Made by a program: the position numbers and the translations under genes
Shown here: positions 1 through 64,000 of the stretch, in pieces
Numbering within the stretch: the first letter of the stretch is position 1
Layout: each line of letters starts with the position of its first letter
The notes under the pieces: generated by a model
Databases searched by the model: none
The model's input: only the letters and a program-made list of their open reading frames with translations
Told to the model about the DNA's origin: nothing
Source: Fibrobacter sp. UWB2
GTDB taxonomy: Bacteria; Fibrobacterota; Fibrobacteria; Fibrobacterales; Fibrobacteraceae
DNA length: 64,000 nucleotides
Direction of reading: 5' to 3'
Assembly: GCF_002210425.1 (NCBI RefSeq)
Contig: NZ_MWQK01000005.1
Coordinates: forward strand, 186,001-250,000

Positions 1-168
1 GACGAAGAAAACGTCGCAGTACGTAGCGGGCACCATTGCGCACAACCGGTGATGGACCGCTTTGGGCTAGATGCAACGCTCCGCCTGAGCTTTGGCGTTT
101 ACACGCTCGAACGCGACATCGACCGCTTTGTTGCAGGCATCAAGCGCGTCGTCCGTCTGTTCGCCTAA
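1..168 (+). CDS. sufS: Cysteine desulfurase SufS/CsdA, C-terminal end only
   Basis: The window opens inside this gene; 55 residues and the stop are visible. The piece contains RSGHHCAQP, the conserved segment of group II (SufS/CsdA) desulfurases whose cysteine carries the persulfide formed from L-cysteine; by homology that is the Cys in GHHC. The PLP lysine and the rest of the enzyme lie outside the window. SufS supplies sulfur for Fe-S clusters, which suits a neighbourhood with two Fe-S reductases, although the nearest gene is tcdA, echoing the csdA-csdL (tcdA) pairing of enterobacteria. Confidence 0.9.
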   Translation, partial: DEENVAVRSGHHCAQPVMDRFGLDATLRLSFGVYTLERDIDRFVAGIKRVVRLFA

Positions 169-193
169 ATTCCGCCAGTTTTGCAGGATTCTC

Positions 194-1027
194 ATGGGAA
201 TTGAAAAAGGCATTTTCAACCGCACATCGCTCCTTCTCGGAGACGATGTTATGGACTGTATCTACCAAAAACGCGTCATCATTTTTGGACTCGGCGGAGT
301 CGGCAGCTGGTGTGCCGAAAGCCTGGTGCGTTCCGGCATCAAGGAACTTGTGCTCGTCGATTCTGACCGCGTGTGCGTCACCAACGTAAACCGCCAGCTG
401 ATGGCCACCACCAAAACCGTGGGCCAAGTCAAAGTCGAAGTGCTTAAAAACCGCTTGTTAGAAATCAATCCGCACGCAAACGTCGTCGCACTGCAAGACA
501 TCTACGAAGAAGCGAATACGGACAAGTTCCAGCTAGACACATTCGATTACATCATCGACGCTATCGACAGCCTCGAAAACAAGATGCAGTTGCTTTGGCA
601 CGCCACGCACACCAAGGCAACCGTATTCTCGTCGATGGGAGCCGCCCTCAAGATGGACCCCACGCGAATCAAGGTCGCTGAATTCTGGAAGGTTACAGGT
701 TGCCCGCTCGCACGCGCACTTCGCGACAAGTTCAAGCGAAAAAAATTGTGGCTCAAGAAAAAAGTACTTTGCGTTTATAGCGACGAACTCTTAAAAAATC
801 GCGGTCAAAATTCTTCTTGCGGAACCGACGCCTGCATGTGTCCTAAAGTCCGCCAAGAACGCAGCGAAGCGGAACTCAAGAACGCCGAACTTGTCGATCA
901 CGAATGGTGTAGCAGCAAGGCTCAAATCAACGGCACCATGGCACATGCCACGGCCATTTTCGGCTTTATGATTGCAGGTCTTGTGATGAACGACATTTAT
1001 CAGAAAGCACTAACGCAAGCCGAGTGA
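194..1027 (+). CDS. tcdA: tRNA threonylcarbamoyladenosine dehydratase (TcdA/CsdL)
   Basis: A 277-residue ThiF/MoeB/E1-like protein. It has the nucleotide-binding GLGGVGS at residues 32-38 and the VDSDRVCVTNVNRQ stretch at 55-68, as in TcdA, which uses ATP to cyclise t6A37 of ANN-decoding tRNAs to ct6A. A longer reading frame opens at 92, but homology begins at MGIEKGIFNR, so 194 is chosen; it lies 25 nt after the sufS stop. A cysteine cluster (SSCGTDACMC) near residue 220 may bind metal. Other E1-like activators such as MoeB or ThiF are possible, but the start and length favour TcdA. Confidence 0.85.
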   Translation: MGIEKGIFNRTSLLLGDDVMDCIYQKRVIIFGLGGVGSWCAESLVRSGIKELVLVDSDRVCVTNVNRQLMATTKTVGQVKVEVLKNRLLEINPHANVVALQDIYEEANTDKFQLDTFDYIIDAIDSLENKMQLLWHATHTKATVFSSMGAALKMDPTRIKVAEFWKVTGCPLARALRDKFKRKKLWLKKKVLCVYSDELLKNRGQNSSCGTDACMCPKVRQERSEAELKNAELVDHEWCSSKAQINGTMAHATAIFGFMIAGLVMNDIYQKALTQAE

Positions 1028-1039
1028 TTTAACTTGCTC

Positions 1040-1068
1040 TTGACTTTTTTAACTTAATAAGTTAAATT
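1040..1068 (+). promoter_or_regulatory. Promoter with overlapping palindrome ahead of the ATPase gene
   Basis: TTGACT at 1040-1045 and TAAATT at 1063-1068 are 17 nt apart. The palindrome TTAACTTAATAAGTTAA (1049-1065) fills the spacer and touches the -10, and a further half-site AAGTTAA follows at 1070-1076. This is the layout of a repressed promoter. The binding protein is unknown. Confidence 0.5.
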
Positions 1069-1087
1069 AAAGTTAAAAGGAGAGAGC

Positions 1088-2824
1088 ATGAGCATCGGCG
1101 GAATTACATTTAAGACCATCAACGGCAAGCGTTACGCTTACTATCAATGGACCGAAAACGGCAAACAGCACAGTCGCCGTGTCAAGGATGATGAATTTGC
1201 GGAACTCGCTGCAAAAATTGCAACAGAAAAAGCGAAAAAGAACTCGTCAAAAAACATTCAGCAACTGATGGTCGCTGAAAATATAGCACCATATTCAGCA
1301 AAACCCGATTTCAAAACCGACATAAAAATCGGAGCACAACTCACCCGTTTTTTTGAACCCGTCATGAAATGGAAAAAGCGCGAATGTTTCGGCGCGCTCC
1401 ACGATTACATTTACGGAGAAAACAACGACCGAGTTCTCATCCTATACGGGCTACGTCGCACAGGCAAAACGACGCTCATCCGCCAACTAATTGGCGAAAT
1501 GTCTGCCGACATGCAACAGAAAACGGCGTTTATCCAGCTGAGCTCTAGACATTCGCTCGCCGACGTCAACCACGACCTGAAACAATTAGAATTGCTTGGT
1601 TTTCGTTACGTATTCATTGACGAAGTGACATTGCTAAACGATTTCATCGAAGGTGCCGCATTATTCTCCGATATTTTCGCCGCCGGCGGCATGAAAGTGG
1701 TCCTATCGGGAACCGATTCCTTGGGATTCGTTTTTTCCGAAGACGAGCAACTTTATGATCGTTGCATTTTATTGCACACGACATTCATTCCCTATCGCGA
1801 ATTTGAAAACGTTCTTGGAATTGCTGGCATCGATAAATTTATCGAGTTCGGTGGAACGATGAGCATGGGCGGGAGCAACTACAACACAGACAAGTTTACT
1901 TTTGCCACACAAAAAAGCGCAAACGATTACGTGGATTCCGCCATTGCACGCAACATCCAACATTCCCTCAAATGCTACCAGCACGAAGGGCATTTCCGCG
2001 CATTGCAAGATCTATACAATGCGGGCGAATTGACGAGTGCCATTAACCGCATCGTAGAAGATGTCAACCACAGATTTACCATAGACGTACTGACTAAAAA
2101 ATTCAAGTCAAGCGATTTAAGAATATCGGCATCGAATCTGCGTCGCGACAGAAACAAGCCTACCGACATTCTCGATCGCATCGATATCAACGCTTTTACA
2201 AAACAACTAAAACATCTTTTGCTCATCAAGGACAAAGCAGAACAATCTGTAGAAATCAGCGAACCACACCGCATAGAAATCAAGGAATATCTTGACTTAC
2301 TCGATTTGACTTGCGACATCGATATTGTCAACATGTCCAACCTGAACGAGCACCGTACACGTACAGTTCTTTCGCAACCAGGACTCCGTTACGCCCAAGC
2401 ATCAGCACTCATCAAGAGCCTTTTGCTAGATGAGACGTTCAAACAAGTTCCGATTATTGAGCGTATGGCAATCGAGAAACGAATTCTCGATGAAATCCGT
2501 GGACGCATGATGGAAGAGATCGTACTCCTGGAAACCAAAATTGCAAAACCCACAAAGCAAGTTTTCCAATTGCAGTTTGCCGTCGGCGAATTCGACATGG
2601 TGGTATTCGACCCACAAAATGCCTGTTCCGAAATTTACGAAATCAAGCATAGTGACAAAATTGCTAAAGAACAATGCCGCCATTTGCTTGACCCTAAGAA
2701 ATGTGCCGAAACAGAATTCCGCTACGGGAAAATCTTAAGCAAGAACGTCATCTACCGCGGAGCAAAAGACCGCTTTGGCGATATTAATTATTTGAATGTA
2801 GAAGAGTATTTGAAAGGACTATAA
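1088..2824 (+). CDS. ATPase of the DUF4143/archaeal-ATPase type with C-terminal nuclease-like fold
   Basis: 578 residues. Residues 1-50 form a small basic segment (YAYYQW...GKQHSRRV) like the short DNA-contact domains of transposase or recombinase-associated proteins. Walker A GLRRTGKTT is at 121-129 and Walker B VFIDEV at 175-180. Near the C terminus, EFDMVVFD followed by YEIKHSDK fits the D...ExK core of a PD-(D/E)XK fold, as in DUF4143 ATPases. A strong Shine-Dalgarno (AAGGAGAG) sets the start. Such ATPases are common, often species-specific, and of unknown function; a selfish or defence role is inference. Confidence 0.7.
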   Translation: MSIGGITFKTINGKRYAYYQWTENGKQHSRRVKDDEFAELAAKIATEKAKKNSSKNIQQLMVAENIAPYSAKPDFKTDIKIGAQLTRFFEPVMKWKKRECFGALHDYIYGENNDRVLILYGLRRTGKTTLIRQLIGEMSADMQQKTAFIQLSSRHSLADVNHDLKQLELLGFRYVFIDEVTLLNDFIEGAALFSDIFAAGGMKVVLSGTDSLGFVFSEDEQLYDRCILLHTTFIPYREFENVLGIAGIDKFIEFGGTMSMGGSNYNTDKFTFATQKSANDYVDSAIARNIQHSLKCYQHEGHFRALQDLYNAGELTSAINRIVEDVNHRFTIDVLTKKFKSSDLRISASNLRRDRNKPTDILDRIDINAFTKQLKHLLLIKDKAEQSVEISEPHRIEIKEYLDLLDLTCDIDIVNMSNLNEHRTRTVLSQPGLRYAQASALIKSLLLDETFKQVPIIERMAIEKRILDEIRGRMMEEIVLLETKIAKPTKQVFQLQFAVGEFDMVVFDPQNACSEIYEIKHSDKIAKEQCRHLLDPKKCAETEFRYGKILSKNVIYRGAKDRFGDINYLNVEEYLKGL

Positions 2825-2831
2825 AATAGAC

Positions 2832-3008
2832 TCAGCCTTTCCTCTCAGCTCTTGCGGCTTTAATTTCGGCTTCAATTTCTTCTTCGCTCATATCTGCAGA
2901 ACCATTCCTCAAAGCCTCTTCGTTGAGAGCTCGTAATGCAGACATAAGTCCAGACGACTCATTCATCGTAGGACGTTCTGACTCATTATGCAATATAGAT
3001 TTCGCCAT
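2832..3008 (-). CDS. Small antitoxin-like protein, orphan
   Basis: A 58-residue protein with an acidic C-terminal helix ending MSEEEIEAEIKAARAERK. That tail resembles the end of RelB/VapB-type antitoxins (EEINAEIxAxRxERK). The start is supported by GAGGA 6 nt upstream and by a promoter at 3034-3066 giving a leader of about 20 nt. No toxin gene follows: transcription would run into the 3' end of the convergent ATPase gene. It could be a surviving antitoxin or regulator after loss of its toxin. Confidence 0.6.
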   Translation of the reverse strand: MAKSILHNESERPTMNESSGLMSALRALNEEALRNGSADMSEEEIEAEIKAARAERKG

Positions 3009-3033
3009 AAATCCTCGTTTTTGAGCCTATCAA

Positions 3034-3066
3034 GAATGTAAATTCAGCGGACGACAATTAATGTCA
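3034..3066 (-). promoter_or_regulatory. Shared dyad promoter, copy 1
   Basis: Read on the minus strand: a TGACATTAATTGTCG dyad (3052-3066), 11 nt, then TACATT (3035-3040). GGAYGACA arms extend the symmetry to 3049-3069. It is the first of five sites with identical geometry (6511-6547, 12856-12887, 13745-13776, 14312-14343) and drives the small antitoxin-like gene. Confidence 0.6.
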
Positions 3067-3109
3067 TCCGTGAACCTATTAAATTTTTGGATGTTAAGAA
3101 TCAAAAAAT

Positions 3110-4042
3110 TCAATTATTTGATGCCTTTTCCTGCATCGCCTTTGCTTCCTGAATTTTTTCTTCAGGAACCCCAAGCTTGCGCATAACATCCAAGGCATTG
3201 TCGAAACCCTTTTCGAGACCTTCTTCAAGACCTTTTTTCATGCCATCTTCCCGACCGGCTTTTTCAGCGGCACGGCGGGCATCCCCGGCGCTTACAAAGC
3301 CCATCCTCTGTCCGATACTTTTCCATGCCATCTGAAGTTTCTCCACGGTACTTTCGTCAATATACTCTCCTAAATATAGTATGATTTTTTCAACAAGGGT
3401 AGCCTGCTCAGCGCTAGGCATTTTACGAAGAATAGTTTCGACATTCGGGATAGCCGACTTAAAGCCTTCAGGACTGAAAGCGTATTTCATCGCCATTACC
3501 CCGACAGCCGCCGCAGGGGAATCAGATTCAACACAGGCAATATCATCAGCTGCAGCAAGGTTCACAAGCACGCACTCAAAAGGAAGCTCATTCCCCTGGA
3601 ATTTAGCACGAGCTTTTTTGCGAAATTCAGCCAAAGGATCCCATCCGGTAGGACCGTTATAAATGATAATCGCCTTCGTCGGAATCCAGCTGAACACTTC
3701 GTCTTCGTGATCCAAGATGACTCGAAGAGCGTAACGCCCAACCTGATTAAGCACGCTCTTCTCCTGTTTGGACTTATGTTCCAAAAGAATGCCGACATTG
3801 ATTTCGCCGCCTCCCGAAAGATGCGCCTTGAACGCAATGTCCGCCTCGCCGCGTTCGCCAACTTCGCTGTAGGTGTCCGGCAGACGCACAAGCGTATCCA
3901 AGTTTACACCTGCAAGAATCCTATCAAGATCGCTATTGTTTTTACTGCAGATGTTCAACAGCGCCTTGGCATTCTTGGGAACGCTATACACATAGCGGAA
4001 GAATCCGTCGTGGTCACGCGACCGAGTTTTTTCTTGACTCAT
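3110..4042 (-). CDS. Rpn family recombination-promoting nuclease / YhgA-like PD-(D/E)XK protein
   Basis: 310 residues. The N-terminal two thirds match the Rpn (PDDEXK_2, YhgA-like) family: an FFRYVYS start region, GEADIAF with the catalytic aspartate, and VGILLEHKS supplying the E-x-K pair. Rpn proteins are DNA endonucleases that raise RecA-independent recombination and behave like mobile or defence genes. The C terminus holds an Arg/Glu/Lys helix with repeating KKGLEEGLEKG, typical of the family. AGGAGG precedes the ATG. An intrinsic terminator lies just upstream (4061-4093), so its transcript may begin before that hairpin. Confidence 0.85.
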   Translation of the reverse strand: MSQEKTRSRDHDGFFRYVYSVPKNAKALLNICSKNNSDLDRILAGVNLDTLVRLPDTYSEVGERGEADIAFKAHLSGGGEINVGILLEHKSKQEKSVLNQVGRYALRVILDHEDEVFSWIPTKAIIIYNGPTGWDPLAEFRKKARAKFQGNELPFECVLVNLAAADDIACVESDSPAAAVGVMAMKYAFSPEGFKSAIPNVETILRKMPSAEQATLVEKIILYLGEYIDESTVEKLQMAWKSIGQRMGFVSAGDARRAAEKAGREDGMKKGLEEGLEKGFDNALDVMRKLGVPEEKIQEAKAMQEKASNN

Positions 4043-4060
4043 TTAGCCTCCTAGTTTTGA

Positions 4061-4093
4061 AAAAAGAAAAAAGCATCCGATTTTTTCGGATGC
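4061..4093 (-). terminator. Intrinsic terminator of the tandem AAA+ gene
   Basis: On the minus strand, GCATCCGA and TCGGATGC arms (4073-4093) are followed by TTTTTTCTTTTT. It sits between the end of the AAA+ gene (4181) and the Rpn start (4042), so it either ends the upstream transcript or attenuates the Rpn gene. Confidence 0.75.
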
Positions 4094-4180
4094 CTGAGGC
4101 CTTTTCAAGGGTTATGCATTAATGTATCAATATTTGAATATAGTGGCAAGCGACGTTTTGTAACTTTACTGTAAAATAAA

Positions 4181-6484
4181 TTACAGCCCCAGTCTGCGTC
4201 CTTGATGGTCATCTTTATTGGCAATTTCTTCGAGCATGTTCTGCATAATCAGTTCTCGCGTGCGCAAGTCGGCGGGAACGTAGGCAAGTTTACGGCGAAC
4301 ATTCTGAAAATCGCTAATGGACACATTATCGCAAGCAAGAACTTCTCTTGGGCATTTATCCCCAAAGAACGATGTCCATGTTTTCGAAACCTGCTTAGAG
4401 TCCATATAGTCAAACGCCAGCTTCAGCTGAAAACGCCGACGGATTGCCCAATCCAAAACGTTCTCGTAATTCGTCGCTGCGATAAGCATTCCGTTGAACG
4501 CATCCATTTGACAAATAAACTCATTTACCAAAGTTACTTCCCAGTGATTTTTTGCATTGCCACGATTTTCAAAGAAGCTATCAGCCTCATCAATGAAGAG
4601 AATAGCATCGCTCTGTTCAGCTTCTCTGAACATTTCACGAATGTTGCGTTCCGTATCGCCCACAATTCCGCCAAGGATATCGCTTGCACGCTTCACAAGC
4701 AAATCTCGACCAAGAATATCATGAGCAATATGCTTTGCATAAGCCGACTTCCCCGTTCCCGGAGGACCGTACAAAAAGATGTTCAAGTTTTCTCTGCGTC
4801 CATTCAATTTTGAAGCACGCCATTGCGCATCGAAATTTTTGAGCATCGGAACGACATAATCAATATTCTTTATATCCCCGCTAGAAATGCGGACACATTC
4901 CATATTATACTCGTTTCCTTTAGCCTCTTGCGAACCCATCGATATGCCCAAAAGTTTGGCATGAGACGTCGCAATTTCACGAACCACATTCAACGGGGAA
5001 AAATCCGCCGCTTGCATCAGCTGTGCTTGACGAACCGCCAACGTAATGCTCCCCGCCATCACGGGAATTTCCTTGGCAATATTCTCTATTTCGTCATTAC
5101 ACAAAATCGATTCCGCCTGTTGCGCTTTAAGAACAGACTGCCAAATCGCAACGCGTTCCTTATTACTGAACGTGAAAAATTCCAGCGAATAATCAAACCG
5201 GCGACGAGTACTATTTTCAATACACGCAATATTATTCGTAATCCAAATAACAGGTGTTTTCAGATTCTCAAAAATGATATTCAGCAAACCTTTCTCCGCC
5301 TGATTCAAAACCAAATCAGCCTCGTCCATCAAGATTACGCCACCACTCCGCTCACATTCCCAATCAGCAAGCAACATAGAACGCAAACGAGTCTGCAAAA
5401 GGGATTCCTTATCCATAGATTCGTCACCCAAGCCCACAGCAAGCAATGGGACATTCAACTCCTGAGCAAGCGCTTTCGCAAGTTCCGTTTTTCCAGTTCC
5501 TTCACGACCGTAAAAAAGGATATTGAGTGGCGAGCCCTTCTGATGTGTCTTCAGCATCTGCAAAACAAAAAGTGCCTGCGGATTCGTCTTGGCAATTTGA
5601 GCATATTCAACACAAGGCTTTGGCGCAGTCTTTAAATCCATAATCCTCGACATATCCGAAAAGCCATACAGAAAATCGCTCACCTCGCTCGCCAAATACA
5701 GTTCACGCCGCTTGATTTTCAAGTCTGCATTTCGATTCGTCTCCTCCATACGCACCAGCTGAAACTTGATAAGCGCACTCTCCTTTGAACAGAGTTCATG
5801 CAATGTCGCCGGCTCTAGCCCCGCAATCAAAGAAATTCGCCTAAACGATCCCCGTTCGGACGGATCAAAGTAATCAAACATCTTCGAGATCTTTTCAACC
5901 TTAAAAAACATGTTATGATGATCGCGAAGCCACAAGTACAGCACAAGATCCAAAGCTTCATCCGAAAGATGGAAAAGGCGCTTCAATTCAAAAGCCCTCT
6001 GCATCGACACATCGCTTTCATCGCATCCGCCAGCAAGCCAGTTTGCGGAACACTCTTGAATTGACCGAGAAAGCAACAGGCGTGTATAAACATCACCATC
6101 GCCCCAATGAGCAACAAAGCTCAGGAAATGCTTTGCAAAAATGATTCTTCGGCTTTTATGGAATTCTTCAAGAAGATCCTTCGCCTTGTACCACTTATTC
6201 TCAATCTCCGTCGTAATTCCAGTAGGAAGTTCAATGCATTCACGGGATTCATACACTCTATCCAAAAAAGTCGCAACGCATTCATCCGTCATATACTTGT
6301 CGCAAAAGACTCTGCAATCCCCATCTGGATAATGCCGCATAAAGCGGCTCCAAAATTCCATAATTTTCAAGTCTATAAAAGTCGGCTGACCGCTCAGAGA
6401 CTTTTCAGAGACACCCTCTTTACCAAGCATTTCGCGCTTATTTTTAAAGTAATTTTCAATTGTATTTTCATAATGTAACTGCAT
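4181..6484 (-). CDS. Tandem AAA+ ATPase
   Basis: 767 residues with an uncharacterised helical N-terminal 300 residues and two AAA+ modules. Module 1 has Walker A GREGTGKT (326-333) and Walker B VILMDEAD (383-390). Module 2 has GPPGTGKS (573-580), ILFIDEAD (628-635) and an arginine-rich IRRRF after the sensor segment, similar to the classical FtsH/CDC48-like clade. Upstream in-frame codons to 6529 lie inside the promoter; the ATG at 6484 follows TTGAGG and a leader of about 20 nt, so it is the likely start. Probably a remodelling ATPase of an accessory, possibly defence, function; no partner is identified. Confidence 0.75.
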   Translation of the reverse strand: MQLHYENTIENYFKNKREMLGKEGVSEKSLSGQPTFIDLKIMEFWSRFMRHYPDGDCRVFCDKYMTDECVATFLDRVYESRECIELPTGITTEIENKWYKAKDLLEEFHKSRRIIFAKHFLSFVAHWGDGDVYTRLLLSRSIQECSANWLAGGCDESDVSMQRAFELKRLFHLSDEALDLVLYLWLRDHHNMFFKVEKISKMFDYFDPSERGSFRRISLIAGLEPATLHELCSKESALIKFQLVRMEETNRNADLKIKRRELYLASEVSDFLYGFSDMSRIMDLKTAPKPCVEYAQIAKTNPQALFVLQMLKTHQKGSPLNILFYGREGTGKTELAKALAQELNVPLLAVGLGDESMDKESLLQTRLRSMLLADWECERSGGVILMDEADLVLNQAEKGLLNIIFENLKTPVIWITNNIACIENSTRRRFDYSLEFFTFSNKERVAIWQSVLKAQQAESILCNDEIENIAKEIPVMAGSITLAVRQAQLMQAADFSPLNVVREIATSHAKLLGISMGSQEAKGNEYNMECVRISSGDIKNIDYVVPMLKNFDAQWRASKLNGRRENLNIFLYGPPGTGKSAYAKHIAHDILGRDLLVKRASDILGGIVGDTERNIREMFREAEQSDAILFIDEADSFFENRGNAKNHWEVTLVNEFICQMDAFNGMLIAATNYENVLDWAIRRRFQLKLAFDYMDSKQVSKTWTSFFGDKCPREVLACDNVSISDFQNVRRKLAYVPADLRTRELIMQNMLEEIANKDDHQGRRLGL

Positions 6485-6510
6485 GGTTTTAACCTCAATT
6501 TTGCACCATA

Positions 6511-6547
6511 CAATATAAAAGAAACGCACGACAATTGATGTCGTGCG
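6511..6547 (-). promoter_or_regulatory. Shared dyad promoter, copy 2
   Basis: A perfect inverted repeat, CGCACGACA/TGTCGTGCG with a 5-nt centre (6525-6547), is followed on the minus strand by TATATT (6512-6517) at the same 11-nt offset from TTGTCG as in the other four copies. It would drive the tandem AAA+ gene. Confidence 0.65.
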
Positions 6548-6574
6548 AAGAGGGAATCATTTTTACAACAATCG

Positions 6575-7288
6575 TTATTTCACATTTAGCCAATTTTTTC
6601 TTAGAGATTCAACAAAAAATTGCCTACTAGTCAAGCCATGAAAATAATCATCAGAGCTTCCTGTTTTTACTTTCGCCACCCTATTCCACCAAGAACAAGA
6701 TGGGTGTTCAGTAAAAACATAGTTCATATGATGTTTTTCAGCATAAACCCACAAGCCACAATTAAAGTTTTTGGGAAAATCAATCCACTCCGCATGATTA
6801 AAAGCAAAGCGACTCGTAAAAACAATAACATCAGGCTTCAAAATTTCAAGAATAGCGTAAAAAACGCGAACAGCTTCATCACAATCTCGGTCCGTGCAAA
6901 TATGTTTAAATGATCGTCGGTAATCAGCAGGCCGCAGAAAATAGTTGCAACTAGCCATTTCTACAAATGCATTTTCACCCACAACTGGAAAAACTTCACG
7001 AATAGCCCTGTCTATATTCTTTCCAAATCGGCCACTTTTATAATCGCGAGCTCCACGCGTATTACAATATCTTACTTCATCATCCGAAAGATTTAGACTT
7101 CCATCATACCATAAATTATCATTATGATGAACAACCGCCCCCTTAGGCATATAATGACTTTCACCAACCAACAATAACTTCTTATGTTCAGGAGATTCAT
7201 AATTATCTCCAACAAACGGAAGCATATACCAATGAGATTGATAAAACGGGATTGATAATAATTGAGAATCATACATAGAATTTGACAT
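6575..7288 (-). CDS. UDG-superfamily-like protein, paralogue A
   Basis: 237 residues, about half identical to the gene at 7450-8154. Conserved blocks are LLLVGESHYMP (about 38-48), a CNTRG...SGRFGK stretch, NYFLRPAD, ILKPDVIVFTS and TEHPSC. A glycine-acid-aromatic first motif, a central N-aromatic block and a late HPS motif recall the uracil-DNA glycosylase fold (GExPG/GQDPYH and HPSP), so a UDG-like fold is proposed; catalysis is not shown. GTGAGG precedes the ATG. A terminator at 7421-7446 separates it from its paralogue, so it probably has its own promoter in 7290-7420. Confidence 0.6.
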   Translation of the reverse strand: MSNSMYDSQLLSIPFYQSHWYMLPFVGDNYESPEHKKLLLVGESHYMPKGAVVHHNDNLWYDGSLNLSDDEVRYCNTRGARDYKSGRFGKNIDRAIREVFPVVGENAFVEMASCNYFLRPADYRRSFKHICTDRDCDEAVRVFYAILEILKPDVIVFTSRFAFNHAEWIDFPKNFNCGLWVYAEKHHMNYVFTEHPSCSWWNRVAKVKTGSSDDYFHGLTSRQFFVESLRKNWLNVK

Positions 7289-7420
7289 CAGTGAACCTCA
7301 CATTTTTCAAATCTACCGTCCATAGGGAGTTCTCTATAAACCTTTGAAATAATCTACTCTAAAACAATTCACGCTGTACAAGTTTGACATTGAAAAATAT
7401 ATTCAAGACTAGATCAAGCA

Positions 7421-7446
7421 AAAAGGTAGTCGAAAGACTACCTTTT
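7421..7446 (-). terminator. Intrinsic terminator after the dynamin operon
   Basis: AAAAGGTAGTC-GAAA-GACTACCTTTT: an 11-bp stem closed by a GAAA tetraloop, with T runs on both strands. On the minus strand it falls 4 nt after the stop at 7450 and ends the operon that starts near 12849. Confidence 0.85.
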
Positions 7447-7449
7447 CAT

Positions 7450-8154
7450 CTATCTAAGCCATTTTTCCTTAAGCCATGCACAGAAAAATTCCCGCGAGGT
7501 CATGCCACGAGCTTTATCATATTTTGACATGGTCTGGTTCCAATGAGCGCTAGACGGATGATTCGTATAGATATAATCCTCAATTCCGTGAGATTTAGTC
7601 CAATCCCAAAGATTTCCTCCGAAACACTTCGGATAATCAAAACCTTCCGCCTGTTTGCAGACCGTAGAGCTCAGGAACACAAACAAATCCGGTTTCAGTA
7701 TATCAAGTACCTTGATAAAATTACGAATCGCCTGTTCGCAGTCAACATCCTTACCACCATAGGAATTCCACAAATCGCTAATACTTTGACGATCATCAGC
7801 CGGGCGCAAGAAATAATTGAGGAACGCCACCTGATGCCAACCATTGTCACCGTTCGGCAACACCAAATTCAAGCAACGATCAATTTCTTTCCCGAAACGT
7901 CCACTTTTACCTTCACGAGTTCCGCGTGTATTACACCAATCCTGTTCGTCACTCGTTAGCATAGAACCCCCATACCACGTATTGACGCCATGATGAACAG
8001 TAGAGCCATCAGGCATATAATGACTTTCACCAATCAATAAAAGCTTTTTATGTTTCGAAGATTCGTAATCATCTCCCACAAACGGCATCATGTAAGAATG
8101 CGTTTTGTAGAACGGGATGGATTGGAATTGAGAATCATAAGATGTATTGGACAT
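7450..8154 (-). CDS. UDG-superfamily-like protein, paralogue B (last gene of dynamin operon)
   Basis: 234 residues, the tandem paralogue of 6575-7288. It shares LLLIGESHYMP, DWCNTRGTREGKSGRFGK, NYFLRPADD, ILKPDLFVF and TNHPSSAHWN, the same order of blocks that suggests a UDG-like fold. It starts 15 nt after the LeoA-like GTPase gene, so it is cotranscribed with the dynamin genes and ends at the terminator 7421-7446. Function is unknown; nucleic-acid processing as part of a defence operon is inference. Confidence 0.6.
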   Translation of the reverse strand: MSNTSYDSQFQSIPFYKTHSYMMPFVGDDYESSKHKKLLLIGESHYMPDGSTVHHGVNTWYGGSMLTSDEQDWCNTRGTREGKSGRFGKEIDRCLNLVLPNGDNGWHQVAFLNYFLRPADDRQSISDLWNSYGGKDVDCEQAIRNFIKVLDILKPDLFVFLSSTVCKQAEGFDYPKCFGGNLWDWTKSHGIEDYIYTNHPSSAHWNQTMSKYDKARGMTSREFFCAWLKEKWLR

Positions 8155-8169
8155 ATTTTCTCCTAAAAA

Positions 8170-9882
8170 TTATTCATCAGCATTTTTCAATTTTTCTATT
8201 TGAGAAATGGTTTCCTCTAAATTCATTTTTTTCTTTTCTATTTCACAGGCAATTTGTTTAATCTGTCCGCACTTTTCTTTTAATCCATCTTTGTAAGACT
8301 CTATTTCTATTGTACTAGGCTTAAAATCATCAAATAATTTTACAACATCTCTTTTCAGCTCATTTTTTTGTTTCTTTAATTCGTATTGAGCGTATATTCT
8401 TTGTCCTAAACTAGCAATGGTGTTTACAACTTTTTCAATATGCTCTTTATTTTTACAGGTAAAATCTGCTACCCTTGAAACACCTTCTAAAGTATGGCCA
8501 ACCTGGTTAATTTTATTAGCCACTTTTTTAGCTCCATGAGGTTTAAATTTATGGTTTACTCCTGTATAATTTCGAATTTCATTTCTTGCCGCAAGTACTT
8601 TTTTATTATCAATTTTCTCTTCTTCTATCAATGAGGCTCCTTTTTGTGCAAGGCCTCCGACAACCTTTATTCCATCAAATATAGAGATGCTTTGTGATTC
8701 AGCAACATCGTGTTTTTCAAGAATAAGTTGAGGTAGATAGAACGCTTCGATACTATAGATATCACCAAATAAGTTGTTCCAGCTTTCTTTCCAAGAATCC
8801 CCCAATTTTAAGAAAAAATTCTTGTCAAACTGAGAAATTGATTCACTATCAGCACTTTCTATTAAGGCGAGAACATCATTCATTCTCTTATTCGTCATAT
8901 TTTCAAAATTAGTTTGCTTATTCACAAAGAGTTGCAATTCTCGTTCTATGTCGTTCTTTTCTTTTTTATAACATTGAAGGTTATTATTAGTTTCTTGTAA
9001 AGATGAATTTATTTCATTTTGAATTTGGCAACAAATATCACTTACAACTGATTCAATCGTTTCTCCCATAAGATCTTTACATTCATTAACTTCCAAAATT
9101 TCGATTAATTTTTTTCGTAAATTTTGAATTCTAGATTTGCCTAAGTAAAGCGTTTTTCGCTCATCATTGGCAAACCACTTTTTTAAGGATTTTTTTCCTG
9201 GATCAAGGGATACACATACAACATTAACTTTTTTAGCTTCTTCTTCTTCAAGATTTATAAATAATTTCAACTTATTTATTAAATTCTCTGTTTTTATGAG
9301 GCATTGCTCTTTAAAATCATCTTCTTCAGACAAATCAGCAACCGAATCCATTTTGTTGATAACAAAAATCGTGTTGGGCAACTTATTTAACGTCCGCAAC
9401 ACATAATTCAAAGAATCCCTATGGCTTTCTTTTAAAGGATTTTCAGCTTCAACGACATATACTATTACATTCGCTTCGGATATGTATCGTAATGTCATAT
9501 CCTCATAGCGGATTTTCTCATCACCATTATCACTTTCTTTATTTCCAAACAAACCCGGAGTGTCAATGAACACACACCGGTCCTCAAGACCACGGACACA
9601 ATAGGATTTTATAGTGTTAGACGATTCATCCGTATTTATCTGCATATCATCTTTTTCTTCTTCAAGCAGGCCCGCAATAGCAGTAGTTTTCCCTGCAGAA
9701 AAGCTTCCTAGAAACACAATCTTTATTGGACCGTTAATTGAATTTACAAAACGATCAATCTTGTTTATATAGTTTTTTGAATTTTGAATAATTTCCGATT
9801 TATTTTCTATAATTTCTCTTAGCTTTATCAATTTCGTCTTCATAAATTCTTTCTTTTCAAGAACAGATTTAAGCTCTTTCAT
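8170..9882 (-). CDS. Dynamin-like GTPase, LeoA-type
   Basis: 570 residues. G1 GSFSAGKTT is at 59-67, G3 DTPG at 107-110 and G4 NKMD at 176-179, followed by long coiled-coil helices and a FKPHGAKKVANK stretch resembling the C-terminal region of LeoA proteins. Bacterial dynamin-like proteins remodel membranes; LeoA/LeoBC pairs are known as the Eleos antiphage system. The start at 9882 has GGGAG upstream and overlaps the preceding GTPase gene by 14 nt, indicating translational coupling. Confidence 0.75.
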   Translation of the reverse strand: MKELKSVLEKKEFMKTKLIKLREIIENKSEIIQNSKNYINKIDRFVNSINGPIKIVFLGSFSAGKTTAIAGLLEEEKDDMQINTDESSNTIKSYCVRGLEDRCVFIDTPGLFGNKESDNGDEKIRYEDMTLRYISEANVIVYVVEAENPLKESHRDSLNYVLRTLNKLPNTIFVINKMDSVADLSEEDDFKEQCLIKTENLINKLKLFINLEEEEAKKVNVVCVSLDPGKKSLKKWFANDERKTLYLGKSRIQNLRKKLIEILEVNECKDLMGETIESVVSDICCQIQNEINSSLQETNNNLQCYKKEKNDIERELQLFVNKQTNFENMTNKRMNDVLALIESADSESISQFDKNFFLKLGDSWKESWNNLFGDIYSIEAFYLPQLILEKHDVAESQSISIFDGIKVVGGLAQKGASLIEEEKIDNKKVLAARNEIRNYTGVNHKFKPHGAKKVANKINQVGHTLEGVSRVADFTCKNKEHIEKVVNTIASLGQRIYAQYELKKQKNELKRDVVKLFDDFKPSTIEIESYKDGLKEKCGQIKQIACEIEKKKMNLEETISQIEKLKNADE

Positions 9883-11512
9883 AAGTCATCTCCCTGATAT
9901 TATTATATGTACATTTTAACGATTCTAACTGATCTGCAAATATTTTTTTCAAATAGTTTGTTGATTTTTTATCCTCATCCAACAGTGACAAAAATCTTTC
10001 TTCAATCATTTCTTTTGCTTCGTCAATTTGTTTATCAACTTCACTAACAAATACATTTTTTTGTTGTAGCAGTTGATTCCTTATCTGGTTTTTTATTTGA
10101 TTTATTTTTGATTTTCTCTGATAAAAATTTAAAGCTTTGCCCACAATACTTTCAAGAATATTAAAAGCAGCATCCGCAACATTCAACGCATCTTCATATG
10201 ATATTTTTTTTAAATCAAATCTCATTTTACCATTTACCACATTCAACACTCCGGAATTTTTCTTTCCTAAATCATAAAGTTTACTTCCACTCTCTATAAC
10301 AGATTTTGAAAAAAATTCTACATCTACTGGTAAAGACATATCAGAGATATTCTTTATGTAAATTTTTCGTATTTTCATTGAACCAGAATCTGCAAAATCA
10401 GCTTTTGACATAGACTTTCTTAAATAGTTTGTTTCCTGATTTAATGAAGTATTTAACGATTCTACCATTTTTTTTATAATACCGTTTATTTCTCCATTCG
10501 TATTCTGTTGTAAATCATCAACGCATCTCATCAACTCTTTATTTATTTTTTTTGACGAATAAGACCCAATATAGATATCAATAATATGACACATTTCATT
10601 TTCACATTTCACAAATTTTTTTTCAATTATACTTTCTACATTATTTTTCGTTTCTGTAATCTCATGACTAAAATAATTCCTCATTTTCCTAATCGATTCA
10701 TCTATTAGCTTATTATTACCATCAATATTTTTTTCAACGTCATCAAAAACCGCCTGCAACTCTGTTATACGAGTCTGCATATATTTTTCTGCTCGAATTT
10801 TGTTGCTTTCCCAAATATCTTTCTCATAAGATTCAATTTTCGTCTCTATCAATTTTTGCAAAAACGCTATTTGACTAAATTTTAGCATTTCCTGATATGA
10901 AAAATATTTTTTAAAGTTTTCTTGAACTTTTCTTAAATTTTTTCCTTTTCTGGGTCCACAAATAGAAGTTTCCCCGTTTGCGTCAACAGCGGCTCCACAA
11001 AAAGCAAGAAGCCCCTGAATTGAATTAATTCCTAAAAACGTTTCATTTCCAAAAGCACATTTCAATATTTCTGAAGTCTGCTCTTTTACTTCAATACCTT
11101 TTTCATTCTCTAGATTTTCCCGATCCTCTTCAAATTCATATGCATCAGCTTTTCCTCGTATATTGCACAAGGCATACACTTTTGACGTGTATTTTAAATA
11201 TTGCTTAATCTTATTTACCGTTGCTGGTTCCGGTTTCTTTTCTGAACTACTTACAAAAAGAACTAAATGAGCTTTTTTCAAAGCTCGATCAATCAGTGAT
11301 TTGTATTTTTCTTCGTCCCCTTCAATTCCAGGAACATCTATAAGAATAAAATTTTTTCCATTACAACTTAAATGATATTCTGCATTATCCTTAGTATAAT
11401 CAGCCTGCCCGGTTCCAATAATCCGTCCATCGATTTTACCATCATCTAGAAGGAGGCTCACTAAATTTCGCCTTTCAGTCAACTCACTAATCAAAGAATC
11501 TTTAAAATTCAT
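9869..11512 (-). CDS. Dynamin-like GTPase half carrying G2-G4 (LeoB-like)
   Basis: 547 residues. The frame begins after where a P-loop should be. It has a candidate G2 threonine in ADYTKDN (residue 40), G3 DVPG at 59-62 and a G4-like CNIRGKAD at 116-123, then about 400 residues of helical, coiled-coil stalk. The missing P-loop is in the preceding gene, which overlaps by ATGA. Together the two make one complete GTPase, as in separate LeoC/LeoB versus fused LeoBC. Native split and frameshift are both possible. Confidence 0.7.
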   Translation of the reverse strand: MNFKDSLISELTERRNLVSLLLDDGKIDGRIIGTGQADYTKDNAEYHLSCNGKNFILIDVPGIEGDEEKYKSLIDRALKKAHLVLFVSSSEKKPEPATVNKIKQYLKYTSKVYALCNIRGKADAYEFEEDRENLENEKGIEVKEQTSEILKCAFGNETFLGINSIQGLLAFCGAAVDANGETSICGPRKGKNLRKVQENFKKYFSYQEMLKFSQIAFLQKLIETKIESYEKDIWESNKIRAEKYMQTRITELQAVFDDVEKNIDGNNKLIDESIRKMRNYFSHEITETKNNVESIIEKKFVKCENEMCHIIDIYIGSYSSKKINKELMRCVDDLQQNTNGEINGIIKKMVESLNTSLNQETNYLRKSMSKADFADSGSMKIRKIYIKNISDMSLPVDVEFFSKSVIESGSKLYDLGKKNSGVLNVVNGKMRFDLKKISYEDALNVADAAFNILESIVGKALNFYQRKSKINQIKNQIRNQLLQQKNVFVSEVDKQIDEAKEMIEERFLSLLDEDKKSTNYLKKIFADQLESLKCTYNNIREMTYERA

Positions 11513-12024
11513 ATAACAACACCAATAAAAAATGAAACCATCATATATACTATAAAAGCTACAATATATGGAACTTTACTTTTCTGCAATGATTTTATAG
11601 ATTTTTTTATAGATTCAATTTCTGCATAAACATCATTTACATCTTTTTCTGATGCAATTTTCAAACGATTTATCGCCGCATCATATTTATCTAGTAAGTC
11701 GATTTTTTCTTTTTGATCCAATTTAAGTAATTCTTCTCTCGATGGATCATTAAAGAGTATTCGCAAAGATTCTATAATAGTACTTTTTCCAGCATTTGTC
11801 TCCCCAAAAAAAGCAATTGCAAATTCATTCCACTCTGAATTTTGTTTTAAATCTTGCAATTCTTCGTCAAATTTTTTTTGTAAAATACCCAATTTATCTT
11901 GCGTGTTTTGAATAGTTGACGAAACCTTTGTACCAGAAGACGGTAATTTATTCAATTCATTTATCGCCTCGTGAAGGTTGTTGGAGATTTCCTCATAAAA
12001 ATTTTGAATATTACTACCTATCAT
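11509..12024 (-). CDS. Dynamin-like GTPase half carrying the P-loop and a membrane anchor (LeoC-like)
   Basis: 171 residues. A helical N terminus leads to G1 GETNAGKST (74-82), then a coiled coil and one hydrophobic segment at 151-171 that runs to the very end. There is no DxPG in this frame; it is in the next gene. The stop TGA and the next ATG overlap (ATGA). In fused homologues the coiled coil and membrane segment would form an insertion between G1 and G2. A run of six T on the coding strand just before the junction is a possible slip site. Confidence 0.65.
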   Translation of the reverse strand: MIGSNIQNFYEEISNNLHEAINELNKLPSSGTKVSSTIQNTQDKLGILQKKFDEELQDLKQNSEWNEFAIAFFGETNAGKSTIIESLRILFNDPSREELLKLDQKEKIDLLDKYDAAINRLKIASEKDVNDVYAEIESIKKSIKSLQKSKVPYIVAFIVYMMVSFFIGVVI

Positions 12025-12069
12025 TATAGTCCTTTTTGCTCATAGCCCCTTTGGGGGATACTTATAAAA

Positions 12070-12384
12070 TTACAATCCAAGTTTTTCTATAATCTGATTA
12101 GCATCAAATTCATTCGTTTGTTTAAAGTTTGTCTTTGATACCATTTTTTTGATATACTCAATTTCATAATCATTCCTATATAATTCAATGGCTTCAACAG
12201 TACTTCCTTTAGTTCGGCATGCACATATTATAACATTGCACATCCCTTGAACAAAATCCTGAAGACTTTTTGGCAGTCGATATCCGGGATCACCTTGCGT
12301 TTCTATTCCTATTTTCATTCCATTCAAATTGCCAAATACACATTTTTCATCTTTGTCATCCTTTTCGCAAGAAACATATGACAC
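12070..12384 (-). CDS. Hypothetical protein, 5' end probably frameshifted (intact frame would begin at 12442)
   Basis: 104 residues from a GTG start, of unrecognised family: the core KIGIETQGDPGYRL...VIICACRTKG looks like an alpha/beta nucleotide- or substrate-binding fold. The GTG at 12384 has no good ribosome site. A strong AAGGAGG lies ahead of an ATG at 12440-12442, but that frame stops after three codons; removing one base from the A4 run (T4 on plus, 12436-12439) would join it in frame with this gene and add about 19 residues (MKSETLRIVIQKLKEKY...). It lies inside the dynamin operon, 13 nt from the zinc-ribbon gene once extended. Confidence 0.55.
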   Translation of the reverse strand: MSYVSCEKDDKDEKCVFGNLNGMKIGIETQGDPGYRLPKSLQDFVQGMCNVIICACRTKGSTVEAIELYRNDYEIEYIKKMVSKTNFKQTNEFDANQIIEKLGL

Positions 12385-12455
12385 AGAAGAATATTTTTCT
12401 TTTAACTTTTGAATGACGATTCTTAAAGTTTCAGATTTTCATTTCATCCTCCTTA

Positions 12456-12662
12456 TTACATCACCTCATGTTTTCCACCACGGCTACAATTGCCGTTGGC
12501 GATAGTCCAAAAGTCATATGAAAAGCCACATTTGGCACACACGTATTTTGGTCCTTGTTGCATTCCGCGATAAGGATCGTGTTTTCCGCCTCTGCTGCAG
12601 CCACCATTTGCAATAGTCCAGGCGTCATAGGACTGCCCGCATTTTTTACAATAAAAATTCAT
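12456..12662 (-). CDS. Small double zinc-ribbon protein, first gene of the dynamin operon
   Basis: 68 residues made of two near-identical units, each CxxCGxSYDxWTIANG followed by CSRGGKH. Each unit supplies CxxC plus a later Cys and His, a plausible zinc site, so the protein is an internal duplication. It is the first gene after promoter 12856-12887 and starts after AAGGGGAC. Its role in the operon is unknown; zinc ribbons of this size often mediate protein or nucleic-acid contacts. Confidence 0.7.
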   Translation of the reverse strand: MNFYCKKCGQSYDAWTIANGGCSRGGKHDPYRGMQQGPKYVCAKCGFSYDFWTIANGNCSRGGKHEVM

Positions 12663-12731
12663 TTTGTCCCCTTCTTAAAAAGAAATATATCCCTATTTTC
12701 AGGAAATCGCATAAAAACAGATCCAAAATCT

Positions 12732-12815
12732 TTAATTCACCCTCCCATATTCCAAACGAAACCATTCAACGATTCTAGCGCAGTATTTTTCCTGCAATTC
12801 ACTCTCATTTTCCAT
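12732..12815 (-). CDS. Possible 27-residue peptide in the dynamin operon leader
   Basis: ATG preceded by GCGAGGACTT, then MENESELQEKYCAR... to a TAA. It lies between promoter 12856-12887 and the zinc-ribbon gene. No homology is recognised. It may be a real small protein, a leader peptide or the remnant of a longer gene. Confidence 0.3.
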   Translation of the reverse strand: MENESELQEKYCARIVEWFRLEYGRVN

Positions 12816-12855
12816 AAGTCCTCGCATTTATCCTTTGGTTTTGCCGACCATCACT

Positions 12856-12887
12856 AATATAAAATGGGACCGCGACAATTACAGTCG
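12856..12887 (-). promoter_or_regulatory. Shared dyad promoter, copy 3
   Basis: Minus strand: CGACTGTAATTGTCG (12873-12887, one arm degenerate), 11 nt, TATATT (12856-12861). It is the only such element before the six-gene zinc-ribbon/dynamin/UDG-like operon. Confidence 0.6.
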
Positions 12888-13183
12888 TCGGCCCTTGGCT
12901 TGCATTTTTTCCCACAAAAAAAGCGTGGAGTTTATGCAATTTACTCAATCGCGGTTCGGCAAAACCTATACGGAATAAACACAAAAACCCACGCCACGAG
13001 GCGCGAGTCAGTGCGCTCAGTCTTCCGTATATTCAAAATTTTGCCGATTTCGATTGAAAGCCAAGAGCAGAGCTCAAACTTATGTCAAAAACTTGATTAC
13101 CTTATGAAAACCTCTTTTTTCAGTAATATAATCAAATTTTCACAAGGCATGCACGCAAAAGCGCGTTTTCTACACTTTTTCAA
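12888..13183. other. About 300 bp without a convincing gene
   Basis: No frame with a ribosome site or family resemblance was found on either strand. GCGTGG (12927 region) and CCACGC (12991 region) could pair across about 60 nt, so a small structured RNA cannot be excluded. Confidence 0.4.
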
Positions 13184-13714
13184 TCACAGAATCAAGTTTA
13201 CGACGAGCTTGACCATGGTTTCGCGCTCTTCGGGCTTGCTTTCGGCGATGAGTAGCGTGAGGGCGACGAGAGCGCCGTCACTCAAAATTTTGGAGCCATC
13301 CACGCGGTAGAGGATTTCGTTGCGAGACATGTACCACAAGAAAATGAATGCGGCGATGCGCTTGTTGCCATCGATAAAGGAATGGTTCTTGACGAGTAGA
13401 TAGAGGAGCGTTGCGGCTTTTAGCTGTACGGTCGGATAAAGGTCCTTGCCGTCGAAGGTCTGGTAAATTTGTCCGAGAGAACTTTTGAAAGAGGCATCTT
13501 TTTCAACGCCGAAGATGCCGCTGTCGCGGAACTTTTCCTTGAGCACAGCGATAGCGTCCATGGCGAGTTCGTATGTTATGGCACCTTTCGTTTCAGCATA
13601 GTCGCCCGCCTTGGGGATTTCAAGTTGTTGATGGTCGTACCGGTCCAACGTTTCGAGGGCCGTTCTAAAATCGCTGATGACGTTTGCAATTTCAAGTTTT
13701 TCGTTTTTATCCAT
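13184..13714 (-). CDS. Fic/DOC family protein (C-terminal RhuM-like form)
   Basis: 176 residues. The Fic core motif HSFIDGNKRIAAF lies at about 112-124, the death-on-curing form of HxFxDGNxRxxR. The region EKDASFKSSLGQIYQTFDG before it matches the end of RhuM-type virulence proteins, which are normally twice as long, so this is either a stand-alone Fic domain or a truncated RhuM. Fic proteins transfer AMP or phosphate to target proteins; Doc inactivates EF-Tu. AAGGAG precedes the ATG. No antitoxin Phd-like gene is adjacent. Confidence 0.8.
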   Translation of the reverse strand: MDKNEKLEIANVISDFRTALETLDRYDHQQLEIPKAGDYAETKGAITYELAMDAIAVLKEKFRDSGIFGVEKDASFKSSLGQIYQTFDGKDLYPTVQLKAATLLYLLVKNHSFIDGNKRIAAFIFLWYMSRNEILYRVDGSKILSDGALVALTLLIAESKPEERETMVKLVVNLIL

Positions 13715-13744
13715 GACGTACTCCTTTTGTAGGGGAACGTCAAG

Positions 13745-13776
13745 AATATAGAATGACGATGCGACAATTAATGTCG
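13745..13776 (-). promoter_or_regulatory. Shared dyad promoter, copy 4
   Basis: Minus strand: CGACATTAATTGTCG (13762-13776), 11 nt, TATATT (13745-13750). It places a transcription start about 24 nt before the Fic gene. Confidence 0.65.
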
Positions 13777-13782
13777 TTCGAA

Positions 13783-14304
13783 CTACTTGATTCTATCGCT
13801 GCAGAATTCCTGGCGGCCGCATTTTTCGCAATGAGCGCCCATCCAAAGCGTGTCGAATTGTTCTATAGCGGGTTCGACGATGTGCGGGTCATTCGTGAGG
13901 ATTCCCGCTTCGAAGTTGCGACGGAGCGAGCTTTTCATGCCGATGCCGGCTCCAGTCAAGTTTGCAGAGCCGATGTAAGCGGTTTCAAGGTCGAATATCA
14001 TCATCTTGAAATGCACTCGCGGACACATGACGCGTTCGAGGTCGGTCGCAAGAATCTTATAGCGGTCGAAATCTTCGCGGAAGTTCGGGCCGGGTTCTTT
14101 TGCATGAATGAGCCGCACGCCTACGCCGCGCTTGAGCAGTCCTGCGAGTTGTCCGAGCAACGGGATTGATTCGCCGTTCTGTTTCACATAAACATCCTTG
14201 ATGTCGGCGGTGCCGATCCAGAGCGTTTTGCGAACTGTCGCGATACGAGAAATTACTTCGGAATAGTGTTCTTCGTTTTGGATGTACTTGGTAAAGGTCG
14301 GCAT
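13783..14304 (-). CDS. Phospholipase D-like nuclease with single HKD motif
   Basis: 173 residues. One HKD motif is clear: VHFKMMIFD followed by AYIGSANLTGAG, as in Nuc/BfiI-type PLD nucleases that act as dimers. The C terminus carries EKCGRQEFC, possibly metal-binding. An in-frame ATG at 14334 lies inside the promoter dyad. The ATG at 14304 has no Shine-Dalgarno and falls almost on the predicted transcription start, suggesting a leaderless mRNA. A nuclease role in defence or DNA repair is inference. Confidence 0.75.
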   Translation of the reverse strand: MPTFTKYIQNEEHYSEVISRIATVRKTLWIGTADIKDVYVKQNGESIPLLGQLAGLLKRGVGVRLIHAKEPGPNFREDFDRYKILATDLERVMCPRVHFKMMIFDLETAYIGSANLTGAGIGMKSSLRRNFEAGILTNDPHIVEPAIEQFDTLWMGAHCEKCGRQEFCSDRIK

Positions 14305-14311
14305 AGAAAGA

Positions 14312-14343
14312 AATATAGTATTGTCGCACGACAATAAATGTCG
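14312..14343 (-). promoter_or_regulatory. Shared dyad promoter, copy 5
   Basis: Minus strand: CGACATTTATTGTCG (14329-14343), 11 nt, TATATT (14312-14317). The -10 is only about 7 nt from the ATG of the PLD gene. Confidence 0.65.
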
Positions 14344-14367
14344 TCGGATTTATTTATATTAGAAAAA

Positions 14368-14397
14368 GGAGATTCCCGCTCGGAGGCGGGAATGACA
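14368..14397. repeat. 30-bp hairpin repeat, copy 1
   Basis: Identical to 15514-15543, in the same orientation, with TTCCCGC...GCGGGAA arms and a GATTCCCGCTCGGAGGCGGG core. The two copies flank the WYL regulator gene. It looks like a REP-type intergenic palindrome. Confidence 0.8.
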
Positions 14398-14414
14398 AAG
14401 GAGCCGAGTGATGC

Positions 14415-14436
14415 AGAAACATGCTTGCATGTTTCT
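14415..14436. promoter_or_regulatory. 22-bp perfect palindrome upstream of the WYL gene
   Basis: AGAAACATGC and GCATGTTTCT arms of 10 bp around TT. Placed 60 bp before the WYL regulator start, it could be its operator, or a hairpin of its leader. Confidence 0.4.
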
Positions 14437-14495
14437 ATATCCGAGGCGAACTAGTCAGGCCCCGTTAGGGGAATGACATGTTTTAGCGAGGTCTT

Positions 14496-15512
14496 ATGGA
14501 AAATCCGGGTCGCGGCGAACGCATGGTGCGAATTTTTGTGTACCTGATGGCACACTATAACAATCGTTATAGCGTTACGGACATCATGCAGCATTTGGAC
14601 ATTCCCGCAAGTGAATTGCGAAGCGTGCAGCGCGATATGCAGGCATTGACAAATCTCGAAAGCCATTACATCCAACGCATTACCGACAGCGGCAAGACTT
14701 ATTACCAGGCGGCGCTCGAACGTGCGAACAAGCTCGTATTCCCTGAGTTTGGCGACATGGTTTTGCATTTCGTCTTTTTACAGCGCATCGCGAACTTGTA
14801 CCCGGCAACAGCTAGCCTTATCGATGACCTCACCAGAAGAATTACGCAGGATTTGCCTGCGAAGCAGCAAGACATTCTGAAGAGCTATTCAAAAGAATTA
14901 AGCGGCCGCATTCTCTTCATGGGGACTCCGCCCAATTACGACGAAGACGTGAGCAAGCACCTGCCGACTATCCTTAATGCGATTCGCAAGAAGCAGAAGG
15001 TACAAATAACATATACAGACAATTGGGGAACGGTATCCACTCAACCTCGCATTCCGTTAATGGTCGCGATAAGTCATGGAGACATTTATATCGGTTGCGT
15101 TTCGCAGCACCACCCCGACAAAACTTACGCGTTAAAATTGCAACGCATCGAGTCGGTAAAATTGCTGAAGGAAACTTTTGAAGAAGACCCGAAGGTGGTC
15201 GAATCACTGCGCAAGCGCATCCGCACGGGATCTTTGCTTTTAGGCGACCAGAACCCGCAAGAAGAAAAGGTCGTCATTTACTTCCCGAAATACGCCAAGA
15301 ACTTTTTGAAGGAACGTCCGTACCACCGCTCCATGAAAATGGAAGACGCGCCAGGCGACGAGATCCGCGTAACGATGAAGGTCGAGGTGAACGAGCTGCT
15401 CAAGCAGTGGATTATGTATTATGGGAACATCGCGACGGTCCAACAGCCGAAAAAGTTGAGGCAGATGATACTGGAAACAGCTAAATCCATCGTAAATAAG
15501 TACGAAAAGTAA
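14496..15512 (+). CDS. WYL-domain transcriptional regulator
   Basis: 338 residues. An N-terminal winged helix (about 8-65, with an ELRSVQRDMQAL recognition region as in DeoR/WYL proteins) precedes a WYL domain (about 165-240) and a C-terminal extension domain. WYL proteins bind ligands, often nucleic acids, and many repress defence operons (BrxR, CapW). GAGGT precedes the ATG by 6 nt. Lying at the edge of a region with five identical dyad promoters, it is a candidate regulator of them; this is inference. Confidence 0.8.
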   Translation: MENPGRGERMVRIFVYLMAHYNNRYSVTDIMQHLDIPASELRSVQRDMQALTNLESHYIQRITDSGKTYYQAALERANKLVFPEFGDMVLHFVFLQRIANLYPATASLIDDLTRRITQDLPAKQQDILKSYSKELSGRILFMGTPPNYDEDVSKHLPTILNAIRKKQKVQITYTDNWGTVSTQPRIPLMVAISHGDIYIGCVSQHHPDKTYALKLQRIESVKLLKETFEEDPKVVESLRKRIRTGSLLLGDQNPQEEKVVIYFPKYAKNFLKERPYHRSMKMEDAPGDEIRVTMKVEVNELLKQWIMYYGNIATVQQPKKLRQMILETAKSIVNKYEK

Positions 15513-15513
15513 G

Positions 15514-15543
15514 GGAGATTCCCGCTCGGAGGCGGGAATGACA
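15514..15543. repeat. 30-bp hairpin repeat, copy 2
   Basis: Exact copy of 14368-14397, starting 1 nt after the WYL gene stop. It could act as a processing or stabilising hairpin of that transcript; no T tract follows. Confidence 0.8.
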
Positions 15544-15582
15544 CCCCAAAACAGCCTGCTATTATAAAAATTACGGCCTTGT

Positions 15583-15599
15583 TATAGTTTTTATTTATA
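15583..15599. promoter_or_regulatory. MET-box-like dyad upstream of metY
   Basis: TATAG-TTTTTAT-TTATA, about 48 nt upstream of the metY -35. It belongs to the series TATAR-N7-YTATA found before most operons of the sulfur island. Confidence 0.55.
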
Positions 15600-15634
15600 G
15601 ATAAGCAACTTTTCTAGAAAATTTTTATAATTTA

Positions 15635-15676
15635 CCCTACTTTCCTATTGGACTAGTAGGGTTTTGTTTTTAAATT
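15635..15676 (+). promoter_or_regulatory. metY promoter with overlapping dyad
   Basis: TTGGAC (15648-15653), 17 nt, TAAATT (15671-15676). CCCTACT (15635-15641) and AGTAGGG (15655-15661) form a dyad around the -35. Because T-rich sequence follows, this could also be read as an intrinsic terminator of the WYL gene; the good -35/-10 pair favours a promoter-operator. Confidence 0.55.
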
Positions 15677-15731
15677 ATGCACATCAAACGAACGAGGCAC
15701 CCCGAAAGGGAAAAGCCTGGAGGATTTCGCT

Positions 15732-15818
15732 ATGCGATGTCGAATGTGTAACCAAGCTGAAGGCGGGCGGGCCCAATACCGCCAAAATTTAACGCTCAGG
15801 ATTGAGCAAAACTATTAA
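15732..15818 (+). CDS. Leader peptide of metY, beginning MRCRMC
   Basis: A 28-codon frame with GGAGG 8 nt before its ATG, Cys codons at positions 3 and 6, ending in EQNY. It lies inside the roughly 225-nt metY leader and is followed by a strong stem-loop (15823-15867). The pattern matches cysteine-sensing leader peptides; two other Cys-cluster peptides precede sulfur operons in this window (24694 and 32967). Confidence 0.5.
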   Translation: MRCRMCNQAEGGRAQYRQNLTLRIEQNY

Positions 15819-15822
15819 CTAT

Positions 15823-15867
15823 CGCGTCGCCCGACGCCAACAGTAACAAAACGTTCGGGCGAACGCG
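15823..15867 (+). ncRNA. Stem-loop in the metY leader
   Basis: CGCGTCGCCCGA and TCGGGCGAACGCG pair around about 20 nt, directly after the leader peptide and before the metY ribosome site. An upstream part of the leader (15690-15725) also folds (GGC...GCC around CCCGAAAGGG). It does not fit SAM-I, SAM-II or cobalamin riboswitch consensus. Confidence 0.45.
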
Positions 15868-15905
15868 AAAATTTCGCGCCAAGCGCACAAAAGGATTTAA
15901 ATAAT

Positions 15906-17192
15906 ATGACGACTCAGAATAAGCTCCATTTCGAAACTCTTCAGCTCCACGTTGGTCAGGAACAGGCAGACCCGGCAACCGATTCCCGCGCAGTTCCTAT
16001 ATACCAGACCACCTCTTACGTGTTCCACAGCGCTCAGCACGCTTCTGACCGTTTCCATCTGAAGGATGCAGGCAACATTTACGGCCGCCTCACCAATACC
16101 ACGCAGGACGTTTTTGAAAAGCGCATCGCTGCTCTCGAAGGCGGTATCGCAGGTCTCGCAGTCGCTTCCGGTGCAGCAGCTCTTACTTATGCCATCACGG
16201 CTCTCGCTCGCAAGGGTGACCACGTGGTCGCACAGCGCTCCATCTACGGCGGCACCTACAACCTCTTGGAACATACGCTCAGCAAGTTCGGCATTGAAAC
16301 GACTTTCGTCGACATCCACAACCTCAAGGAAGTCGAAAACTCTATCAAGTCCAACACCAAGCTCATCTTCATTGAAACGCTCGGCAACCCGAACTCCGAC
16401 ATCCCGGATATCGAGGCCATCTCCGAACTCGCTCACAAGAACAAGATTCCGGTCGTGATCGACAACACCTTCGGTACTCCGTACTTGATTCGTCCGCTCG
16501 AACACGGTGCTGATATCGTCGTGCATTCTGCAACGAAATTCATCGGCGGTCACGGTACGACTCTCGGCGGCGTGATTGTTGACGGTGGCAAGTTTGATTG
16601 GGCTGCATCAGGCAAGTTCCCGCAGTTCACCGAAACGAACCCGAGCTACGGTGTGCCTTTCACCGCAGCAGCTGGCGCTGCAGCTTACATCGTTTACATC
16701 CGCGCTATCCTTCTCCGTGACGAAGGTGCAGCAATTTCCCCGTTCAACGCATTCCTTCTCTTGCAGGGCACTGAAACGCTTTCGCTCCGTCTTGACCGTC
16801 ATGTGGAAAACACCAAGAAGGTTCTCGAATTCCTCTCGAAGCACCCGAAGGTCGCTAAGGTCAACCACCCGAGCTTTGCAGATCATCCGCAGCACGCTCT
16901 CTACCAGAAGTACTTCCCGAACGGTGCAGGTTCCATCTTCACGTTCGATGTGAAGGGCGGCCAGGCAGAAGCCTTCAAGTTCATCGACGGGCTCAAGATT
17001 TTCAGCTTGCTCGCTAACGTTGCCGACGTGAAGAGCCTCGTTGTTCACCCGTATACAACGACCCACTCGGAACTCACTCCGGCTGAACTTGCCGAAGCTG
17101 GTATCTCTCCTGCAACGATCCGTCTCTCCATCGGTACGGAACACTACGAAGATATCATCAACGACCTCGCACAGGCTCTTGACCAGATTTAA
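15906..17192 (+). CDS. metY: O-acetylhomoserine sulfhydrylase (MetY)
   Basis: 428 residues of the Cys/Met-metabolism PLP family, with SGAAALTYA for cofactor contact, [10 protein letters not shown] and the PLP lysine K211 in [12 protein letters not shown]. The length and the GHGTTLGG form separate MetY from the shorter cystathionine enzymes. It condenses O-acetylhomoserine with sulfide to homocysteine or with methanethiol directly to methionine. In Rhodospirillum rubrum the same enzyme captures the methanethiol made by the nitrogenase-like MarBHDK. Here it forms an operon with cysK (25-nt gap) and has a Cys-codon leader peptide and a MET-box upstream. Confidence 0.9.
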
Positions 17193-17217
17193 TTACAAAT
17201 AACAAAAGGATTCTACC

Positions 17218-18150
17218 ATGTCAAAAATTTACGCATCTGCTGACCAACTTATCGGTCATACCCCGCTCCTCGAACTTTCCCACATCGAAAAGGAAAACAA
17301 TCTCCAGGCTAAGATCGTGGCAAAGCTTGAATATTTCAACCCGGCTGGATCTGTCAAGGATCGTATTGCTAAGGCAATGATTGACGATGCCGAAGCTTCA
17401 GGCAAGCTTAAGCCGGGTTCCGTGATTATCGAACCGACTTCTGGTAACACTGGTATCGGTCTTGCTTCTGTCGCCGCAGCTCGCGGCTACCGCATCATCA
17501 TCGTGATGCCGGAAACCATGAGTGTTGAACGTCGCCAGCTCATCAAGGCCTACGGTGCAGAAATCGTTCTCACCGAAGGTGCTAAGGGCATGAAGGGTGC
17601 AATCGCTCGCGCAACAGAACTCTCTCAGGAAATTCCGAACAGCTTTATCCCGGGTCAGTTCGTGAACCCGGCAAACCCGGCCGCCCACAAGGCAACGACG
17701 GGTCCGGAAATTTGGGAAGACACGGATGGCAAGGTTGACATTTTCGTCGCAGGCGTAGGTACTGGTGGAACGGTCACGGGTGTCGGTGAATACCTCAAGT
17801 CGCAAAATCCGAATGTGAAGGTTGTCGCAGTTGAACCGGAATCTTCTCCGGTGCTTTCCAAGGGCACGGCTGGTCCGCACAAGATCCAGGGTATTGGCGC
17901 AGGCTTTGTTCCGGATACTTTGAACACCTCCGTCTATGACGAAGTGCTCCCGGTCAAGAACGAAGACGCATTTGCCGCAGGGAAGGCAATTGCCAAGGCA
18001 GAAGGCATCCTCGTCGGTATCTCTTCTGGTGCAGCCCTCCACGCCGCAGTCGAACTTGCAAAGCGTCCGGAAAACAAGGGCAAAACGATTGTCGCACTCC
18101 TCCCGGATAGCGGTGACCGTTACCTCTCCACTCCGCTCTTCGCTGACTAA
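17218..18150 (+). CDS. cysK: Cysteine synthase A
   Basis: 310 residues of the fold II PLP family. PLP lysine K47 is in NPAGSVKDR, the phosphate/substrate loop TSGNTG is at 74-79 and the GTGGTVTG loop near 178. It makes L-cysteine from O-acetylserine and sulfide. Of four paralogues in the window (also 26053, 38490, 42861) this is the canonical CysK in length and motifs. AAAAGGA lies before the ATG; cotranscribed with metY. Confidence 0.92.
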
Positions 18151-18233
18151 TTGATTTAAGGTTTGGTAAGTGCCTCGCAGTTCCATTCGCTACGCGGTAG
18201 AAACCATCCTCTCAACAAAAGCTTATTGAATGC

Positions 18234-18269
18234 AAACGCTAGAAGGTTCCATTCGCCTCTCTAGCGTTT
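18234..18269 (+). terminator. Hairpin terminator after metY-cysK
   Basis: AAACGCTAGA/TCTAGCGTTT, a perfect 10-bp stem with a 16-nt loop, followed by ATTTGTGTTTT. The ACGCTAG core also recurs in the nif leaders. Confidence 0.7.
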
Positions 18270-18288
18270 ATTTGTGTTTTATACAACG

Positions 18289-18320
18289 CATTGTCATCCC
18301 GGCCTTGTGCCGGGATCACC
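18289..18320. repeat. REP-like palindrome (CCCGGC/GCCGGG)
   Basis: ATCCCGGC-CTTGT-GCCGGGAT. Similar hairpins are at 33270-33291, 33233-33253, 48177-48204 and 50641-50661, always between genes. Confidence 0.7.
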
Positions 18321-18345
18321 AATTTTCAAAAAGAACGGTTTTAAC

Positions 18346-19446
18346 ATGTCACAAAAAAAGCGTGTCGCTGTTGGATTGTCGGGCGGTGTAGATTCCGCCC
18401 TTTCGGCGTATTTACTGAAAAAGCAAGGTTACGAAGTTGTCGGCATGACGATGGCGACGTGGGACGGCTCCGTGAAAATGCCTGCAGTCGAAGGTCGCGA
18501 AGGCTGTTACGGTCCGAGCGAAGACAAGAATATCGAAGAGGCAAAGCTCGTTGCCGAGCGTCTCGGGATTCCGCATTACGTTGTTCCGGTTGCCGAAGAT
18601 TACAAGCGTGAAGTTCTCGACTATTTCCGTGCGGAATACCGCGCAGGGCGAACGCCGAATCCGTGCGTCCGTTGCAATCAGAGCATCAAGTTTGGAGCGC
18701 TACAGCATGCGGCACGCAAGCTCGGGATTGATTTCGATTACTTTGCGACGGGGCATTACGCGCGACTCGATTTCAAGAATCCTGATGTTCCGTTCTTGTA
18801 CGAAGCGCTGGACGAGCATAAAGACCAGACGTACTTTTTATCAAGACTCTCGGCAGAGCAACTTTCCACTGTGATTTTCCCGCTCGGCGGAATGCAGAAA
18901 GCAGACGTGAAAGCGCTCGCCAAGGAAATCGGCTGGGACGATTTTGCAACAAAGCGCGAAAGCCAGGACTTTATCGAGTGCGGCGATTACTCGGTGCTAT
19001 TTGACGAGAGCGATAACGTTCCCGGAGATTTTATCGATGTGAACGGAAAAGTTCTCGGGAAACACAAGGGAATCGTTCATTACACGATCGGACAACGCAA
19101 GGGGCTCAATATCGGCGGGCAAGCGGAACCGCTTTACGTGGTGGCGATTGACGCTCACCACAATCAGGTGATTCTCGGACCTAGAAGCGCATTGAGCTGT
19201 ACCGAAGTTTCTGCCGTTGACTTGAACCTGATGGTTTCGGAGACATCCCCACTTTTGAAGGAGCCGCTCACGGCACACATTCGCCTCGGGCATAAAGGAG
19301 CAACGGCAAGAATTACTGCTTTGGACACTACAGCCGGTACAATCAGCGTGAAATTTGACGAACCGCAATTTGCATCGGCACCGGGTCAAGTGCTCGTGCT
19401 CTACGCAGACAAAGGCGTGGTTGCGAGTGCGATTATCGGGAAGTAA
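18346..19446 (+). CDS. mnmA: tRNA-specific 2-thiouridylase MnmA
   Basis: 366 residues. The PP-loop SGGVDS is at 12-17, catalytic Cys107 in NPCVRC, and the second cysteine in SQDFIECGDY. MnmA adenylates and thiolates U34 of Lys, Glu and Gln tRNAs using sulfur from a desulfurase relay. The frame opens at 18274 through a REP-like hairpin, but homology starts at MSQKKRVAVG, so 18346 is chosen. It is a sulfur-using housekeeping gene placed between the metY-cysK operon and the nif-like genes. Confidence 0.92.
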   Translation: MSQKKRVAVGLSGGVDSALSAYLLKKQGYEVVGMTMATWDGSVKMPAVEGREGCYGPSEDKNIEEAKLVAERLGIPHYVVPVAEDYKREVLDYFRAEYRAGRTPNPCVRCNQSIKFGALQHAARKLGIDFDYFATGHYARLDFKNPDVPFLYEALDEHKDQTYFLSRLSAEQLSTVIFPLGGMQKADVKALAKEIGWDDFATKRESQDFIECGDYSVLFDESDNVPGDFIDVNGKVLGKHKGIVHYTIGQRKGLNIGGQAEPLYVVAIDAHHNQVILGPRSALSCTEVSAVDLNLMVSETSPLLKEPLTAHIRLGHKGATARITALDTTAGTISVKFDEPQFASAPGQVLVLYADKGVVASAIIGK

Positions 19447-19494
19447 AGGGCGGGAAACGCCCGCATTTCCTTATTTTGCCAACACAAAATAACG

Positions 19495-19526
19495 CAAAAA
19501 ATCCTACCCGATTGGGTAAGATTTTT
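19495..19526. terminator. Bidirectional terminator between mnmA and nifH copy 1
   Basis: AAAAATCCTACCC-GATT-GGGTAAGATTTTT, with A/T tracts on both sides. It serves mnmA on plus and nifH on minus. A second stem, GGGCG-GGAAA-CGCCC, lies at 19448-19462. Confidence 0.8.
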
Positions 19527-19555
19527 CACTTTGAGATAGTTGGCAATAAAAAGTT

Positions 19556-20416
<861 letters not shown>

Positions 20417-20451
20417 TTAGGATTTTCCTATAGAAACGCTAGGCAAGAACA

Positions 20452-20480
20452 AGTTTAGAATTTGCGTCTACCCTTTTCAA
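20452..20480 (-). promoter_or_regulatory. Promoter of nifH copy 1
   Basis: Minus strand TTGAAA (20475-20480), 17 nt, TAAACT (20452-20457). The sequence around it is nearly the same as the nifH copy 2 promoter (37211-37239), and both leaders continue with CCTAGCGTTTCT and a good ribosome site. No -24/-12 sigma-54 promoter is seen. Confidence 0.65.
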
Positions 20481-20527
20481 TACTTTTTTAGCCCATTTCG
20501 TCACAATTATTCTTTTTTGCGCGTTGC

Positions 20528-20544
20528 TATAAAAACTTTTTATA
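20528..20544. promoter_or_regulatory. MET-box-like dyad between nifH1 and nifB-like gene
   Basis: TATAA-AAACTTT-TTATA, 72 nt upstream of the plus-strand -35 and about 48 nt upstream of the nifH -35, so it could serve both directions. Confidence 0.5.
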
Positions 20545-20615
20545 ACCCCATTCAGCGGGAATCTATTGCACGCCCAGAAAAAACATTTTTTTTAATTTTC
20601 ACCCCTTGTTTCATA

Positions 20616-20644
20616 TTGTCTTTCGCTATACCGCTTTTTAAATT
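20616..20644 (+). promoter_or_regulatory. Promoter of the nifB-K-D-like operon
   Basis: TTGTCT (20616-20621), 17 nt ending CGCTTTT, TAAATT (20639-20644). The promoter at 37376-37404 has the same spacing, spacer end and -10. Confidence 0.65.
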
Positions 20645-20653
20645 TTTGCCCGA

Positions 20654-20779
20654 ACTTCTTCGACAGGGAAGTAAAAGAATTAATCACACAACAGAACGCT
20701 AGGCAAACCGTTCATCATCTTCCACATAAACTAAATCGGTATTTACCGCTAGTTTAGCGCAAGGCTTTTACGCCTTGTG
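20654..20779 (+). ncRNA. Structured leader of the nifB-K-D-like operon
   Basis: Contains no ATG. In order: a small hairpin ACTTC...GAAGT (20654-20672), the motif CAGAACGCTAGG, a stem-loop TAAACTA..CGG/CCG..TAGTTTA (20727-20756), and a stem CAAGGC/GCCTTG (20760-20777). The same parts in the same order precede the NifX-like gene (37423-37526) with compensatory changes, which points to a functional RNA element. Confidence 0.5.
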
Positions 20780-20812
20780 TTTACCACGAATCTTTTGCCT
20801 TTGTGAGGTTTT

Positions 20813-21685
20813 ATGGCAATCGATCAAGAAACAGTTTTTAGAGAGCACCCCTGCTTTGGTGCATGCAAGAATCGTAAAGGGCGTATCCATTTGCCCGTCG
20901 CTCCGGGTTGTAACATCGAATGCCGTTTTTGCGACCGTCGCATCAACGAAGACGCACAAGTTCCGGGAAATACAAGTAAAGTTATCAAACCGGAAGAAGC
21001 ATGTGGCTATATTCGCAAGGCTCTTGAATTCGTACCGGATCTTACTACGGTGGGTATTGCTGGCCCTGGCGACACGCTCGCGACACCTTTTGCACTGGAC
21101 ACTTTCCGCCTCGTCAAAAAGGAATTTCCAAACCTGATTCGTTGCATGAGCACAAACGGACTTTTGCTGAACGACAAGGCAGACGAAGTCATTGACGTGG
21201 GCATCGATACGCTTACGGTCACGGTGAACGCCGTTGACCCAGAAATCGAAGCAATGATCAATGCGAGAATTTTCTACCACGGCAAGACCTACACGGGTGT
21301 CGAAGCCGCTGAAATCTTGATCCACAACCAGCTGGAAGGCATTCGCAAGGTTGCAAAAAGCGGGACACTCGTGAAAGTGAATACGGTTCTTTGCCCAGGT
21401 ATCAACGACAACCATATCGAAGATGTGGCCGCTACAGTCCGCGAAGCGGGAGCGATTATATACAACATCATTCCGCTGATTCCGCAAAACGGATTCAAGG
21501 ATCTTCCGGCCCCGACTCCGAAGGGACTCGCAATTGCACAGGAACAGGCCGGCGTATTTATCAATGTTTTCAAGCACTGCGCTCACTGCAGAGCAGATGC
21601 TGTTGGCGTTCCCGGCGTCTATGACGTTGGTTCGCAAATCTACATGGATCGCATCCGTGTAAAGGAGACTTTCTCTCATGGCTAA
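20813..21685 (+). CDS. NifB-like radical SAM protein (MarB-type)
   Basis: 290 residues. HPCF at 12-15 and the radical SAM triad C33, C37, C40 (CNIECRFC) match the N-terminal domain of NifB, which fuses two [4Fe-4S] clusters and inserts carbide to make the 8Fe core of nitrogenase cofactors. A CAHCRADAVGV segment near the end is also NifB-like. The C-terminal NifX-like domain of longer NifB proteins is missing; a separate NifX gene is at 37562. It is the only NifB in the window, so it may feed both reductases. It overlaps the next gene by 8 nt. Confidence 0.85.
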   Translation: MAIDQETVFREHPCFGACKNRKGRIHLPVAPGCNIECRFCDRRINEDAQVPGNTSKVIKPEEACGYIRKALEFVPDLTTVGIAGPGDTLATPFALDTFRLVKKEFPNLIRCMSTNGLLLNDKADEVIDVGIDTLTVTVNAVDPEIEAMINARIFYHGKTYTGVEAAEILIHNQLEGIRKVAKSGTLVKVNTVLCPGINDNHIEDVAATVREAGAIIYNIIPLIPQNGFKDLPAPTPKGLAIAQEQAGVFINVFKHCAHCRADAVGVPGVYDVGSQIYMDRIRVKETFSHG

Positions 21686-22988
21686 AATATTGGATCAGGC
21701 GCGCTACAAATGCGCTTTGGCAGCAATGCAGACCGTGCAATCCATTCCTGGAGCAATTCCCGTTTTGCATTCCGGTCCGGGATGCGCATCCAAGCTAAAC
21801 GATAACAACGGCACGAGCGGCAGATTCAGCCCCAACATTTACCCTTGCACAAGTATCAGTGAAAAAGAAGTCGTGTTTGGCGGTGCAGACAAGTTGCGTT
21901 CAACCATCAGCAACGCTCTCAAAATCATCGATGCCGACCTGTTCGTGGTTCTTTCCGGTTGCACGGGTGAAATCATTGGTGACGACATTCAAGAAGTCGC
22001 AGAAGAATTCGAAGATGCCGAAAAGCCTGTCATCTGGGCAAAGACGCCGGGATTCAAGGGCAACAACTACATCGGTCACGACTGGATTTTAAAGAGCATC
22101 TTTGAACAGTATGTGAGAAAGTTCAAGGGCGCAGCCCCGAAGGAAAAGGGACTCGTCAACTTATTCGCAGGCGTGCCACAGCAGGATCCGTATTGGCTTG
22201 GCAACTTGCGTGAACTCGAACGTCTTTTGCAGTCCATCGGTCTCAAGACAAATACGATTTTCGGTTTTGACCGCGGGCTTGAAAACTTGCAAAAGATTCC
22301 GACAGCAGAATACACGATTCTAGTTTCGCCGTGGGCAGGCCTCGAAAGCGCAAAATACTTGGAAAAAGAATTCAACATTCCGCTGTTGCACTACCCGATT
22401 TTGCCAATTGGTGCGGCCGAAACGACAAAGTTCCTCCGTACGGTCGCTGAGTTCACGGGCGCAGACAAAGAACTCACGGAATCCGTTATCCAGCAGAACG
22501 AAGCGCAGTTCTTCTACTACCTGGAACGCTACGCCGATACGATTCTCGAAAGCCGTATCGTGAGCAAGCGTTTTACCGTCGTGAGCGAAGCCCAGTACGT
22601 AATTGCTGTGACCAAGTTTCTCGTGAACGACATGGGTCTTTTCCCGCAAAAACTGTTCGTTACGGACGACACGCCGGAAGCATTCCGCGAAGAAGTCTCG
22701 CAAGAAACAAACACGCTGAATTACGACATCAAAACAAAAGTCGAGTTCACCACGGACGGTTTCGACCTCCAGAATCAAATCCGCAAAATGGACTTTGGCG
22801 GCTCCCCGCTCATCATCGGTTCGAACTGGGAAAAGAAACTCGCCCACGAACTCAAGGGCCATTTCGTGAACATCAGCTATCCGATGATCGAAAAAATCGT
22901 CATCAACTCGCATGTGGCAGGTTATTCCGGCGGTCTTTACTTGTTGGAAGACATCTACTCTGCAGCACTTTCCATGCTGAAAATTTAA
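21678..22988 (+). CDS. Nitrogenase-like component 1 beta subunit (NifK-like), system 1
   Basis: 436 residues. Cysteines expected to hold a P-cluster are in place: C12 (RYKCALAAM), C36 (HSGPGC) and C95 (LSGCTGEIIGDD), aligning with NifK C70, C95 and C153. It is shorter than NifK, as in nitrogenase-like group IV proteins such as MarK. It should pair with the following D-like subunit. No NifE/NifN scaffold genes are present, which distinguishes the locus from a diazotrophic nif cluster. Confidence 0.85.
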   Translation: MAKILDQARYKCALAAMQTVQSIPGAIPVLHSGPGCASKLNDNNGTSGRFSPNIYPCTSISEKEVVFGGADKLRSTISNALKIIDADLFVVLSGCTGEIIGDDIQEVAEEFEDAEKPVIWAKTPGFKGNNYIGHDWILKSIFEQYVRKFKGAAPKEKGLVNLFAGVPQQDPYWLGNLRELERLLQSIGLKTNTIFGFDRGLENLQKIPTAEYTILVSPWAGLESAKYLEKEFNIPLLHYPILPIGAAETTKFLRTVAEFTGADKELTESVIQQNEAQFFYYLERYADTILESRIVSKRFTVVSEAQYVIAVTKFLVNDMGLFPQKLFVTDDTPEAFREEVSQETNTLNYDIKTKVEFTTDGFDLQNQIRKMDFGGSPLIIGSNWEKKLAHELKGHFVNISYPMIEKIVINSHVAGYSGGLYLLEDIYSAALSMLKI

Positions 22989-22998
22989 GGAGGATCTA

Positions 22999-24468
22999 AT
23001 GCCATTTAATTTTAAAAATGCAAACGTCGGTGTTCGAGAAAACCGTCTTGGATCCATCACAGGATTTTCTGGTGATTTGGAAACGCTCGCACACCGCTCA
23101 CAGTGCGGTTCCGTCAAGAATCGCGAACGTTGCTTTAGCCAGTCCAGTTCTTGTCTTTCGGGCTGCGCTTTGGACCAGCTCATCAGTATCCGCAATGTGG
23201 CCGTCGTCTATCACGCTCCAGCCGGTTGCGTTGCACTTGCACAAGGTGAAGATGTCAAATTCCGCCAACTCGCCGAACGCATTAACGAAAAGACAAATTC
23301 CGTTTACGTCTGCACGGACTTGAACGAAAACGATACAGTCTTTGGCGCTATCGAAGCACTCCGCAAGGCAACGCAGTACACGTACGAAAAGTTCCACCCG
23401 GAAGCGATTTTCCTCTCGTCTTCTTGCGTATCGGGCGTGATTGGCGAAGACGTTGACGGTCTCGCCGACGAACTCGCAGATGAATACGATATTCCAATTA
23501 TTCCAATCCATTGCGAAGGTTTCAAGAGCCGCATTTGGGCTAGCGGTTTCGATATTGCAGACCACGCCGTTTTACAGGGCATCGTGAAACCGCCTGAGAA
23601 GAAGAATAACAAGATTATCTTCAAGAACTTCTTTGAAAGCGCACGTCCGCAAATTACGGAACTTTTCAAGGAAATCGGCGCAGAACCGCAATTCGTTTAT
23701 TGTAACTCCACTGTCGAAGAACTTTCGCACTTGAGCGAAGCCCAAGCAATGGTTTGCATTTGCGGAACGCTCGGCACCTACCTCGGCAACGCCCTCGAAG
23801 AAACTTACGGTGTACCGTATGTGCGTACGATTAACCCGAACGGCATTACCGGTTTTGAAACTTGGTTCCGTGCTATCGGCAAAACGATTGGCAAGGAAGC
23901 CGAAGTGGAACGTTACATCGAGCGCCAGCGCGCCATTTACTTGCCGCAAATCGAAGAAGTCAAGAGGGAACTCAAGGGTCTCCGCGCCGTGATCGGTATG
24001 GGCCCGGGCTACACCTACGAAGTTTCGCGCGTATTGCAGGAACTCGGCATGGAAGTGGTTCACGGTCTTGCTTGGCATTATGACTACAAGTACGATAACG
24101 GCCAGATTCCGCCAGCACTCGAACATTTGCTGAAGACATCGCCAAAGGGGCTCAAGCTCACTGTGGCTGACCAACAAAACTACGAAGTGATGAGCGTATT
24201 GAACTATCACAAGCCGGACATTTACTTTAGTCGTCATCCGGGCTCAACCGTATGGGCCATCAAGCAGGGTTACGCAGCGCTCTTCGTCGCCGATGAATAC
24301 ATGATTTTCGGTTACGAAGGAACACTCAACTTTGCCAAGAGCATCCTCGATACCATCAAGAACCGTAGCTTTGAAAAGAGTCTTGCCGCTCGAATCAAGT
24401 TACCCTATACCAAGTGGTGGTACGAACAAGATACAGACAAGTTCTTGAAGCCAGAAGGCGCAAGGTAA
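22999..24468 (+). CDS. Nitrogenase-like component 1 alpha subunit (NifD-like), system 1
   Basis: 489 residues. Candidate P-cluster cysteines C56 (SGCALDQL), C77 (APAGC) and C143 (SSCVSGVIGED) align with NifD C62, C88 and C154. C255 (CICGTLGTYLGNALEETYGVPY) aligns with NifD C275, which binds the cofactor iron. A match to the homocitrate-side histidine H442 is not obvious; the equivalent region reads ADEYMIFGYEG. This suggests an NifB-derived cofactor in a modified site, as in methylthio-alkane reductase. AAGGAGG precedes the ATG. Substrate unknown. Confidence 0.85.
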   Translation: MPFNFKNANVGVRENRLGSITGFSGDLETLAHRSQCGSVKNRERCFSQSSSCLSGCALDQLISIRNVAVVYHAPAGCVALAQGEDVKFRQLAERINEKTNSVYVCTDLNENDTVFGAIEALRKATQYTYEKFHPEAIFLSSSCVSGVIGEDVDGLADELADEYDIPIIPIHCEGFKSRIWASGFDIADHAVLQGIVKPPEKKNNKIIFKNFFESARPQITELFKEIGAEPQFVYCNSTVEELSHLSEAQAMVCICGTLGTYLGNALEETYGVPYVRTINPNGITGFETWFRAIGKTIGKEAEVERYIERQRAIYLPQIEEVKRELKGLRAVIGMGPGYTYEVSRVLQELGMEVVHGLAWHYDYKYDNGQIPPALEHLLKTSPKGLKLTVADQQNYEVMSVLNYHKPDIYFSRHPGSTVWAIKQGYAALFVADEYMIFGYEGTLNFAKSILDTIKNRSFEKSLAARIKLPYTKWWYEQDTDKFLKPEGAR

Positions 24469-24491
24469 ACAAACATTTTTTTGACATGGTT

Positions 24492-24527
24492 TCTCCTGCG
24501 GGAATTTTTTTCCGCAGGAGATTTTTT
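24492..24527 (+). terminator. Terminator of the nifB-K-D-like operon
   Basis: TCTCCTGCGG/CCGCAGGAGA, a perfect 10-bp stem followed by TTTTTT, 23 nt after the stop. Confidence 0.9.
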
Positions 24528-24586
24528 ATTTAAGCAACCAATTTCAGCTGAGATTCGATTTCAAAAAAACACAGAAACAAAATAGC

Positions 24587-24603
24587 TATAGAAAATCGTT
24601 ATC
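24587..24603. promoter_or_regulatory. MET-box-like dyad upstream of mccB-mccA
   Basis: TATAG-AAAATCG-TTATC, 33 nt before the -35. The right arm has one mismatch. Confidence 0.5.
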
Positions 24604-24636
24604 GCCGGTTCCAGAAAAATAGTATAAAGAAATCTC

Positions 24637-24665
24637 TTGCCAAAACGAAAGGCTTTATCTAAATT
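24637..24665 (+). promoter_or_regulatory. Promoter of the leader peptide-mccB-mccA unit
   Basis: TTGCCA (24637-24642), 17 nt, TAAATT (24660-24665). The -10 is the same TAAATT used by metY and the two nif-type plus-strand operons. The transcript would start about 22 nt before the leader peptide. Confidence 0.6.
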
Positions 24666-24693
24666 AACCCACAAAAGAAATAGGATATAAAAA

Positions 24694-24756
24694 ATGAATT
24701 TTCCGTTCAATAGCTTAAATTTCGCTTGTTGTTGTCGATGTCGGACGGGCATCTAG
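24694..24756 (+). CDS. Cysteine-rich leader peptide ahead of mccB-mccA
   Basis: A 20-residue frame ending ACCCRCRTGI then TAG, with three consecutive Cys codons and a fourth two codons later. AGGA lies 8 nt before the ATG, a promoter is at the right distance upstream, and an intrinsic terminator (24783-24819) follows before the sulfur gene at 24885. This is the layout of a cysteine-dependent attenuator. The CGGACGGG just after the Cys codons could pair with the CCCGCTCG of the terminator's 5' arm. Confidence 0.65.
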   Translation: MNFPFNSLNFACCCRCRTGI

Positions 24757-24782
24757 TTTTTAGGCTATTCTTTTAAACAGAT

Positions 24783-24819
24783 TCCCGCTCGGTTTTATGT
24801 TCCGTAGCGGGATTTTTTT
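24783..24819 (+). terminator. Intrinsic terminator in the mccB-mccA leader (putative attenuator)
   Basis: TCCCGCTCGG...CCGTAGCGGGA followed by TTTTTTT. It has no full-length gene directly upstream other than the Cys leader peptide, so it most likely regulates read-through into mccB. Confidence 0.75.
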
Positions 24820-24884
24820 ATTCAAAAAAAATTTAAACCACAAAGGCGCTAGCATTTAATAGCGTCATAGGAGATTATTATCTT

Positions 24885-26042
24885 ATGTCAAACTTCAACA
24901 ATATCGAAACAAAACTCATTCACGGCGGCATTGATGGCGACAAAACTACAGGAGCTGTAAACGTCCCTATCTACCAGACTTCCACCTACAAGCAGGCAGG
25001 CCTTGGTGAAAACACGGGTTGGGAATATTCCCGCACAGGGAACCCGACGCGCGCAGCATTGGAAACGCTGATTGCAGAACTTGAAGGAGGAGTCGCAGGC
25101 TTTGCATTTGCAAGCGGCATGGCTGCAACAACAACCGTTCTTTCGCTTTTTAAGCAAGGAGACCGCATCATCATTTCGAGCAATGTCTATGGCGGCACTT
25201 TCCGCGTTTTGGACAAAGTTTTCAAGAATCTCGGAATTACTTATTCTATCGAAGACACGACCAATTTGAAAGCGCTTGAATCCAAAATAACACCCGATGT
25301 GAAAGCATTCTTTGTCGAAAGCCCTGCAAACCCGCTCTTGACGGTGACGGACTTGGCAGGCGTTGCCGCAATTGCCAAGAAGCACAACATTTTGACCATT
25401 GTCGATAACACATTTATGACGCCTTATTTGCAGCGTCCGATTGAATTGGGCGCCGACATCGTCGTGCATTCTGCGACAAAGTATTTAGGCGGTCACAGCG
25501 ACTTGGTGGCAGGGCTTGCTGTTGTCAATTCCAAGGAACTCGCTGAAAGGCTGGCATTTACGCAGAACGCAACCGGTGCTGTACTCGGACCTTTTGATTC
25601 GTTCCTCTTAATTCGCGGCATCAAGACGCTTGGCGTCCGCTTGGATCGTCACACAGAAAATGCCGAAACCATCGCAAAGTATCTCGAAAAGCACGATGCC
25701 GTAAAGCACGTTTATTATCCGGGACTCCCGACAGCACAAGGCTACGAAATCAACAAGAAGCAAGCCAAGAACGGTGGCGCTATGATTTCGTTCGAACTTC
25801 GTGAAAATTACGATATCAAAAAATTCTTCAGAGCTCTAAAACTCGTTTCTCTTGCTGAAAGCTTGGGCGGCGTCGAAAGCCTCGTATGCCATCCAGCCAC
25901 AATGACGCATGCATCTATCCCAAAGGAAATTCGCGAAAAAGTCGGCATCACTGACGGGCTCATTCGCTTATCCGTGGGCATTGAAAAAGTTGATGACATC
26001 ATCGCAGATGTTAACGCAGCCATTGAAGCCGCAAAAGCATAA
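24885..26042 (+). CDS. mccB: Cystathionine gamma-lyase / homocysteine gamma-lyase type enzyme (MccB-like)
   Basis: 385 residues of the Cys/Met PLP family, with EYSRTGNPTR, SGMAATT, VDNTFMTPYLQRP and PLP lysine K199 in HSATKYLGGHSD. The GGHSDLVAG form and length fit cystathionine gamma-lyase/synthase rather than MetY. The neighbouring OAS-dependent cystathionine beta-synthase-like gene reproduces the Bacillus mccA-mccB pair, which converts homocysteine to cysteine, so MccB is preferred over MetB. GGAGA precedes the ATG; a small hairpin GGCGCTA/TAGCGTC lies in the leader. Confidence 0.8.
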   Translation: MSNFNNIETKLIHGGIDGDKTTGAVNVPIYQTSTYKQAGLGENTGWEYSRTGNPTRAALETLIAELEGGVAGFAFASGMAATTTVLSLFKQGDRIIISSNVYGGTFRVLDKVFKNLGITYSIEDTTNLKALESKITPDVKAFFVESPANPLLTVTDLAGVAAIAKKHNILTIVDNTFMTPYLQRPIELGADIVVHSATKYLGGHSDLVAGLAVVNSKELAERLAFTQNATGAVLGPFDSFLLIRGIKTLGVRLDRHTENAETIAKYLEKHDAVKHVYYPGLPTAQGYEINKKQAKNGGAMISFELRENYDIKKFFRALKLVSLAESLGGVESLVCHPATMTHASIPKEIREKVGITDGLIRLSVGIEKVDDIIADVNAAIEAAKA

Positions 26043-26052
26043 GGAACAAGAT

Positions 26053-26964
26053 ATGCATTACTACGAATCCATGAAATCCCTGATTGGAAAAACACCGCTC
26101 GTAAAGCTCACGCATGTTGGAGTTCCTGAAGGCGTAAATTTATTCGTAAAACTTGAATTGTGGAACCCTTCGGGCAGCGTAAAAGACCGCGCCGGCCTTT
26201 ATATGGTCGAGGACGCGTTCGCCAAAGGGACGCTCAAACCTGGCGGAACGATTATCGAAGCAACCGCAGGCAATACCGGGCTTGGAATTGCATTTGCAGC
26301 ATTGAACCGCGGTGTGCGTGTCATTTTTGTAGTACCGACAAAATTTTCACAAGAAAAGCAGACGCTTTTGCGTGCGCTTGGCGCAGAACTCATCAACACC
26401 CCGCGTGAAGAAGGCATGCTCGGCGCAGAAAAGAAAGCAGAAGAACTGCTGAAGCAAATTCCGGATTCCATTTCTCTCAGACAATTCCACAACATGGCAA
26501 ATCCGCGCGCCCATTATGAAACGACAGGACCTGAAATTTACGATGATCTCGATGGCAACGTCGATTATGTTGTTGCAGGCGCAGGAAGCGGCGGAACGTT
26601 CTCGGGCATTCTCAAGGCGCTCAAGGAACGCAACCCCAAAATTCAAGGCGTGCTCGCTGACCCTGTAGGCTCCACAATGGGCGGTGGCGAACATGGCGAC
26701 TACAATATCGAAGGAATCGGAAACGATTTTATCGCAGACACTATGGACATGTCGCTTGTGGACCGCGTCATCAAAATTAACGATGACGACGCTTTCGGTG
26801 GTTCCCGTGAACTCGCGCAAAAAGAGGGAATTTTTGCGGGGTCTTCTTCGGGCGGCGCTTTCGCAGCAGCCAAGAAACTGATTGCATCGGGCGCTCGCGG
26901 GAACATTGTCTTTGTAGCCCCAGACCGTGGCGATCGTTACTTCAGCAAAGGTTTATACAAATAA
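26053..26964 (+). CDS. mccA: O-acetylserine-dependent cystathionine beta-synthase type enzyme (MccA-like)
   Basis: 303 residues. PLP lysine K44 in NPSGSVKDR; the loop EATAGNTG (69-76) has Ala where CysK has Ser, as in MccA/YrhA. Later SSSGGA and PDRGDRY. Such enzymes join O-acetylserine and homocysteine to cystathionine, which MccB then cleaves to cysteine. The ATG follows AAGGA, 10 nt after mccB. A general cysteine synthase is the alternative. Confidence 0.8.
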   Translation: MHYYESMKSLIGKTPLVKLTHVGVPEGVNLFVKLELWNPSGSVKDRAGLYMVEDAFAKGTLKPGGTIIEATAGNTGLGIAFAALNRGVRVIFVVPTKFSQEKQTLLRALGAELINTPREEGMLGAEKKAEELLKQIPDSISLRQFHNMANPRAHYETTGPEIYDDLDGNVDYVVAGAGSGGTFSGILKALKERNPKIQGVLADPVGSTMGGGEHGDYNIEGIGNDFIADTMDMSLVDRVIKINDDDAFGGSRELAQKEGIFAGSSSGGAFAAAKKLIASGARGNIVFVAPDRGDRYFSKGLYK

Positions 26965-27000
26965 CATAAAAATTCATCTTTAATTAGAGTGCACAAGTTT

Positions 27001-27870
27001 ATGATTAGCAAAACTGCGCTTTTATGCGCTCTTGCCCGAGCTGTCCACACTCACGCTAAAAGTGAAAAAATTTTTGAAGACGAATTTGCACAGGATTTTG
27101 TGAGCCTGAAGGAATATCGCCACGCACGCAATCTTGCAAGACAGTTCCTTCCTGCAAAAAAGTCGAAGCCCAAAGATTACCCGGCTAAGGATTTTATTGA
27201 CCAATACCTTCTCCCCATCATTCTTCCACGAAATCGATTTGCAGAAGACATTGTCGATGCCAAGCAGAAAACAGGAGACGTGCAATACGTTCTCTTGGGT
27301 GCGGGCCTAGATTCCTTTGCGCTTAGGAACAAAAGTCAAAACGTCGATGTCTTTGAACTAGATCTGTACGAAACACAAGTTTTCAAAATCGAGCGAACGC
27401 GAGAACTTTTCACAAAGAGGCGTCCCAAAGTTCACTTTGTAGAAATCGATTTCAACAAGGATAGCATCATCAGCAGATTGACAAACGCCGGATTTAATCC
27501 GAAAAAGCGCTCCGTCTTTTCGATTCTCGGCGTGTCCTACTACATTCCTATTGAAATCTTTTTCAAGACGATTGCGGAAATTTCTAAGATTGCAGCCCCC
27601 AATAGTGCAATAGTATTCGATTACTACGAAAAAGAGCGGGACAGTGCGGACAGCACAACCAAAATCAGCCGCTTAAAACAAATAACAGCATCGTGCGGCG
27701 AGTGTATGGTTGACGGATACGATCCCGTTCAAGTTGACAATTTGGCCAGGAAATCGGGCATCCAATATTGTCACGATCTTTCTCCCAAAGATATCGACAA
27801 TGCCTTTTTCAGCACATCAACTGGATTGTCCGCATTCGAGGGCGTTCATCTGATGTATTGCGGTTTGTAA
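27001..27870 (+). CDS. Class I SAM-dependent methyltransferase, LCM/TIGR00027 type
   Basis: 289 residues from the ATG at 27001 (an in-frame GTG at 26989 is possible; neither has a strong ribosome site). VLLGAGLDSFALR is the SAM-binding motif I of the leucine carboxyl methyltransferase-like family, VFELDLYETQ supplies the acidic residue, and SILGVSYYIP a later motif. The substrate is unknown. It follows mccB-mccA by 36 nt, recalling yrrT beside mccAB in Bacillus, so a role in SAM/homocysteine recycling or thiol methylation is inference. Confidence 0.7.
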   Translation: MISKTALLCALARAVHTHAKSEKIFEDEFAQDFVSLKEYRHARNLARQFLPAKKSKPKDYPAKDFIDQYLLPIILPRNRFAEDIVDAKQKTGDVQYVLLGAGLDSFALRNKSQNVDVFELDLYETQVFKIERTRELFTKRRPKVHFVEIDFNKDSIISRLTNAGFNPKKRSVFSILGVSYYIPIEIFFKTIAEISKIAAPNSAIVFDYYEKERDSADSTTKISRLKQITASCGECMVDGYDPVQVDNLARKSGIQYCHDLSPKDIDNAFFSTSTGLSAFEGVHLMYCGL

Positions 27871-27904
27871 AGCAAATCGTTAACAAGATAACTGACTGTT
27901 TTGT

Positions 27905-27921
27905 TATCGAGAAAGTCGATA
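27905..27921. promoter_or_regulatory. MET-box variant upstream of the rhodanese fusion
   Basis: TATCG-AGAAAGT-CGATA, a perfect inverted repeat with the same 7-nt spacing but TATCG arms. Weaker support than the TATAG sites. Confidence 0.35.
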
Positions 27922-28007
27922 TTTCGCTATTAAAAAAAAGTATTAGAAATAGACTTCACATGATTCTATTTTTATCTGGTTAAAATAAAATCGGGAAAGG
28001 TAAAGTC

Positions 28008-29012
28008 ATGTCTGAAGTCAAAATACTTGCTGCTAGAGATTTTTATAAGATTGATTTACAAAATTCAACTTTGCTTGATGTTCGCGAACCAAGCGAAGTG
28101 ATCGTCCGACCTATAAATGGCGCAGTTCAAGTTCCATTCTTTGAACTTTCAAAAAAAGTAGATTCCATTCCCAAAGACAAACCCGTTTATGTGTTCTGTT
28201 CGACAGGTGACCGCTCCGAACAAGTTGCAGAAATTCTTGCCGACAGAGATTACGAAGTCTACAATCTCGAAGGCGGGCTAGAAGCCTTTTCTAAAGTTCA
28301 CTTCGTTGATGCCAAAGGGGCAAAATGCCCCGGCCCCATCGTTCAAGTAGACGAGGCCATCAAAAGCGTTTCGCCTGGCGAAGAAGTGCAAATAGAAGCA
28401 ACCGAAAAGGCTTTTTATTCGGACATACAAATTTGGTGCCAGCGCACCGGCAACGAGCTAAAATCGCTCACAGAAAGAGACAATATAATTTATGCGACCG
28501 TCGTAAAGCGCAACGCCCCCGTCGCCGAAAAGCGAGAATTTGAACACGGCAAAACATTTGTCGTATTCAGCGGGGATTTAGACAAAGCAATCGCTTCGTT
28601 CATTATGGCAAATGGCGCAGCCGCGATGGGCCGCCCAGTTACAATGTTCTTTACCTTTTGGGGTGTAAGCCTTTTACGCAGACCAGAAAAAGTACGCGTC
28701 AAAAAATCGCTTATCGGAAAAATGTTCAGCTTTATGCTGCCGCGAGGTTCCAAAAAGCTCGGACTTTCACGCATGAACTTTGGCGGTATCGGTGCAAAAA
28801 TGATCCGCGCCGTGATGAAACAAAACGGAGTTTCTTCGCTCGAAGAACTGATTGAAAGCGCAAAGCAAAAAGGCATAAAGTTCGTTGCATGCCAAATGTC
28901 GATGGAACTCATGGGAATTACCGCCGAAGAATTGATTGACGGCGTGGAACTTGGTGGCGTCGCGACCATGCTCGGCTCTACTGAAAAATCCGACCTAACA
29001 TACTTTATATAA
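28008..29012 (+). CDS. Rhodanese-TusA-DsrE-like sulfur carrier fusion
   Basis: 334 residues in three parts. A rhodanese domain (1-95) has Cys64 in VFCSTGDRS. A TusA domain (98-165) has Cys107 in AKCPGP, the conserved sulfur-carrier motif. A DsrE/DsrF-like domain (about 185-334) has conserved GAAAMG, a possible acceptor in FVACQMS and a TYFI end. Each unit moves persulfide sulfur, so the fusion is a sulfur relay. It lacks the CoA-disulfide reductase domain often fused to such trios. Convergent with the ABC operon. Confidence 0.85.
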   Translation: MSEVKILAARDFYKIDLQNSTLLDVREPSEVIVRPINGAVQVPFFELSKKVDSIPKDKPVYVFCSTGDRSEQVAEILADRDYEVYNLEGGLEAFSKVHFVDAKGAKCPGPIVQVDEAIKSVSPGEEVQIEATEKAFYSDIQIWCQRTGNELKSLTERDNIIYATVVKRNAPVAEKREFEHGKTFVVFSGDLDKAIASFIMANGAAAMGRPVTMFFTFWGVSLLRRPEKVRVKKSLIGKMFSFMLPRGSKKLGLSRMNFGGIGAKMIRAVMKQNGVSSLEELIESAKQKGIKFVACQMSMELMGITAEELIDGVELGGVATMLGSTEKSDLTYFI

Positions 29013-29023
29013 CACTTGTCGAC

Positions 29024-29788
29024 TTAATTCGCCTTCGTCCAGAATAGCACCTTGCGTTTTACAAATTCAAAAAATTCCATAATCGCAAGGACAACAATGC
29101 CAGTCCACAAAATTCCCGCAACCATGTTGGGGTAATCGGAATAGTCAGCGTAGAATTGCACAAAGTGTCCAAGGCCTGTATTTTCGCCGAAGAGTTCAGC
29201 AACGGTGAGCATGATGAACGAAAGCCCCATACCTACGGAAAGCCCGGAAAATATGGACGGAAGGCTTGCAACAAATGCAATTCGCCACAAGTATTCAAAG
29301 CGACCGATGCCGATAATGGCGGCATTTCGCCTGTACTTTTCAGGAATGTCCGCAGCACCCGCGGCGGTATTCAAGTAGATAGGCCAAAAGGCCGCAATGA
29401 AAATAATGAAAGTAGAGGACAAGTAAAATGTCGGCAAAATCGCAATGGCGTAAGGGATGTAAACGTTAGGCGGAATGGGGGCCGCGAATCGTGAAATGGG
29501 CTTTAGCATAGTACCCACCCAAGGGACAGACCCCGAAACAATTCCGAGAGAGATTCCGACGACGGCAGCCGCGAAATAAGCAGGGACAAGTTTCAAAAGC
29601 GATGACCACGCACTGCGCAAAAGCTCCTCGCGAGAATTGAAAAGCGCCGTCAAAATCGCTTTAGGTGATGGGAACAAGTATTGACTGCTCCATTCCGGGC
29701 CGCTACTGATGAACGTCCAGATTCCAATCAAGAACAGAAGGAATAAAAATCCTGAAAATTTAGATAGATATTTCACAAAAATTCTCAT
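29024..29788 (-). CDS. ABC transporter permease, sulfonate/nitrate type (SsuC/TauC-like)
   Basis: 254 residues with about six membrane spans and the binding-protein-dependent EAA-like loop (IGIGRFEYLWRIAFVASLPSIFSGLSV). It is the last gene of the porin-SBP-ATPase-permease operon and overlaps the ATPase gene by 4 nt. Imports a small organic anion, probably an organosulfur compound given the context. Confidence 0.85.
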   Translation of the reverse strand: MRIFVKYLSKFSGFLFLLFLIGIWTFISSGPEWSSQYLFPSPKAILTALFNSREELLRSAWSSLLKLVPAYFAAAVVGISLGIVSGSVPWVGTMLKPISRFAAPIPPNVYIPYAIAILPTFYLSSTFIIFIAAFWPIYLNTAAGAADIPEKYRRNAAIIGIGRFEYLWRIAFVASLPSIFSGLSVGMGLSFIMLTVAELFGENTGLGHFVQFYADYSDYPNMVAGILWTGIVVLAIMEFFEFVKRKVLFWTKAN

Positions 29789-30600
29789 ATACTTGCGCCC
29801 TCCTGTACGGTATGCCCGAGTTTTTCAAGGATGTCCTTGTGGTAAGCTTCTTCAATTTCAACGATTGTCTTTTGGACTTTTTCGTTGCGGAACCATTCGC
29901 TACGGCTCTTTTTCACTGGAAAATCCAAAGGAATATCTGCGATGATACGGCCTGGCGTCGATCCCAAAACGATAATTCGACTTCCGAGATAAACGGCCTC
30001 GCGAATGTCGTGCGTTACAAACAAAGTCGTAATTGCACGGTCTTTAGAGCCTCGGCAAAGCTCCAAAACCAAATCTTGAAGGCTCGCACGATTTACAGGA
30101 TCAAGCGCACCAAAAGGCTCGTCCAAAAGAAGGGCATCTGCGCCGACGCTCAACGCTCTTGCAATGGCCCCGCGCTGACGCATACCGCCCGAAAGTTCAA
30201 AGGGATATTTATGAAGGCTCCCCGAAAGCCCTACTAAATTCAGGTATTCTTCTGCCAAATGTTTTGCAAAACTCCCCTTGACCTTTTTCGTCTTTTTAAT
30301 GGCAAGAGAAACGTTCTGTAGAAGCGTAAGCCAAGGAAAAAGAGTGTAGTCCTGAAAGACCACGCTCCTTTCAGAAGAAGGCTTTTCGATTTCCTTTCCG
30401 TTCCAATAGACATGGCCTTCGCTTGGCTTTGTAAGGCCGGCGAGAAGATTAAGCAAAGTGGTCTTGCCACTTCCGCTTTCGCCTAATAGACATACAAACT
30501 CGCCTGGTTTGATTTTCAAGTTGATGTCTTTCAGGATGGGTTTGCCATCATAGGAAAAAACGAGATTAGTCGCTTCGAAACCACTTTGTATTTGAGTCAT
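29785..30600 (-). CDS. ABC transporter ATP-binding protein (SsuB/TauB-like)
   Basis: 271 residues. Walker A GESGSGKTT (about 36-44), Q-loop VVFQDYTLFPW, signature LSGGMRQR, Walker B ALLLDEPFGALD, H-loop FVTHDI. The family energises import of sulfonates, taurine or nitrate. It begins 9 nt after the SBP gene. Confidence 0.9.
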   Translation of the reverse strand: MTQIQSGFEATNLVFSYDGKPILKDINLKIKPGEFVCLLGESGSGKTTLLNLLAGLTKPSEGHVYWNGKEIEKPSSERSVVFQDYTLFPWLTLLQNVSLAIKKTKKVKGSFAKHLAEEYLNLVGLSGSLHKYPFELSGGMRQRGAIARALSVGADALLLDEPFGALDPVNRASLQDLVLELCRGSKDRAITTLFVTHDIREAVYLGSRIIVLGSTPGRIIADIPLDFPVKKSRSEWFRNEKVQKTIVEIEEAYHKDILEKLGHTVQEGASI

Positions 30601-30609
30601 TTTAGTTCC

Positions 30610-31638
30610 TTAATTTCTAGATAGGAAAATCTTTTCGGCCTGCGCGTAGAATTCAGATTTGGGCTTTTGCTTGCGAAGTTCTGCGAGGGCGTCACGATAG
30701 TAGTTCGTGAGGACATATTGAGAGACCTTCTTGTCGGACTTGATGAACTCCGCATCCTTCAAGAAATCCCAGAAGAATTCAACGCCTTTCACGTTCGGGT
30801 CGGTATCCTGAGTCACGTAACCGCTGTAGAACGCTTTATTGACGAGAGCCGTATCAAGCTTAATCCACTTGGCGATAATTTCAACGCTCTTCTTGTGATC
30901 GTTTGCGACAAGTTCTTCGGCTTCAATCAGCGACTTGACCAAGCGCTTGTAAATGTCGTCACGGCCTTCAAGTTTGCGTAGCGATGCAATGAGGCGGCAG
31001 CAAATATGTCCCGGATTGATGTCCTTGCTGCGGAGCACTACGGAGAGGCCGGCTTCTTCGGCACGGAGGTCGTGCGGTCCCCATGTAACGCCGGCATACA
31101 CACTGCCGTTCTTTACCGCTTCGATAACTGCAGGCGGATTCTTGAGTTCTACAATAGTAACATCTTTACGCCAGTCAATACCTTCTTTTTTGAGGCCGCC
31201 GCGAACAATGGCATCCGCTGTTCCCAAACGGATTGTAGCGATTTTCTTTCCCTTGAGATCGCTCAGTTTTTTGACGGAGCCTGCATTTTCCTTGCGGGTA
31301 ATCACAGCCTGGTCGCCACCCATGAGGCCGCCAATAACGCGAATATCAGCACCCTGCGAAACATGGATAAGCGGAGCAAGAGAGCCAAATGCACCAGCAT
31401 CGAGCTTTCCGGCACGAACGGCAGCAATGCCATCGCCAGAATTCGAGAATTCCACCAATTCTACGTCAAGGCCGTTCTTCTTGAAAATGCCCGCATCTTT
31501 TGCGATGAAGAATTTGCCCTGGCCCGTAGAAGAGAGATAGCCGATGGAAAGTTTGTCTGCGGCGATTGTGGAAGTCACGCAGGCGAGAACGAACAGGAAT
31601 GCCGATGCAATTCGAGTGTGTAATTTATTCTGAGTCAT
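30610..31638 (-). CDS. ABC transporter substrate-binding protein, SsuA/NMT1-like
   Basis: 342 residues with a signal peptide (about 1-31, ending STIAAD) and the two-lobed NMT1/SsuA fold (GYLSSTGQGKFFIAKD..., LKGKKIATIRLGTADA). The ATG at 31638 has GGAG 9 nt before it, better than the in-frame ATG at 31653. The STGQGKF pocket loop and operon with an outer-membrane porin suggest uptake of a larger sulfonate or thioether; the ligand is not deducible. Confidence 0.85.
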   Translation of the reverse strand: MTQNKLHTRIASAFLFVLACVTSTIAADKLSIGYLSSTGQGKFFIAKDAGIFKKNGLDVELVEFSNSGDGIAAVRAGKLDAGAFGSLAPLIHVSQGADIRVIGGLMGGDQAVITRKENAGSVKKLSDLKGKKIATIRLGTADAIVRGGLKKEGIDWRKDVTIVELKNPPAVIEAVKNGSVYAGVTWGPHDLRAEEAGLSVVLRSKDINPGHICCRLIASLRKLEGRDDIYKRLVKSLIEAEELVANDHKKSVEIIAKWIKLDTALVNKAFYSGYVTQDTDPNVKGVEFFWDFLKDAEFIKSDKKVSQYVLTNYYRDALAELRKQKPKSEFYAQAEKIFLSRN

Positions 31639-31655
31639 TGTAGAATTCTCCATTG

Positions 31656-32867
31656 TTAGAAGGCGTAAGTTGCAGAAAGGTGATAACGATTCAGGTCCGC
31701 TTCTTTTACCGTATTGGCAATCAAGTAATCCGTTTGAACGTGAAGGTATTCGAATCCCAACGAGAATGCGTCTGTCAAATTGTAGGTCGTGTTGGCAAAG
31801 AACGATAAGTTTTGTTCACGGCCACCGGCTTTTCTAATATCTTCACGTTTTAGCTTGTCAAGTCCGGCACCCACATTAAAGGCCAACTTTTGGATAAATT
31901 TGGCTTGCAAGGCAATCCATCCACCGTAAGCACCAATGCTTCTTACGCTTTCGGGGTCTTCAGTATTCGAAACCAGTCCGCGTCCAATACCGGCTGCGTA
32001 TGTATCGAGATTAGCACCGACAAAATACTCACCAAGGAAGGTAAAGTTGCTTGTGATGGGGAGGGTCAAATCAACGTTAAAAGACCATGAGGGAATATCC
32101 TTAGTATCACCAGTGGCATCCAAGTCAACTTCTTCTTGGCCATAATGACCAGAAATACCTAAACCGAACTTTTTGTTTTCAACCCAAAGCGGAATGGCAA
32201 TACCGATGCGTCCCTGAATGGTAGGAACGTCTGCATCGACACCGGTCTCTGAAGCAGAAGAAGTGTTGTACGGCTGCGTTTCGCCGATAGTGCGAACAAG
32301 AGCAACGGCAAAGTCTAAAGAGCCATTACCAACAGGAACTTTTTCGGTCAGTCGGAGTTGTGCTCTGCGAAGGCCCGGATCACCAGAGTTGTTAAGAACG
32401 CCAGCATTGAGCGTTGGAGTCACGAGGGGAGAAATCAAATCCCATGTCTGACCGCCCAAAATGGAGAAACCGGACTTGCCAAAAGAAATTTCGCCGTAAC
32501 CATGACGGAGGCGTGGGACAGGCGCATTACCGGAACCGCCGCCGTAGAAATCAACTTCGATTTTACCGTTCGCCTTGAAGAACGAAGTATCGCTACCGCT
32601 CGAAAGATTCAAACCGATTCGAGTGAGGTTCGGCGTGAAATGCCAGCCACCATCGTTTTTGTTGGCAATATCCGATTGAGCAGCAAAGTTTGCAAAGTTG
32701 CCATTATTGCTCTTGGAATCTTCGTAGGCGGCGTTCAAAGACGCAAAACCATAGAGTGTAGCACTTACGCCAGATTTCGTGGTAACAGCAATAGGTTCAG
32801 CAGCAATTGCAGTAATTGAAGACAAAAGAACAATTTGAGCTATAGATTTTTTAATATTGAAATTCAT
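31656..32867 (-). CDS. Outer-membrane porin, DcaP-like
   Basis: 403 residues. A signal peptide ends near AIAAEP; LYGFASLNAAYED and FFKANGKIEVDFYGG strands are typical of DcaP-type 16-strand porins, and the C terminus ends in aromatic YAF for barrel assembly. DcaP porins pass negatively charged small molecules, matching a sulfonate-type importer in the same operon. First gene of the operon, with a Cys leader peptide (32967-32999) upstream. GGAG lies before the ATG within GGAGTTCCTCC, which can hide the ribosome site. Confidence 0.8.
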   Translation of the reverse strand: MNFNIKKSIAQIVLLSSITAIAAEPIAVTTKSGVSATLYGFASLNAAYEDSKSNNGNFANFAAQSDIANKNDGGWHFTPNLTRIGLNLSSGSDTSFFKANGKIEVDFYGGGSGNAPVPRLRHGYGEISFGKSGFSILGGQTWDLISPLVTPTLNAGVLNNSGDPGLRRAQLRLTEKVPVGNGSLDFAVALVRTIGETQPYNTSSASETGVDADVPTIQGRIGIAIPLWVENKKFGLGISGHYGQEEVDLDATGDTKDIPSWSFNVDLTLPITSNFTFLGEYFVGANLDTYAAGIGRGLVSNTEDPESVRSIGAYGGWIALQAKFIQKLAFNVGAGLDKLKREDIRKAGGREQNLSFFANTTYNLTDAFSLGFEYLHVQTDYLIANTVKEADLNRYHLSATYAF

Positions 32868-32966
32868 GGAGGAACTCCTATTTTTTTTGTTTGAGTTTAG
32901 TAACCACGCAGAGCAATATTCTGCGCACTTTTAAAATTGCCGATTAGCCTTTAAAAAGGCTTTGGC

Positions 32967-32999
32967 TTAGTTATTGGAGAATTTACAGCTACAACACAT
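32967..32999 (-). CDS. Cysteine-rich leader peptide of the porin-ABC operon
   Basis: A 10-residue frame MCCSCKFSNN with GAGGA 8 nt before the ATG. It lies in the 5' leader about 60 nt after the predicted promoter (33062-33090) and is followed by the palindrome AGCCTTT-TT-AAAGGCT and a second stem CGCAGA/TCTGCG. Three Cys codons right after the start argue for cysteine sensing. No T-tract follows, so control would be at translation or through RNA structure. Confidence 0.6.
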   Translation of the reverse strand: MCCSCKFSNN

Positions 33000-33061
33000 A
33001 TAGGTATCCTCGTGTTGATTTGTGGAAGTTTCGGAACACAATGTTCTCGATTACGCTGCAT

Positions 33062-33090
33062 AAATTAGAAAACAAAAAATGGTTTGTAAA
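33062..33090 (-). promoter_or_regulatory. Promoter of the porin-ABC operon
   Basis: Minus strand TTTACA (33085-33090), 17 nt, TAATTT (33062-33067). Confidence 0.5.
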
Positions 33091-33161
33091 ATACTTTATT
33101 TTTATCACAAGATATAAGAAAATTATTTACATATAAAGTACAATTATACAAAACAAACTCA

Positions 33162-33178
33162 AATAGCAGTAGTCTATA
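33162..33178. promoter_or_regulatory. MET-box-like dyad upstream of the porin-ABC operon
   Basis: AATAG-CAGTAGT-CTATA, 71 nt upstream of the -35 on the minus strand. Confidence 0.45.
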
Positions 33179-33222
33179 CATGTACAATAGATTCCCGCCG
33201 GAGTTTATCATACGAGCATTAT

Positions 33223-33253
33223 AAAAAAGGAAATGCCCGATCAAGTCGGGCAT
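33223..33253 (-). terminator. Terminator of the nifH-D-K operon (system 2)
   Basis: Minus strand ATGCCCGA-CTTGA-TCGGGCAT followed by TTCCTTTTTT. It belongs to the REP-like hairpin family and is preceded by another hairpin at 33270-33291. Confidence 0.7.
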
Positions 33254-33269
33254 GACGTTCTCTTCTGTC

Positions 33270-33291
33270 ACCCCGGCCACAGTGCCGGGGT
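33270..33291. repeat. REP-like palindrome (CCCCGGC/GCCGGGG)
   Basis: ACCCCGGC-CACAGT-GCCGGGGT just downstream of the NifK-like gene; a member of the same family as 18289-18320. Confidence 0.7.
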
Positions 33292-33311
33292 CAACTTTTT
33301 ACGGCATTTTT

Positions 33312-34664
33312 TTATTTTCCGCCAACGGATGCGCTATAAATTTTTTCAAGCAAATTAAGCGCACCCTTATAACCGACGAAACTACGATTGATAATCAAAG
33401 TTTCGCTGGACGGAGGCGTAATTTCAAAGAACAAAGCGCCCTTATCATTGGCAAGATTGATTTCCCAAGAAGAAGCAAGAATCAACGGCTTTCCAGAAGA
33501 GAAATCAACTTCCTTGATAGCTTTTTCAATCAAGTAGCCATCTTCTTCGAATTCCACTTCAACATCGACACCTTCGCTGATGTTATGGAAAGCATCTTCG
33601 ATGGTCTTGCGGAATTTCTGCGGAGGATCGTCCGTGATAATCGCCTTGCGCGGAATAAGGCCGATTTGGTCGGCAAGGAACTTGGTGTAGGCAAGCGTGT
33701 AAGCGGAATCAGCAGTAATTGCAAATTCACTCGGCATACCGTACCAGTATTCAGCAAAGAATTCAGAGAAGTGTTCCAAATAGTAGTAATAAATACCATT
33801 TTCTTGTTCAATGAACTTTTCGCTCTGTTCCTTATCGATTCCGGCAAAATCAACAACTTTGCGGATAAATGCAGCAGTTGCTTCGGCACCGATTGGAATT
33901 TCAGGAATGTGAAGGAACGGCTGACCATATTTTTTCTCAAGGTGTTCAGCATTTCTCACGCCGACCCACGGAGAGACCACCAGGTTAAACTGAGCTTCCG
34001 GAATGCGCAACCAATCCTTGACACCGTTATTTTCAGGTCCAAAGAGCACATTCACTTCAAAACCAGCGCCACGGAGAATACGGGCAAGTTCCTGGTAATC
34101 ACCGCGCCAGTTCTGGTTGTAATACGGAACTTCGAACCAAAGATTGATAAGACCCTTCTTGCGTTCGCCCTTGTAATCGCCCACAAACTGATCGACAATG
34201 GCGTTTACCACTTCTTCGTGACCGAAAAGGTTATTGCCCTTAAAGCCTGCGGTATCCACAGCCACAATCGGGTAGCCCAAATCGCGATATTCATTCACCA
34301 AGCTGGGGACGTCATCACCAATGAGGCCGCCCACGCAACCCGTGAGAACAACATAGAGATCGCCATCGAAAACTTTGAGCGTTGACTTAATCAACTGATC
34401 CAAAGTCTTGATGCCGCCGAACACGATGTCGTTTTCGGTAGAGTTTGCACTCGGCATGTTACCAGCACCAGCGAAAATGCTGCCCTGGAAGCCGTTTTCA
34501 AAAGTGAGGAATGCGGTTTGCTTAAGCTGGCAACCCGGAGAGCAGTTGGCTATAGGAACTGCACCCTTGATGCCGACAACCGTATTGGACGCACCGACTG
34601 CACAAGAATAGCGGGGGTCCGAAATAGAATTGCTTTTTTTCTTTGTTTTAAGTGCTTCTGACAT
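33312..34664 (-). CDS. Nitrogenase-like component 1 beta subunit (NifK-like), system 2
   Basis: 450 residues, clearly homologous to but divergent from the system 1 K protein. C21 (RYSCAVGAS), C45 (CSPGCQL; C41 lies beside it) and C110 (LTGCVGGLIGDD) keep the three P-cluster cysteine positions. VFGGIKTLDQLI and the GYKGALNLLEKIYS tail are conserved with the system 1 protein. It is the last gene of nifH-D-K. GGGAG precedes the ATG; 17 nt separate it from the D gene. Confidence 0.85.
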   Translation of the reverse strand: MSEALKTKKKSNSISDPRYSCAVGASNTVVGIKGAVPIANCSPGCQLKQTAFLTFENGFQGSIFAGAGNMPSANSTENDIVFGGIKTLDQLIKSTLKVFDGDLYVVLTGCVGGLIGDDVPSLVNEYRDLGYPIVAVDTAGFKGNNLFGHEEVVNAIVDQFVGDYKGERKKGLINLWFEVPYYNQNWRGDYQELARILRGAGFEVNVLFGPENNGVKDWLRIPEAQFNLVVSPWVGVRNAEHLEKKYGQPFLHIPEIPIGAEATAAFIRKVVDFAGIDKEQSEKFIEQENGIYYYYLEHFSEFFAEYWYGMPSEFAITADSAYTLAYTKFLADQIGLIPRKAIITDDPPQKFRKTIEDAFHNISEGVDVEVEFEEDGYLIEKAIKEVDFSSGKPLILASSWEINLANDKGALFFEITPPSSETLIINRSFVGYKGALNLLEKIYSASVGGK

Positions 34665-34681
34665 TTTCGAAATCTCCCTTA

Positions 34682-36286
34682 TTATGCGTTTTCTGAATTA
34701 GATTCTTTGCCTTTGCTGAACTTGAGATTTCTCGGTTCAGGAAGGTCGTTAAGTGCTTCTGGGTGATGCGTCAAATAGAACGGATCGTCCTGAGCAAGCC
34801 ACCAATCAGAATACGGGAGTTTCACATTACGCTTGAGAACTTGGTTAAACTTTGTACGTGAAAGAACGCCCTTGAGCATTTCACCAATGCGGAGGATACC
34901 TTCGTAGCCCACCGGAATATGTTCGTCGCCCATGGTGAGGGTCGGGAATCCGAGGTGGCCCGCAACAGAGGCAAGACCCGGATGCCGAATGAGCAAGAAG
35001 TCCGTCTTGGCACGCTTCAAAAGTTGCGGAAGCTGGAAGGCGCGGGTCTTACTTACGGTATAATGCGGAATGTCACCGTAAGTTTCCACAAGTTCCTTCA
35101 AGGTGTCTTGATGCTTTCCTGCACCATCGTAAATGGGGTCATGATGGAACACGAGAGCTGCATCGTGGCCAATTCCAAGTTCCGAAAGAACACTGATAAG
35201 GCCGTGAGCATAAGCAGAACCCGTCATCACGATGCCGTTCTTGCCCTTGAAAAATTCGCGAAGTTCAGCGAGCTTCGGAGCAATACGCTTGTGTTCACTT
35301 TCGATATATTCTTCAGCTTCTTTTTCTTTACCGACAACTTTTGCAATAGCGCGGAGCCATTCGTCAGTGCCCTTGATACCGTACGGCTGCGGAGCATCAA
35401 TTTGCGGAACGCCGAAGGATTCTTCAAGTGCGGTAGCCATGTAACCACCCAAAGTATCGCAGAAGGTAGCGGTCGCGACAGCTTCAGAAGCCTGGCGGAT
35501 TTCATCGAAAGATGCAGTATCCAAGAGGTAGTTGACGCGGAGCCCAAGCGGAGCAAGCATTTCAGAGAAATAGTCCGTTCCCCAAAGAGCAACAATATTG
35601 AGCAAATCATTTTGCTTTTTGGTCGGATGGCGATTCACAATTTGACGGAGAACGCCATGGAATGCAATGTCGAAGCCCGTGGACCAATGCTTGGAACGGA
35701 AGCCTTCGCAGTGCAGCGGAATTATAGGCACGCCAACTTCAGGTTCCATTTCTTCGGCGATGGAATCAATATCTTCACCGATAATAGCGGTAGCGCAAGC
35801 CATGCCAATGAAAATAGCCTTGGGATTGAAACGTTCCTTTGCATCACGAATCGTTTGACGAAGCTTTTCAGAAGCACCGAACACCATGTCCTGTTCTTTC
35901 AGGTTGGTGCTGATGTTCAAAGTATTCTGCAAAGGCTTGCCACGACGCTTAAGGCCCACATGCATAGAAAGGTTGAATTTGGAGTTTTCGCCGCTGCAGC
36001 CGATCGGAGAATGGTCAATCAAAGCGCAGTCCGTGAGGTTGCCCACCTGGCACTGGACAATAGCGTTGGAGCACATGGTTTCTTGGTTGAGCGGAGAGTG
36101 CAATTCGCAAAGCTTACAGCCGGCCCCCTTGCTTGCGCAGCCACCGTGCTTTTTCGCGCTGCGTTCGTCGTAGGCAGATTCCTTGATCAAGTCGCTGGCT
36201 TTGCCGTCCCAACCGATAATGGTACCCAGTCGATATTCGCGGTTTTCGACCGAGGTCATATTTAAATTAATGTTAGTTGATGCCAT
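34682..36286 (-). CDS. Nitrogenase-like component 1 alpha subunit (NifD-like), system 2
   Basis: 534 residues, longer than the system 1 D protein. A cysteine-rich N terminus (C50, C57, C60, C72, C79, C87) precedes SPIGC (C97). C72 or C79, C97 and C164 (MACATAIIGED) are candidate P-cluster ligands. C276 (FCDTLGGYMATALEESFGVP) aligns with the cofactor-binding C275 of NifD. The extra cysteines CASKGAGCKLC are absent from system 1 and could hold another Fe-S cluster. GDEHIPVGYEG replaces the H442 region. AGGAGG precedes the ATG; 26 nt after nifH. Confidence 0.85.
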   Translation of the reverse strand: MASTNINLNMTSVENREYRLGTIIGWDGKASDLIKESAYDERSAKKHGGCASKGAGCKLCELHSPLNQETMCSNAIVQCQVGNLTDCALIDHSPIGCSGENSKFNLSMHVGLKRRGKPLQNTLNISTNLKEQDMVFGASEKLRQTIRDAKERFNPKAIFIGMACATAIIGEDIDSIAEEMEPEVGVPIIPLHCEGFRSKHWSTGFDIAFHGVLRQIVNRHPTKKQNDLLNIVALWGTDYFSEMLAPLGLRVNYLLDTASFDEIRQASEAVATATFCDTLGGYMATALEESFGVPQIDAPQPYGIKGTDEWLRAIAKVVGKEKEAEEYIESEHKRIAPKLAELREFFKGKNGIVMTGSAYAHGLISVLSELGIGHDAALVFHHDPIYDGAGKHQDTLKELVETYGDIPHYTVSKTRAFQLPQLLKRAKTDFLLIRHPGLASVAGHLGFPTLTMGDEHIPVGYEGILRIGEMLKGVLSRTKFNQVLKRNVKLPYSDWWLAQDDPFYLTHHPEALNDLPEPRNLKFSKGKESNSENA

Positions 36287-36312
36287 AGATTTTTACCTCC
36301 TGCCGGTTCTCG

Positions 36313-37182
<870 letters not shown>

Positions 37183-37210
37183 TTACCTACAGAAACGCTA
37201 GGTTTGCGGA

Positions 37211-37239
37211 ATTTTAGAATTTGCGACTACCCTTTTCAA
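37211..37239 (-). promoter_or_regulatory. Promoter of nifH-D-K (system 2)
   Basis: Minus strand TTGAAA (37234-37239), 17 nt, TAAAAT (37211-37216). The spacer AGGGTAGTCGCAAATTC differs by one base from that of nifH copy 1. Confidence 0.65.
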
Positions 37240-37287
37240 TACTTTTTTAGCCCATTCCGTTCAAAAAATTTCGATTTACAACATTGT

Positions 37288-37304
37288 TATAGTTTCATCT
37301 TATC
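37288..37304. promoter_or_regulatory. MET-box-like dyad between nifH2 and the NifX-like gene
   Basis: TATAG-TTTCATC-TTATC, about midway between the divergent promoters, like the site at 20528-20544. Confidence 0.5.
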
Positions 37305-37375
37305 ACACAATTCATTTAATTTCTATCACAATCAAGAAAATCGAACTTTATTTATTGTTCAAACAGGGTTTTATA

Positions 37376-37404
37376 TTGCATTTACCTATTACGCTTTTTA
37401 AATT
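37376..37404 (+). promoter_or_regulatory. Promoter of the nifX-GNAT-cysK operon
   Basis: TTGCAT (37376-37381), 17 nt ending CGCTTTT, TAAATT (37399-37404); same form as 20616-20644. Confidence 0.65.
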
Positions 37405-37422
37405 ATGCGGGACTTCGGAACA

Positions 37423-37526
37423 GAAGCAAAAATTTAAAAGAATACAGAACGCTAGGTAACCATTCTTTTATATAAACTAAACCGGAACGCCGGGAGTTTA
37501 GCCACGTAGAAAATTCATCTTCGTGG
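37423..37526 (+). ncRNA. Structured leader of the nifX-type operon
   Basis: Parallels the leader at 20654-20779: hairpin CTTC/GAAG, then CAGAACGCTAGG, then stem-loop TAAACT..CCGG-AACG-CCGG..AGTTTA (37473-37500), then a stem CCACG/CGTGG (37502-37526). The bases change but pairing is kept. Confidence 0.5.
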
Positions 37527-37561
37527 TTCATTTTACATCTGCGTTAAGGAGGCTTTTTTAC

Positions 37562-37972
37562 ATGGCTAAATACAAAGTAGCAGTTGCCACGAATGACGGA
37601 GTAAATGTCAATGTTCACTTTGGACACGCAGCCGCATTTGACATCTATGAGGTTGACGAAGCAAGCGGAAAATATGAGAAAATCGAAGTCCGTTTAAAGC
37701 CGGAACATTGCGATGGTTCTTGCGGAGACGGCACTTGTGGCCAGCGCGAAGTTCAGCATTCATCGATGTATGCAGCAGCCAAGAATCTAGCCGATTTAGA
37801 TTACGTGCTTTGCGAACAACTTGGTCCGCAAGCTATACAATCATTGGCCCGCTTCAATGTACGCGCATTCGATATCGCGCTCCCCATCAGCGAAGCCATT
37901 GCAAAAATCAACATTTACAGAAACAAAATCGCAGAACGCGCATTACGATTCAAATCAAATCACAACGACTAA
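37562..37972 (+). CDS. NifX/NifY-type dinitrogenase cofactor-binding protein
   Basis: 136 residues of the Nitro_FeMo-Co (PF02579) family: VAVATNDGVNVNVHFGHAAAFDIYEV start, DYVLCEQLGPQAIQSL centre. Inserted in the middle is a Cys/His segment HCDGSCGDGTCGQRE. The family binds NifB-derived cofactor or its precursors during maturation. It is divergent from nifH2 and may supply the domain missing from the NifB-like protein. AAGGAGG precedes the ATG at 37562 (frame open from 37523). Confidence 0.85.
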   Translation: MAKYKVAVATNDGVNVNVHFGHAAAFDIYEVDEASGKYEKIEVRLKPEHCDGSCGDGTCGQREVQHSSMYAAAKNLADLDYVLCEQLGPQAIQSLARFNVRAFDIALPISEAIAKINIYRNKIAERALRFKSNHND

Positions 37973-37973
37973 A

Positions 37974-38474
37974 ATGAGTCTAAGCAAATTTACGATAAGA
38001 AAAGCGACGCTATCCGATTGCAACGCGATTGCCGCAGTGGAAGCAACATGCTTTCCGCCAGCAGAAGCTGCAAAACATGAAGATTTCCAAAAGCGTCTGG
38101 AACGCTATGCGGACTATTTTTTACTGATGTTCGATGGCGACAAGCTGATTTCATTCGTAGACGGATTTGTAACGGATATTCCCGATTTGAACGACAAAAT
38201 GTACGAAGACGCCGGTATGCACAATCCAAACGGAGCATGGCAAATGATATTCGGAGTCAACACAATCCCCGAATACCGCCATCAAGGTTGCGCAGAAAAG
38301 CTATTGAGATTATTCGTCCAAAACGCAAAAGCAGAAAGCAGACGTGGCGTTGTTCTCACTTGCAAAGAAAAGCTCGTACATTATTACGCCAAAATTGGTT
38401 TTATCGATGAAGGTATTTCGGCAGATTCGACTCACGGAAACGTTGTCTGGAATCAAATGCGACTGACGTTTTAA
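37974..38474 (+). CDS. GNAT family acetyltransferase
   Basis: 166 residues. An AANAT-like start (IRKATLSDCNAIAAVEATCFPPAEAA) and the acetyl-CoA motif A VNTIPEYRHQGCAEKLL. It starts 1 nt after the NifX-like stop with no ribosome site of its own, indicating coupling. Sitting before a cysteine synthase-like gene, it could acetylate serine, homoserine or a thiol, but this is inference. Confidence 0.75.
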   Translation: MSLSKFTIRKATLSDCNAIAAVEATCFPPAEAAKHEDFQKRLERYADYFLLMFDGDKLISFVDGFVTDIPDLNDKMYEDAGMHNPNGAWQMIFGVNTIPEYRHQGCAEKLLRLFVQNAKAESRRGVVLTCKEKLVHYYAKIGFIDEGISADSTHGNVVWNQMRLTF

Positions 38475-38489
38475 CAAAGAGAGGTAAAC

Positions 38490-39476
38490 ATGTCAAATAT
38501 CCACCATTCTATTACAGAACTTATTGGGCATACACCGCTTCTTGAACTACACCATTTCGAAAAGAACCACAACGCCCATGGCCATATCTTGGCAAAGCTC
38601 GAATATTTCAATGCTACAGGTTCTGTCAAGGATCGCGCCGCCCTCAGCATGATTGAAGCTGCCGAACGCGAAGGGAAACTGAAACCGGGTGGAGAAATCG
38701 TTGACCTCACGAGTGGAAACACAGGCATTGCTCTTGCCGCCATCGCAGCCGCAAAAGGGTACAAAGTCACTATTTTCTTTGAATCCGGCGGTTCCAAGGA
38801 ACGCATTCAAGTTATCAAGACTTATGGCGCGCAGCTTTTCGATTACAAAGATATTCCCGAATTGAAAAAAGCTCTTGAAGACGGCACGATTTGCGACAAC
38901 ATCGTTATCGAGGCCATCACAAAGTACACCAAAGAGCACAACGCATTTTTCATCAACCAATGCGAAAACGAATACAATCCCCTAGCCCATTACAACACGA
39001 CAGGCCCTGAAATCTGGGAAGATACCGATGGCAAAGTAGATTTCGTTGTTTCGATGGCAGGCACAGGCGGAACACTGAACGGGCTTTCAAAATATTTCCG
39101 CGAAAAGAATCCGAATGTTAAAATCATCGGTGTGCAAGCGACTCCGGACTCCCGCTATTTCACGCCAGAAGCCGAAAAGAATGGCGTTATCGACGGCGTC
39201 GCACCATTTGCAAATGTCGCAGAACCTCCTACGTTCTTGACGGATTCCTCAATTTACGATGAATACATCGAAGTTTCTACATTGCAGGCAAAAGCTGTAG
39301 CGCACGAACTTGCCGAACACGAAGGGCTTTTCCTGGGCACATCAAGTGCAGCAGGCGTTTACGCAGCCTCAATTGTCGCAGCGCGTCCTGAAAATAAAGA
39401 CAAGAACATCATCGTTATTACAGCCGATAACGGGTTCAAATATCTTTCCACAAAAGTTTATGCTTTGAATAAGTAA
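38490..39476 (+). CDS. Cysteine synthase-like PLP enzyme, paralogue 3
   Basis: 328 residues, closely related to 42861-43847 (same MSNIHHSITEL start) and less so to CysK. PLP lysine K47 in GSVKDRA, loop LTSGNTG, and GTGGTLNG. It keeps the beta-replacement machinery, but has an insert around 115-150 relative to CysK, so the acceptor may not be sulfide. Last gene of the nifX operon, AGAGAGG before the ATG. Thiol capture from system 2 chemistry is a reasonable guess. Confidence 0.8.
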   Translation: MSNIHHSITELIGHTPLLELHHFEKNHNAHGHILAKLEYFNATGSVKDRAALSMIEAAEREGKLKPGGEIVDLTSGNTGIALAAIAAAKGYKVTIFFESGGSKERIQVIKTYGAQLFDYKDIPELKKALEDGTICDNIVIEAITKYTKEHNAFFINQCENEYNPLAHYNTTGPEIWEDTDGKVDFVVSMAGTGGTLNGLSKYFREKNPNVKIIGVQATPDSRYFTPEAEKNGVIDGVAPFANVAEPPTFLTDSSIYDEYIEVSTLQAKAVAHELAEHEGLFLGTSSAAGVYAASIVAARPENKDKNIIVITADNGFKYLSTKVYALNK

Positions 39477-39501
39477 GACTCATCGCATAAAACTCCTAAT
39501 G

Positions 39502-39534
39502 CTCCTTCTCGCTAATGCGGGGAAGGAGTTTTTT
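39502..39534 (+). terminator. Terminator of the nifX-GNAT-cysK operon
   Basis: CTCCTTCTCGC-TAAT-GCGGGGAAGGAG followed by TTTTTT. Confidence 0.85.
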
Positions 39535-39562
39535 ATAAGTTCCGATAACATAAATCAATACG

Positions 39563-39579
39563 TATAATTGCGAGCGATA
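39563..39579. promoter_or_regulatory. MET-box-like dyad upstream of the barrel-SBP unit
   Basis: TATAA-TTGCGAG-CGATA; followed by ACCCAATA, also present after the site at 41614. Confidence 0.4.
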
Positions 39580-39652
39580 GCACCCAATACTTAAACAAAA
39601 TTAGAATAAAATAATTTTAAATTATTTTGTTTTTTTCAATTGACAAAACTCT

Positions 39653-39680
39653 TTGACTGCGCAAAAGCGCTTTTTACTTT
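39653..39680 (+). promoter_or_regulatory. Promoter of the barrel-SBP unit
   Basis: TTGACT (39653-39658), 16 nt, TACTTT (39675-39680). The promoter at 41702-41729 is homologous, together with about 60 nt of A/T-rich sequence before it. Confidence 0.5.
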
Positions 39681-39721
39681 TAATCCGACATTAAAAAACA
39701 AAACAAACAAGGAGTTTATCA

Positions 39722-40474
39722 ATGAATATCAATGCAAAAAAAATTATTTCCGTTATTGCCCTTGCCACTGTCAGTTCATTTGCTGAATGGGATTATTACA
39801 CTGTTCTCGACGAACATCAGGGTCAAGCACGAATCAAGGCAAACTATTGGTACAACGGAGATTTCCATTCCACATCTTTTGACTTGAATGCCCGCTATAC
39901 AGTCGTCAAAGGATTAGAATTGAGCCTCACCGGTCTCGGCTACCAGCTTTTTGCCGATCCGAATGACAAAACAAAAGAAGGTGACGGATTCAAGGACTTT
40001 AGCGTGGGTGCAAAATACGCATTCAATCCCAACTTCTCCGCTTTCTTAGACGCCAACATTCCCGCCGGAAAAAAAGAAATTTCCAGCCAGGAATTTAGCC
40101 TCAAGGGCGGTGTTCAATGGTTCTTGCCCATCTCCGAACAGTTCGGTATCGGTAATGAATTTGGCTTAACCGTTCCTTTCAAGCATAATGGAGTCCAACG
40201 CGGTCTCGTTGCTGATTATGGTTTTGAATTCTATTACGCATTCAGCTCCGGTGTTACTCCGTTTACAGGCTTTGTATTTACGAGCCAGTTGACAGATTCA
40301 AAGAACGAAGACAAATCCGAATCCGGAACAGGAGCTTCCAACATTTCTTTCTGGGCCGGAATTTCTTACAACGTTAACAAGAACGTCAATCTGACGCTTT
40401 ACACCGATGTTGAATACGCTGCTCATGGCGCTTATCAATCCGGCTACATTTTCCAAACAACATTCAGCTTCTAA
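39722..40474 (+). CDS. Outer-membrane beta-barrel protein
   Basis: 250 residues: short signal peptide ending SSFAEW, alternating-residue strands such as FHSTSFDLNARY and VNLTLYTDVEY, and a C terminus ending in Phe (TTFSF), as needed for BAM recognition. A 12-strand size. It precedes the substrate-binding protein gene by 16 nt, so it is probably the outer-membrane channel for this importer, as DcaP is for the other. No specific family recognised. Confidence 0.7.
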   Translation: MNINAKKIISVIALATVSSFAEWDYYTVLDEHQGQARIKANYWYNGDFHSTSFDLNARYTVVKGLELSLTGLGYQLFADPNDKTKEGDGFKDFSVGAKYAFNPNFSAFLDANIPAGKKEISSQEFSLKGGVQWFLPISEQFGIGNEFGLTVPFKHNGVQRGLVADYGFEFYYAFSSGVTPFTGFVFTSQLTDSKNEDKSESGTGASNISFWAGISYNVNKNVNLTLYTDVEYAAHGAYQSGYIFQTTFSF

Positions 40475-40490
40475 AAAGGAGGCCGCAATA

Positions 40491-41588
40491 ATGAATTTTA
40501 AACACCTCATTAAAACAACACTTATAAGCGCTCTGCTTTTCGGAGCAAGCGCTTTCGCCGAAATTAAAACAGTTCGAATCGCACATTACACAGGAGTGTT
40601 GTGCAGTGCTCCGGTTCATACCGCATGGCTCAAAGGATTTTTCGACGAAGAATTCAAAAAGATTGGGCAAAAATACGAAATGGTACCGATTGCCGAAGGT
40701 TCCGGTTCCGTCAACGACTTGATTGTCGCTGGGAAAGCGGACGCAGGTAATGAACTTCTCGCCACTGAACTTCAGCCTATCCAAAACGGACTCCCGATTA
40801 TCTTTGTAACAGGCGTACACACAGGCTGCACCAAGTTCTACGTCACAAAGCAATCGACCATCAAAAAACTCAAGGACCTGAAAGGGCGCAAAAGCAAAAT
40901 TGGCGTCATTGGATTGTCAGACAGTTCGATTATGACATTCAAGCGAAAACTCCGTGACCTTGGCGTTGTCGCCGATGGCCCCGAAGCGGATATCGAATTC
41001 GTTGTCTATGGCGCAAGCGACTTGCCATTGGCACTCCAAAAGGGAGCCGTGGACATTATCGCCCTTCACGATCCGACCGCTACAACAGCCGAAGAAGAAT
41101 ACGGTTTCCGTAAGCTTCTGGACACCGCCACCGATCCGAAATTTGCCGTAGAATACTGCTGCATCGCATTCGTGAGCCTCAAACTTTGGAAAGAAAATCC
41201 AGAAGGTGCAGCCGCATTCACACGTGCAGTCGCTCGCGGTTCCGCATTCATCAACGCTAACCCGCGTGAAGCAGCAAGACTCCAGCTTGCAAAGGACATC
41301 GTCCCCGGAAGCGAAGATTTCAACACCAAACTGCTTGAAAGCTACACCCACATTCCATCCCGCAAAGCAACGATTCGCACATTCAGAACCGTCGCCACGG
41401 AACTCCAAAAAACGGGCGTACTCAAGAAAAAGTTGAACATCGAAAAGTTCATCACAAGCCACTTTGCCAATTTTGCGTCTAAGGGGATTCACGTTCCTGA
41501 CGGTTACAAGTACGATAAGGATACAGGCACATTTACAGAAACGACCGAAGAACCGAAAACCTTAGCGAAAAATATCGTTGAGAACTAA
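40491..41588 (+). CDS. ABC substrate-binding protein, NMT1/SsuA-like, paralogue 1
   Basis: 365 residues with signal peptide (about 1-22, ASAFAE). RIAHYTGVLCSAPVHTAWLKG, HTGCTKFYVTK and VEYCCIAFVSLKLW carry four cysteines retained in paralogue 2, unusual for this family and possibly a ligand or metal site. AAGGAGG precedes the ATG at 40491; the frame extends to 40407 within the previous gene. Uptake of an organosulfur compound is inferred from context. Confidence 0.8.
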   Translation: MNFKHLIKTTLISALLFGASAFAEIKTVRIAHYTGVLCSAPVHTAWLKGFFDEEFKKIGQKYEMVPIAEGSGSVNDLIVAGKADAGNELLATELQPIQNGLPIIFVTGVHTGCTKFYVTKQSTIKKLKDLKGRKSKIGVIGLSDSSIMTFKRKLRDLGVVADGPEADIEFVVYGASDLPLALQKGAVDIIALHDPTATTAEEEYGFRKLLDTATDPKFAVEYCCIAFVSLKLWKENPEGAAAFTRAVARGSAFINANPREAARLQLAKDIVPGSEDFNTKLLESYTHIPSRKATIRTFRTVATELQKTGVLKKKLNIEKFITSHFANFASKGIHVPDGYKYDKDTGTFTETTEEPKTLAKNIVEN

Positions 41589-41613
41589 AAAGTAGGAGCG
41601 CAACTAGGTTTAT

Positions 41614-41630
41614 ATAACCATAGCCTATAG
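41614..41630. promoter_or_regulatory. MET-box-like dyad upstream of the second SBP operon
   Basis: TATAA-CCATAGC-CTATA, 71 nt upstream of the -35. Confidence 0.5.
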
Positions 41631-41701
41631 CGCCCAATATACGAACAAAATTAGAACAAAGTATTTTTGAATTATTTTGTTTTTCCACCTTTAAAACATC
41701 T

Positions 41702-41729
41702 TTGATTTAGAAAAAGTGATTTATACCTT
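41702..41729 (+). promoter_or_regulatory. Promoter of the SBP2-cysK-ABC operon
   Basis: TTGATT (41702-41707), 16 nt, TACCTT (41724-41729); duplicate of 39653-39680. Confidence 0.5.
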
Positions 41730-41756
41730 TTCACAATCAAAAATAGGGAATTAAAA

Positions 41757-42845
41757 ATGAATTTACGAAGCATCATTAAGACTACGCTCATAAGCGCCCT
41801 CCTCCTCGGAACAAGCGCTTTTGCCGATTTCAAACCAGTCCGAATCGCACACTATACTGGTGTGTTGTGTAGTGCCCCGGTTCATGTCGCTTGGCTCAAA
41901 GGTTACTTTGACGAGGAATTCAAAAAGATTGGTCAGAAATTCGAAATGGTTCCTGTTGATGCCGGAAAGAATTCTGTGAACGAGCTCATCGTCGCAGGCA
42001 AAGTCGATGCAGGGAACGACTTGCTCGCCACCGAACTTCAGCCCATTCAAAACGGGCTCCCTATCGTCTTTGTCACCGGTGTTCATACGGGTTGCACCAA
42101 GTATTACGTCACCAAGAAATCAACGATTCAAAAGTTGGAAGACCTGAAGGGACGTAAAACCAAGGTAGGCGTTATCGGTTTATCCGATAGTTCCGTGATG
42201 TCGTTCAGACGCAAGCTTCGCGATCTAGGTATCGTCGCAGACGGCCCGGAAGCGGATGTCGAATTCATCGTCTATGGCGCAAGCGACTTGCCGATTGCCC
42301 TTGAAAAAGGTGCCGTTGACATCATCGCCCTTCATGATCCAACCGCAGCAACCGCCGAAAAAGAATATGGCTTGCGCAAGTTGCTCGACACCGCAATCGA
42401 TCCGAAATTTGCCGTAGAATACTGCTGCGTCGCATTCGTGACACTCAAGCTCTGGAAGGAAAATCCGGAAGGTGCAGCCGCTTACACGCGCGCTGTCGCT
42501 CGCGGATCCGCATTCGTGAACAGCAATCCGCGCGAAGCCGCAAGACTCCAGCTCTCGAAGGATGTCGTTTCTGGCAGTGAAGAATTCAACGCCCAGTTGC
42601 TCGAAAGCTACGGTCACATTCCGTCTCGCAAGGCCGCGCTCCGCACGTTCAATATCGTTGCTGCAGAGCTTCAAAAGACGGGAGTCTTGAAGAAAAAATT
42701 GAACATCGAAAAGTTCGTCAAGAGTCACTTTGCAGACTTCGAATCAAAGGGTATCAAAATTCCGGATGGCTACTCCTATGATAAGGCCACCGATAAATTC
42801 ACAGAAAATTTCGAAGAACCGAAATCTCTTGTGAAAAACATTTAA
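41757..42845 (+). CDS. ABC substrate-binding protein, NMT1/SsuA-like, paralogue 2
   Basis: 362 residues, about 80 percent identical to 40491-41588 over its length, with the same signal peptide pattern (SAFADF) and cysteines (GVLCSAPVH, HTGCTKYYVTK, VEYCCVAFV). The tandem duplication includes the upstream promoter. It begins an operon with a cysteine synthase-like gene, permease and ATPase. Divergence in the 70-80 region may tune ligand choice. Confidence 0.8.
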   Translation: MNLRSIIKTTLISALLLGTSAFADFKPVRIAHYTGVLCSAPVHVAWLKGYFDEEFKKIGQKFEMVPVDAGKNSVNELIVAGKVDAGNDLLATELQPIQNGLPIVFVTGVHTGCTKYYVTKKSTIQKLEDLKGRKTKVGVIGLSDSSVMSFRRKLRDLGIVADGPEADVEFIVYGASDLPIALEKGAVDIIALHDPTAATAEKEYGLRKLLDTAIDPKFAVEYCCVAFVTLKLWKENPEGAAAYTRAVARGSAFVNSNPREAARLQLSKDVVSGSEEFNAQLLESYGHIPSRKAALRTFNIVAAELQKTGVLKKKLNIEKFVKSHFADFESKGIKIPDGYSYDKATDKFTENFEEPKSLVKNI

Positions 42846-42860
42846 AAAAGAGAGGTAACA

Positions 42861-43847
42861 ATGTCCAATATTCACCATTCCATTACCGAGCTCGTCGGCC
42901 ACACTCCGCTGCTGGAGCTCCACAATTTTGAAAAGAATCACAACGCCAAGGGCCATATCCTGGCAAAACTCGAATACTTCAACCCGTCCGGCTCCGTGAA
43001 AGACCGCGCTGCCCTCAGAATGATTGAAGAAGCCGAACGCGAAGGCAAGCTCAAGCCGGGTGGAGAAATCGTTGAAATCACAAGCGGTAACACGGGCATC
43101 GGCCTTGCCGCTATCGCCGCCGCTAAGGGCTACAAGCTCACCGTTTTCTTTGAACCGGGTGGTTCTGAAGAACGCGTACAAGTGATCAAGACCTATGGAG
43201 CAACGCTCCTCGGTTACGACGCCCTTCCGAACGTAAGCAAACTCCTGAAGGAAGGCTCCTTCTCTGTTGCCGTCTTGCTCTCCGACGTCCGCAAGTATGC
43301 CGAAGAACACAATGCATTCTTCATCAACCAGATTGAAAACGAAAACAACCCGCTCGCCCATTACTACACCACCGGCCCGGAAATCGTTGCCGATACGGAT
43401 GGCAAGGTAGACTTTATCGTTTCCATGGCAGGCACGGGCGGTACGCTCAATGGTCTTTCCAAGTACTTCCGCGAACACAATCCGAACGTGAAAATCGTCG
43501 GTGTGCAGGCCACTCCGGATTCCCGCTTCTTCACCCCGGAAGCTGAAGAACATGGCGTGATCGATGGTGTTGCCCCGTTCGCAAACGTTCCGGAACCGCC
43601 TCCTCTTCTGAAGGATTCTTCGATCTATGACGAATACATTGAAGTCTCTACGCTCCAGGCTACAGGCGTTGCCCACGAACTCGCCGAAAAGGAAGGCCTC
43701 TTCCTCGGAACATCCGGTGCAGCAGGCATCTTTGCCGCCTCCATTGTGGCTGCACGTCCTGAAAACGAAGGAAAGAACATTGTCGTTATTACAGCTGATA
43801 ACGGATTCAAGTACCTTTCCACTAAGGTGTACGCATTGAAGAAGTAA
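42861..43847 (+). CDS. Cysteine synthase-like PLP enzyme, paralogue 4
   Basis: 328 residues, the close paralogue of 38490-39476: K47 in [29 protein letters not shown]. It sits inside an ABC importer operon between the binding protein and the permease, so its substrate probably derives from the imported compound. Codon use is richer in C-ending codons than paralogue 3. AGAGAGG precedes the ATG. Confidence 0.8.
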   Translation: MSNIHHSITELVGHTPLLELHNFEKNHNAKGHILAKLEYFNPSGSVKDRAALRMIEEAEREGKLKPGGEIVEITSGNTGIGLAAIAAAKGYKLTVFFEPGGSEERVQVIKTYGATLLGYDALPNVSKLLKEGSFSVAVLLSDVRKYAEEHNAFFINQIENENNPLAHYYTTGPEIVADTDGKVDFIVSMAGTGGTLNGLSKYFREHNPNVKIVGVQATPDSRFFTPEAEEHGVIDGVAPFANVPEPPPLLKDSSIYDEYIEVSTLQATGVAHELAEKEGLFLGTSGAAGIFAASIVAARPENEGKNIVVITADNGFKYLSTKVYALKK

Positions 43848-43861
43848 GACTCATTGTGTAC

Positions 43862-43901
43862 AAGCTCCTTCCCGTGACCTCACAAGGGGAGGAGCTTTTT
43901 T
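43862..43901 (+). terminator. Internal terminator between cysK-like gene and permease
   Basis: AAGCTCC...GGAGCTT stem with CCC/GGG inside, followed by TTTTT. As the permease starts 16 nt later, this would reduce rather than stop transporter expression, or the permease has another source of transcription. Confidence 0.7.
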
Positions 43902-43916
43902 ATTCAAGGAGTTTAA

Positions 43917-44879
43917 ATGAAAAACAAACTATTAAATACATTAAGAAGATTTTTACCCTTTTTAGGTGTTATTGTCGCACTTGCCATCCACTTGCTTATT
44001 GAAGACAGCGACGAACACCCAGAAGCTGAAGAAGCTTACTACACCTGGATTTTGTATTTCTTTTTGGTCACTACATTCATCCTCGGCATCGTCTCCACCT
44101 TTGTCAAAAAATTGAAGAAAGGCCTGGAATATTCCGGTGCGTTTTGGGGAGGCGTCGGAATCGTCGTCGCCATCATTGACATTGTCATCGGAAAGCTCGC
44201 CCTCTTCCCCGTCTTGTTTTTCCCGAAATACGACAACATTCTCGCCCAGTTTTTCGAAGGCTACGAAATCATCCTCAAGTGCATTTGGCACTCGACAAAA
44301 CTTTTAGTCACAGGATTCCTCTACGGTGCCGGATTCGGCTTTATCACAGGCGTTCTCCTTGGATTCAACAAAAAGTTCAATTATTGGATCAACCCTTACA
44401 TCAAGCTGATAGGCCCAATTCCCGCAACAATTTGGATTCCGATTTCGTTGACAATTTTCCCGACAACTTTTGGCGCAAGCGTTTTTATCATTGCACTTTC
44501 CGTCTGGTTCTCGGTTGCGCTTATGACGAGCTCTGCAATACAGGCTGTCCCCAAAGCCTATTTTGAAGTTTCACGCACGCTCGGCGCAAGCAGCGCTTTC
44601 CAGATTTTCCGAGTCGGCATCCCGGCCGCCATGCCCTCCATTTTCCTTGGCGTATTCTACGGCATCATCAGTGCATTCTTGGCGCTCATGACCGCAGAAA
44701 TGTTCGGCGTCAAATACGGTATCGGCTGGTACATCTCCTGGCAAAAGGCCATGCTCGTCTATAGCGGTGTTTACGCAGGAATCATCGTCATTGCAGTTTA
44801 CTGCATGCTCATACTCACCCTGCTCTTTAAATTGCGCGATAAAATCTTGAATTGGCAAAAGGGAACTTTGAAATGGTAG
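43917..44879 (+). CDS. ABC transporter permease, nitrate/sulfonate/taurine type
   Basis: 320 residues. An N-terminal extension of two or three membrane spans precedes the usual six; ASSAFQIFRVGIPAAMPSIFLGVFYG is the ATPase-contact loop. It pairs with the ATPase that overlaps its end by 7 nt. AAGGAG precedes the ATG. Confidence 0.85.
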   Translation: MKNKLLNTLRRFLPFLGVIVALAIHLLIEDSDEHPEAEEAYYTWILYFFLVTTFILGIVSTFVKKLKKGLEYSGAFWGGVGIVVAIIDIVIGKLALFPVLFFPKYDNILAQFFEGYEIILKCIWHSTKLLVTGFLYGAGFGFITGVLLGFNKKFNYWINPYIKLIGPIPATIWIPISLTIFPTTFGASVFIIALSVWFSVALMTSSAIQAVPKAYFEVSRTLGASSAFQIFRVGIPAAMPSIFLGVFYGIISAFLALMTAEMFGVKYGIGWYISWQKAMLVYSGVYAGIIVIAVYCMLILTLLFKLRDKILNWQKGTLKW

Positions 44880-45676
44880 CAGAAAATATCGAAAACGTGA
44901 AAGGCGCAATCCACATTGATAATCTTGTAAAGACATTTATCAGTAACGAAGGCGATACCGTCGCCGCCTTGAATGGAGTCAACCTCGACATTCCCGCCGG
45001 CAGTTTTGTGAGCCTTATCGGTCCATCCGGCTGCGGAAAGACAACGCTCTTGAGGCAAATCGCAGGACTTGCCGAACCCACTTCGGGCGGCGTATTTGTC
45101 GATGGCAAAAAAATTACGAAGCCCGGTGCCGATCGCGGTTTTGCATTCCAGCAAGCAACACTTTTCCCATGGCTCAACATCCGCGACAACATTTCGCTTG
45201 GGCTCAGGGCCCGCCACGTGTACAAGGAACACAAGCAAGACGTTGACGAATTCATCGAAACGGTCGGGCTCAAGGGATTCGAAAAATCATACCCGCACGA
45301 ACTTTCCGGCGGCATGAATCAGCGAGCAAGCCTTGCAAGAGCGCTTGTCGGCCACCCGGATATTCTCCTTTTGGACGAGCCCCTTGGTGCACTGGACGCT
45401 TTCACGCGCATGGCAATGCAAGACGAAATCCACCGCCTTTGGGAAAAGTACAAGACCACGATGGTGATGGTCACACACGATGTTGACGAAGCGCTTTACC
45501 TCAGCAACTACGTTGTCGTGATGAAGGCCCGCCCCTCAAAAATCGAGCAGGTCATCAAAATCGAACTCCCGTTCCCGCGCGCACGAACACAGGACACGTT
45601 CATCCAATACCGCAAAAAGATTCTCGAACTGCTAAACTTTGCAGGAAAGATTCAGGAACCGGAATACTACTTGTAG
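44873..45676 (+). CDS. ABC transporter ATP-binding protein, TauB/SsuB-like
   Basis: 267 residues. Walker A GPSGCGKTT, Q-loop FAFQQATLFPW, signature LSGGMNQR, Walker B ILLLDEPLGALD and MVTHDVDEAL. The ATG at 44873 overlaps the permease stop; an upstream TTG at 44852 is less likely. Completes the importer begun at 41757. Confidence 0.88.
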   Translation: MVAENIENVKGAIHIDNLVKTFISNEGDTVAALNGVNLDIPAGSFVSLIGPSGCGKTTLLRQIAGLAEPTSGGVFVDGKKITKPGADRGFAFQQATLFPWLNIRDNISLGLRARHVYKEHKQDVDEFIETVGLKGFEKSYPHELSGGMNQRASLARALVGHPDILLLDEPLGALDAFTRMAMQDEIHRLWEKYKTTMVMVTHDVDEALYLSNYVVVMKARPSKIEQVIKIELPFPRARTQDTFIQYRKKILELLNFAGKIQEPEYYL

Positions 45677-45677
45677 C

Positions 45678-45694
45678 TATAGTAAAAATCTATA
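45678..45694. promoter_or_regulatory. MET-box dyad upstream of the patB-like gene
   Basis: TATAG-TAAAAAT-CTATA, perfect arms, 21 nt upstream of the -35. GCTAGAAATA follows, as at 48241. Confidence 0.65.
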
Positions 45695-45715
45695 AAAGGT
45701 GCTAGAAATATAATA

Positions 45716-45745
45716 TTGGACAAAAATATCAATTCCTTCTATATT
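45716..45745 (+). promoter_or_regulatory. Promoter of the patB-like gene
   Basis: TTGGAC (45716-45721), 18 nt, TATATT (45740-45745). The 48256-48285 promoter has the same boxes, spacing and MET-box distance. Confidence 0.65.
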
Positions 45746-45798
45746 ATGTGCCGGCGTGAAAAGCCTACAACTGCAAAATTTTGCAAGGGAGACTCGCC

Positions 45799-47010
45799 AT
45801 GTCAGAAATTAAAGAACGAAATTTAGACTTTGATACCGTTATTGAGCGTCGCCATACCAACTCTATCAAATACGATTTTGCTATTGAACGCCGTGTTGTA
45901 AAGCCAAGTGAAGATCCATACAGTCTTCTCCCGCTTTGGGTTGCCGACATGGATTTCAAGACATCTTCGTTTATTCAAGATGAGTTGACCCGCGTTGCCG
46001 AATATGGAATCTTCGGGTACAGCGAACCCAAAGAAGACTACTACGAAGTTGTCAAAAATTTCTACCGCCGCCGACACCACTATGATATAGAAGACCGCAA
46101 ATCGATTATCAAGATTCCCGGTGTGATGTTCGCGCTTGGCATGGCAATAAAAGCATTCACAAACGTTGGCGATGGAGTACTTATCCAGCAGCCAGTCTAC
46201 ATGCACTTCGCCGATGCCATCGTCAATAACGACCGTAAAGTCGTGAGCAACGATCTCGTTTACGGAGAAGACGGTCGCTATCACATTGACTTTGAAGATT
46301 TCGAAAAGAAAATCGTCGAAAACAATATCAAGCTCTTTTTGCTTTGCAGCCCGCACAATCCCGTTTGCCGCGTCTGGACTCGCGAAGAACTTACACGCCT
46401 CGGAGAGATTTGCCTCAAGCATAATGTAATCGTCGTGAGCGATGAAATCCACAGCGATTTCGTCTTTGAAGGTACGCACACCGTATTCGCCTCCATAAGC
46501 GAAGAACTGGCCAACAAATCCATCATCGTCACGGCGCCAACAAAAACATTCAACTTGGCAGGCATCCAAATCGCACACGCCTTCATAAAAAATCCATCAA
46601 TCCGTCGCGCGTTCCGCAAGCAAATCTTTGCCACCGGTTATAGCCAAGTCAGCATCCAGGGAATCGTCTCGACGCAAGCCGCCTACAGCAAAGGTGAAGT
46701 CTGGCTCGATGCCCTCCTCAAGTACATCAAAGGCAACATTGAATTTACAGACAAATTTATTAAAGAAAATCTGAAAGGCGTCAAGCTTACGCCAATGGAA
46801 GCGACTTACCTCGCATGGATAGACTTCAACGGGACAGGACTTTCGCCAGACGAAATCCAAGATCGCGTCCGCAACAAGGCGCGACTGTGGCTCAACAACG
46901 GGATCTTTTTCGGGAACAACGGAGAAGGATTCCAGCGGCTTAACCTTGCTTGTCCACGAAGTATCCTGGTCGAGGCACTCGATAGACTAAAAGTTGCGTT
47001 CAATACATAG
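45799..47010 (+). CDS. patB: MalY/PatB family C-S beta-lyase
   Basis: 403 residues of fold I aminotransferase type. LLPLWVADMDF start block, SPHNPVCRVW, SDEIHSDF and PLP lysine K249 in TAPTKTFNLAG are the MalY/PatB signature. The family cleaves cystathionine or other cysteine S-conjugates to a thiol, pyruvate and ammonia. AGGGAG precedes the ATG at 45799 (an upstream TTG at 45781 is unlikely). Divergent conditions aside, it sits beside the LysR gene and shares its MET-box. Confidence 0.88.
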   Translation: MSEIKERNLDFDTVIERRHTNSIKYDFAIERRVVKPSEDPYSLLPLWVADMDFKTSSFIQDELTRVAEYGIFGYSEPKEDYYEVVKNFYRRRHHYDIEDRKSIIKIPGVMFALGMAIKAFTNVGDGVLIQQPVYMHFADAIVNNDRKVVSNDLVYGEDGRYHIDFEDFEKKIVENNIKLFLLCSPHNPVCRVWTREELTRLGEICLKHNVIVVSDEIHSDFVFEGTHTVFASISEELANKSIIVTAPTKTFNLAGIQIAHAFIKNPSIRRAFRKQIFATGYSQVSIQGIVSTQAAYSKGEVWLDALLKYIKGNIEFTDKFIKENLKGVKLTPMEATYLAWIDFNGTGLSPDEIQDRVRNKARLWLNNGIFFGNNGEGFQRLNLACPRSILVEALDRLKVAFNT

Positions 47011-47024
47011 GCTACGCACATCGA

Positions 47025-47072
47025 GAAGCTCCCAGGAAGCCTAGAATCCACCTGGGGGTTTCTTCTTTTTTT
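47025..47072 (+). terminator. Terminator of the patB-like gene
   Basis: GAAGCTCCCAGG...CCTGGGGGTTTCTTC followed by TTTTTTT. Confidence 0.75.
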
Positions 47073-47089
47073 AATATTCCTACAATACA

Positions 47090-47106
47090 TATAGGATTCT
47101 TCTATT
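47090..47106. promoter_or_regulatory. MET-box-like dyad upstream of the LysR gene
   Basis: TATAG-GATTCTT-CTATT, about 48 nt before the start codon, followed by TTATATTTACC as a possible -10 region. Consistent with autoregulation by the LysR protein. Confidence 0.55.
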
Positions 47107-47153
47107 AAATTTCTTATATTTACCACATAACTATAAAGGGATATAAACAGAAC

Positions 47154-48098
47154 ATGACACTACAACAATTACGTTACGCCATCGGGATTGCAAAAGCAGG
47201 CTCCTTCAACAAGGCCGCCGAATCCTTGTTCATATCCCAACCGTCTCTCACGACAGCCATCCGCGAGCTCGAAGATGAAATCGGCATCACCGTTTTCAAC
47301 CGCACAAGCCGAGGCATCACGCTCACGCCCGAAGGCGAAGAATTCATCGCCCGCGCGAACGAGCTCTACAACCATTACGAGTCCGTTCTCGAACGCTACA
47401 GCAAGGAAGAACAGAAGAAGAAGCGTTTCGCCGTTTCGACACAGCACTATTCCTTCGCCGTCAAGTCCTTCGTGAACATGGCCAAAAAGTTCAACATCGA
47501 TGATTACGAATTCGCCATCCGCGAAACAAAGACCAAAGAAGTCATCGATGACGTGACGAGCCTCCGCAGTGAAATCGGCATCATCTACTTGAGCGATTTC
47601 AACCGCAAGTACATCACGTATTTGCTCAAGGAACACGATCTCGTTTTCCAAAAGCTGATTGATTGCAAGGCTTACGCCTACATGTGGAAAAACAATCCAC
47701 TCGCCAACAAGCCTTACGTGAACCTTGAAGACCTTTCGGATTACCCGTGCCTTTCTTTTGAACAGGGCGAAAGCGGTAACTATTACTTCGCCGAAGAAAT
47801 CTTGAGTACAAACGAGTACCACAAAACCATTAAGGCAAACGACCGCGCTACAATGCTCAACTTGATGGTGGGCCTCAACGGTTACACACTTTGCTCCGGC
47901 ATCATTAGCGAAGAAATCAACGGTTCCGATTACGTTGCCGTGCCGTTCAAGGATGCGAAAGGCGAAGACGACCGCTCTATGGAAATCGGCTACATCACCA
48001 AGAAGAATTTTATGCTCAGCACCATCTGCCGCATCTACATCCGCGAGATGGAAGAATATCTCAAGGCATACACCGCCGAGCACAAACCAAACGCCTAA
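47154..48098 (+). CDS. LysR-type transcriptional regulator, probable sulfur/methionine regulator
   Basis: 314 residues: winged helix at 1-60 (MTLQQLRYAIGIAKAGSFNKAAESL, ISQPSLTTAIRELE) and a two-part effector domain. LysR proteins bind T-N11-A dyads; the TATAG-N7-CTATA boxes in this island have exactly that form and match the outer arms of the MET-box described for streptococcal MetR/MtaR. It lies between patB and another MET-box operon. The co-inducer, likely O-acetylserine, O-acetylhomoserine or homocysteine, is inference. Confidence 0.85.
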   Translation: MTLQQLRYAIGIAKAGSFNKAAESLFISQPSLTTAIRELEDEIGITVFNRTSRGITLTPEGEEFIARANELYNHYESVLERYSKEEQKKKRFAVSTQHYSFAVKSFVNMAKKFNIDDYEFAIRETKTKEVIDDVTSLRSEIGIIYLSDFNRKYITYLLKEHDLVFQKLIDCKAYAYMWKNNPLANKPYVNLEDLSDYPCLSFEQGESGNYYFAEEILSTNEYHKTIKANDRATMLNLMVGLNGYTLCSGIISEEINGSDYVAVPFKDAKGEDDRSMEIGYITKKNFMLSTICRIYIREMEEYLKAYTAEHKPNA

Positions 48099-48123
48099 TC
48101 ATTACATACAAAGCGATTGCACT

Positions 48124-48148
48124 ACGCCCATCATCGATGGGCGTTTTT
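48124..48148 (+). terminator. Terminator of the LysR gene
   Basis: ACGCCCATC-ATC-GATGGGCGT followed by TTTT. Confidence 0.85.
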
Positions 48149-48176
48149 CATTACGTCATCCCGGCCAACCACTTTG

Positions 48177-48204
48177 TCATACCCGCCACCGAGCGGGCAT
48201 CACC
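48177..48204. repeat. REP-like palindrome (CCCGC/GCGGG)
   Basis: ATACCCGC-CACCGA-GCGGGCAT between the LysR gene and the DUF4418 operon. Confidence 0.6.
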
Positions 48205-48217
48205 ACACACGTCTTGT

Positions 48218-48234
48218 TATAGCAAGAACCTATA
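48218..48234. promoter_or_regulatory. MET-box dyad upstream of the DUF4418-FtsX-ABC operon
   Basis: TATAG-CAAGAAC-CTATA, perfect arms, the best-conserved site, 21 nt upstream of the -35. Confidence 0.65.
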
Positions 48235-48255
48235 AAACACGCTAGAAATAAAGTA

Positions 48256-48285
48256 TTGGACAAACTCATATTTGCCTTCTATATT
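48256..48285 (+). promoter_or_regulatory. Promoter of the DUF4418-FtsX-ABC operon
   Basis: TTGGAC (48256-48261), 18 nt, TATATT (48280-48285). Confidence 0.65.
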
Positions 48286-48325
48286 TGGCTTCGAACAAAA
48301 ACAAAAAGTCATCTAGGAGGTCATT

Positions 48326-48754
48326 ATGAAACAAGGTATTTTATTCGGCGCAACAGCAATTGCATTTGGCGTTCTCGTTTCGCTACTTTCATTTGTTCTG
48401 CTCCCATTTTGCTCGGGTCATGGAGACATGATCATGCGCTGCCAAAAGACCTCTAGTGTTGACGGAATTATCGGCATTGTCATCGCGATTTTTGGCATTG
48501 CCTATATCGCGATCCCGAAAGCACAAAAAGCATTATCGGCAGCAGTGATTGCAGGCGGTGTTTTCACAGCCCTTGTACCCGCCGTGATTGTAGGCGTTTG
48601 CGCAGCACCCCACATGCATTGTCATTCCATTTCTTCGCCGGTTTTGCAAATCACAGGAATCGTCATTGCGCTCGTTGGAATCGCTAACAGCATTTACTTA
48701 TTGAATCGCAGTATAACGCGACAGGAGACTTTAAATGAATCAAATCATACTTAG
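48326..48754 (+). CDS. DUF4418-like four-span membrane protein
   Basis: 142 residues with four hydrophobic segments. Two Cys/His-rich loops, FCSGHGDMIMRC and CAAPHMHCHS, lie on what should be the same side of the membrane and could bind a metal. The pattern matches DUF4418 proteins, which usually sit beside FtsX/MacB-type ABC genes as here. Function unknown; AGGAGG precedes the ATG. Placement under a MET-box suggests a link to sulfur metabolism. Confidence 0.65.
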   Translation: MKQGILFGATAIAFGVLVSLLSFVLLPFCSGHGDMIMRCQKTSSVDGIIGIVIAIFGIAYIAIPKAQKALSAAVIAGGVFTALVPAVIVGVCAAPHMHCHSISSPVLQITGIVIALVGIANSIYLLNRSITRQETLNESNHT

Positions 48755-49925
48755 AATTATTTATACAAACTTTTGGCGTCATCCGTTCCGAAGCATTGGA
48801 CTTGTCATCTTAACCGCAGTCGCTTCGGCAACACTTTTATCAAGCGCTCTTTTTTCTGAAAGCCTAGACGCAGGCCTGGAACAGCTCTCATCGCGCATGG
48901 GCGCAGACTTGCTCATCGTTCCATACGGCAGCGAAGCAAAAGACCAGCCAGTTCTCTTGCAAGGAGAATTAAGCCATCGCACGCTCCCCCGAGAAATTCT
49001 CGAATTCACCCGAAAAACTCCAGGAATCAAAATTGCCACATCGCAATTTTATTTTTCCACGCTCGGATCTAGCTGCTGCGATAAAAAAGTCAACATCATC
49101 GGTTTCGATTCCAAGACCGATTTTACCATCAAGCCGTGGATTCGCAAAACATACAAGAAAGACTTTCCCATTGGTTCTGTAATCGCGGGTAGCGACATTC
49201 AAGTCGATGAATCCGGGAAAATCAAGTTCTTCGATCAGGAATTTACTGTCGTAGCACACCTAGAACGCATGGGTAATAAGCTTGACCAAGCCATTTTTGC
49301 CGATGTCGGGACCATCGAAATCTTGCAGAAAGCAGCGAAAGAAAAAGGTATCAACTTCATTTCCGAAGGCGAACCTTCCGCGATTCTTGCGAATCTCGAA
49401 AAAGGTGCAGACTTCGAAAAAATTTCGCAGACGCTTCACGAGAAATTCGACAATATCCACGTGATTCCACGCAAGGATTTATTCGATAACGTCATCGCCA
49501 CGGCAGGTTCTTTCAAAATTATCGTATGGGTTATCGCCGTATTTTTCTTGATTGTCTCCATCGCCGCCGTTTCAATAGCCTTCTCAATTTCTGCAAACGA
49601 GCGCAAGCGCGAATTTGCAACACTCCGCGTCATCGGTTTCACGCAAAAGAGATTGGAACACATCGTTCTTGGCGAATCATTGCTCGCAACCATCATCGGC
49701 ACTGTCGTAGGCGCGTTCATCAGCGTATTTGCAACGCTCTCGTTCCGCGTGTTCATTATCGACAGTTTATCCGTACCGTTCTTGCTTCCGAGCGCACTAA
49801 CCATTTTTGCGATTATCATCGTTGCAATATTCATTCCCACAATCACAGGCACAGGAGCCGCCTATCGAATAGCTAAACAAGTTGGCCGTCTAGATGTTTA
49901 CTCGGCTTTAAAGGAGGAAACTTAA
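48735..49925 (+). CDS. FtsX/MacB-like ABC transporter permease
   Basis: 396 residues: one N-terminal span, a periplasmic domain of about 200 residues with SSCCDK near residue 115, and three C-terminal spans with NERKREFATLRVIGFTQKRL, the FtsX-family signature. It overlaps both neighbours (20 nt and 1 nt). MacB-type transporters work as mechanotransmitters or exporters. The substrate is unknown. Confidence 0.82.
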   Translation: MNQIILRIIYTNFWRHPFRSIGLVILTAVASATLLSSALFSESLDAGLEQLSSRMGADLLIVPYGSEAKDQPVLLQGELSHRTLPREILEFTRKTPGIKIATSQFYFSTLGSSCCDKKVNIIGFDSKTDFTIKPWIRKTYKKDFPIGSVIAGSDIQVDESGKIKFFDQEFTVVAHLERMGNKLDQAIFADVGTIEILQKAAKEKGINFISEGEPSAILANLEKGADFEKISQTLHEKFDNIHVIPRKDLFDNVIATAGSFKIIVWVIAVFFLIVSIAAVSIAFSISANERKREFATLRVIGFTQKRLEHIVLGESLLATIIGTVVGAFISVFATLSFRVFIIDSLSVPFLLPSALTIFAIIIVAIFIPTITGTGAAYRIAKQVGRLDVYSALKEET

Positions 49926-50608
49926 TGATACTCAATGGTAACAACATTACAAAAGAATATACCCGACGCGGTGAAAAGTTCCCAGCCGTCAACAACGCCG
50001 ATTTCTTCGCCTGGTCAGGCGATTACACGGTCATCTTCGGAGAATCCGGAAGCGGCAAGAGCACGCTTTTGAACACCCTCGCAGGCATCAGTGCACCAAC
50101 ATTTGGCAGCATCGCCATTGACGGGCAACCGCTTTACACCTTGAATGACGAAGATCGTTCCAAGTTACGCAACGAGCGCATCGGCTACATCCCCCAAAAC
50201 GCCGCCTGTTTGCCCGCATTCACCGTGACCGAGAACATCGAACTTGCCGCAAGCCTTTACAAGCACCGCATTGACAAAGAGCAAATCCAGAGTCTCCTCA
50301 AAAAACTCGGCATCGCTCATTTGGCAAACGAATACCCCGCCAACTTATCGGGTGGAGAATTGCGCCGAGTCGCCATCGCACGTGCTCTTGTCAACAATCC
50401 CGACTTGATTATCGCCGATGAACCGACAAGCAATCTTGACGAAGACAACAGCCGCAAGGTTTTCAGCCTTTTCGGAAGGCTTGCAAAATCAGGTGTAGCC
50501 GTCATTGTCGCCACGCACGACCGATCGGCATTTGGCTACAGCAATCGCACGTACCACATGAAATCGGGCACGCTCATCCCCGACATTGGAGAATACGGCA
50601 ATCTCTAA
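49925..50608 (+). CDS. LolD/MacB-type ABC ATPase
   Basis: 227 residues. Walker A GESGSGKST, Q-loop YIPQNAACLP, signature LSGGELRR, Walker B LIIADEPTSNLD and ATHDR. It starts within the permease stop (TAATG), AGGAGG upstream. Completes a three-gene exporter-like unit. Confidence 0.88.
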   Translation: MILNGNNITKEYTRRGEKFPAVNNADFFAWSGDYTVIFGESGSGKSTLLNTLAGISAPTFGSIAIDGQPLYTLNDEDRSKLRNERIGYIPQNAACLPAFTVTENIELAASLYKHRIDKEQIQSLLKKLGIAHLANEYPANLSGGELRRVAIARALVNNPDLIIADEPTSNLDEDNSRKVFSLFGRLAKSGVAVIVATHDRSAFGYSNRTYHMKSGTLIPDIGEYGNL

Positions 50609-50640
50609 AATTTCTAATTTTACAACGTCGTAAACCTGTC

Positions 50641-50661
50641 ATGCCCGATTTAATCGGGCAT
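50641..50661. repeat. REP-like palindrome (GCCCGA/TCGGGC)
   Basis: ATGCCCGA-TTTAA-TCGGGCAT after the ABC ATPase gene. Same arms as 33233-33253. Confidence 0.7.
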
Positions 50662-50678
50662 CGCCTTTTCATGTCGAT

Positions 50679-52082
50679 ATGAAACTATTACTCATTTACT
50701 TCTTTGTTCTCGGTTTCATCTGCATTCGAGACTTGTTCAAAGTCAAGAATTTTGACGACTACGTTGTTGCTGGTCGCAAGCAAAGCTCCCCGTTTGTATT
50801 CATGAGCCTCATGGCGACCGTCCTTGGGGCATCAGCAACGGTGGGCATTGCCGCACGTGCCGAGAGCATCGGTTTCGCCGCCTTCTGGTGGCTCGCCGTT
50901 GGAGCTATTGGGTTCTGGTTTCAAGCCGCATTTTTGAGCAAACCCGTTCACGATCTTGACGTGCGCACGCTCCCCGAAATTGCAGAAAAAACAGTCGGCA
51001 AAACAGGCCGAAAGCTTGTCGCTTTAATCATTGCAATTTCGTGGATTGGAATTATCGCCGCGCAATTCGCAGCCGTCGCCGGGTTCATCGGGCTTGTGCT
51101 CGGTCACGATGCCGGTACGCAATCCGTATTGATTACCGCCGTGATCGTCATTGTCTATACGCTATTGGGCGGGCAACTTTCTGTTGTGCGCACCGACGCT
51201 TTGCAATTTGGAATTTTGACACTCGGATTTTTCGCCGCCGCCGTTTATCTTTTCGGCGGATTCTCGGGCGCAGAAAATGCGGCACTCCAAACCGCGGGCA
51301 CTCTCGCTGCCAGCAGTTCGACAGCGGGCAACGCAGGTCTCGCGACATTCGGCAACTTCAATCTTTTGAACGAAAAATTCGGTGCTAGCGATTTAGCCAT
51401 TATGCTATTCACTATCGGCGGAGCATACTTCCTCGGTCCCGACGTCATCTCCAGAAACCTCGTCGCTAAAGATGCAACATCGGCACGCAAAGCCGTTGTT
51501 GCGGGCAGTTTTGCCATACTCGCCTTTAGCGTGATTATCGTTTTACTCGGCATGTGGGCTGCCACCTACGCTCCCGCTACAGCAGGCTCCGCCACAAATC
51601 CGCTGTTCCGCCTCGCCTCCGGCGTGCTCCCGCTCCCGCTTGCAGCACTTCTTTCCGTTGGGCTTTTGTCGGCACTCCTTTCGTCGGCAGATACATGCCT
51701 TATCAATTCCGCCGCCATTTTCGGAAGCGACATTCTGAACACGCGCCGCATTTCCGTCGTGCGTATTTCCGTCGTTGTCATCGGCATTATCGCCACTTAC
51801 CTTGCGCTCCAAGGTAAAGACATCATCGGGCTTTTGACAATGGCCTACTCCGTTTACACGCCGGGTATCGTCGCCCCGCTCGCGGTCGCCATCATCGCGC
51901 ACAAAAAATTCAAAGTCAAGAAAACGCTCTGGTACGCAGGCGTGATTATCGGCGGGCTCTTCGGACTCATTCCCGCAATTCTCGCCTCCACTGCAAAAAT
52001 CCAAAGCCCCGCTTACTTGCCGCTTGTCGGGATTGCGATATCGCTTGTGTTCGCGCTAGCGAGCTTGAAAAGAAAGAATTAA
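50679..52082 (+). CDS. Sodium:solute symporter family transporter
   Basis: 467 residues with about 13 hydrophobic segments. FDDYVVAGRKQSSPFVFMSLMATVLGASATVGIA is the typical start of SSS/SSF permeases, and LLSALLSSADTCLINSA the conserved later segment near the sodium site. Substrate cannot be told from sequence. No ribosome site is obvious. No operon partner; the gene lies outside the MET-box series. Confidence 0.85.
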   Translation: MKLLLIYFFVLGFICIRDLFKVKNFDDYVVAGRKQSSPFVFMSLMATVLGASATVGIAARAESIGFAAFWWLAVGAIGFWFQAAFLSKPVHDLDVRTLPEIAEKTVGKTGRKLVALIIAISWIGIIAAQFAAVAGFIGLVLGHDAGTQSVLITAVIVIVYTLLGGQLSVVRTDALQFGILTLGFFAAAVYLFGGFSGAENAALQTAGTLAASSSTAGNAGLATFGNFNLLNEKFGASDLAIMLFTIGGAYFLGPDVISRNLVAKDATSARKAVVAGSFAILAFSVIIVLLGMWAATYAPATAGSATNPLFRLASGVLPLPLAALLSVGLLSALLSSADTCLINSAAIFGSDILNTRRISVVRISVVVIGIIATYLALQGKDIIGLLTMAYSVYTPGIVAPLAVAIIAHKKFKVKKTLWYAGVIIGGLFGLIPAILASTAKIQSPAYLPLVGIAISLVFALASLKRKN

Positions 52083-52166
52083 AAGAGTCCGCTATACTAA
52101 TTCCGTGCAAACTATCAATTGCAAAATAACGAAATTTGATAACGGTTGTTTGCAAAATTTGCATTC

Positions 52167-52198
52167 GAGGGTTCACGGCACACGGCACGTGAACCCTC
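52167..52198 (+). terminator. Terminator of the symporter gene
   Basis: GAGGGTTCACG/CGTGAACCCTC, an 11-bp perfect stem followed by TTGATTTT. It lies 6 nt from the convergent gene's stop. Confidence 0.75.
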
Positions 52199-52204
52199 TT
52201 GATT

Positions 52205-55200
52205 TTAATTCCCTACCCGCACAAGCTGTTTAACACTACCGATTTTGACCAAGTACGTTCCGGATCGAGCGACAGTCAAATTCAAATGCTCCGTTTGGAT
52301 ATATCCTAATTGAAGCACTCGTCCTTGCATGTCAAGGACTGCAAACGGAGTCCCGACAACAGCACATTCAATTTGGATACTTCTTCCCAAGACGTTTATC
52401 TTCAAGTTCGGGCGAACGATTTGAACAAGCGAATTCGATTTGCTGGAAGAAGACGGTTTCGTCATGGAGGACGATGAGCCGCCATCTCTACTGCTACTGG
52501 ACTTTACGACGCTACTGCTGCTGGATTTGGCGACAGAGCTAGACGACACCTTACACTCCTCACTGTCTTTCAATCCAAACTTGGCCCAAAATTTCTTGTC
52601 TCCCATAGAACCGTTTGGAACAGAATCATACGGTTCGCCCTCAAATTTTTCATTGTCATACCACCCCAGAAAATCTCGGCAATTTCCTCCCCATACATAA
52701 TTATCAAGTTTTTCCCCAGATACATAAGTATATTCCAAACGACTATATACAGTAGTATCGTTATAACATGTAATGTTATAGAGTTTATAAGTAAAGAAAG
52801 CATCTAGGGTATCTGATTCCGTCACCTTGTCAATGACTTCTACACCATTGGTGAATGTCGTACGCGAATCGTTCAACTCGCACCATTCACTGGTTACAGG
52901 TTTCAGCACGACCTTGGATCCATAATCGTGATATCCAACACCTTCAACTTTACTCTTGCACTCTTTTGGAGAATGAATATTAACGCCGATATAGAATCTC
53001 TTTATTTCGAAATTAGCGTAGTAATGCAACTCGCCTTTCGCGGTCGAGGGAATAACGCCTATAGAATCTCCCGTAAATTCTGGATTCGTAAACCATCCGT
53101 GGAAGTAGTGGCCTTCGTGATACGGTATGGGGAGCTGCGTTTCTACGCCTTCCATGTAAGAATTAGCGTACTTCAGCGAGTCACCTTCGTATGTATGCAA
53201 AACCAGTTTCGATATTTTGTTATCAATCTTGAATCCTTCTAATTTAGACTTAAACACGGGATACGGATCCACGCCTACTTCCTGACCCCAAATCGACCCA
53301 TTGATTTTTCCGTTATCGTAACGATGCAAGGCATAGGCGACAAAGCCATTTGCAAACTTTTCCTCGGCAACGCCTTTCGCAGAATCCGCCAGAGCCAATG
53401 TAGTCGGGAAAAATACGTTATCAGTATGCACGTTTTCGGGATTAACATAACCAGCCAGTGCACCAATCCTATTCGGATAGCATTCGTTACGGATAGTCCC
53501 CAACTGATAAGAATTGACTATCGACAACACTGTAGCAGTTCCAGCAAAGCCGCCTATCACGACACCTTCAAAAGCGCCGGCCCCAATCGGGCAACTCTGA
53601 CCCGTTACAATATCCCCAATATGGTAGGAATTCTCTATACGGACACGCTTGGTATTGCTACCGACAAAGCCTCCCATATAACTATAGCCATTAACGTTCC
53701 CTTTAGCATAGACCCCGCTTATCAAGATATCGGCTTTATTTGCAGAGCCGACAATGGAGCCCACCGCATTGTGATTCGCCGTGACTTCGCCATCGACAAA
53801 ACTATTGGCAATGGTCACCTGTTGCTCCCCTAACATGCATCCGACAAGCCCGCCAATAAAGTATTCGCCAATGGTCTCGCCTATTTTGCTAGAATTGCTC
53901 AAAGTCACCTTTGTATTTCCGTTAATAAGGCCTACAATACCCCCGACATCATGAGCACCATAATGTGGCATATCCACAACAATGCTGTCCAATACAACCC
54001 TAGCACCTTCATTTATTCGACCAACAACAGGTGCGCCACTCCAGCGTGCATAAAAATAGCTGTCCCGAATTTTCAAGTTCTTGACGACCACAGGCTTTTC
54101 GTCACTGCCTCCAGAAATGGAACCGAACAAGCCTACTGGTTCCGATTTGACTTCATAAAACTCACCGTTCACCGAATAAAGTCCACTAACGGTGAATCCA
54201 TTTCCATTAAAGCTTCCGGCAAAATTTTGGATAGGGAGCCACCACAATCCATTATTGTACAGTCCATCGTCATAAACGTCTTCTTCTTTTCTTTCGTACT
54301 TGATGTCGGCAACGAGCTTTCCGCAAGCCAGAGAATCCTTTTTCACACCAGGGGCTCCGTTTACAATGGCGGCAAAGCCAAACAGGTCGTCCATCGAAGC
54401 AATTTCATAGCAATCTCCCTTAGGCTTGGGAATCTTCCACCATTTTCCATAAATCGTCAAATCGCCGGTAGCTCGATCTGATATCGTTTTGATTGCAGCT
54501 CCCGCTCCTTTCGGATTATAGAACCAGCCGCTAAAAACATACCCATCTCTTTGCGATGGCACATACCCAAAAGGTCTTGGCTCGCCTTCGACGTAATACT
54601 TGGGGTACGAGGTCGTGTCGCCATTAAAAGACACAACTGTTATTTTAGACACTTTCGTCGTGGAACTGTGGTCTCCCGTAATTTTACCGCTAAAATTCGG
54701 AACCGAATCCACCCCTACATTTTGGCCCCAGATGGCACCATCGTCATTCATATAACGTAACTTCAAAGCAATAGACCCATCGGCAAATTGTTCCCCATAA
54801 TCGCCACCATTGCTTCCGCTAGCCGTATCTAAATAGTAGTAGTTTTCCCATTCAATCGTAGAATAACTGCCCTGATAGTCATAACGAGATACAATCGTGC
54901 TCTTCATTCCGTCCCCAATCGAGAACCCATTCACAACGGATACAGTATCACGCGCATAGCCAACCAAAGTAGCGCCGCTACCCACGTTATAGATGTTCTT
55001 TAAAGAAACTACCCCTAGAGATTTTCCAACAAAAACGCCCCCACTTTTAGAAATACGTCCCGTATTGTATGAATTAGAAATAGTCAAATGCCCTGATTGA
55101 CCAAGAACAAAACCACAATTGATTTCATTATAAATATGATCAAGAACAACATCGCCATTAGTCTCACCAACCAGTGCAGAGCTCACCTTAGCAAAGGCAT

Positions 55201-55621
55201 CCGCCCAACGCACATTCTTGACAACTAGCGGATTGTCTTTTGAGTATTTAACAAGCGTATCAAAAAAGTACGAGCCGCCACCGACTCCTAGATTAGAAAT
55301 CGTGTGTCCGTTTCCGTCAAAAGTTCCCGAAAAGACTTTAAACGGTTCCCATCCATCTTCTCCGGCAACAAGCTTAATATCAGCAGTAAGTACACCGCAG
55401 GCCGTGGAGTCTTTTACAAAGTCATACCACCCAAATTCGTTGAGCGTATCTTGTTTTATAAAATTGCCATTGACAATGCCGATAAAGCCATTTAGCTCCT
55501 GTGCGGTAGAAATTTGGTAGCAGTCGCCCACTTTTTTCGGGACTTCACGGTATTGATCCGCAAAAGAAATGGTGCACGTCGCAAAGATTAAAGCGAAAAA
55601 TAAATTACTGAAACTTTTCAT
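52205..55621 (-). CDS. Large secreted repeat protein with C-terminal sorting-like domain
   Basis: 1138 residues from the ATG at 55621 (GGAGAG upstream; an earlier in-frame codon at 55636 is less likely). Signal peptide ends TISFAD. The body repeats units with CYxIxTAxELxGFxxIVNG and GKxxADIK..EDGWxPFxxFSGTFDGNGHTISNL, a right-handed beta-helix (GLUG-like) pattern, and two InlB-type GYxFxGWFxNPxxxG modules. A serine-rich linker (SSSSVAKSSSSS) precedes about 70 residues ending LVKIGSVKQLVRVGN, typical of Fibrobacter surface proteins and type IX-like sorting domains. Probably a cell-surface or adhesion protein. Confidence 0.75.
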   Translation of the reverse strand: MKSFSNLFFALIFATCTISFADQYREVPKKVGDCYQISTAQELNGFIGIVNGNFIKQDTLNEFGWYDFVKDSTACGVLTADIKLVAGEDGWEPFKVFSGTFDGNGHTISNLGVGGGSYFFDTLVKYSKDNPLVVKNVRWADAFAKVSSALVGETNGDVVLDHIYNEINCGFVLGQSGHLTISNSYNTGRISKSGGVFVGKSLGVVSLKNIYNVGSGATLVGYARDTVSVVNGFSIGDGMKSTIVSRYDYQGSYSTIEWENYYYLDTASGSNGGDYGEQFADGSIALKLRYMNDDGAIWGQNVGVDSVPNFSGKITGDHSSTTKVSKITVVSFNGDTTSYPKYYVEGEPRPFGYVPSQRDGYVFSGWFYNPKGAGAAIKTISDRATGDLTIYGKWWKIPKPKGDCYEIASMDDLFGFAAIVNGAPGVKKDSLACGKLVADIKYERKEEDVYDDGLYNNGLWWLPIQNFAGSFNGNGFTVSGLYSVNGEFYEVKSEPVGLFGSISGGSDEKPVVVKNLKIRDSYFYARWSGAPVVGRINEGARVVLDSIVVDMPHYGAHDVGGIVGLINGNTKVTLSNSSKIGETIGEYFIGGLVGCMLGEQQVTIANSFVDGEVTANHNAVGSIVGSANKADILISGVYAKGNVNGYSYMGGFVGSNTKRVRIENSYHIGDIVTGQSCPIGAGAFEGVVIGGFAGTATVLSIVNSYQLGTIRNECYPNRIGALAGYVNPENVHTDNVFFPTTLALADSAKGVAEEKFANGFVAYALHRYDNGKINGSIWGQEVGVDPYPVFKSKLEGFKIDNKISKLVLHTYEGDSLKYANSYMEGVETQLPIPYHEGHYFHGWFTNPEFTGDSIGVIPSTAKGELHYYANFEIKRFYIGVNIHSPKECKSKVEGVGYHDYGSKVVLKPVTSEWCELNDSRTTFTNGVEVIDKVTESDTLDAFFTYKLYNITCYNDTTVYSRLEYTYVSGEKLDNYVWGGNCRDFLGWYDNEKFEGEPYDSVPNGSMGDKKFWAKFGLKDSEECKVSSSSVAKSSSSSVVKSSSSRDGGSSSSMTKPSSSSKSNSLVQIVRPNLKINVLGRSIQIECAVVGTPFAVLDMQGRVLQLGYIQTEHLNLTVARSGTYLVKIGSVKQLVRVGN

Positions 55622-55671
55622 GATTCTCTCCAACAAACAAAAACATATAACTTGTAATTGATTACAAAATT

Positions 55672-55699
55672 AAAAAAAAATGCCGCATCAACTGCGGCA
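55672..55699 (-). terminator. Terminator of glnN
   Basis: Minus strand TGCCGCA-GTTGA-TGCGGCA followed by nine T. Confidence 0.9.
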
Positions 55700-55746
55700 C
55701 TTGTTACAGATCAATCATGATAAAATGTGCGGCCCGGCTGCATCTA

Positions 55747-57864
55747 CTAATAAATAAACAGCATCTCGCGATACTTCGGCAGCGGCCAAAGTTCGTTCGG
55801 CACAATCTTTTCGAGGCCATCCACTTCCTTGCGGAGAGCGGCAATCGCATCGACAATGCCTTCGTGGAGTCCACCGAGCGATTTTTCCATTACGTCAATT
55901 GCAGTCGTCAAACGATTCAAGCCTTCGCCAAGTGATTTGGCGTAGCCGTCAAGACCCGGGAAGCCCTGGTTAAGGGCCATTTCGTTTGTCTTGAGCGCCT
56001 TGGAGTATGCTTCGACAACAGCAGGCAAAATGATGTTCTTCGCCATGTCACGAGCGATTTCGCCTTCGATGTGGATGCGCTTGTGGTAATCTTCCACATT
56101 CACTTCGTAACGGGAAACCATTTCGGCACGGTTCATCACGCCATACTTTTCGAAGAGCGCAATGTTTTCATCCTTCGTCAAAGCCTTGAGCGCTTCCATA
56201 GAAGTGCGGATGTTCGGGAGGCCACGCTTTTCAGCTTCCTTCACCCATTCTTCAGTGTAGCCGTTGCCATTGTAAAGAATGCGCTTGTGTTCTTTCACGA
56301 TTTTTTGCAGAATCTTTTGCAGGCCCGTGTGGAAGTTCTTGTCATCAAGCTTTTCGAGCTGCTCAGAGATTATGTCGAAAGCTTCAGCGACAATCGTATT
56401 CAGAACAACGTTCGGTTCAGAGCAGCTCTGGCTTGAGCCCGGTGCGCGGAATTCAAACTTGTTGCCCGTAAATGCAAACGGCGAAGTTCTGTTGCGATCC
56501 GTAGCATCACGCGGAAGCGGCGGGAGCGTATCAGAGCCAAGCTTCATGGCACCCGCCTGCTTGCTGGACTTCGGCACGCCTTGTTCGAGCTGTTCAATCA
56601 CGTCCGTGAGCTGATCGCCGAGGTAAATGGAGATGATTGCCGGAGGAGCTTCGTGAGCGCCAAGACGGTGATCGTTACCAGCACCTGCGCAAGTCATGCG
56701 GAGCAAATCAGCATGCGTATCGACAGCATACATGATGGCGCAAATGGCGGTGAGGAACACGGCGTTCTGATGCGGGTCCTTACCCGGATTGAGCAAATTG
56801 CCCTTGCCGTAAGAAAGACTCCAGTTGTTATGCTTGCCAGAACCGTTCACGCCTGCAAACGGCTTTTCGTGCAACAAGCAAACGAGACCGTAGCGGTCAG
56901 CCACATTGCGAAGCGTTTCCATCACAAGCATGTTGTGGTCGCAAGCAAGGTTCACTTCTTCAAAGAGCGGAGCAAGTTCGAACTGGGCCGGAGCCACTTC
57001 GTTGTGACGAGTCTTTGCCGGGATACCAAGCTTCCACAGTTCCTTTTCCACATCGTTCATAAAGTTCAAGATGCGGCTCGGGATGCTGCCAAAGTAATGG
57101 TCATTCATTTGTTGGTGCTTTGCAGGAGTAGCACCGAAAATCGTGCGACCGGCCTGATACAGGTCCGGGCGTTGCAGATAAAATCTCTTGTCGATGAGGA
57201 AGTATTCCTGTTCTGCGCCGAGCGTAACAGTCGTCTTCTTCGGACCGGCCTTGAAACAAGTCATGAGGCGGCGAGTCGACTTGGAAAGCGCTTGCAAGCT
57301 GCGGAGGAGCGGCGTCTTCTTGTCGAGAGCTTCACCGGTGTAGCTACAGAATGCAGTCGGGATGCAGAGCGTAGCACCATTGCCGTGACGCTTGATGAAA
57401 GCCGGAGAAGTCGGGTCCCAAGCGGTATAGCCGCGAGCCTCGAACGTGGAGCGCAAACCACCACTCGGGAAGCTCGAAGCGTCCGGTTCGCCCACAATCA
57501 AATTCTTGCCGCTGAAAGCCATAATGGCCTTGCCACCAGACGGTTCAATAAAGCTGTCGTGCTTTTCGGCCGTCGAACCCGTCAAAGGCTGGAACCAATG
57601 CGTAAAGTGCGTTGCACCGCGATCCATCGCCCAGCGCTTCATAGCATGAGCGACATCACCAGCGATGCTCGGATCAAGAGCCACGCCCTCGTCAATCGTT
57701 GCGAGCAATTTTTCGCAAATATCCTTCGGGAGGTAGGTGCGCATGGCATCGGCATTGAAAACGTCTTCGCCATAGAAATCGACATTCGCAGGAGCGGCAG
57801 GCATCACAGCACTCACCGGAGCAGTTGCGATATCGTAGATGGCCTTATTACGACTATTGTTCAT
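55747..57864 (-). CDS. glnN: Glutamine synthetase type III
   Basis: 705 residues, the GSIII length. FTHWFQPLTG, EPSGGKAIMAFSG, TLGAEQEYFLID, NEVAPAQFELAPLFEE, NNWSLSYG and FRAPGSSQS mark the GSIII active site. It makes glutamine from glutamate, ammonia and ATP; it is the main ammonia-assimilating enzyme in rumen Fibrobacter and Bacteroides relatives. It is divergent from a NifA-like regulator gene with twin TTACA-TTTT-TGTAA boxes between them. Confidence 0.95.
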   Translation of the reverse strand: MNNSRNKAIYDIATAPVSAVMPAAPANVDFYGEDVFNADAMRTYLPKDICEKLLATIDEGVALDPSIAGDVAHAMKRWAMDRGATHFTHWFQPLTGSTAEKHDSFIEPSGGKAIMAFSGKNLIVGEPDASSFPSGGLRSTFEARGYTAWDPTSPAFIKRHGNGATLCIPTAFCSYTGEALDKKTPLLRSLQALSKSTRRLMTCFKAGPKKTTVTLGAEQEYFLIDKRFYLQRPDLYQAGRTIFGATPAKHQQMNDHYFGSIPSRILNFMNDVEKELWKLGIPAKTRHNEVAPAQFELAPLFEEVNLACDHNMLVMETLRNVADRYGLVCLLHEKPFAGVNGSGKHNNWSLSYGKGNLLNPGKDPHQNAVFLTAICAIMYAVDTHADLLRMTCAGAGNDHRLGAHEAPPAIISIYLGDQLTDVIEQLEQGVPKSSKQAGAMKLGSDTLPPLPRDATDRNRTSPFAFTGNKFEFRAPGSSQSCSEPNVVLNTIVAEAFDIISEQLEKLDDKNFHTGLQKILQKIVKEHKRILYNGNGYTEEWVKEAEKRGLPNIRTSMEALKALTKDENIALFEKYGVMNRAEMVSRYEVNVEDYHKRIHIEGEIARDMAKNIILPAVVEAYSKALKTNEMALNQGFPGLDGYAKSLGEGLNRLTTAIDVMEKSLGGLHEGIVDAIAALRKEVDGLEKIVPNELWPLPKYREMLFIY

Positions 57865-57966
57865 TTTTCACCAGTCTTTTTATTGGTTTATCTCTGTTTG
57901 CATCAAAATTAGCAACGAAAATTGGCCTTTGCACCGTACAAAATCGCCTATTTTTTGCGCTTTTCA

Positions 57967-58009
57967 TTACATTTTTGTAAAATTATATCACCTTATTACA
58001 TTTTTGTAA
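57967..58009. promoter_or_regulatory. Two TTACA-TTTT-TGTAA boxes between glnN and the EBP gene
   Basis: Identical 14-bp dyads at 57967-57980 and 57996-58009, 29 nt apart centre to centre (about three helical turns). A TATATT -10-like box follows toward the plus gene. Such pairs are typical of enhancer or operator sites. The bound protein is unknown. Confidence 0.55.
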
Positions 58010-58114
58010 TACAAAATCGCAATTTATTACTATATTAAACACGTTCATCTCTCCTAGAGCTGCGTCGGGCTGCCGAAGGCTCGGCACAGCAACAGAGATT
58101 TTCCGAAATGCAAA

Positions 58115-59254
58115 ATGGATATCGAAGCTCTTGAAAACACGACTTTCGCGGCCATCGTCGAGAAAATCCAAAAGGTTCGCAAGCGTGGCGAGCTTTTAGA
58201 GAGCATTCACGGGATTTTAAAGAAAAACTTCGAAACAGTCGAAGCGGAACACCAAATCGAATGCCAAAAAATTCGTAACGTCATTGAAGGCATTCCAGGC
58301 GAACTCATCGGCAACACGCGCGAAATGCGCGAAGTGAGCAAGCTCGTCCGCCAAATTGCCCCCACCGCAGCAACAGTTCTCATCCGCGGCAAGGCAGGCA
58401 CCGGCAAGGAATACGTCGCCCGCAGCATTCACGAACTTTCGGAACGCAAAGATTCTCCGTTCGTAGCGCTAAACTGCGATGCCCTCACTGAAGGTGCGAA
58501 CTCTTTTGAAAGCGAACTTTTCGGTTTTGAACGCGGAGCGTTCACAGGCGCTACCAACCGCCACATCGGCAAGGCCGAACAAGCTAACGGCGGCACGCTC
58601 TTTCTAGATGAAGTTGCCGACTTGCCGCTCCCCGCGCAAATCAAGCTATTGCAATTTATTCAGGAACAAAGTTTCAAGCGCCTCGGCAGCAACATTGAGC
58701 AGCGCTGCAACGTGCGCCTTATCGCAAGCACAGGCAAAAATCTCGAAGCCATGATGCAACATGGCACGTTCCGCGAAGACCTTTATTACCGCCTGAACAT
58801 TTTCCAGATTTCACTCCCCGAGCTTATCCAGCGCAAGACGGATATTTTACTTTTAGCGGACCATTTCATCGAAAAGATGAATTACAAATACGGCAAGAAA
58901 ATTTTGCGTTTAAGTTCGCCCGCCATCGACATGCTCATGAGCTACCATTGGCCAGGTAACGTGCGCGAACTCGAAAACTGCATCGAACACGCATGCCTTG
59001 CGACAACTGACGTCTGCATCAATGCCTACGACTTGCCGCCCACGCTGCAAACCGACGTAACTTCGGGCACTTCCGTACTCCCCGAAGGCAACAGCCCGCT
59101 TGCGACTCTGATGGACAGCTACGAGCGCGAAATTTTAAGCGAAGCGCTCCGCCGTCATGACGGCAACATGAGCGCCGCTGGGCGCGACCTTTCCGTAAGC
59201 CCGCGCATGATGCTATACAAAATAAGGCGGCTAGGAATAGCCGCCTCGAATTGA
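58115..59254 (+). CDS. Sigma-54 enhancer-binding protein, NifA-like, without sensory domain
   Basis: 379 residues. A short 60-residue N terminus replaces the usual GAF or receiver domain. AAA+ core: Walker A GKAGTGKE (92-99), the sigma-54 contact loop GAFTGA (141-146), Walker B GGTLFLDEV. A Fis-type helix-turn-helix ends the protein (AGRDLSVSPRMMLYKIRRLGI). Without a sensor it may be constitutively active or controlled by another protein. Location suggests control of glnN or nitrogen genes; no clear -24/-12 promoter was found before glnN or the nif-like genes. Confidence 0.8.
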   Translation: MDIEALENTTFAAIVEKIQKVRKRGELLESIHGILKKNFETVEAEHQIECQKIRNVIEGIPGELIGNTREMREVSKLVRQIAPTAATVLIRGKAGTGKEYVARSIHELSERKDSPFVALNCDALTEGANSFESELFGFERGAFTGATNRHIGKAEQANGGTLFLDEVADLPLPAQIKLLQFIQEQSFKRLGSNIEQRCNVRLIASTGKNLEAMMQHGTFREDLYYRLNIFQISLPELIQRKTDILLLADHFIEKMNYKYGKKILRLSSPAIDMLMSYHWPGNVRELENCIEHACLATTDVCINAYDLPPTLQTDVTSGTSVLPEGNSPLATLMDSYEREILSEALRRHDGNMSAAGRDLSVSPRMMLYKIRRLGIAASN

Positions 59255-59303
59255 CGCTTCGCGTCATCCTGAGCAACGCGAAGAATCCATTATTTCTCGT
59301 TAA

Positions 59304-60398
59304 CTAGCGAACAATGGTAATGTTATACGGCGGAAGAACATCCTTTACCGCACTTTCAACCTTGTTGAGCTTATCATCTTCATAGGTATATACAGCATCA
59401 TCATTACCAATATACAGAACACCATCAGCTTCATCATAAGCTAAAGAACCCGTGATATTGGAAACCCCCTTAATCGCCTTCACTTTCTTTTCGTTCAAAT
59501 CAACTTCAGCAAGAGTAATTTTGCCCCAGCCCTCATAAACAGCTACATATGCCAAGCCATCCTTTGAGTCGAATGCCATCGCATAAACGCCACCACCAAG
59601 GCTCTTCCCATCAACAACTGCAGAAGATTTCTTCTTAGCCAAATCAACAACCTCGATACCATACATATCTGCAGTTGCATAATCACCCACAGAGCCTACA
59701 TAAAGCTTGCCTTTAGCAAAGCCCATAACCTGCGGATTATTCTTTACGAGTTGCACCGTATCAAGCAATGAGCCATCTTCAAGCTTATACATAGCCAAAA
59801 GACCCGGAGTCGAATAGTCCATCTTGGAATAGCCATCGTCAGAAGGAGTCGAAGTATAACGCTGGAAAAGACCAAACAAAGTATCATTACGGGTTTCAAA
59901 GTCAACTAAGTGAGGAGATTGTCCCTTTTTAACCTCAAAGCCGTCGGTTTTGACGGTCTTCACAATCTTGCCATCCTTTACGGCAACTTTTATAAAATTG
60001 CTTACGCCTTCCAAGGCAACCCAAACTTCGTCCTTATTTGCCTTGACAACATCTTTGGGATTAGCAAGATCTTCCAAGCTCTTTTCCCATTTTTTCTCGT
60101 TAGTCGACGGATCAACAAGAATAAGATTATCCGTGCCCGAACCTTCAAGCACAAACAAATTTCCATCAACACCAACAATCTTGGAATCTTGATAGAATTC
60201 TACACTCTTCTTGGAAAGTTTTCCGTCTTCATCGATCCAACGGAGTTCGCCAGATTTTGCAGTCCATTCAGAAGTATAAACATAAACCGAGCCCTTGGAT
60301 AGCGGCGTATCGTCATCAGCAGATGTTGCGTTATCCGAGCAGCCTTGCATATAGAATGCAAGAGTAGACCCAGCAAGGAGTGTTAGGAGTTTTTTCAT
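59304..60398 (-). CDS. Beta-propeller surface lipoprotein (BtuG-like candidate)
   Basis: 364 residues from the ATG at 60398 (GAGG upstream). A type II signal peptide ends in FYMQGC, followed by an acidic linker. The rest consists of YncE/beta-propeller blades (e.g. GKLYVGSVGDYA, GVLYIGNDDAVYTYEDDKLNKV). Immediately after a cobalamin-riboswitch-controlled TonB receptor, the position matches BtuG, the B12-capturing propeller lipoprotein of Bacteroides BtuB. Role inferred from fold and context. Confidence 0.65.
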   Translation of the reverse strand: MKKLLTLLAGSTLAFYMQGCSDNATSADDDTPLSKGSVYVYTSEWTAKSGELRWIDEDGKLSKKSVEFYQDSKIVGVDGNLFVLEGSGTDNLILVDPSTNEKKWEKSLEDLANPKDVVKANKDEVWVALEGVSNFIKVAVKDGKIVKTVKTDGFEVKKGQSPHLVDFETRNDTLFGLFQRYTSTPSDDGYSKMDYSTPGLLAMYKLEDGSLLDTVQLVKNNPQVMGFAKGKLYVGSVGDYATADMYGIEVVDLAKKKSSAVVDGKSLGGGVYAMAFDSKDGLAYVAVYEGWGKITLAEVDLNEKKVKAIKGVSNITGSLAYDEADGVLYIGNDDAVYTYEDDKLNKVESAVKDVLPPYNITIVR

Positions 60399-60465
60399 TT
60401 TGTACCTCTTTATGTTTGCCACAGCAAAAGCATTACACGTTTTGCAAAGCCCTTACTGCGCGGGG

Positions 60466-62556
60466 TTAAAACCCCTGTGTTAATGTTAATTTGTATTCTC
60501 GCCCCGGAGTTGGAAACGGTGAATAAGTCGTTCGATAAATTTCATCCGTCAAGTTCCGAAGCGAAAACACGAGTCTAGTTTTGCTAAAAGGATTATAGCC
60601 CAATGACAAATGATGCAAATCCACAGCAGGTTGCTTTATGCGATTTGTTCTATCTTCAAAAATTCTTGTACGGTATTCCGAAGTCCATGTAAAATCAAAA
60701 TGGTAAGGCAAATCAAATTTTGCTTCGGCATAATACGAACGTGCCGGCTCGTACGGGAGCATTTTTCCGTTATAATAAGGCTCACTACTTTCGTCTTCCG
60801 TCTTTTGGAAAGTCGCACGCAAAATTGCAGTAAACCACTTTTTAGGTTTACTTTCTAATTCAGCTTCTAAACCTCGAATATGCGATTTGCCAATGTTCAG
60901 AGGCTTCATAAAATTTCCACTGCTGACCCAATAAATCGCATTCTTTATACTCGTTTCAAAATACGTTGCTCGCAAAACCGTTTTACTTTTTGGAATCATA
61001 TAGTAGCCCCCCACTTCAAAGCGGAGCGCAGATTCATCACAAAGATCCGTATTCGACACCACCCCAGGATAAACACCATAAAGTTCCATCAGCTGCGGTG
61101 CACGGAACAACCGACCAAAACTCAAACTGCCTCCATATCGAGAATCTGGCGCGTCATAACGCATAAAGCCTCGCCCCATAAAGGACACATCACGATCTTC
61201 AGCTGATGTCAATTTTTTTGACAGCACCGGCGATACATACTCTCCACCATGAATATCATCCTTAATAAAAAGTACCGCGCCTTCACCGCCCACCGACAGA
61301 GTCTTTAAAATGTTATACATAACATCACCCGAAACCGTCGTTGCATAGCGGGTCAAGTTCCAAGGCTTCGAAGAACCCCGCCCTTGATAATAGCTCATAT
61401 CTAACGACAAACGCAAATTTGCTTCGATTTTTTCGCTAGAGTAATTTGCCAAAATTTCAGGAACGAGACTGTAACCCGCGGCTCCATACTTCAAAAAATC
61501 CGACGAGACATAGCCCAAGTGATCTAGTGGATAGTACGAATGCGAAACCGCCTTTTCAAAACGTCCCGTCAACGAAAGTTCCAGCCAAAGCCAATTCCAA
61601 AGTTGCGGCAATTCTGCTCGATAAACAGCCGACGCAAATTCGCCCTTGTAACCAGCTACTGATGTCTGATAGTCATCACGACCAGGATTACCACCCTCAG
61701 CTAAACTAAAGTTAAAGTTCAATGTCGAAAACACGCCATTGGCATGAAGTATGCGAGCTTTGAAAAGTCCAGAGTATTCCGTAAACTCCGCATTTCTGCG
61801 AGTATCCGTAAAATCATCTTCAAGATTAGAAGGTGTTTTGTTGTTACTGCTAAATTCGTAATCGTTGTCGCTGTGGCGCGCCGACAAAGAAGCACTTACC
61901 GAAGCGCTGTCCGTCAAACGTGAAAGCAACTGTGTCGAGGCTTCCCACGTGTTGTGGCTTCCATAGCTCAAGAGCACGCGTCCCGATTTTCTCTCGTCAG
62001 ACGAGAGCACCGTTTCGGCAGGCCTGGAGCCTTTCGTGACAAAGTTGATTGCACCGCCAATACCGCGACCGCCAAACTTCGCCGGCACGCGGTCCTTGTA
62101 GACTTCAATCTTTTCGACCTGATTCAAGTCGATTGTTCCCAAGTCAACCGCACCGCCCGACGCATCGTTCAACGGAATTCCGTCGATGCACACGACAATG
62201 TTCTTTGCGGCTACCCCGCGGATGCTCACCGTCTGGAAACTCCCGACACCGCCCTGGCGGTAATACTGCACACCCGGGAGCGCGGCCAAGACTTCGGCCG
62301 CCGAAAGCCCACGGCCTTCCCAAGCTTCGGGCTTGACTTCGGCATAGCTCGAAGACGCCTGCAAGGGCTTTTCAACATCCGTCGTCGTAAAAACCGACGA
62401 CTCGCCTAAATCTTGAATGAATTCTTCGGAAAACGAAAAAGCGCTCGCCAACAGCACGCCCGCACAAACGCGAACGCCCAAACGACCGTAAACACTACGG
62501 CATACAGTCAAACATCCACGCAAACGCGTGGCTATGCAAAGCGATGTCTTTCGCAC
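60466..62556 (-). CDS. btuB: TonB-dependent receptor, BtuB-like
   Basis: 696 residues. A signal peptide (about 1-40, with an arginine-rich start) leads to a plug domain (LSAAEVLAALPGVQYYRQGG, VSIRGVAAKNIVVCIDGIPLNDASGG) and a 22-strand barrel ending LTLTQGF. The GTG at 62556 follows a cobalamin riboswitch, so the substrate is almost certainly a corrinoid. Corrinoids would support a B12-dependent methionine synthase, linking to the sulfur island only indirectly. Confidence 0.85.
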   Translation of the reverse strand: MRKTSLCIATRLRGCLTVCRSVYGRLGVRVCAGVLLASAFSFSEEFIQDLGESSVFTTTDVEKPLQASSSYAEVKPEAWEGRGLSAAEVLAALPGVQYYRQGGVGSFQTVSIRGVAAKNIVVCIDGIPLNDASGGAVDLGTIDLNQVEKIEVYKDRVPAKFGGRGIGGAINFVTKGSRPAETVLSSDERKSGRVLLSYGSHNTWEASTQLLSRLTDSASVSASLSARHSDNDYEFSSNNKTPSNLEDDFTDTRRNAEFTEYSGLFKARILHANGVFSTLNFNFSLAEGGNPGRDDYQTSVAGYKGEFASAVYRAELPQLWNWLWLELSLTGRFEKAVSHSYYPLDHLGYVSSDFLKYGAAGYSLVPEILANYSSEKIEANLRLSLDMSYYQGRGSSKPWNLTRYATTVSGDVMYNILKTLSVGGEGAVLFIKDDIHGGEYVSPVLSKKLTSAEDRDVSFMGRGFMRYDAPDSRYGGSLSFGRLFRAPQLMELYGVYPGVVSNTDLCDESALRFEVGGYYMIPKSKTVLRATYFETSIKNAIYWVSSGNFMKPLNIGKSHIRGLEAELESKPKKWFTAILRATFQKTEDESSEPYYNGKMLPYEPARSYYAEAKFDLPYHFDFTWTSEYRTRIFEDRTNRIKQPAVDLHHLSLGYNPFSKTRLVFSLRNLTDEIYRTTYSPFPTPGREYKLTLTQGF

Positions 62557-62572
62557 CGTTTAACAACCTATG

Positions 62573-62760
62573 GCGCAAGGCGCCCTTTATGCCTTACAGT
62601 TCTTCTGGCTCGGGGATCACTCTACTTCCAGCCCCTTCACACCCGCCTTGCGGCAAGCATTGGTTTATGCTGGTTTCGTCCACCCTTACAGCGGCGAGAC
62701 CGTTCCCGGCTTTCACGGGATTCTCTTATATCGAATCTTTGGCGATACGATACAGCGTTT
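62573..62760 (-). ncRNA. Cobalamin riboswitch upstream of btuB
   Basis: On the minus strand, GAATCCCGTGAAAGCCGGGA, then CGGTCTCGCCGCTGTAA, and further the B12-box-like GAGCCAGAAGAACTGTAAGGC region follow the order and spacing of the cobalamin riboswitch consensus. A GGCGC-AAG-GCGCC stem (62573-62585 region) lies next to the start codon and may be the expression platform. Exact ends are approximate. Confidence 0.85.
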
Positions 62761-62877
62761 TACCGCATAAGGCATTTTCATTGCCAAATATAGTAATAAC
62801 GGCAAGGGCATGTAACAAATATTTTTCAATTCTACCTTACAAACAATCTTTTATAGTTTCCCGAGAAAGAGGATTTT

Positions 62878-63999
62878 ATGAGAGCTTTATTAAGTTTAAC
62901 AGAAAAATGTAACCTTAGATGCACCTATTGTTATTATAACGAGAGCCAAAACGAACGTTGCGCCGACATGAGCGACGAGGTCAGAGAAGCAAGCCTCCGT
63001 TACCTTTTAGACAAGACCATCGAATTTAAGCACGATTTTCTTTCAATCACATTCTTCGGAGGCGAGCCACTCCTAAGATTTGACGCTATTCAAAAAAGCG
63101 TTGATTTTCTCAAAGAACTTGTCGAAAGTCGCCGTTCTGAACATTCCAAAGGCTTTGCATTGATATTTGCCATAAACACGAATGGCACCTTATTAAATGA
63201 CGAAGTTCTCGAATATTTCAAAAAAGAAAAATTCTCAATATACGTATCAATCGACGGCCCTGCATCACGACACAACATTTCAAGACGAACCGTAAACAAC
63301 AAAGGGAGTTTCGAAGCTATAGCACCATTCATTCCCAAATTGGTCGAGCAAAATGCTTTCGTGATTTCAGTAATCAACCGGAACAATATTAAGGGATTAA
63401 CCGATTCTGTCAAATGGCTTAAAGCGCAAGGTTTTAATCAAGTTCAAAATGCAGTTGATTTCGACGGGCATTGGACTTCTGAAGACATGGATGTGCTTGC
63501 AGCTGAATATACCAAACTTGCAGAACTATGGTACAACCTTAAAAAAGAGAAAAGCGATTTTTACATACAAACAATACAGGACCATATTCTGCTCCACGCC
63601 CTCAATCTAAAGGTAAAACATTGCTCCTGCGACATTCTTAAGGGATCTATCGGCATTGCCACAAATGGAAATGTCTTTCCGTGTAGCAGATTCATTTCTA
63701 GCAAGCCCAATGCACCCTACTTACTAGGCAACGTTCTAGACAAAGAAGATCACATATACGACAGTCCCGCCGCTCAAGAAGTCTACAAGTTTCTCGAAAC
63801 CGAAAAAAAGGAATGCATCGGATGTGCAATCCAACATCGCTGCGCTGCACATGAATGTGGTTGTACCTCATTTTACACAACAGGAAGTCTATTTGGGGTT
63901 TCACCAGAAGTGTGCACCCACGAAAGAATTCTAAGCGCAATTTGCGATGAATTCGCCGTCAAGCTTCAAAATGAAGGTAAGGCGGAAGACATTCTATAA
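62878..63999 (+). CDS. Radical SAM/SPASM protein, anSME-like
   Basis: 373 residues. Radical SAM cysteines C11, C15, C18 (CNLRCTYC), FFGGEPLLR and NTNGTLL. The C-terminal SPASM region supplies CSCDI, NVFPCSRF and CIGC...CAAHECGC for extra Fe-S clusters. The family modifies peptides or proteins, as in sulfatase-maturating enzymes and ribosomally made peptides. No sulfatase or precursor peptide is in view to the window edge. AGAGGA precedes the ATG; the stop is complete at 63999. Confidence 0.82.
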   Translation: MRALLSLTEKCNLRCTYCYYNESQNERCADMSDEVREASLRYLLDKTIEFKHDFLSITFFGGEPLLRFDAIQKSVDFLKELVESRRSEHSKGFALIFAINTNGTLLNDEVLEYFKKEKFSIYVSIDGPASRHNISRRTVNNKGSFEAIAPFIPKLVEQNAFVISVINRNNIKGLTDSVKWLKAQGFNQVQNAVDFDGHWTSEDMDVLAAEYTKLAELWYNLKKEKSDFYIQTIQDHILLHALNLKVKHCSCDILKGSIGIATNGNVFPCSRFISSKPNAPYLLGNVLDKEDHIYDSPAAQEVYKFLETEKKECIGCAIQHRCAAHECGCTSFYTTGSLFGVSPEVCTHERILSAICDEFAVKLQNEGKAEDIL

Positions 64000-64000
64000 A

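Follow-up and report, generated by a model that had tools for sequence, protein, structure and literature searches.

The minus-strand operon at positions 7450–12662 of the analysed DNA (the window, a 64,000-nucleotide stretch from Fibrobacter sp. UWB2) is probably an Eleos core plugged into a Fibrobacter defence hotspot with constant ends, in which a leader RNA and a zinc-ribbon gene stand in front of the core and a UDG-like gene and a terminator behind it. Six genes had been proposed here by an earlier, sequence-only reading, and six minus-strand reading frames were found in the order and positions claimed, namely zinc ribbon, IGIE, LeoC, LeoB, LeoA and UDG-like (Table 1).

Table 1. Coordinates of the operon, its leader RNA and terminator, and the flanking genes in the window.
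Feature	Position	Strand	Basis or remark
Rpn-type putative nuclease/transposase, hotspot edge	3110-4042	-	Pfam Transposase_31, 8e-11
Double AAA+ protein, IetA-like C-terminal half, downstream flank	4181-6529	-	Profile matches
Second UDG-like paralogue	6575-7288	-	54% identical to the 7450-8154 protein; beside AAA+ gene
Intrinsic terminator of operon	7419-7448	-	Hairpin -22.5 kcal/mol, z = -5.0, 3' of UDG-like gene
UDG-like protein, 234 aa	7450-8154	-	Family alignments A1, A5; indirect PF03167 link
LeoA dynamin-like GTPase (GSFSAGKTT, DTPG, NKMD)	8170-9882	-	PADLOC 8e-167
LeoB, second half of split dynamin (DVPG motif, stalk)	9869-11512	-	PADLOC 1.2e-147
LeoC, P-loop half (GETNAGKST) of split dynamin, C-terminal hydrophobic helix	11509-12024	-	PADLOC 8.2e-48
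IGIE remnant of small P-loop NTPase gene	12070-12438	-	Walker A lost; internal GTG ORF 12070-12384
Double zinc-ribbon protein, 68 aa	12456-12662	-	Two C-x2-C...C...H repeats
Structured leader RNA (P1, P2, P3, CCACGC, U-run)	12913-13036	-	Covariance model match, 123 bits
Fic-family gene, upstream flank of cargo	13184-13714	-	PADLOC PDC-S23
PLD-like gene	13783-14334		Name assigned by eye
WYL-like gene	14496-15512		Name assigned by eye

The assignment of the three GTPase genes to Eleos was right. Direct evidence of family membership came from PADLOC matches to LeoC, LeoB and LeoA, from the score of LeoA against the NCBIfam LeoA/HP0731 model NF041922 (348.9 bits, cut-off 325) and from a Pfam dynamin-like helical domain (DLP_helical) in LeoA. 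LeoC and LeoB lie adjacent to LeoA in the same orientation, the arrangement that Eleos membership requires. The translations contain complete Eleos GTPase motifs across LeoC plus LeoB and in LeoA, although LeoB has an atypical G4 motif. In the LeoABC system of ETEC, one dynamin is split into LeoC, with the P-loop and a hydrophobic helix, and LeoB, and the genes surrounding leoCBA are not conserved according to the authors (PMC4159319). The window resembles this form in its LeoC-LeoB-LeoA order, its split dynamin and the C-terminal hydrophobic helix of LeoC, and differs from it in the zinc-ribbon gene in front, the UDG-like gene behind and the leader RNA. Owing to the profile matches and the ETEC-like split, the core is, judged by sequence, the already known Eleos form with split LeoC/LeoB; the accessory arrangement around it is new.

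A role in vesicle release or secretion, with defence secondary, was first proposed for ETEC LeoABC, and deletion of leoA, leoB or leoAB in ETEC H10407 roughly halves vesicle markers (PMC4159319). Such a role is barely credible for the window genes, however, as PADLOC lists LeoA/B/C as defence proteins and the site also holds Fic (PDC-S23), an IetA-like AAA+ gene, DUF262 pairs and other defence-type cargo.

The operon closes with a strong hairpin after the UDG-like gene, as the claim of one terminator had it, and this terminator separates the Leo operon from the second UDG-like paralogue. The paralogue and the neighbouring AAA+ gene may form a separate two-gene system. The accompanying claim of one promoter gained no support: sigma-70-like sites (23) were no more frequent than in shuffled sequence (mean 24.0). 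The upstream region contains the structured leader RNA, which ends in a terminator-like U-run.

The second gene, previously described as an unknown IGIETQGDPG protein, proved to be decayed, with both its Walker A motif and its start lost. Six relatives, taken from four other genomes of the phylum, one Paludibacteraceae genome and locus L102, are small P-loop NTPases of 131–158 aa, and an N-terminal G-x4-GK[ST] Walker A motif is present in 6/6. Its loss in the window can be read directly from the DNA: the ribosome-binding site runs into ATG AAA TGA, the first codon of the open frame is the K of GK[ST] (GKS) and a 104-aa ORF is obtained only from an internal GTG. The remaining family pattern is kept, including 'GIETQGDPG' and 'IICACRTKGST'. 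The simplest reading would be that a passenger gene has lost a small N-terminal segment. A programmed frameshift or an unusual start was considered and rejected; neither can restore the Walker A residues, for which no codons are left in the DNA separating the ribosome-binding site from the open frame. No Leo genes were seen beside IGIE relatives in the five neighbourhoods viewed. The sixth relative (L102:11574-11993, minus strand), intact and distant, directly adjoins a different type of zinc/UDG-like operon on the opposite strand.

The call of a double zinc ribbon was borne out by the two repeats of the 68-aa protein. In its family alignment (A2) the cysteines are invariant or nearly so, and relatives occur in 21/151 genomes. 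Relatives of the UDG-like protein were found in 20/151 related genomes, and in their alignment (A1) G-E-S-x-Y, N and H-P-S are invariant and look similar to UDG motifs. The protein itself matched no UDG family in Pfam, NCBIfam or PADLOC at E ≤ 1. Its relatives match PF03167 weakly (2.5e-4 to 0.016, below the cut-off of that family), and profile comparison ties the UDG-like family set to the PF03167-matching relatives (88%, E = 2.9e-6). A PDB sequence search with A1 gave a single chance match (E = 0.63), and an AlphaFold model built from the two window paralogues was poor (pLDDT 43.8) and was discarded. Membership of the UDG superfamily is likely on this sequence evidence; the earlier label holds for the motifs, while the assignment is remote and lacks a direct family match. 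No relatives were confirmed in viral contigs, and plasmids yielded one distant Pseudomonas copy with no Leo neighbours. Brig1, a lone UDG-superfamily enzyme, confers defence through excision of modified phage bases (PMC11078745). The window protein is likened to it at the level of the superfamily, as a probable UDG-superfamily protein in a defence setting; unlike Brig1, it is encoded in company with zinc and membrane-core genes. Several distinct UDG-like subfamilies were also observed in operons with zinc-ribbon genes and coiled-coil or membrane proteins (L052, L094, L099, L103, L107 and L108).

LeoB was found in 5/151 related genomes and, in a scan of the phylum, in 6/168. The zinc and UDG-like accessories adjoin Leo in three of the six phylum systems: the window, G070 (zinc stub-LeoC-LeoB-LeoA-zinc finger-UDG-like) and G165, which belongs to another genus (JukA-like-LeoBC-LeoA-zinc finger-UDG-like). 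This repeated pairing was observed directly. Among these three systems LeoA is 30–35% and LeoCB 29–31% identical, against 72–78% for the UDG-like proteins. Such discordance indicates that different Leo lineages joined nearly the same UDG-like gene separately, and the Leo and UDG-like sequences clearly have separate histories. The other three systems (G046, G002 and G068) have no such adjacent accessories, and their LeoA proteins are 57–62% identical to that of G070. Dynamin_N genes are rare, with only three matches in this genome, two of which are LeoA and LeoB of the window, so repeated dynamin-accessory adjacency is unexpected by chance. The adjacency counts carry no p-value, since the loci are related, many of them at one shared site, and are not independent. 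In G002, a very distant UDG-like gene lies 1.7 kb from leoA on the other strand.

These counts bear on the view of the sequence-only reading that all six products cooperate in a dedicated, extended Eleos machine. Compact gene order on one strand and one strong terminator are consistent with it. Nevertheless, we regard it as highly unlikely: IGIE retains neither its start nor its Walker A motif, accessories are missing from half of the Leo systems in the phylum, and they have a history separate from Leo. The expected co-occurrence with Leo elsewhere was found for the zinc and UDG-like genes, in G070 and G165, and not for IGIE. What remains of the extended system is the adjacency in 3/6 systems; it is absent from the other three, and other cores share the accessories.

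Such sharing was seen with several core types. Zinc/UDG-like accessories accompany three consecutive dynamins (L038, L040 and L045), septin-like/DUF697 GTPases (L039 and L043), EcsC/PDC-S29 proteins (L041 and L042) and JukA (L099). Within the genus, operons of the JukA, EcsC (PDC-S29) and triple-dynamin types share the accessories of the window operon and differ from it in having unrelated core proteins. Zinc genes lacking a UDG-like gene were found beside EcsC (L095, L098 and L106), beside dynamins (G088, locus L097, and a Calditerrivibrio plasmid) and beside DUF262 pairs (Chryseobacterium and Hymenobacter plasmids). UDG-like genes also stand alone or without a zinc partner (L044 and L046–L049). 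We conclude that the zinc and UDG-like genes are real accessories, common to several unrelated defence cores and not specific to Leo. Outside the phylum, plasmid zinc genes lie beside triple dynamins or DUF262 pairs in L110 (NC_014749.1), L111 (NZ_CP033935.1) and L112 (NZ_CP095048.1). In L111 and L064, zinc/DUF262 genes lie ~8 kb from a LeoBC-LeoA pair on the same strand.

DNA comparison of the locus directly revealed conserved flanks around variable cargo. The AAA+ and Rpn side is mostly 88–94% identical to G076, G018, G050 and G052 where present; on the other side, the PLD-like and WYL-like genes are 77–93% identical in the same four genomes. In many genomes the Fic gene adjoins the cargo. 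A truncated zinc-gene stub precedes LeoC in L034 and the dynamins in L038, resembling a scar left when cargo was swapped. This is a swap-prone defence site with Fic (PDC-S23), an IetA-like AAA+ gene and variable defence-type cargo. Relatives of the Rpn-type gene occur in several related loci, and the AAA+ gene and UDG-like paralogue were also found as a pair in L047.

Such a site could itself create the association. The zinc and UDG-like genes would then mark the boundary as residents, or form a Brig1-like defence of their own, with no working link to the Leo core in either case, and recombination in the conserved flanks would swap cargo and merely juxtapose genes. The conserved flanks and variable cargo fit this account, as do stand-alone UDG-like genes (L044 and L046–L048) and the Leo systems without accessories (G046, G002 and G068). 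It is a possible alternative, less probable than a core with true accessories, as the association is also seen at other positions (near pilus genes in G165; in G036 and G068) and in another genus, and the partners are mostly membrane/GTPase-type cores. Since the association recurs at other sites, the shared site alone is insufficient to explain it.

The favoured reading, an Eleos core between the constant ends of the hotspot, includes a mechanism. LeoC and LeoB would form one split, membrane-anchored dynamin and LeoA a second. On infection, LeoC/LeoB and LeoA would pair via their GTPase domains at the membrane, and the paired dynamins would reshape or disrupt that membrane and thereby lower phage release or cell survival. 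This GTP-driven membrane action in infection is suggested by known Leo and DynA biology (PMC4159319, PMC8844932). DynA of Bacillus subtilis, a bacterial dynamin that delays phage lysis, likewise acts at the membrane during infection (PMC8844932); unlike the window system, it is a single housekeeping-type, two-headed dynamin with no accessory genes. The IGIE gene would contribute little or nothing.

The zinc/UDG-like pair may recognise nucleic acid. It could sense phage DNA and trigger whichever membrane core is present, or, like Brig1, it could be a glycosylase that attacks modified phage bases on its own. The data describe a shared accessory pair with exchanged cores; any cooperation of the pair with the core is hypothetical. 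To our knowledge, no trigger has been established for Eleos as an anti-phage dynamin system. In the window, Eleos is linked to a pair that may recognise nucleic acid and that turns up again with several unrelated cores of the membrane-acting type; if the pair were a shared sensor, it could explain triggering of Eleos, JukA-type, EcsC-type and multi-dynamin systems.

The DNA between the Fic and zinc genes has relatives in 29/151 genomes; most of the copies examined lie directly in front of a gene and point the same way. It contains a leader RNA with a core of ~125 nt. Across 41 distinct copies, in an alignment fitted to the model, 92.6% of pair cells were standard, two-sided changes occurred at 9/9 pairs of P1, and the covariation score reached 0.488, compared with 0.192 for shuffles and no more than 0.127 for slid controls. 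A separate test of P1 on ungapped sequences agreed (134 matched positions; permuted mean 58, maximum 101). The covariance model found 127 copies in 24/25 same-genus genomes and none in 16 others. Copies often stand ahead of defence operons: the genes 3' of them include type I, III and IIG restriction-modification genes, the GTPase and EcsC operons described earlier and a PDC-S48 relative; copies also precede lipoprotein or secreted protein genes. When the window and six more loci carrying copies were compared with Rfam 15, no family matched the element at E ≤ 1. Reading this conserved DNA as an integron-like cassette end was considered and dropped, given the co-oriented leader position and the RNA covariation.

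A near-invariant GGCGTGGG in the leader can pair with either an upstream CTCACGCC or a downstream [CT]CCACGC before the U-run. This alternative pairing suggests an attenuator, which would set expression through transcription attenuation; the alternation is predicted from complementarity, as those pairs hardly vary. Absent from Rfam, the leader RNA is a candidate for regulating defence operons, those for restriction-modification among them, and may be more novel than the accessory arrangement. A bolder extension, which we hold to be rather unlikely, is a modular chassis with a constant leader RNA and zinc/UDG-like module and an exchanged membrane core (Leo dynamins, triple dynamins, septin-like GTPases, EcsC or JukA), where the pair would be a phage-DNA sensor licensing the core and the leader an infection-responsive, genus-wide attenuator. 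At two leader-RNA loci, L136:1886-1932 (plus strand) and L140:175-225 (minus strand), the Rfam DUF3800-XI RNA was detected above its gathering score.
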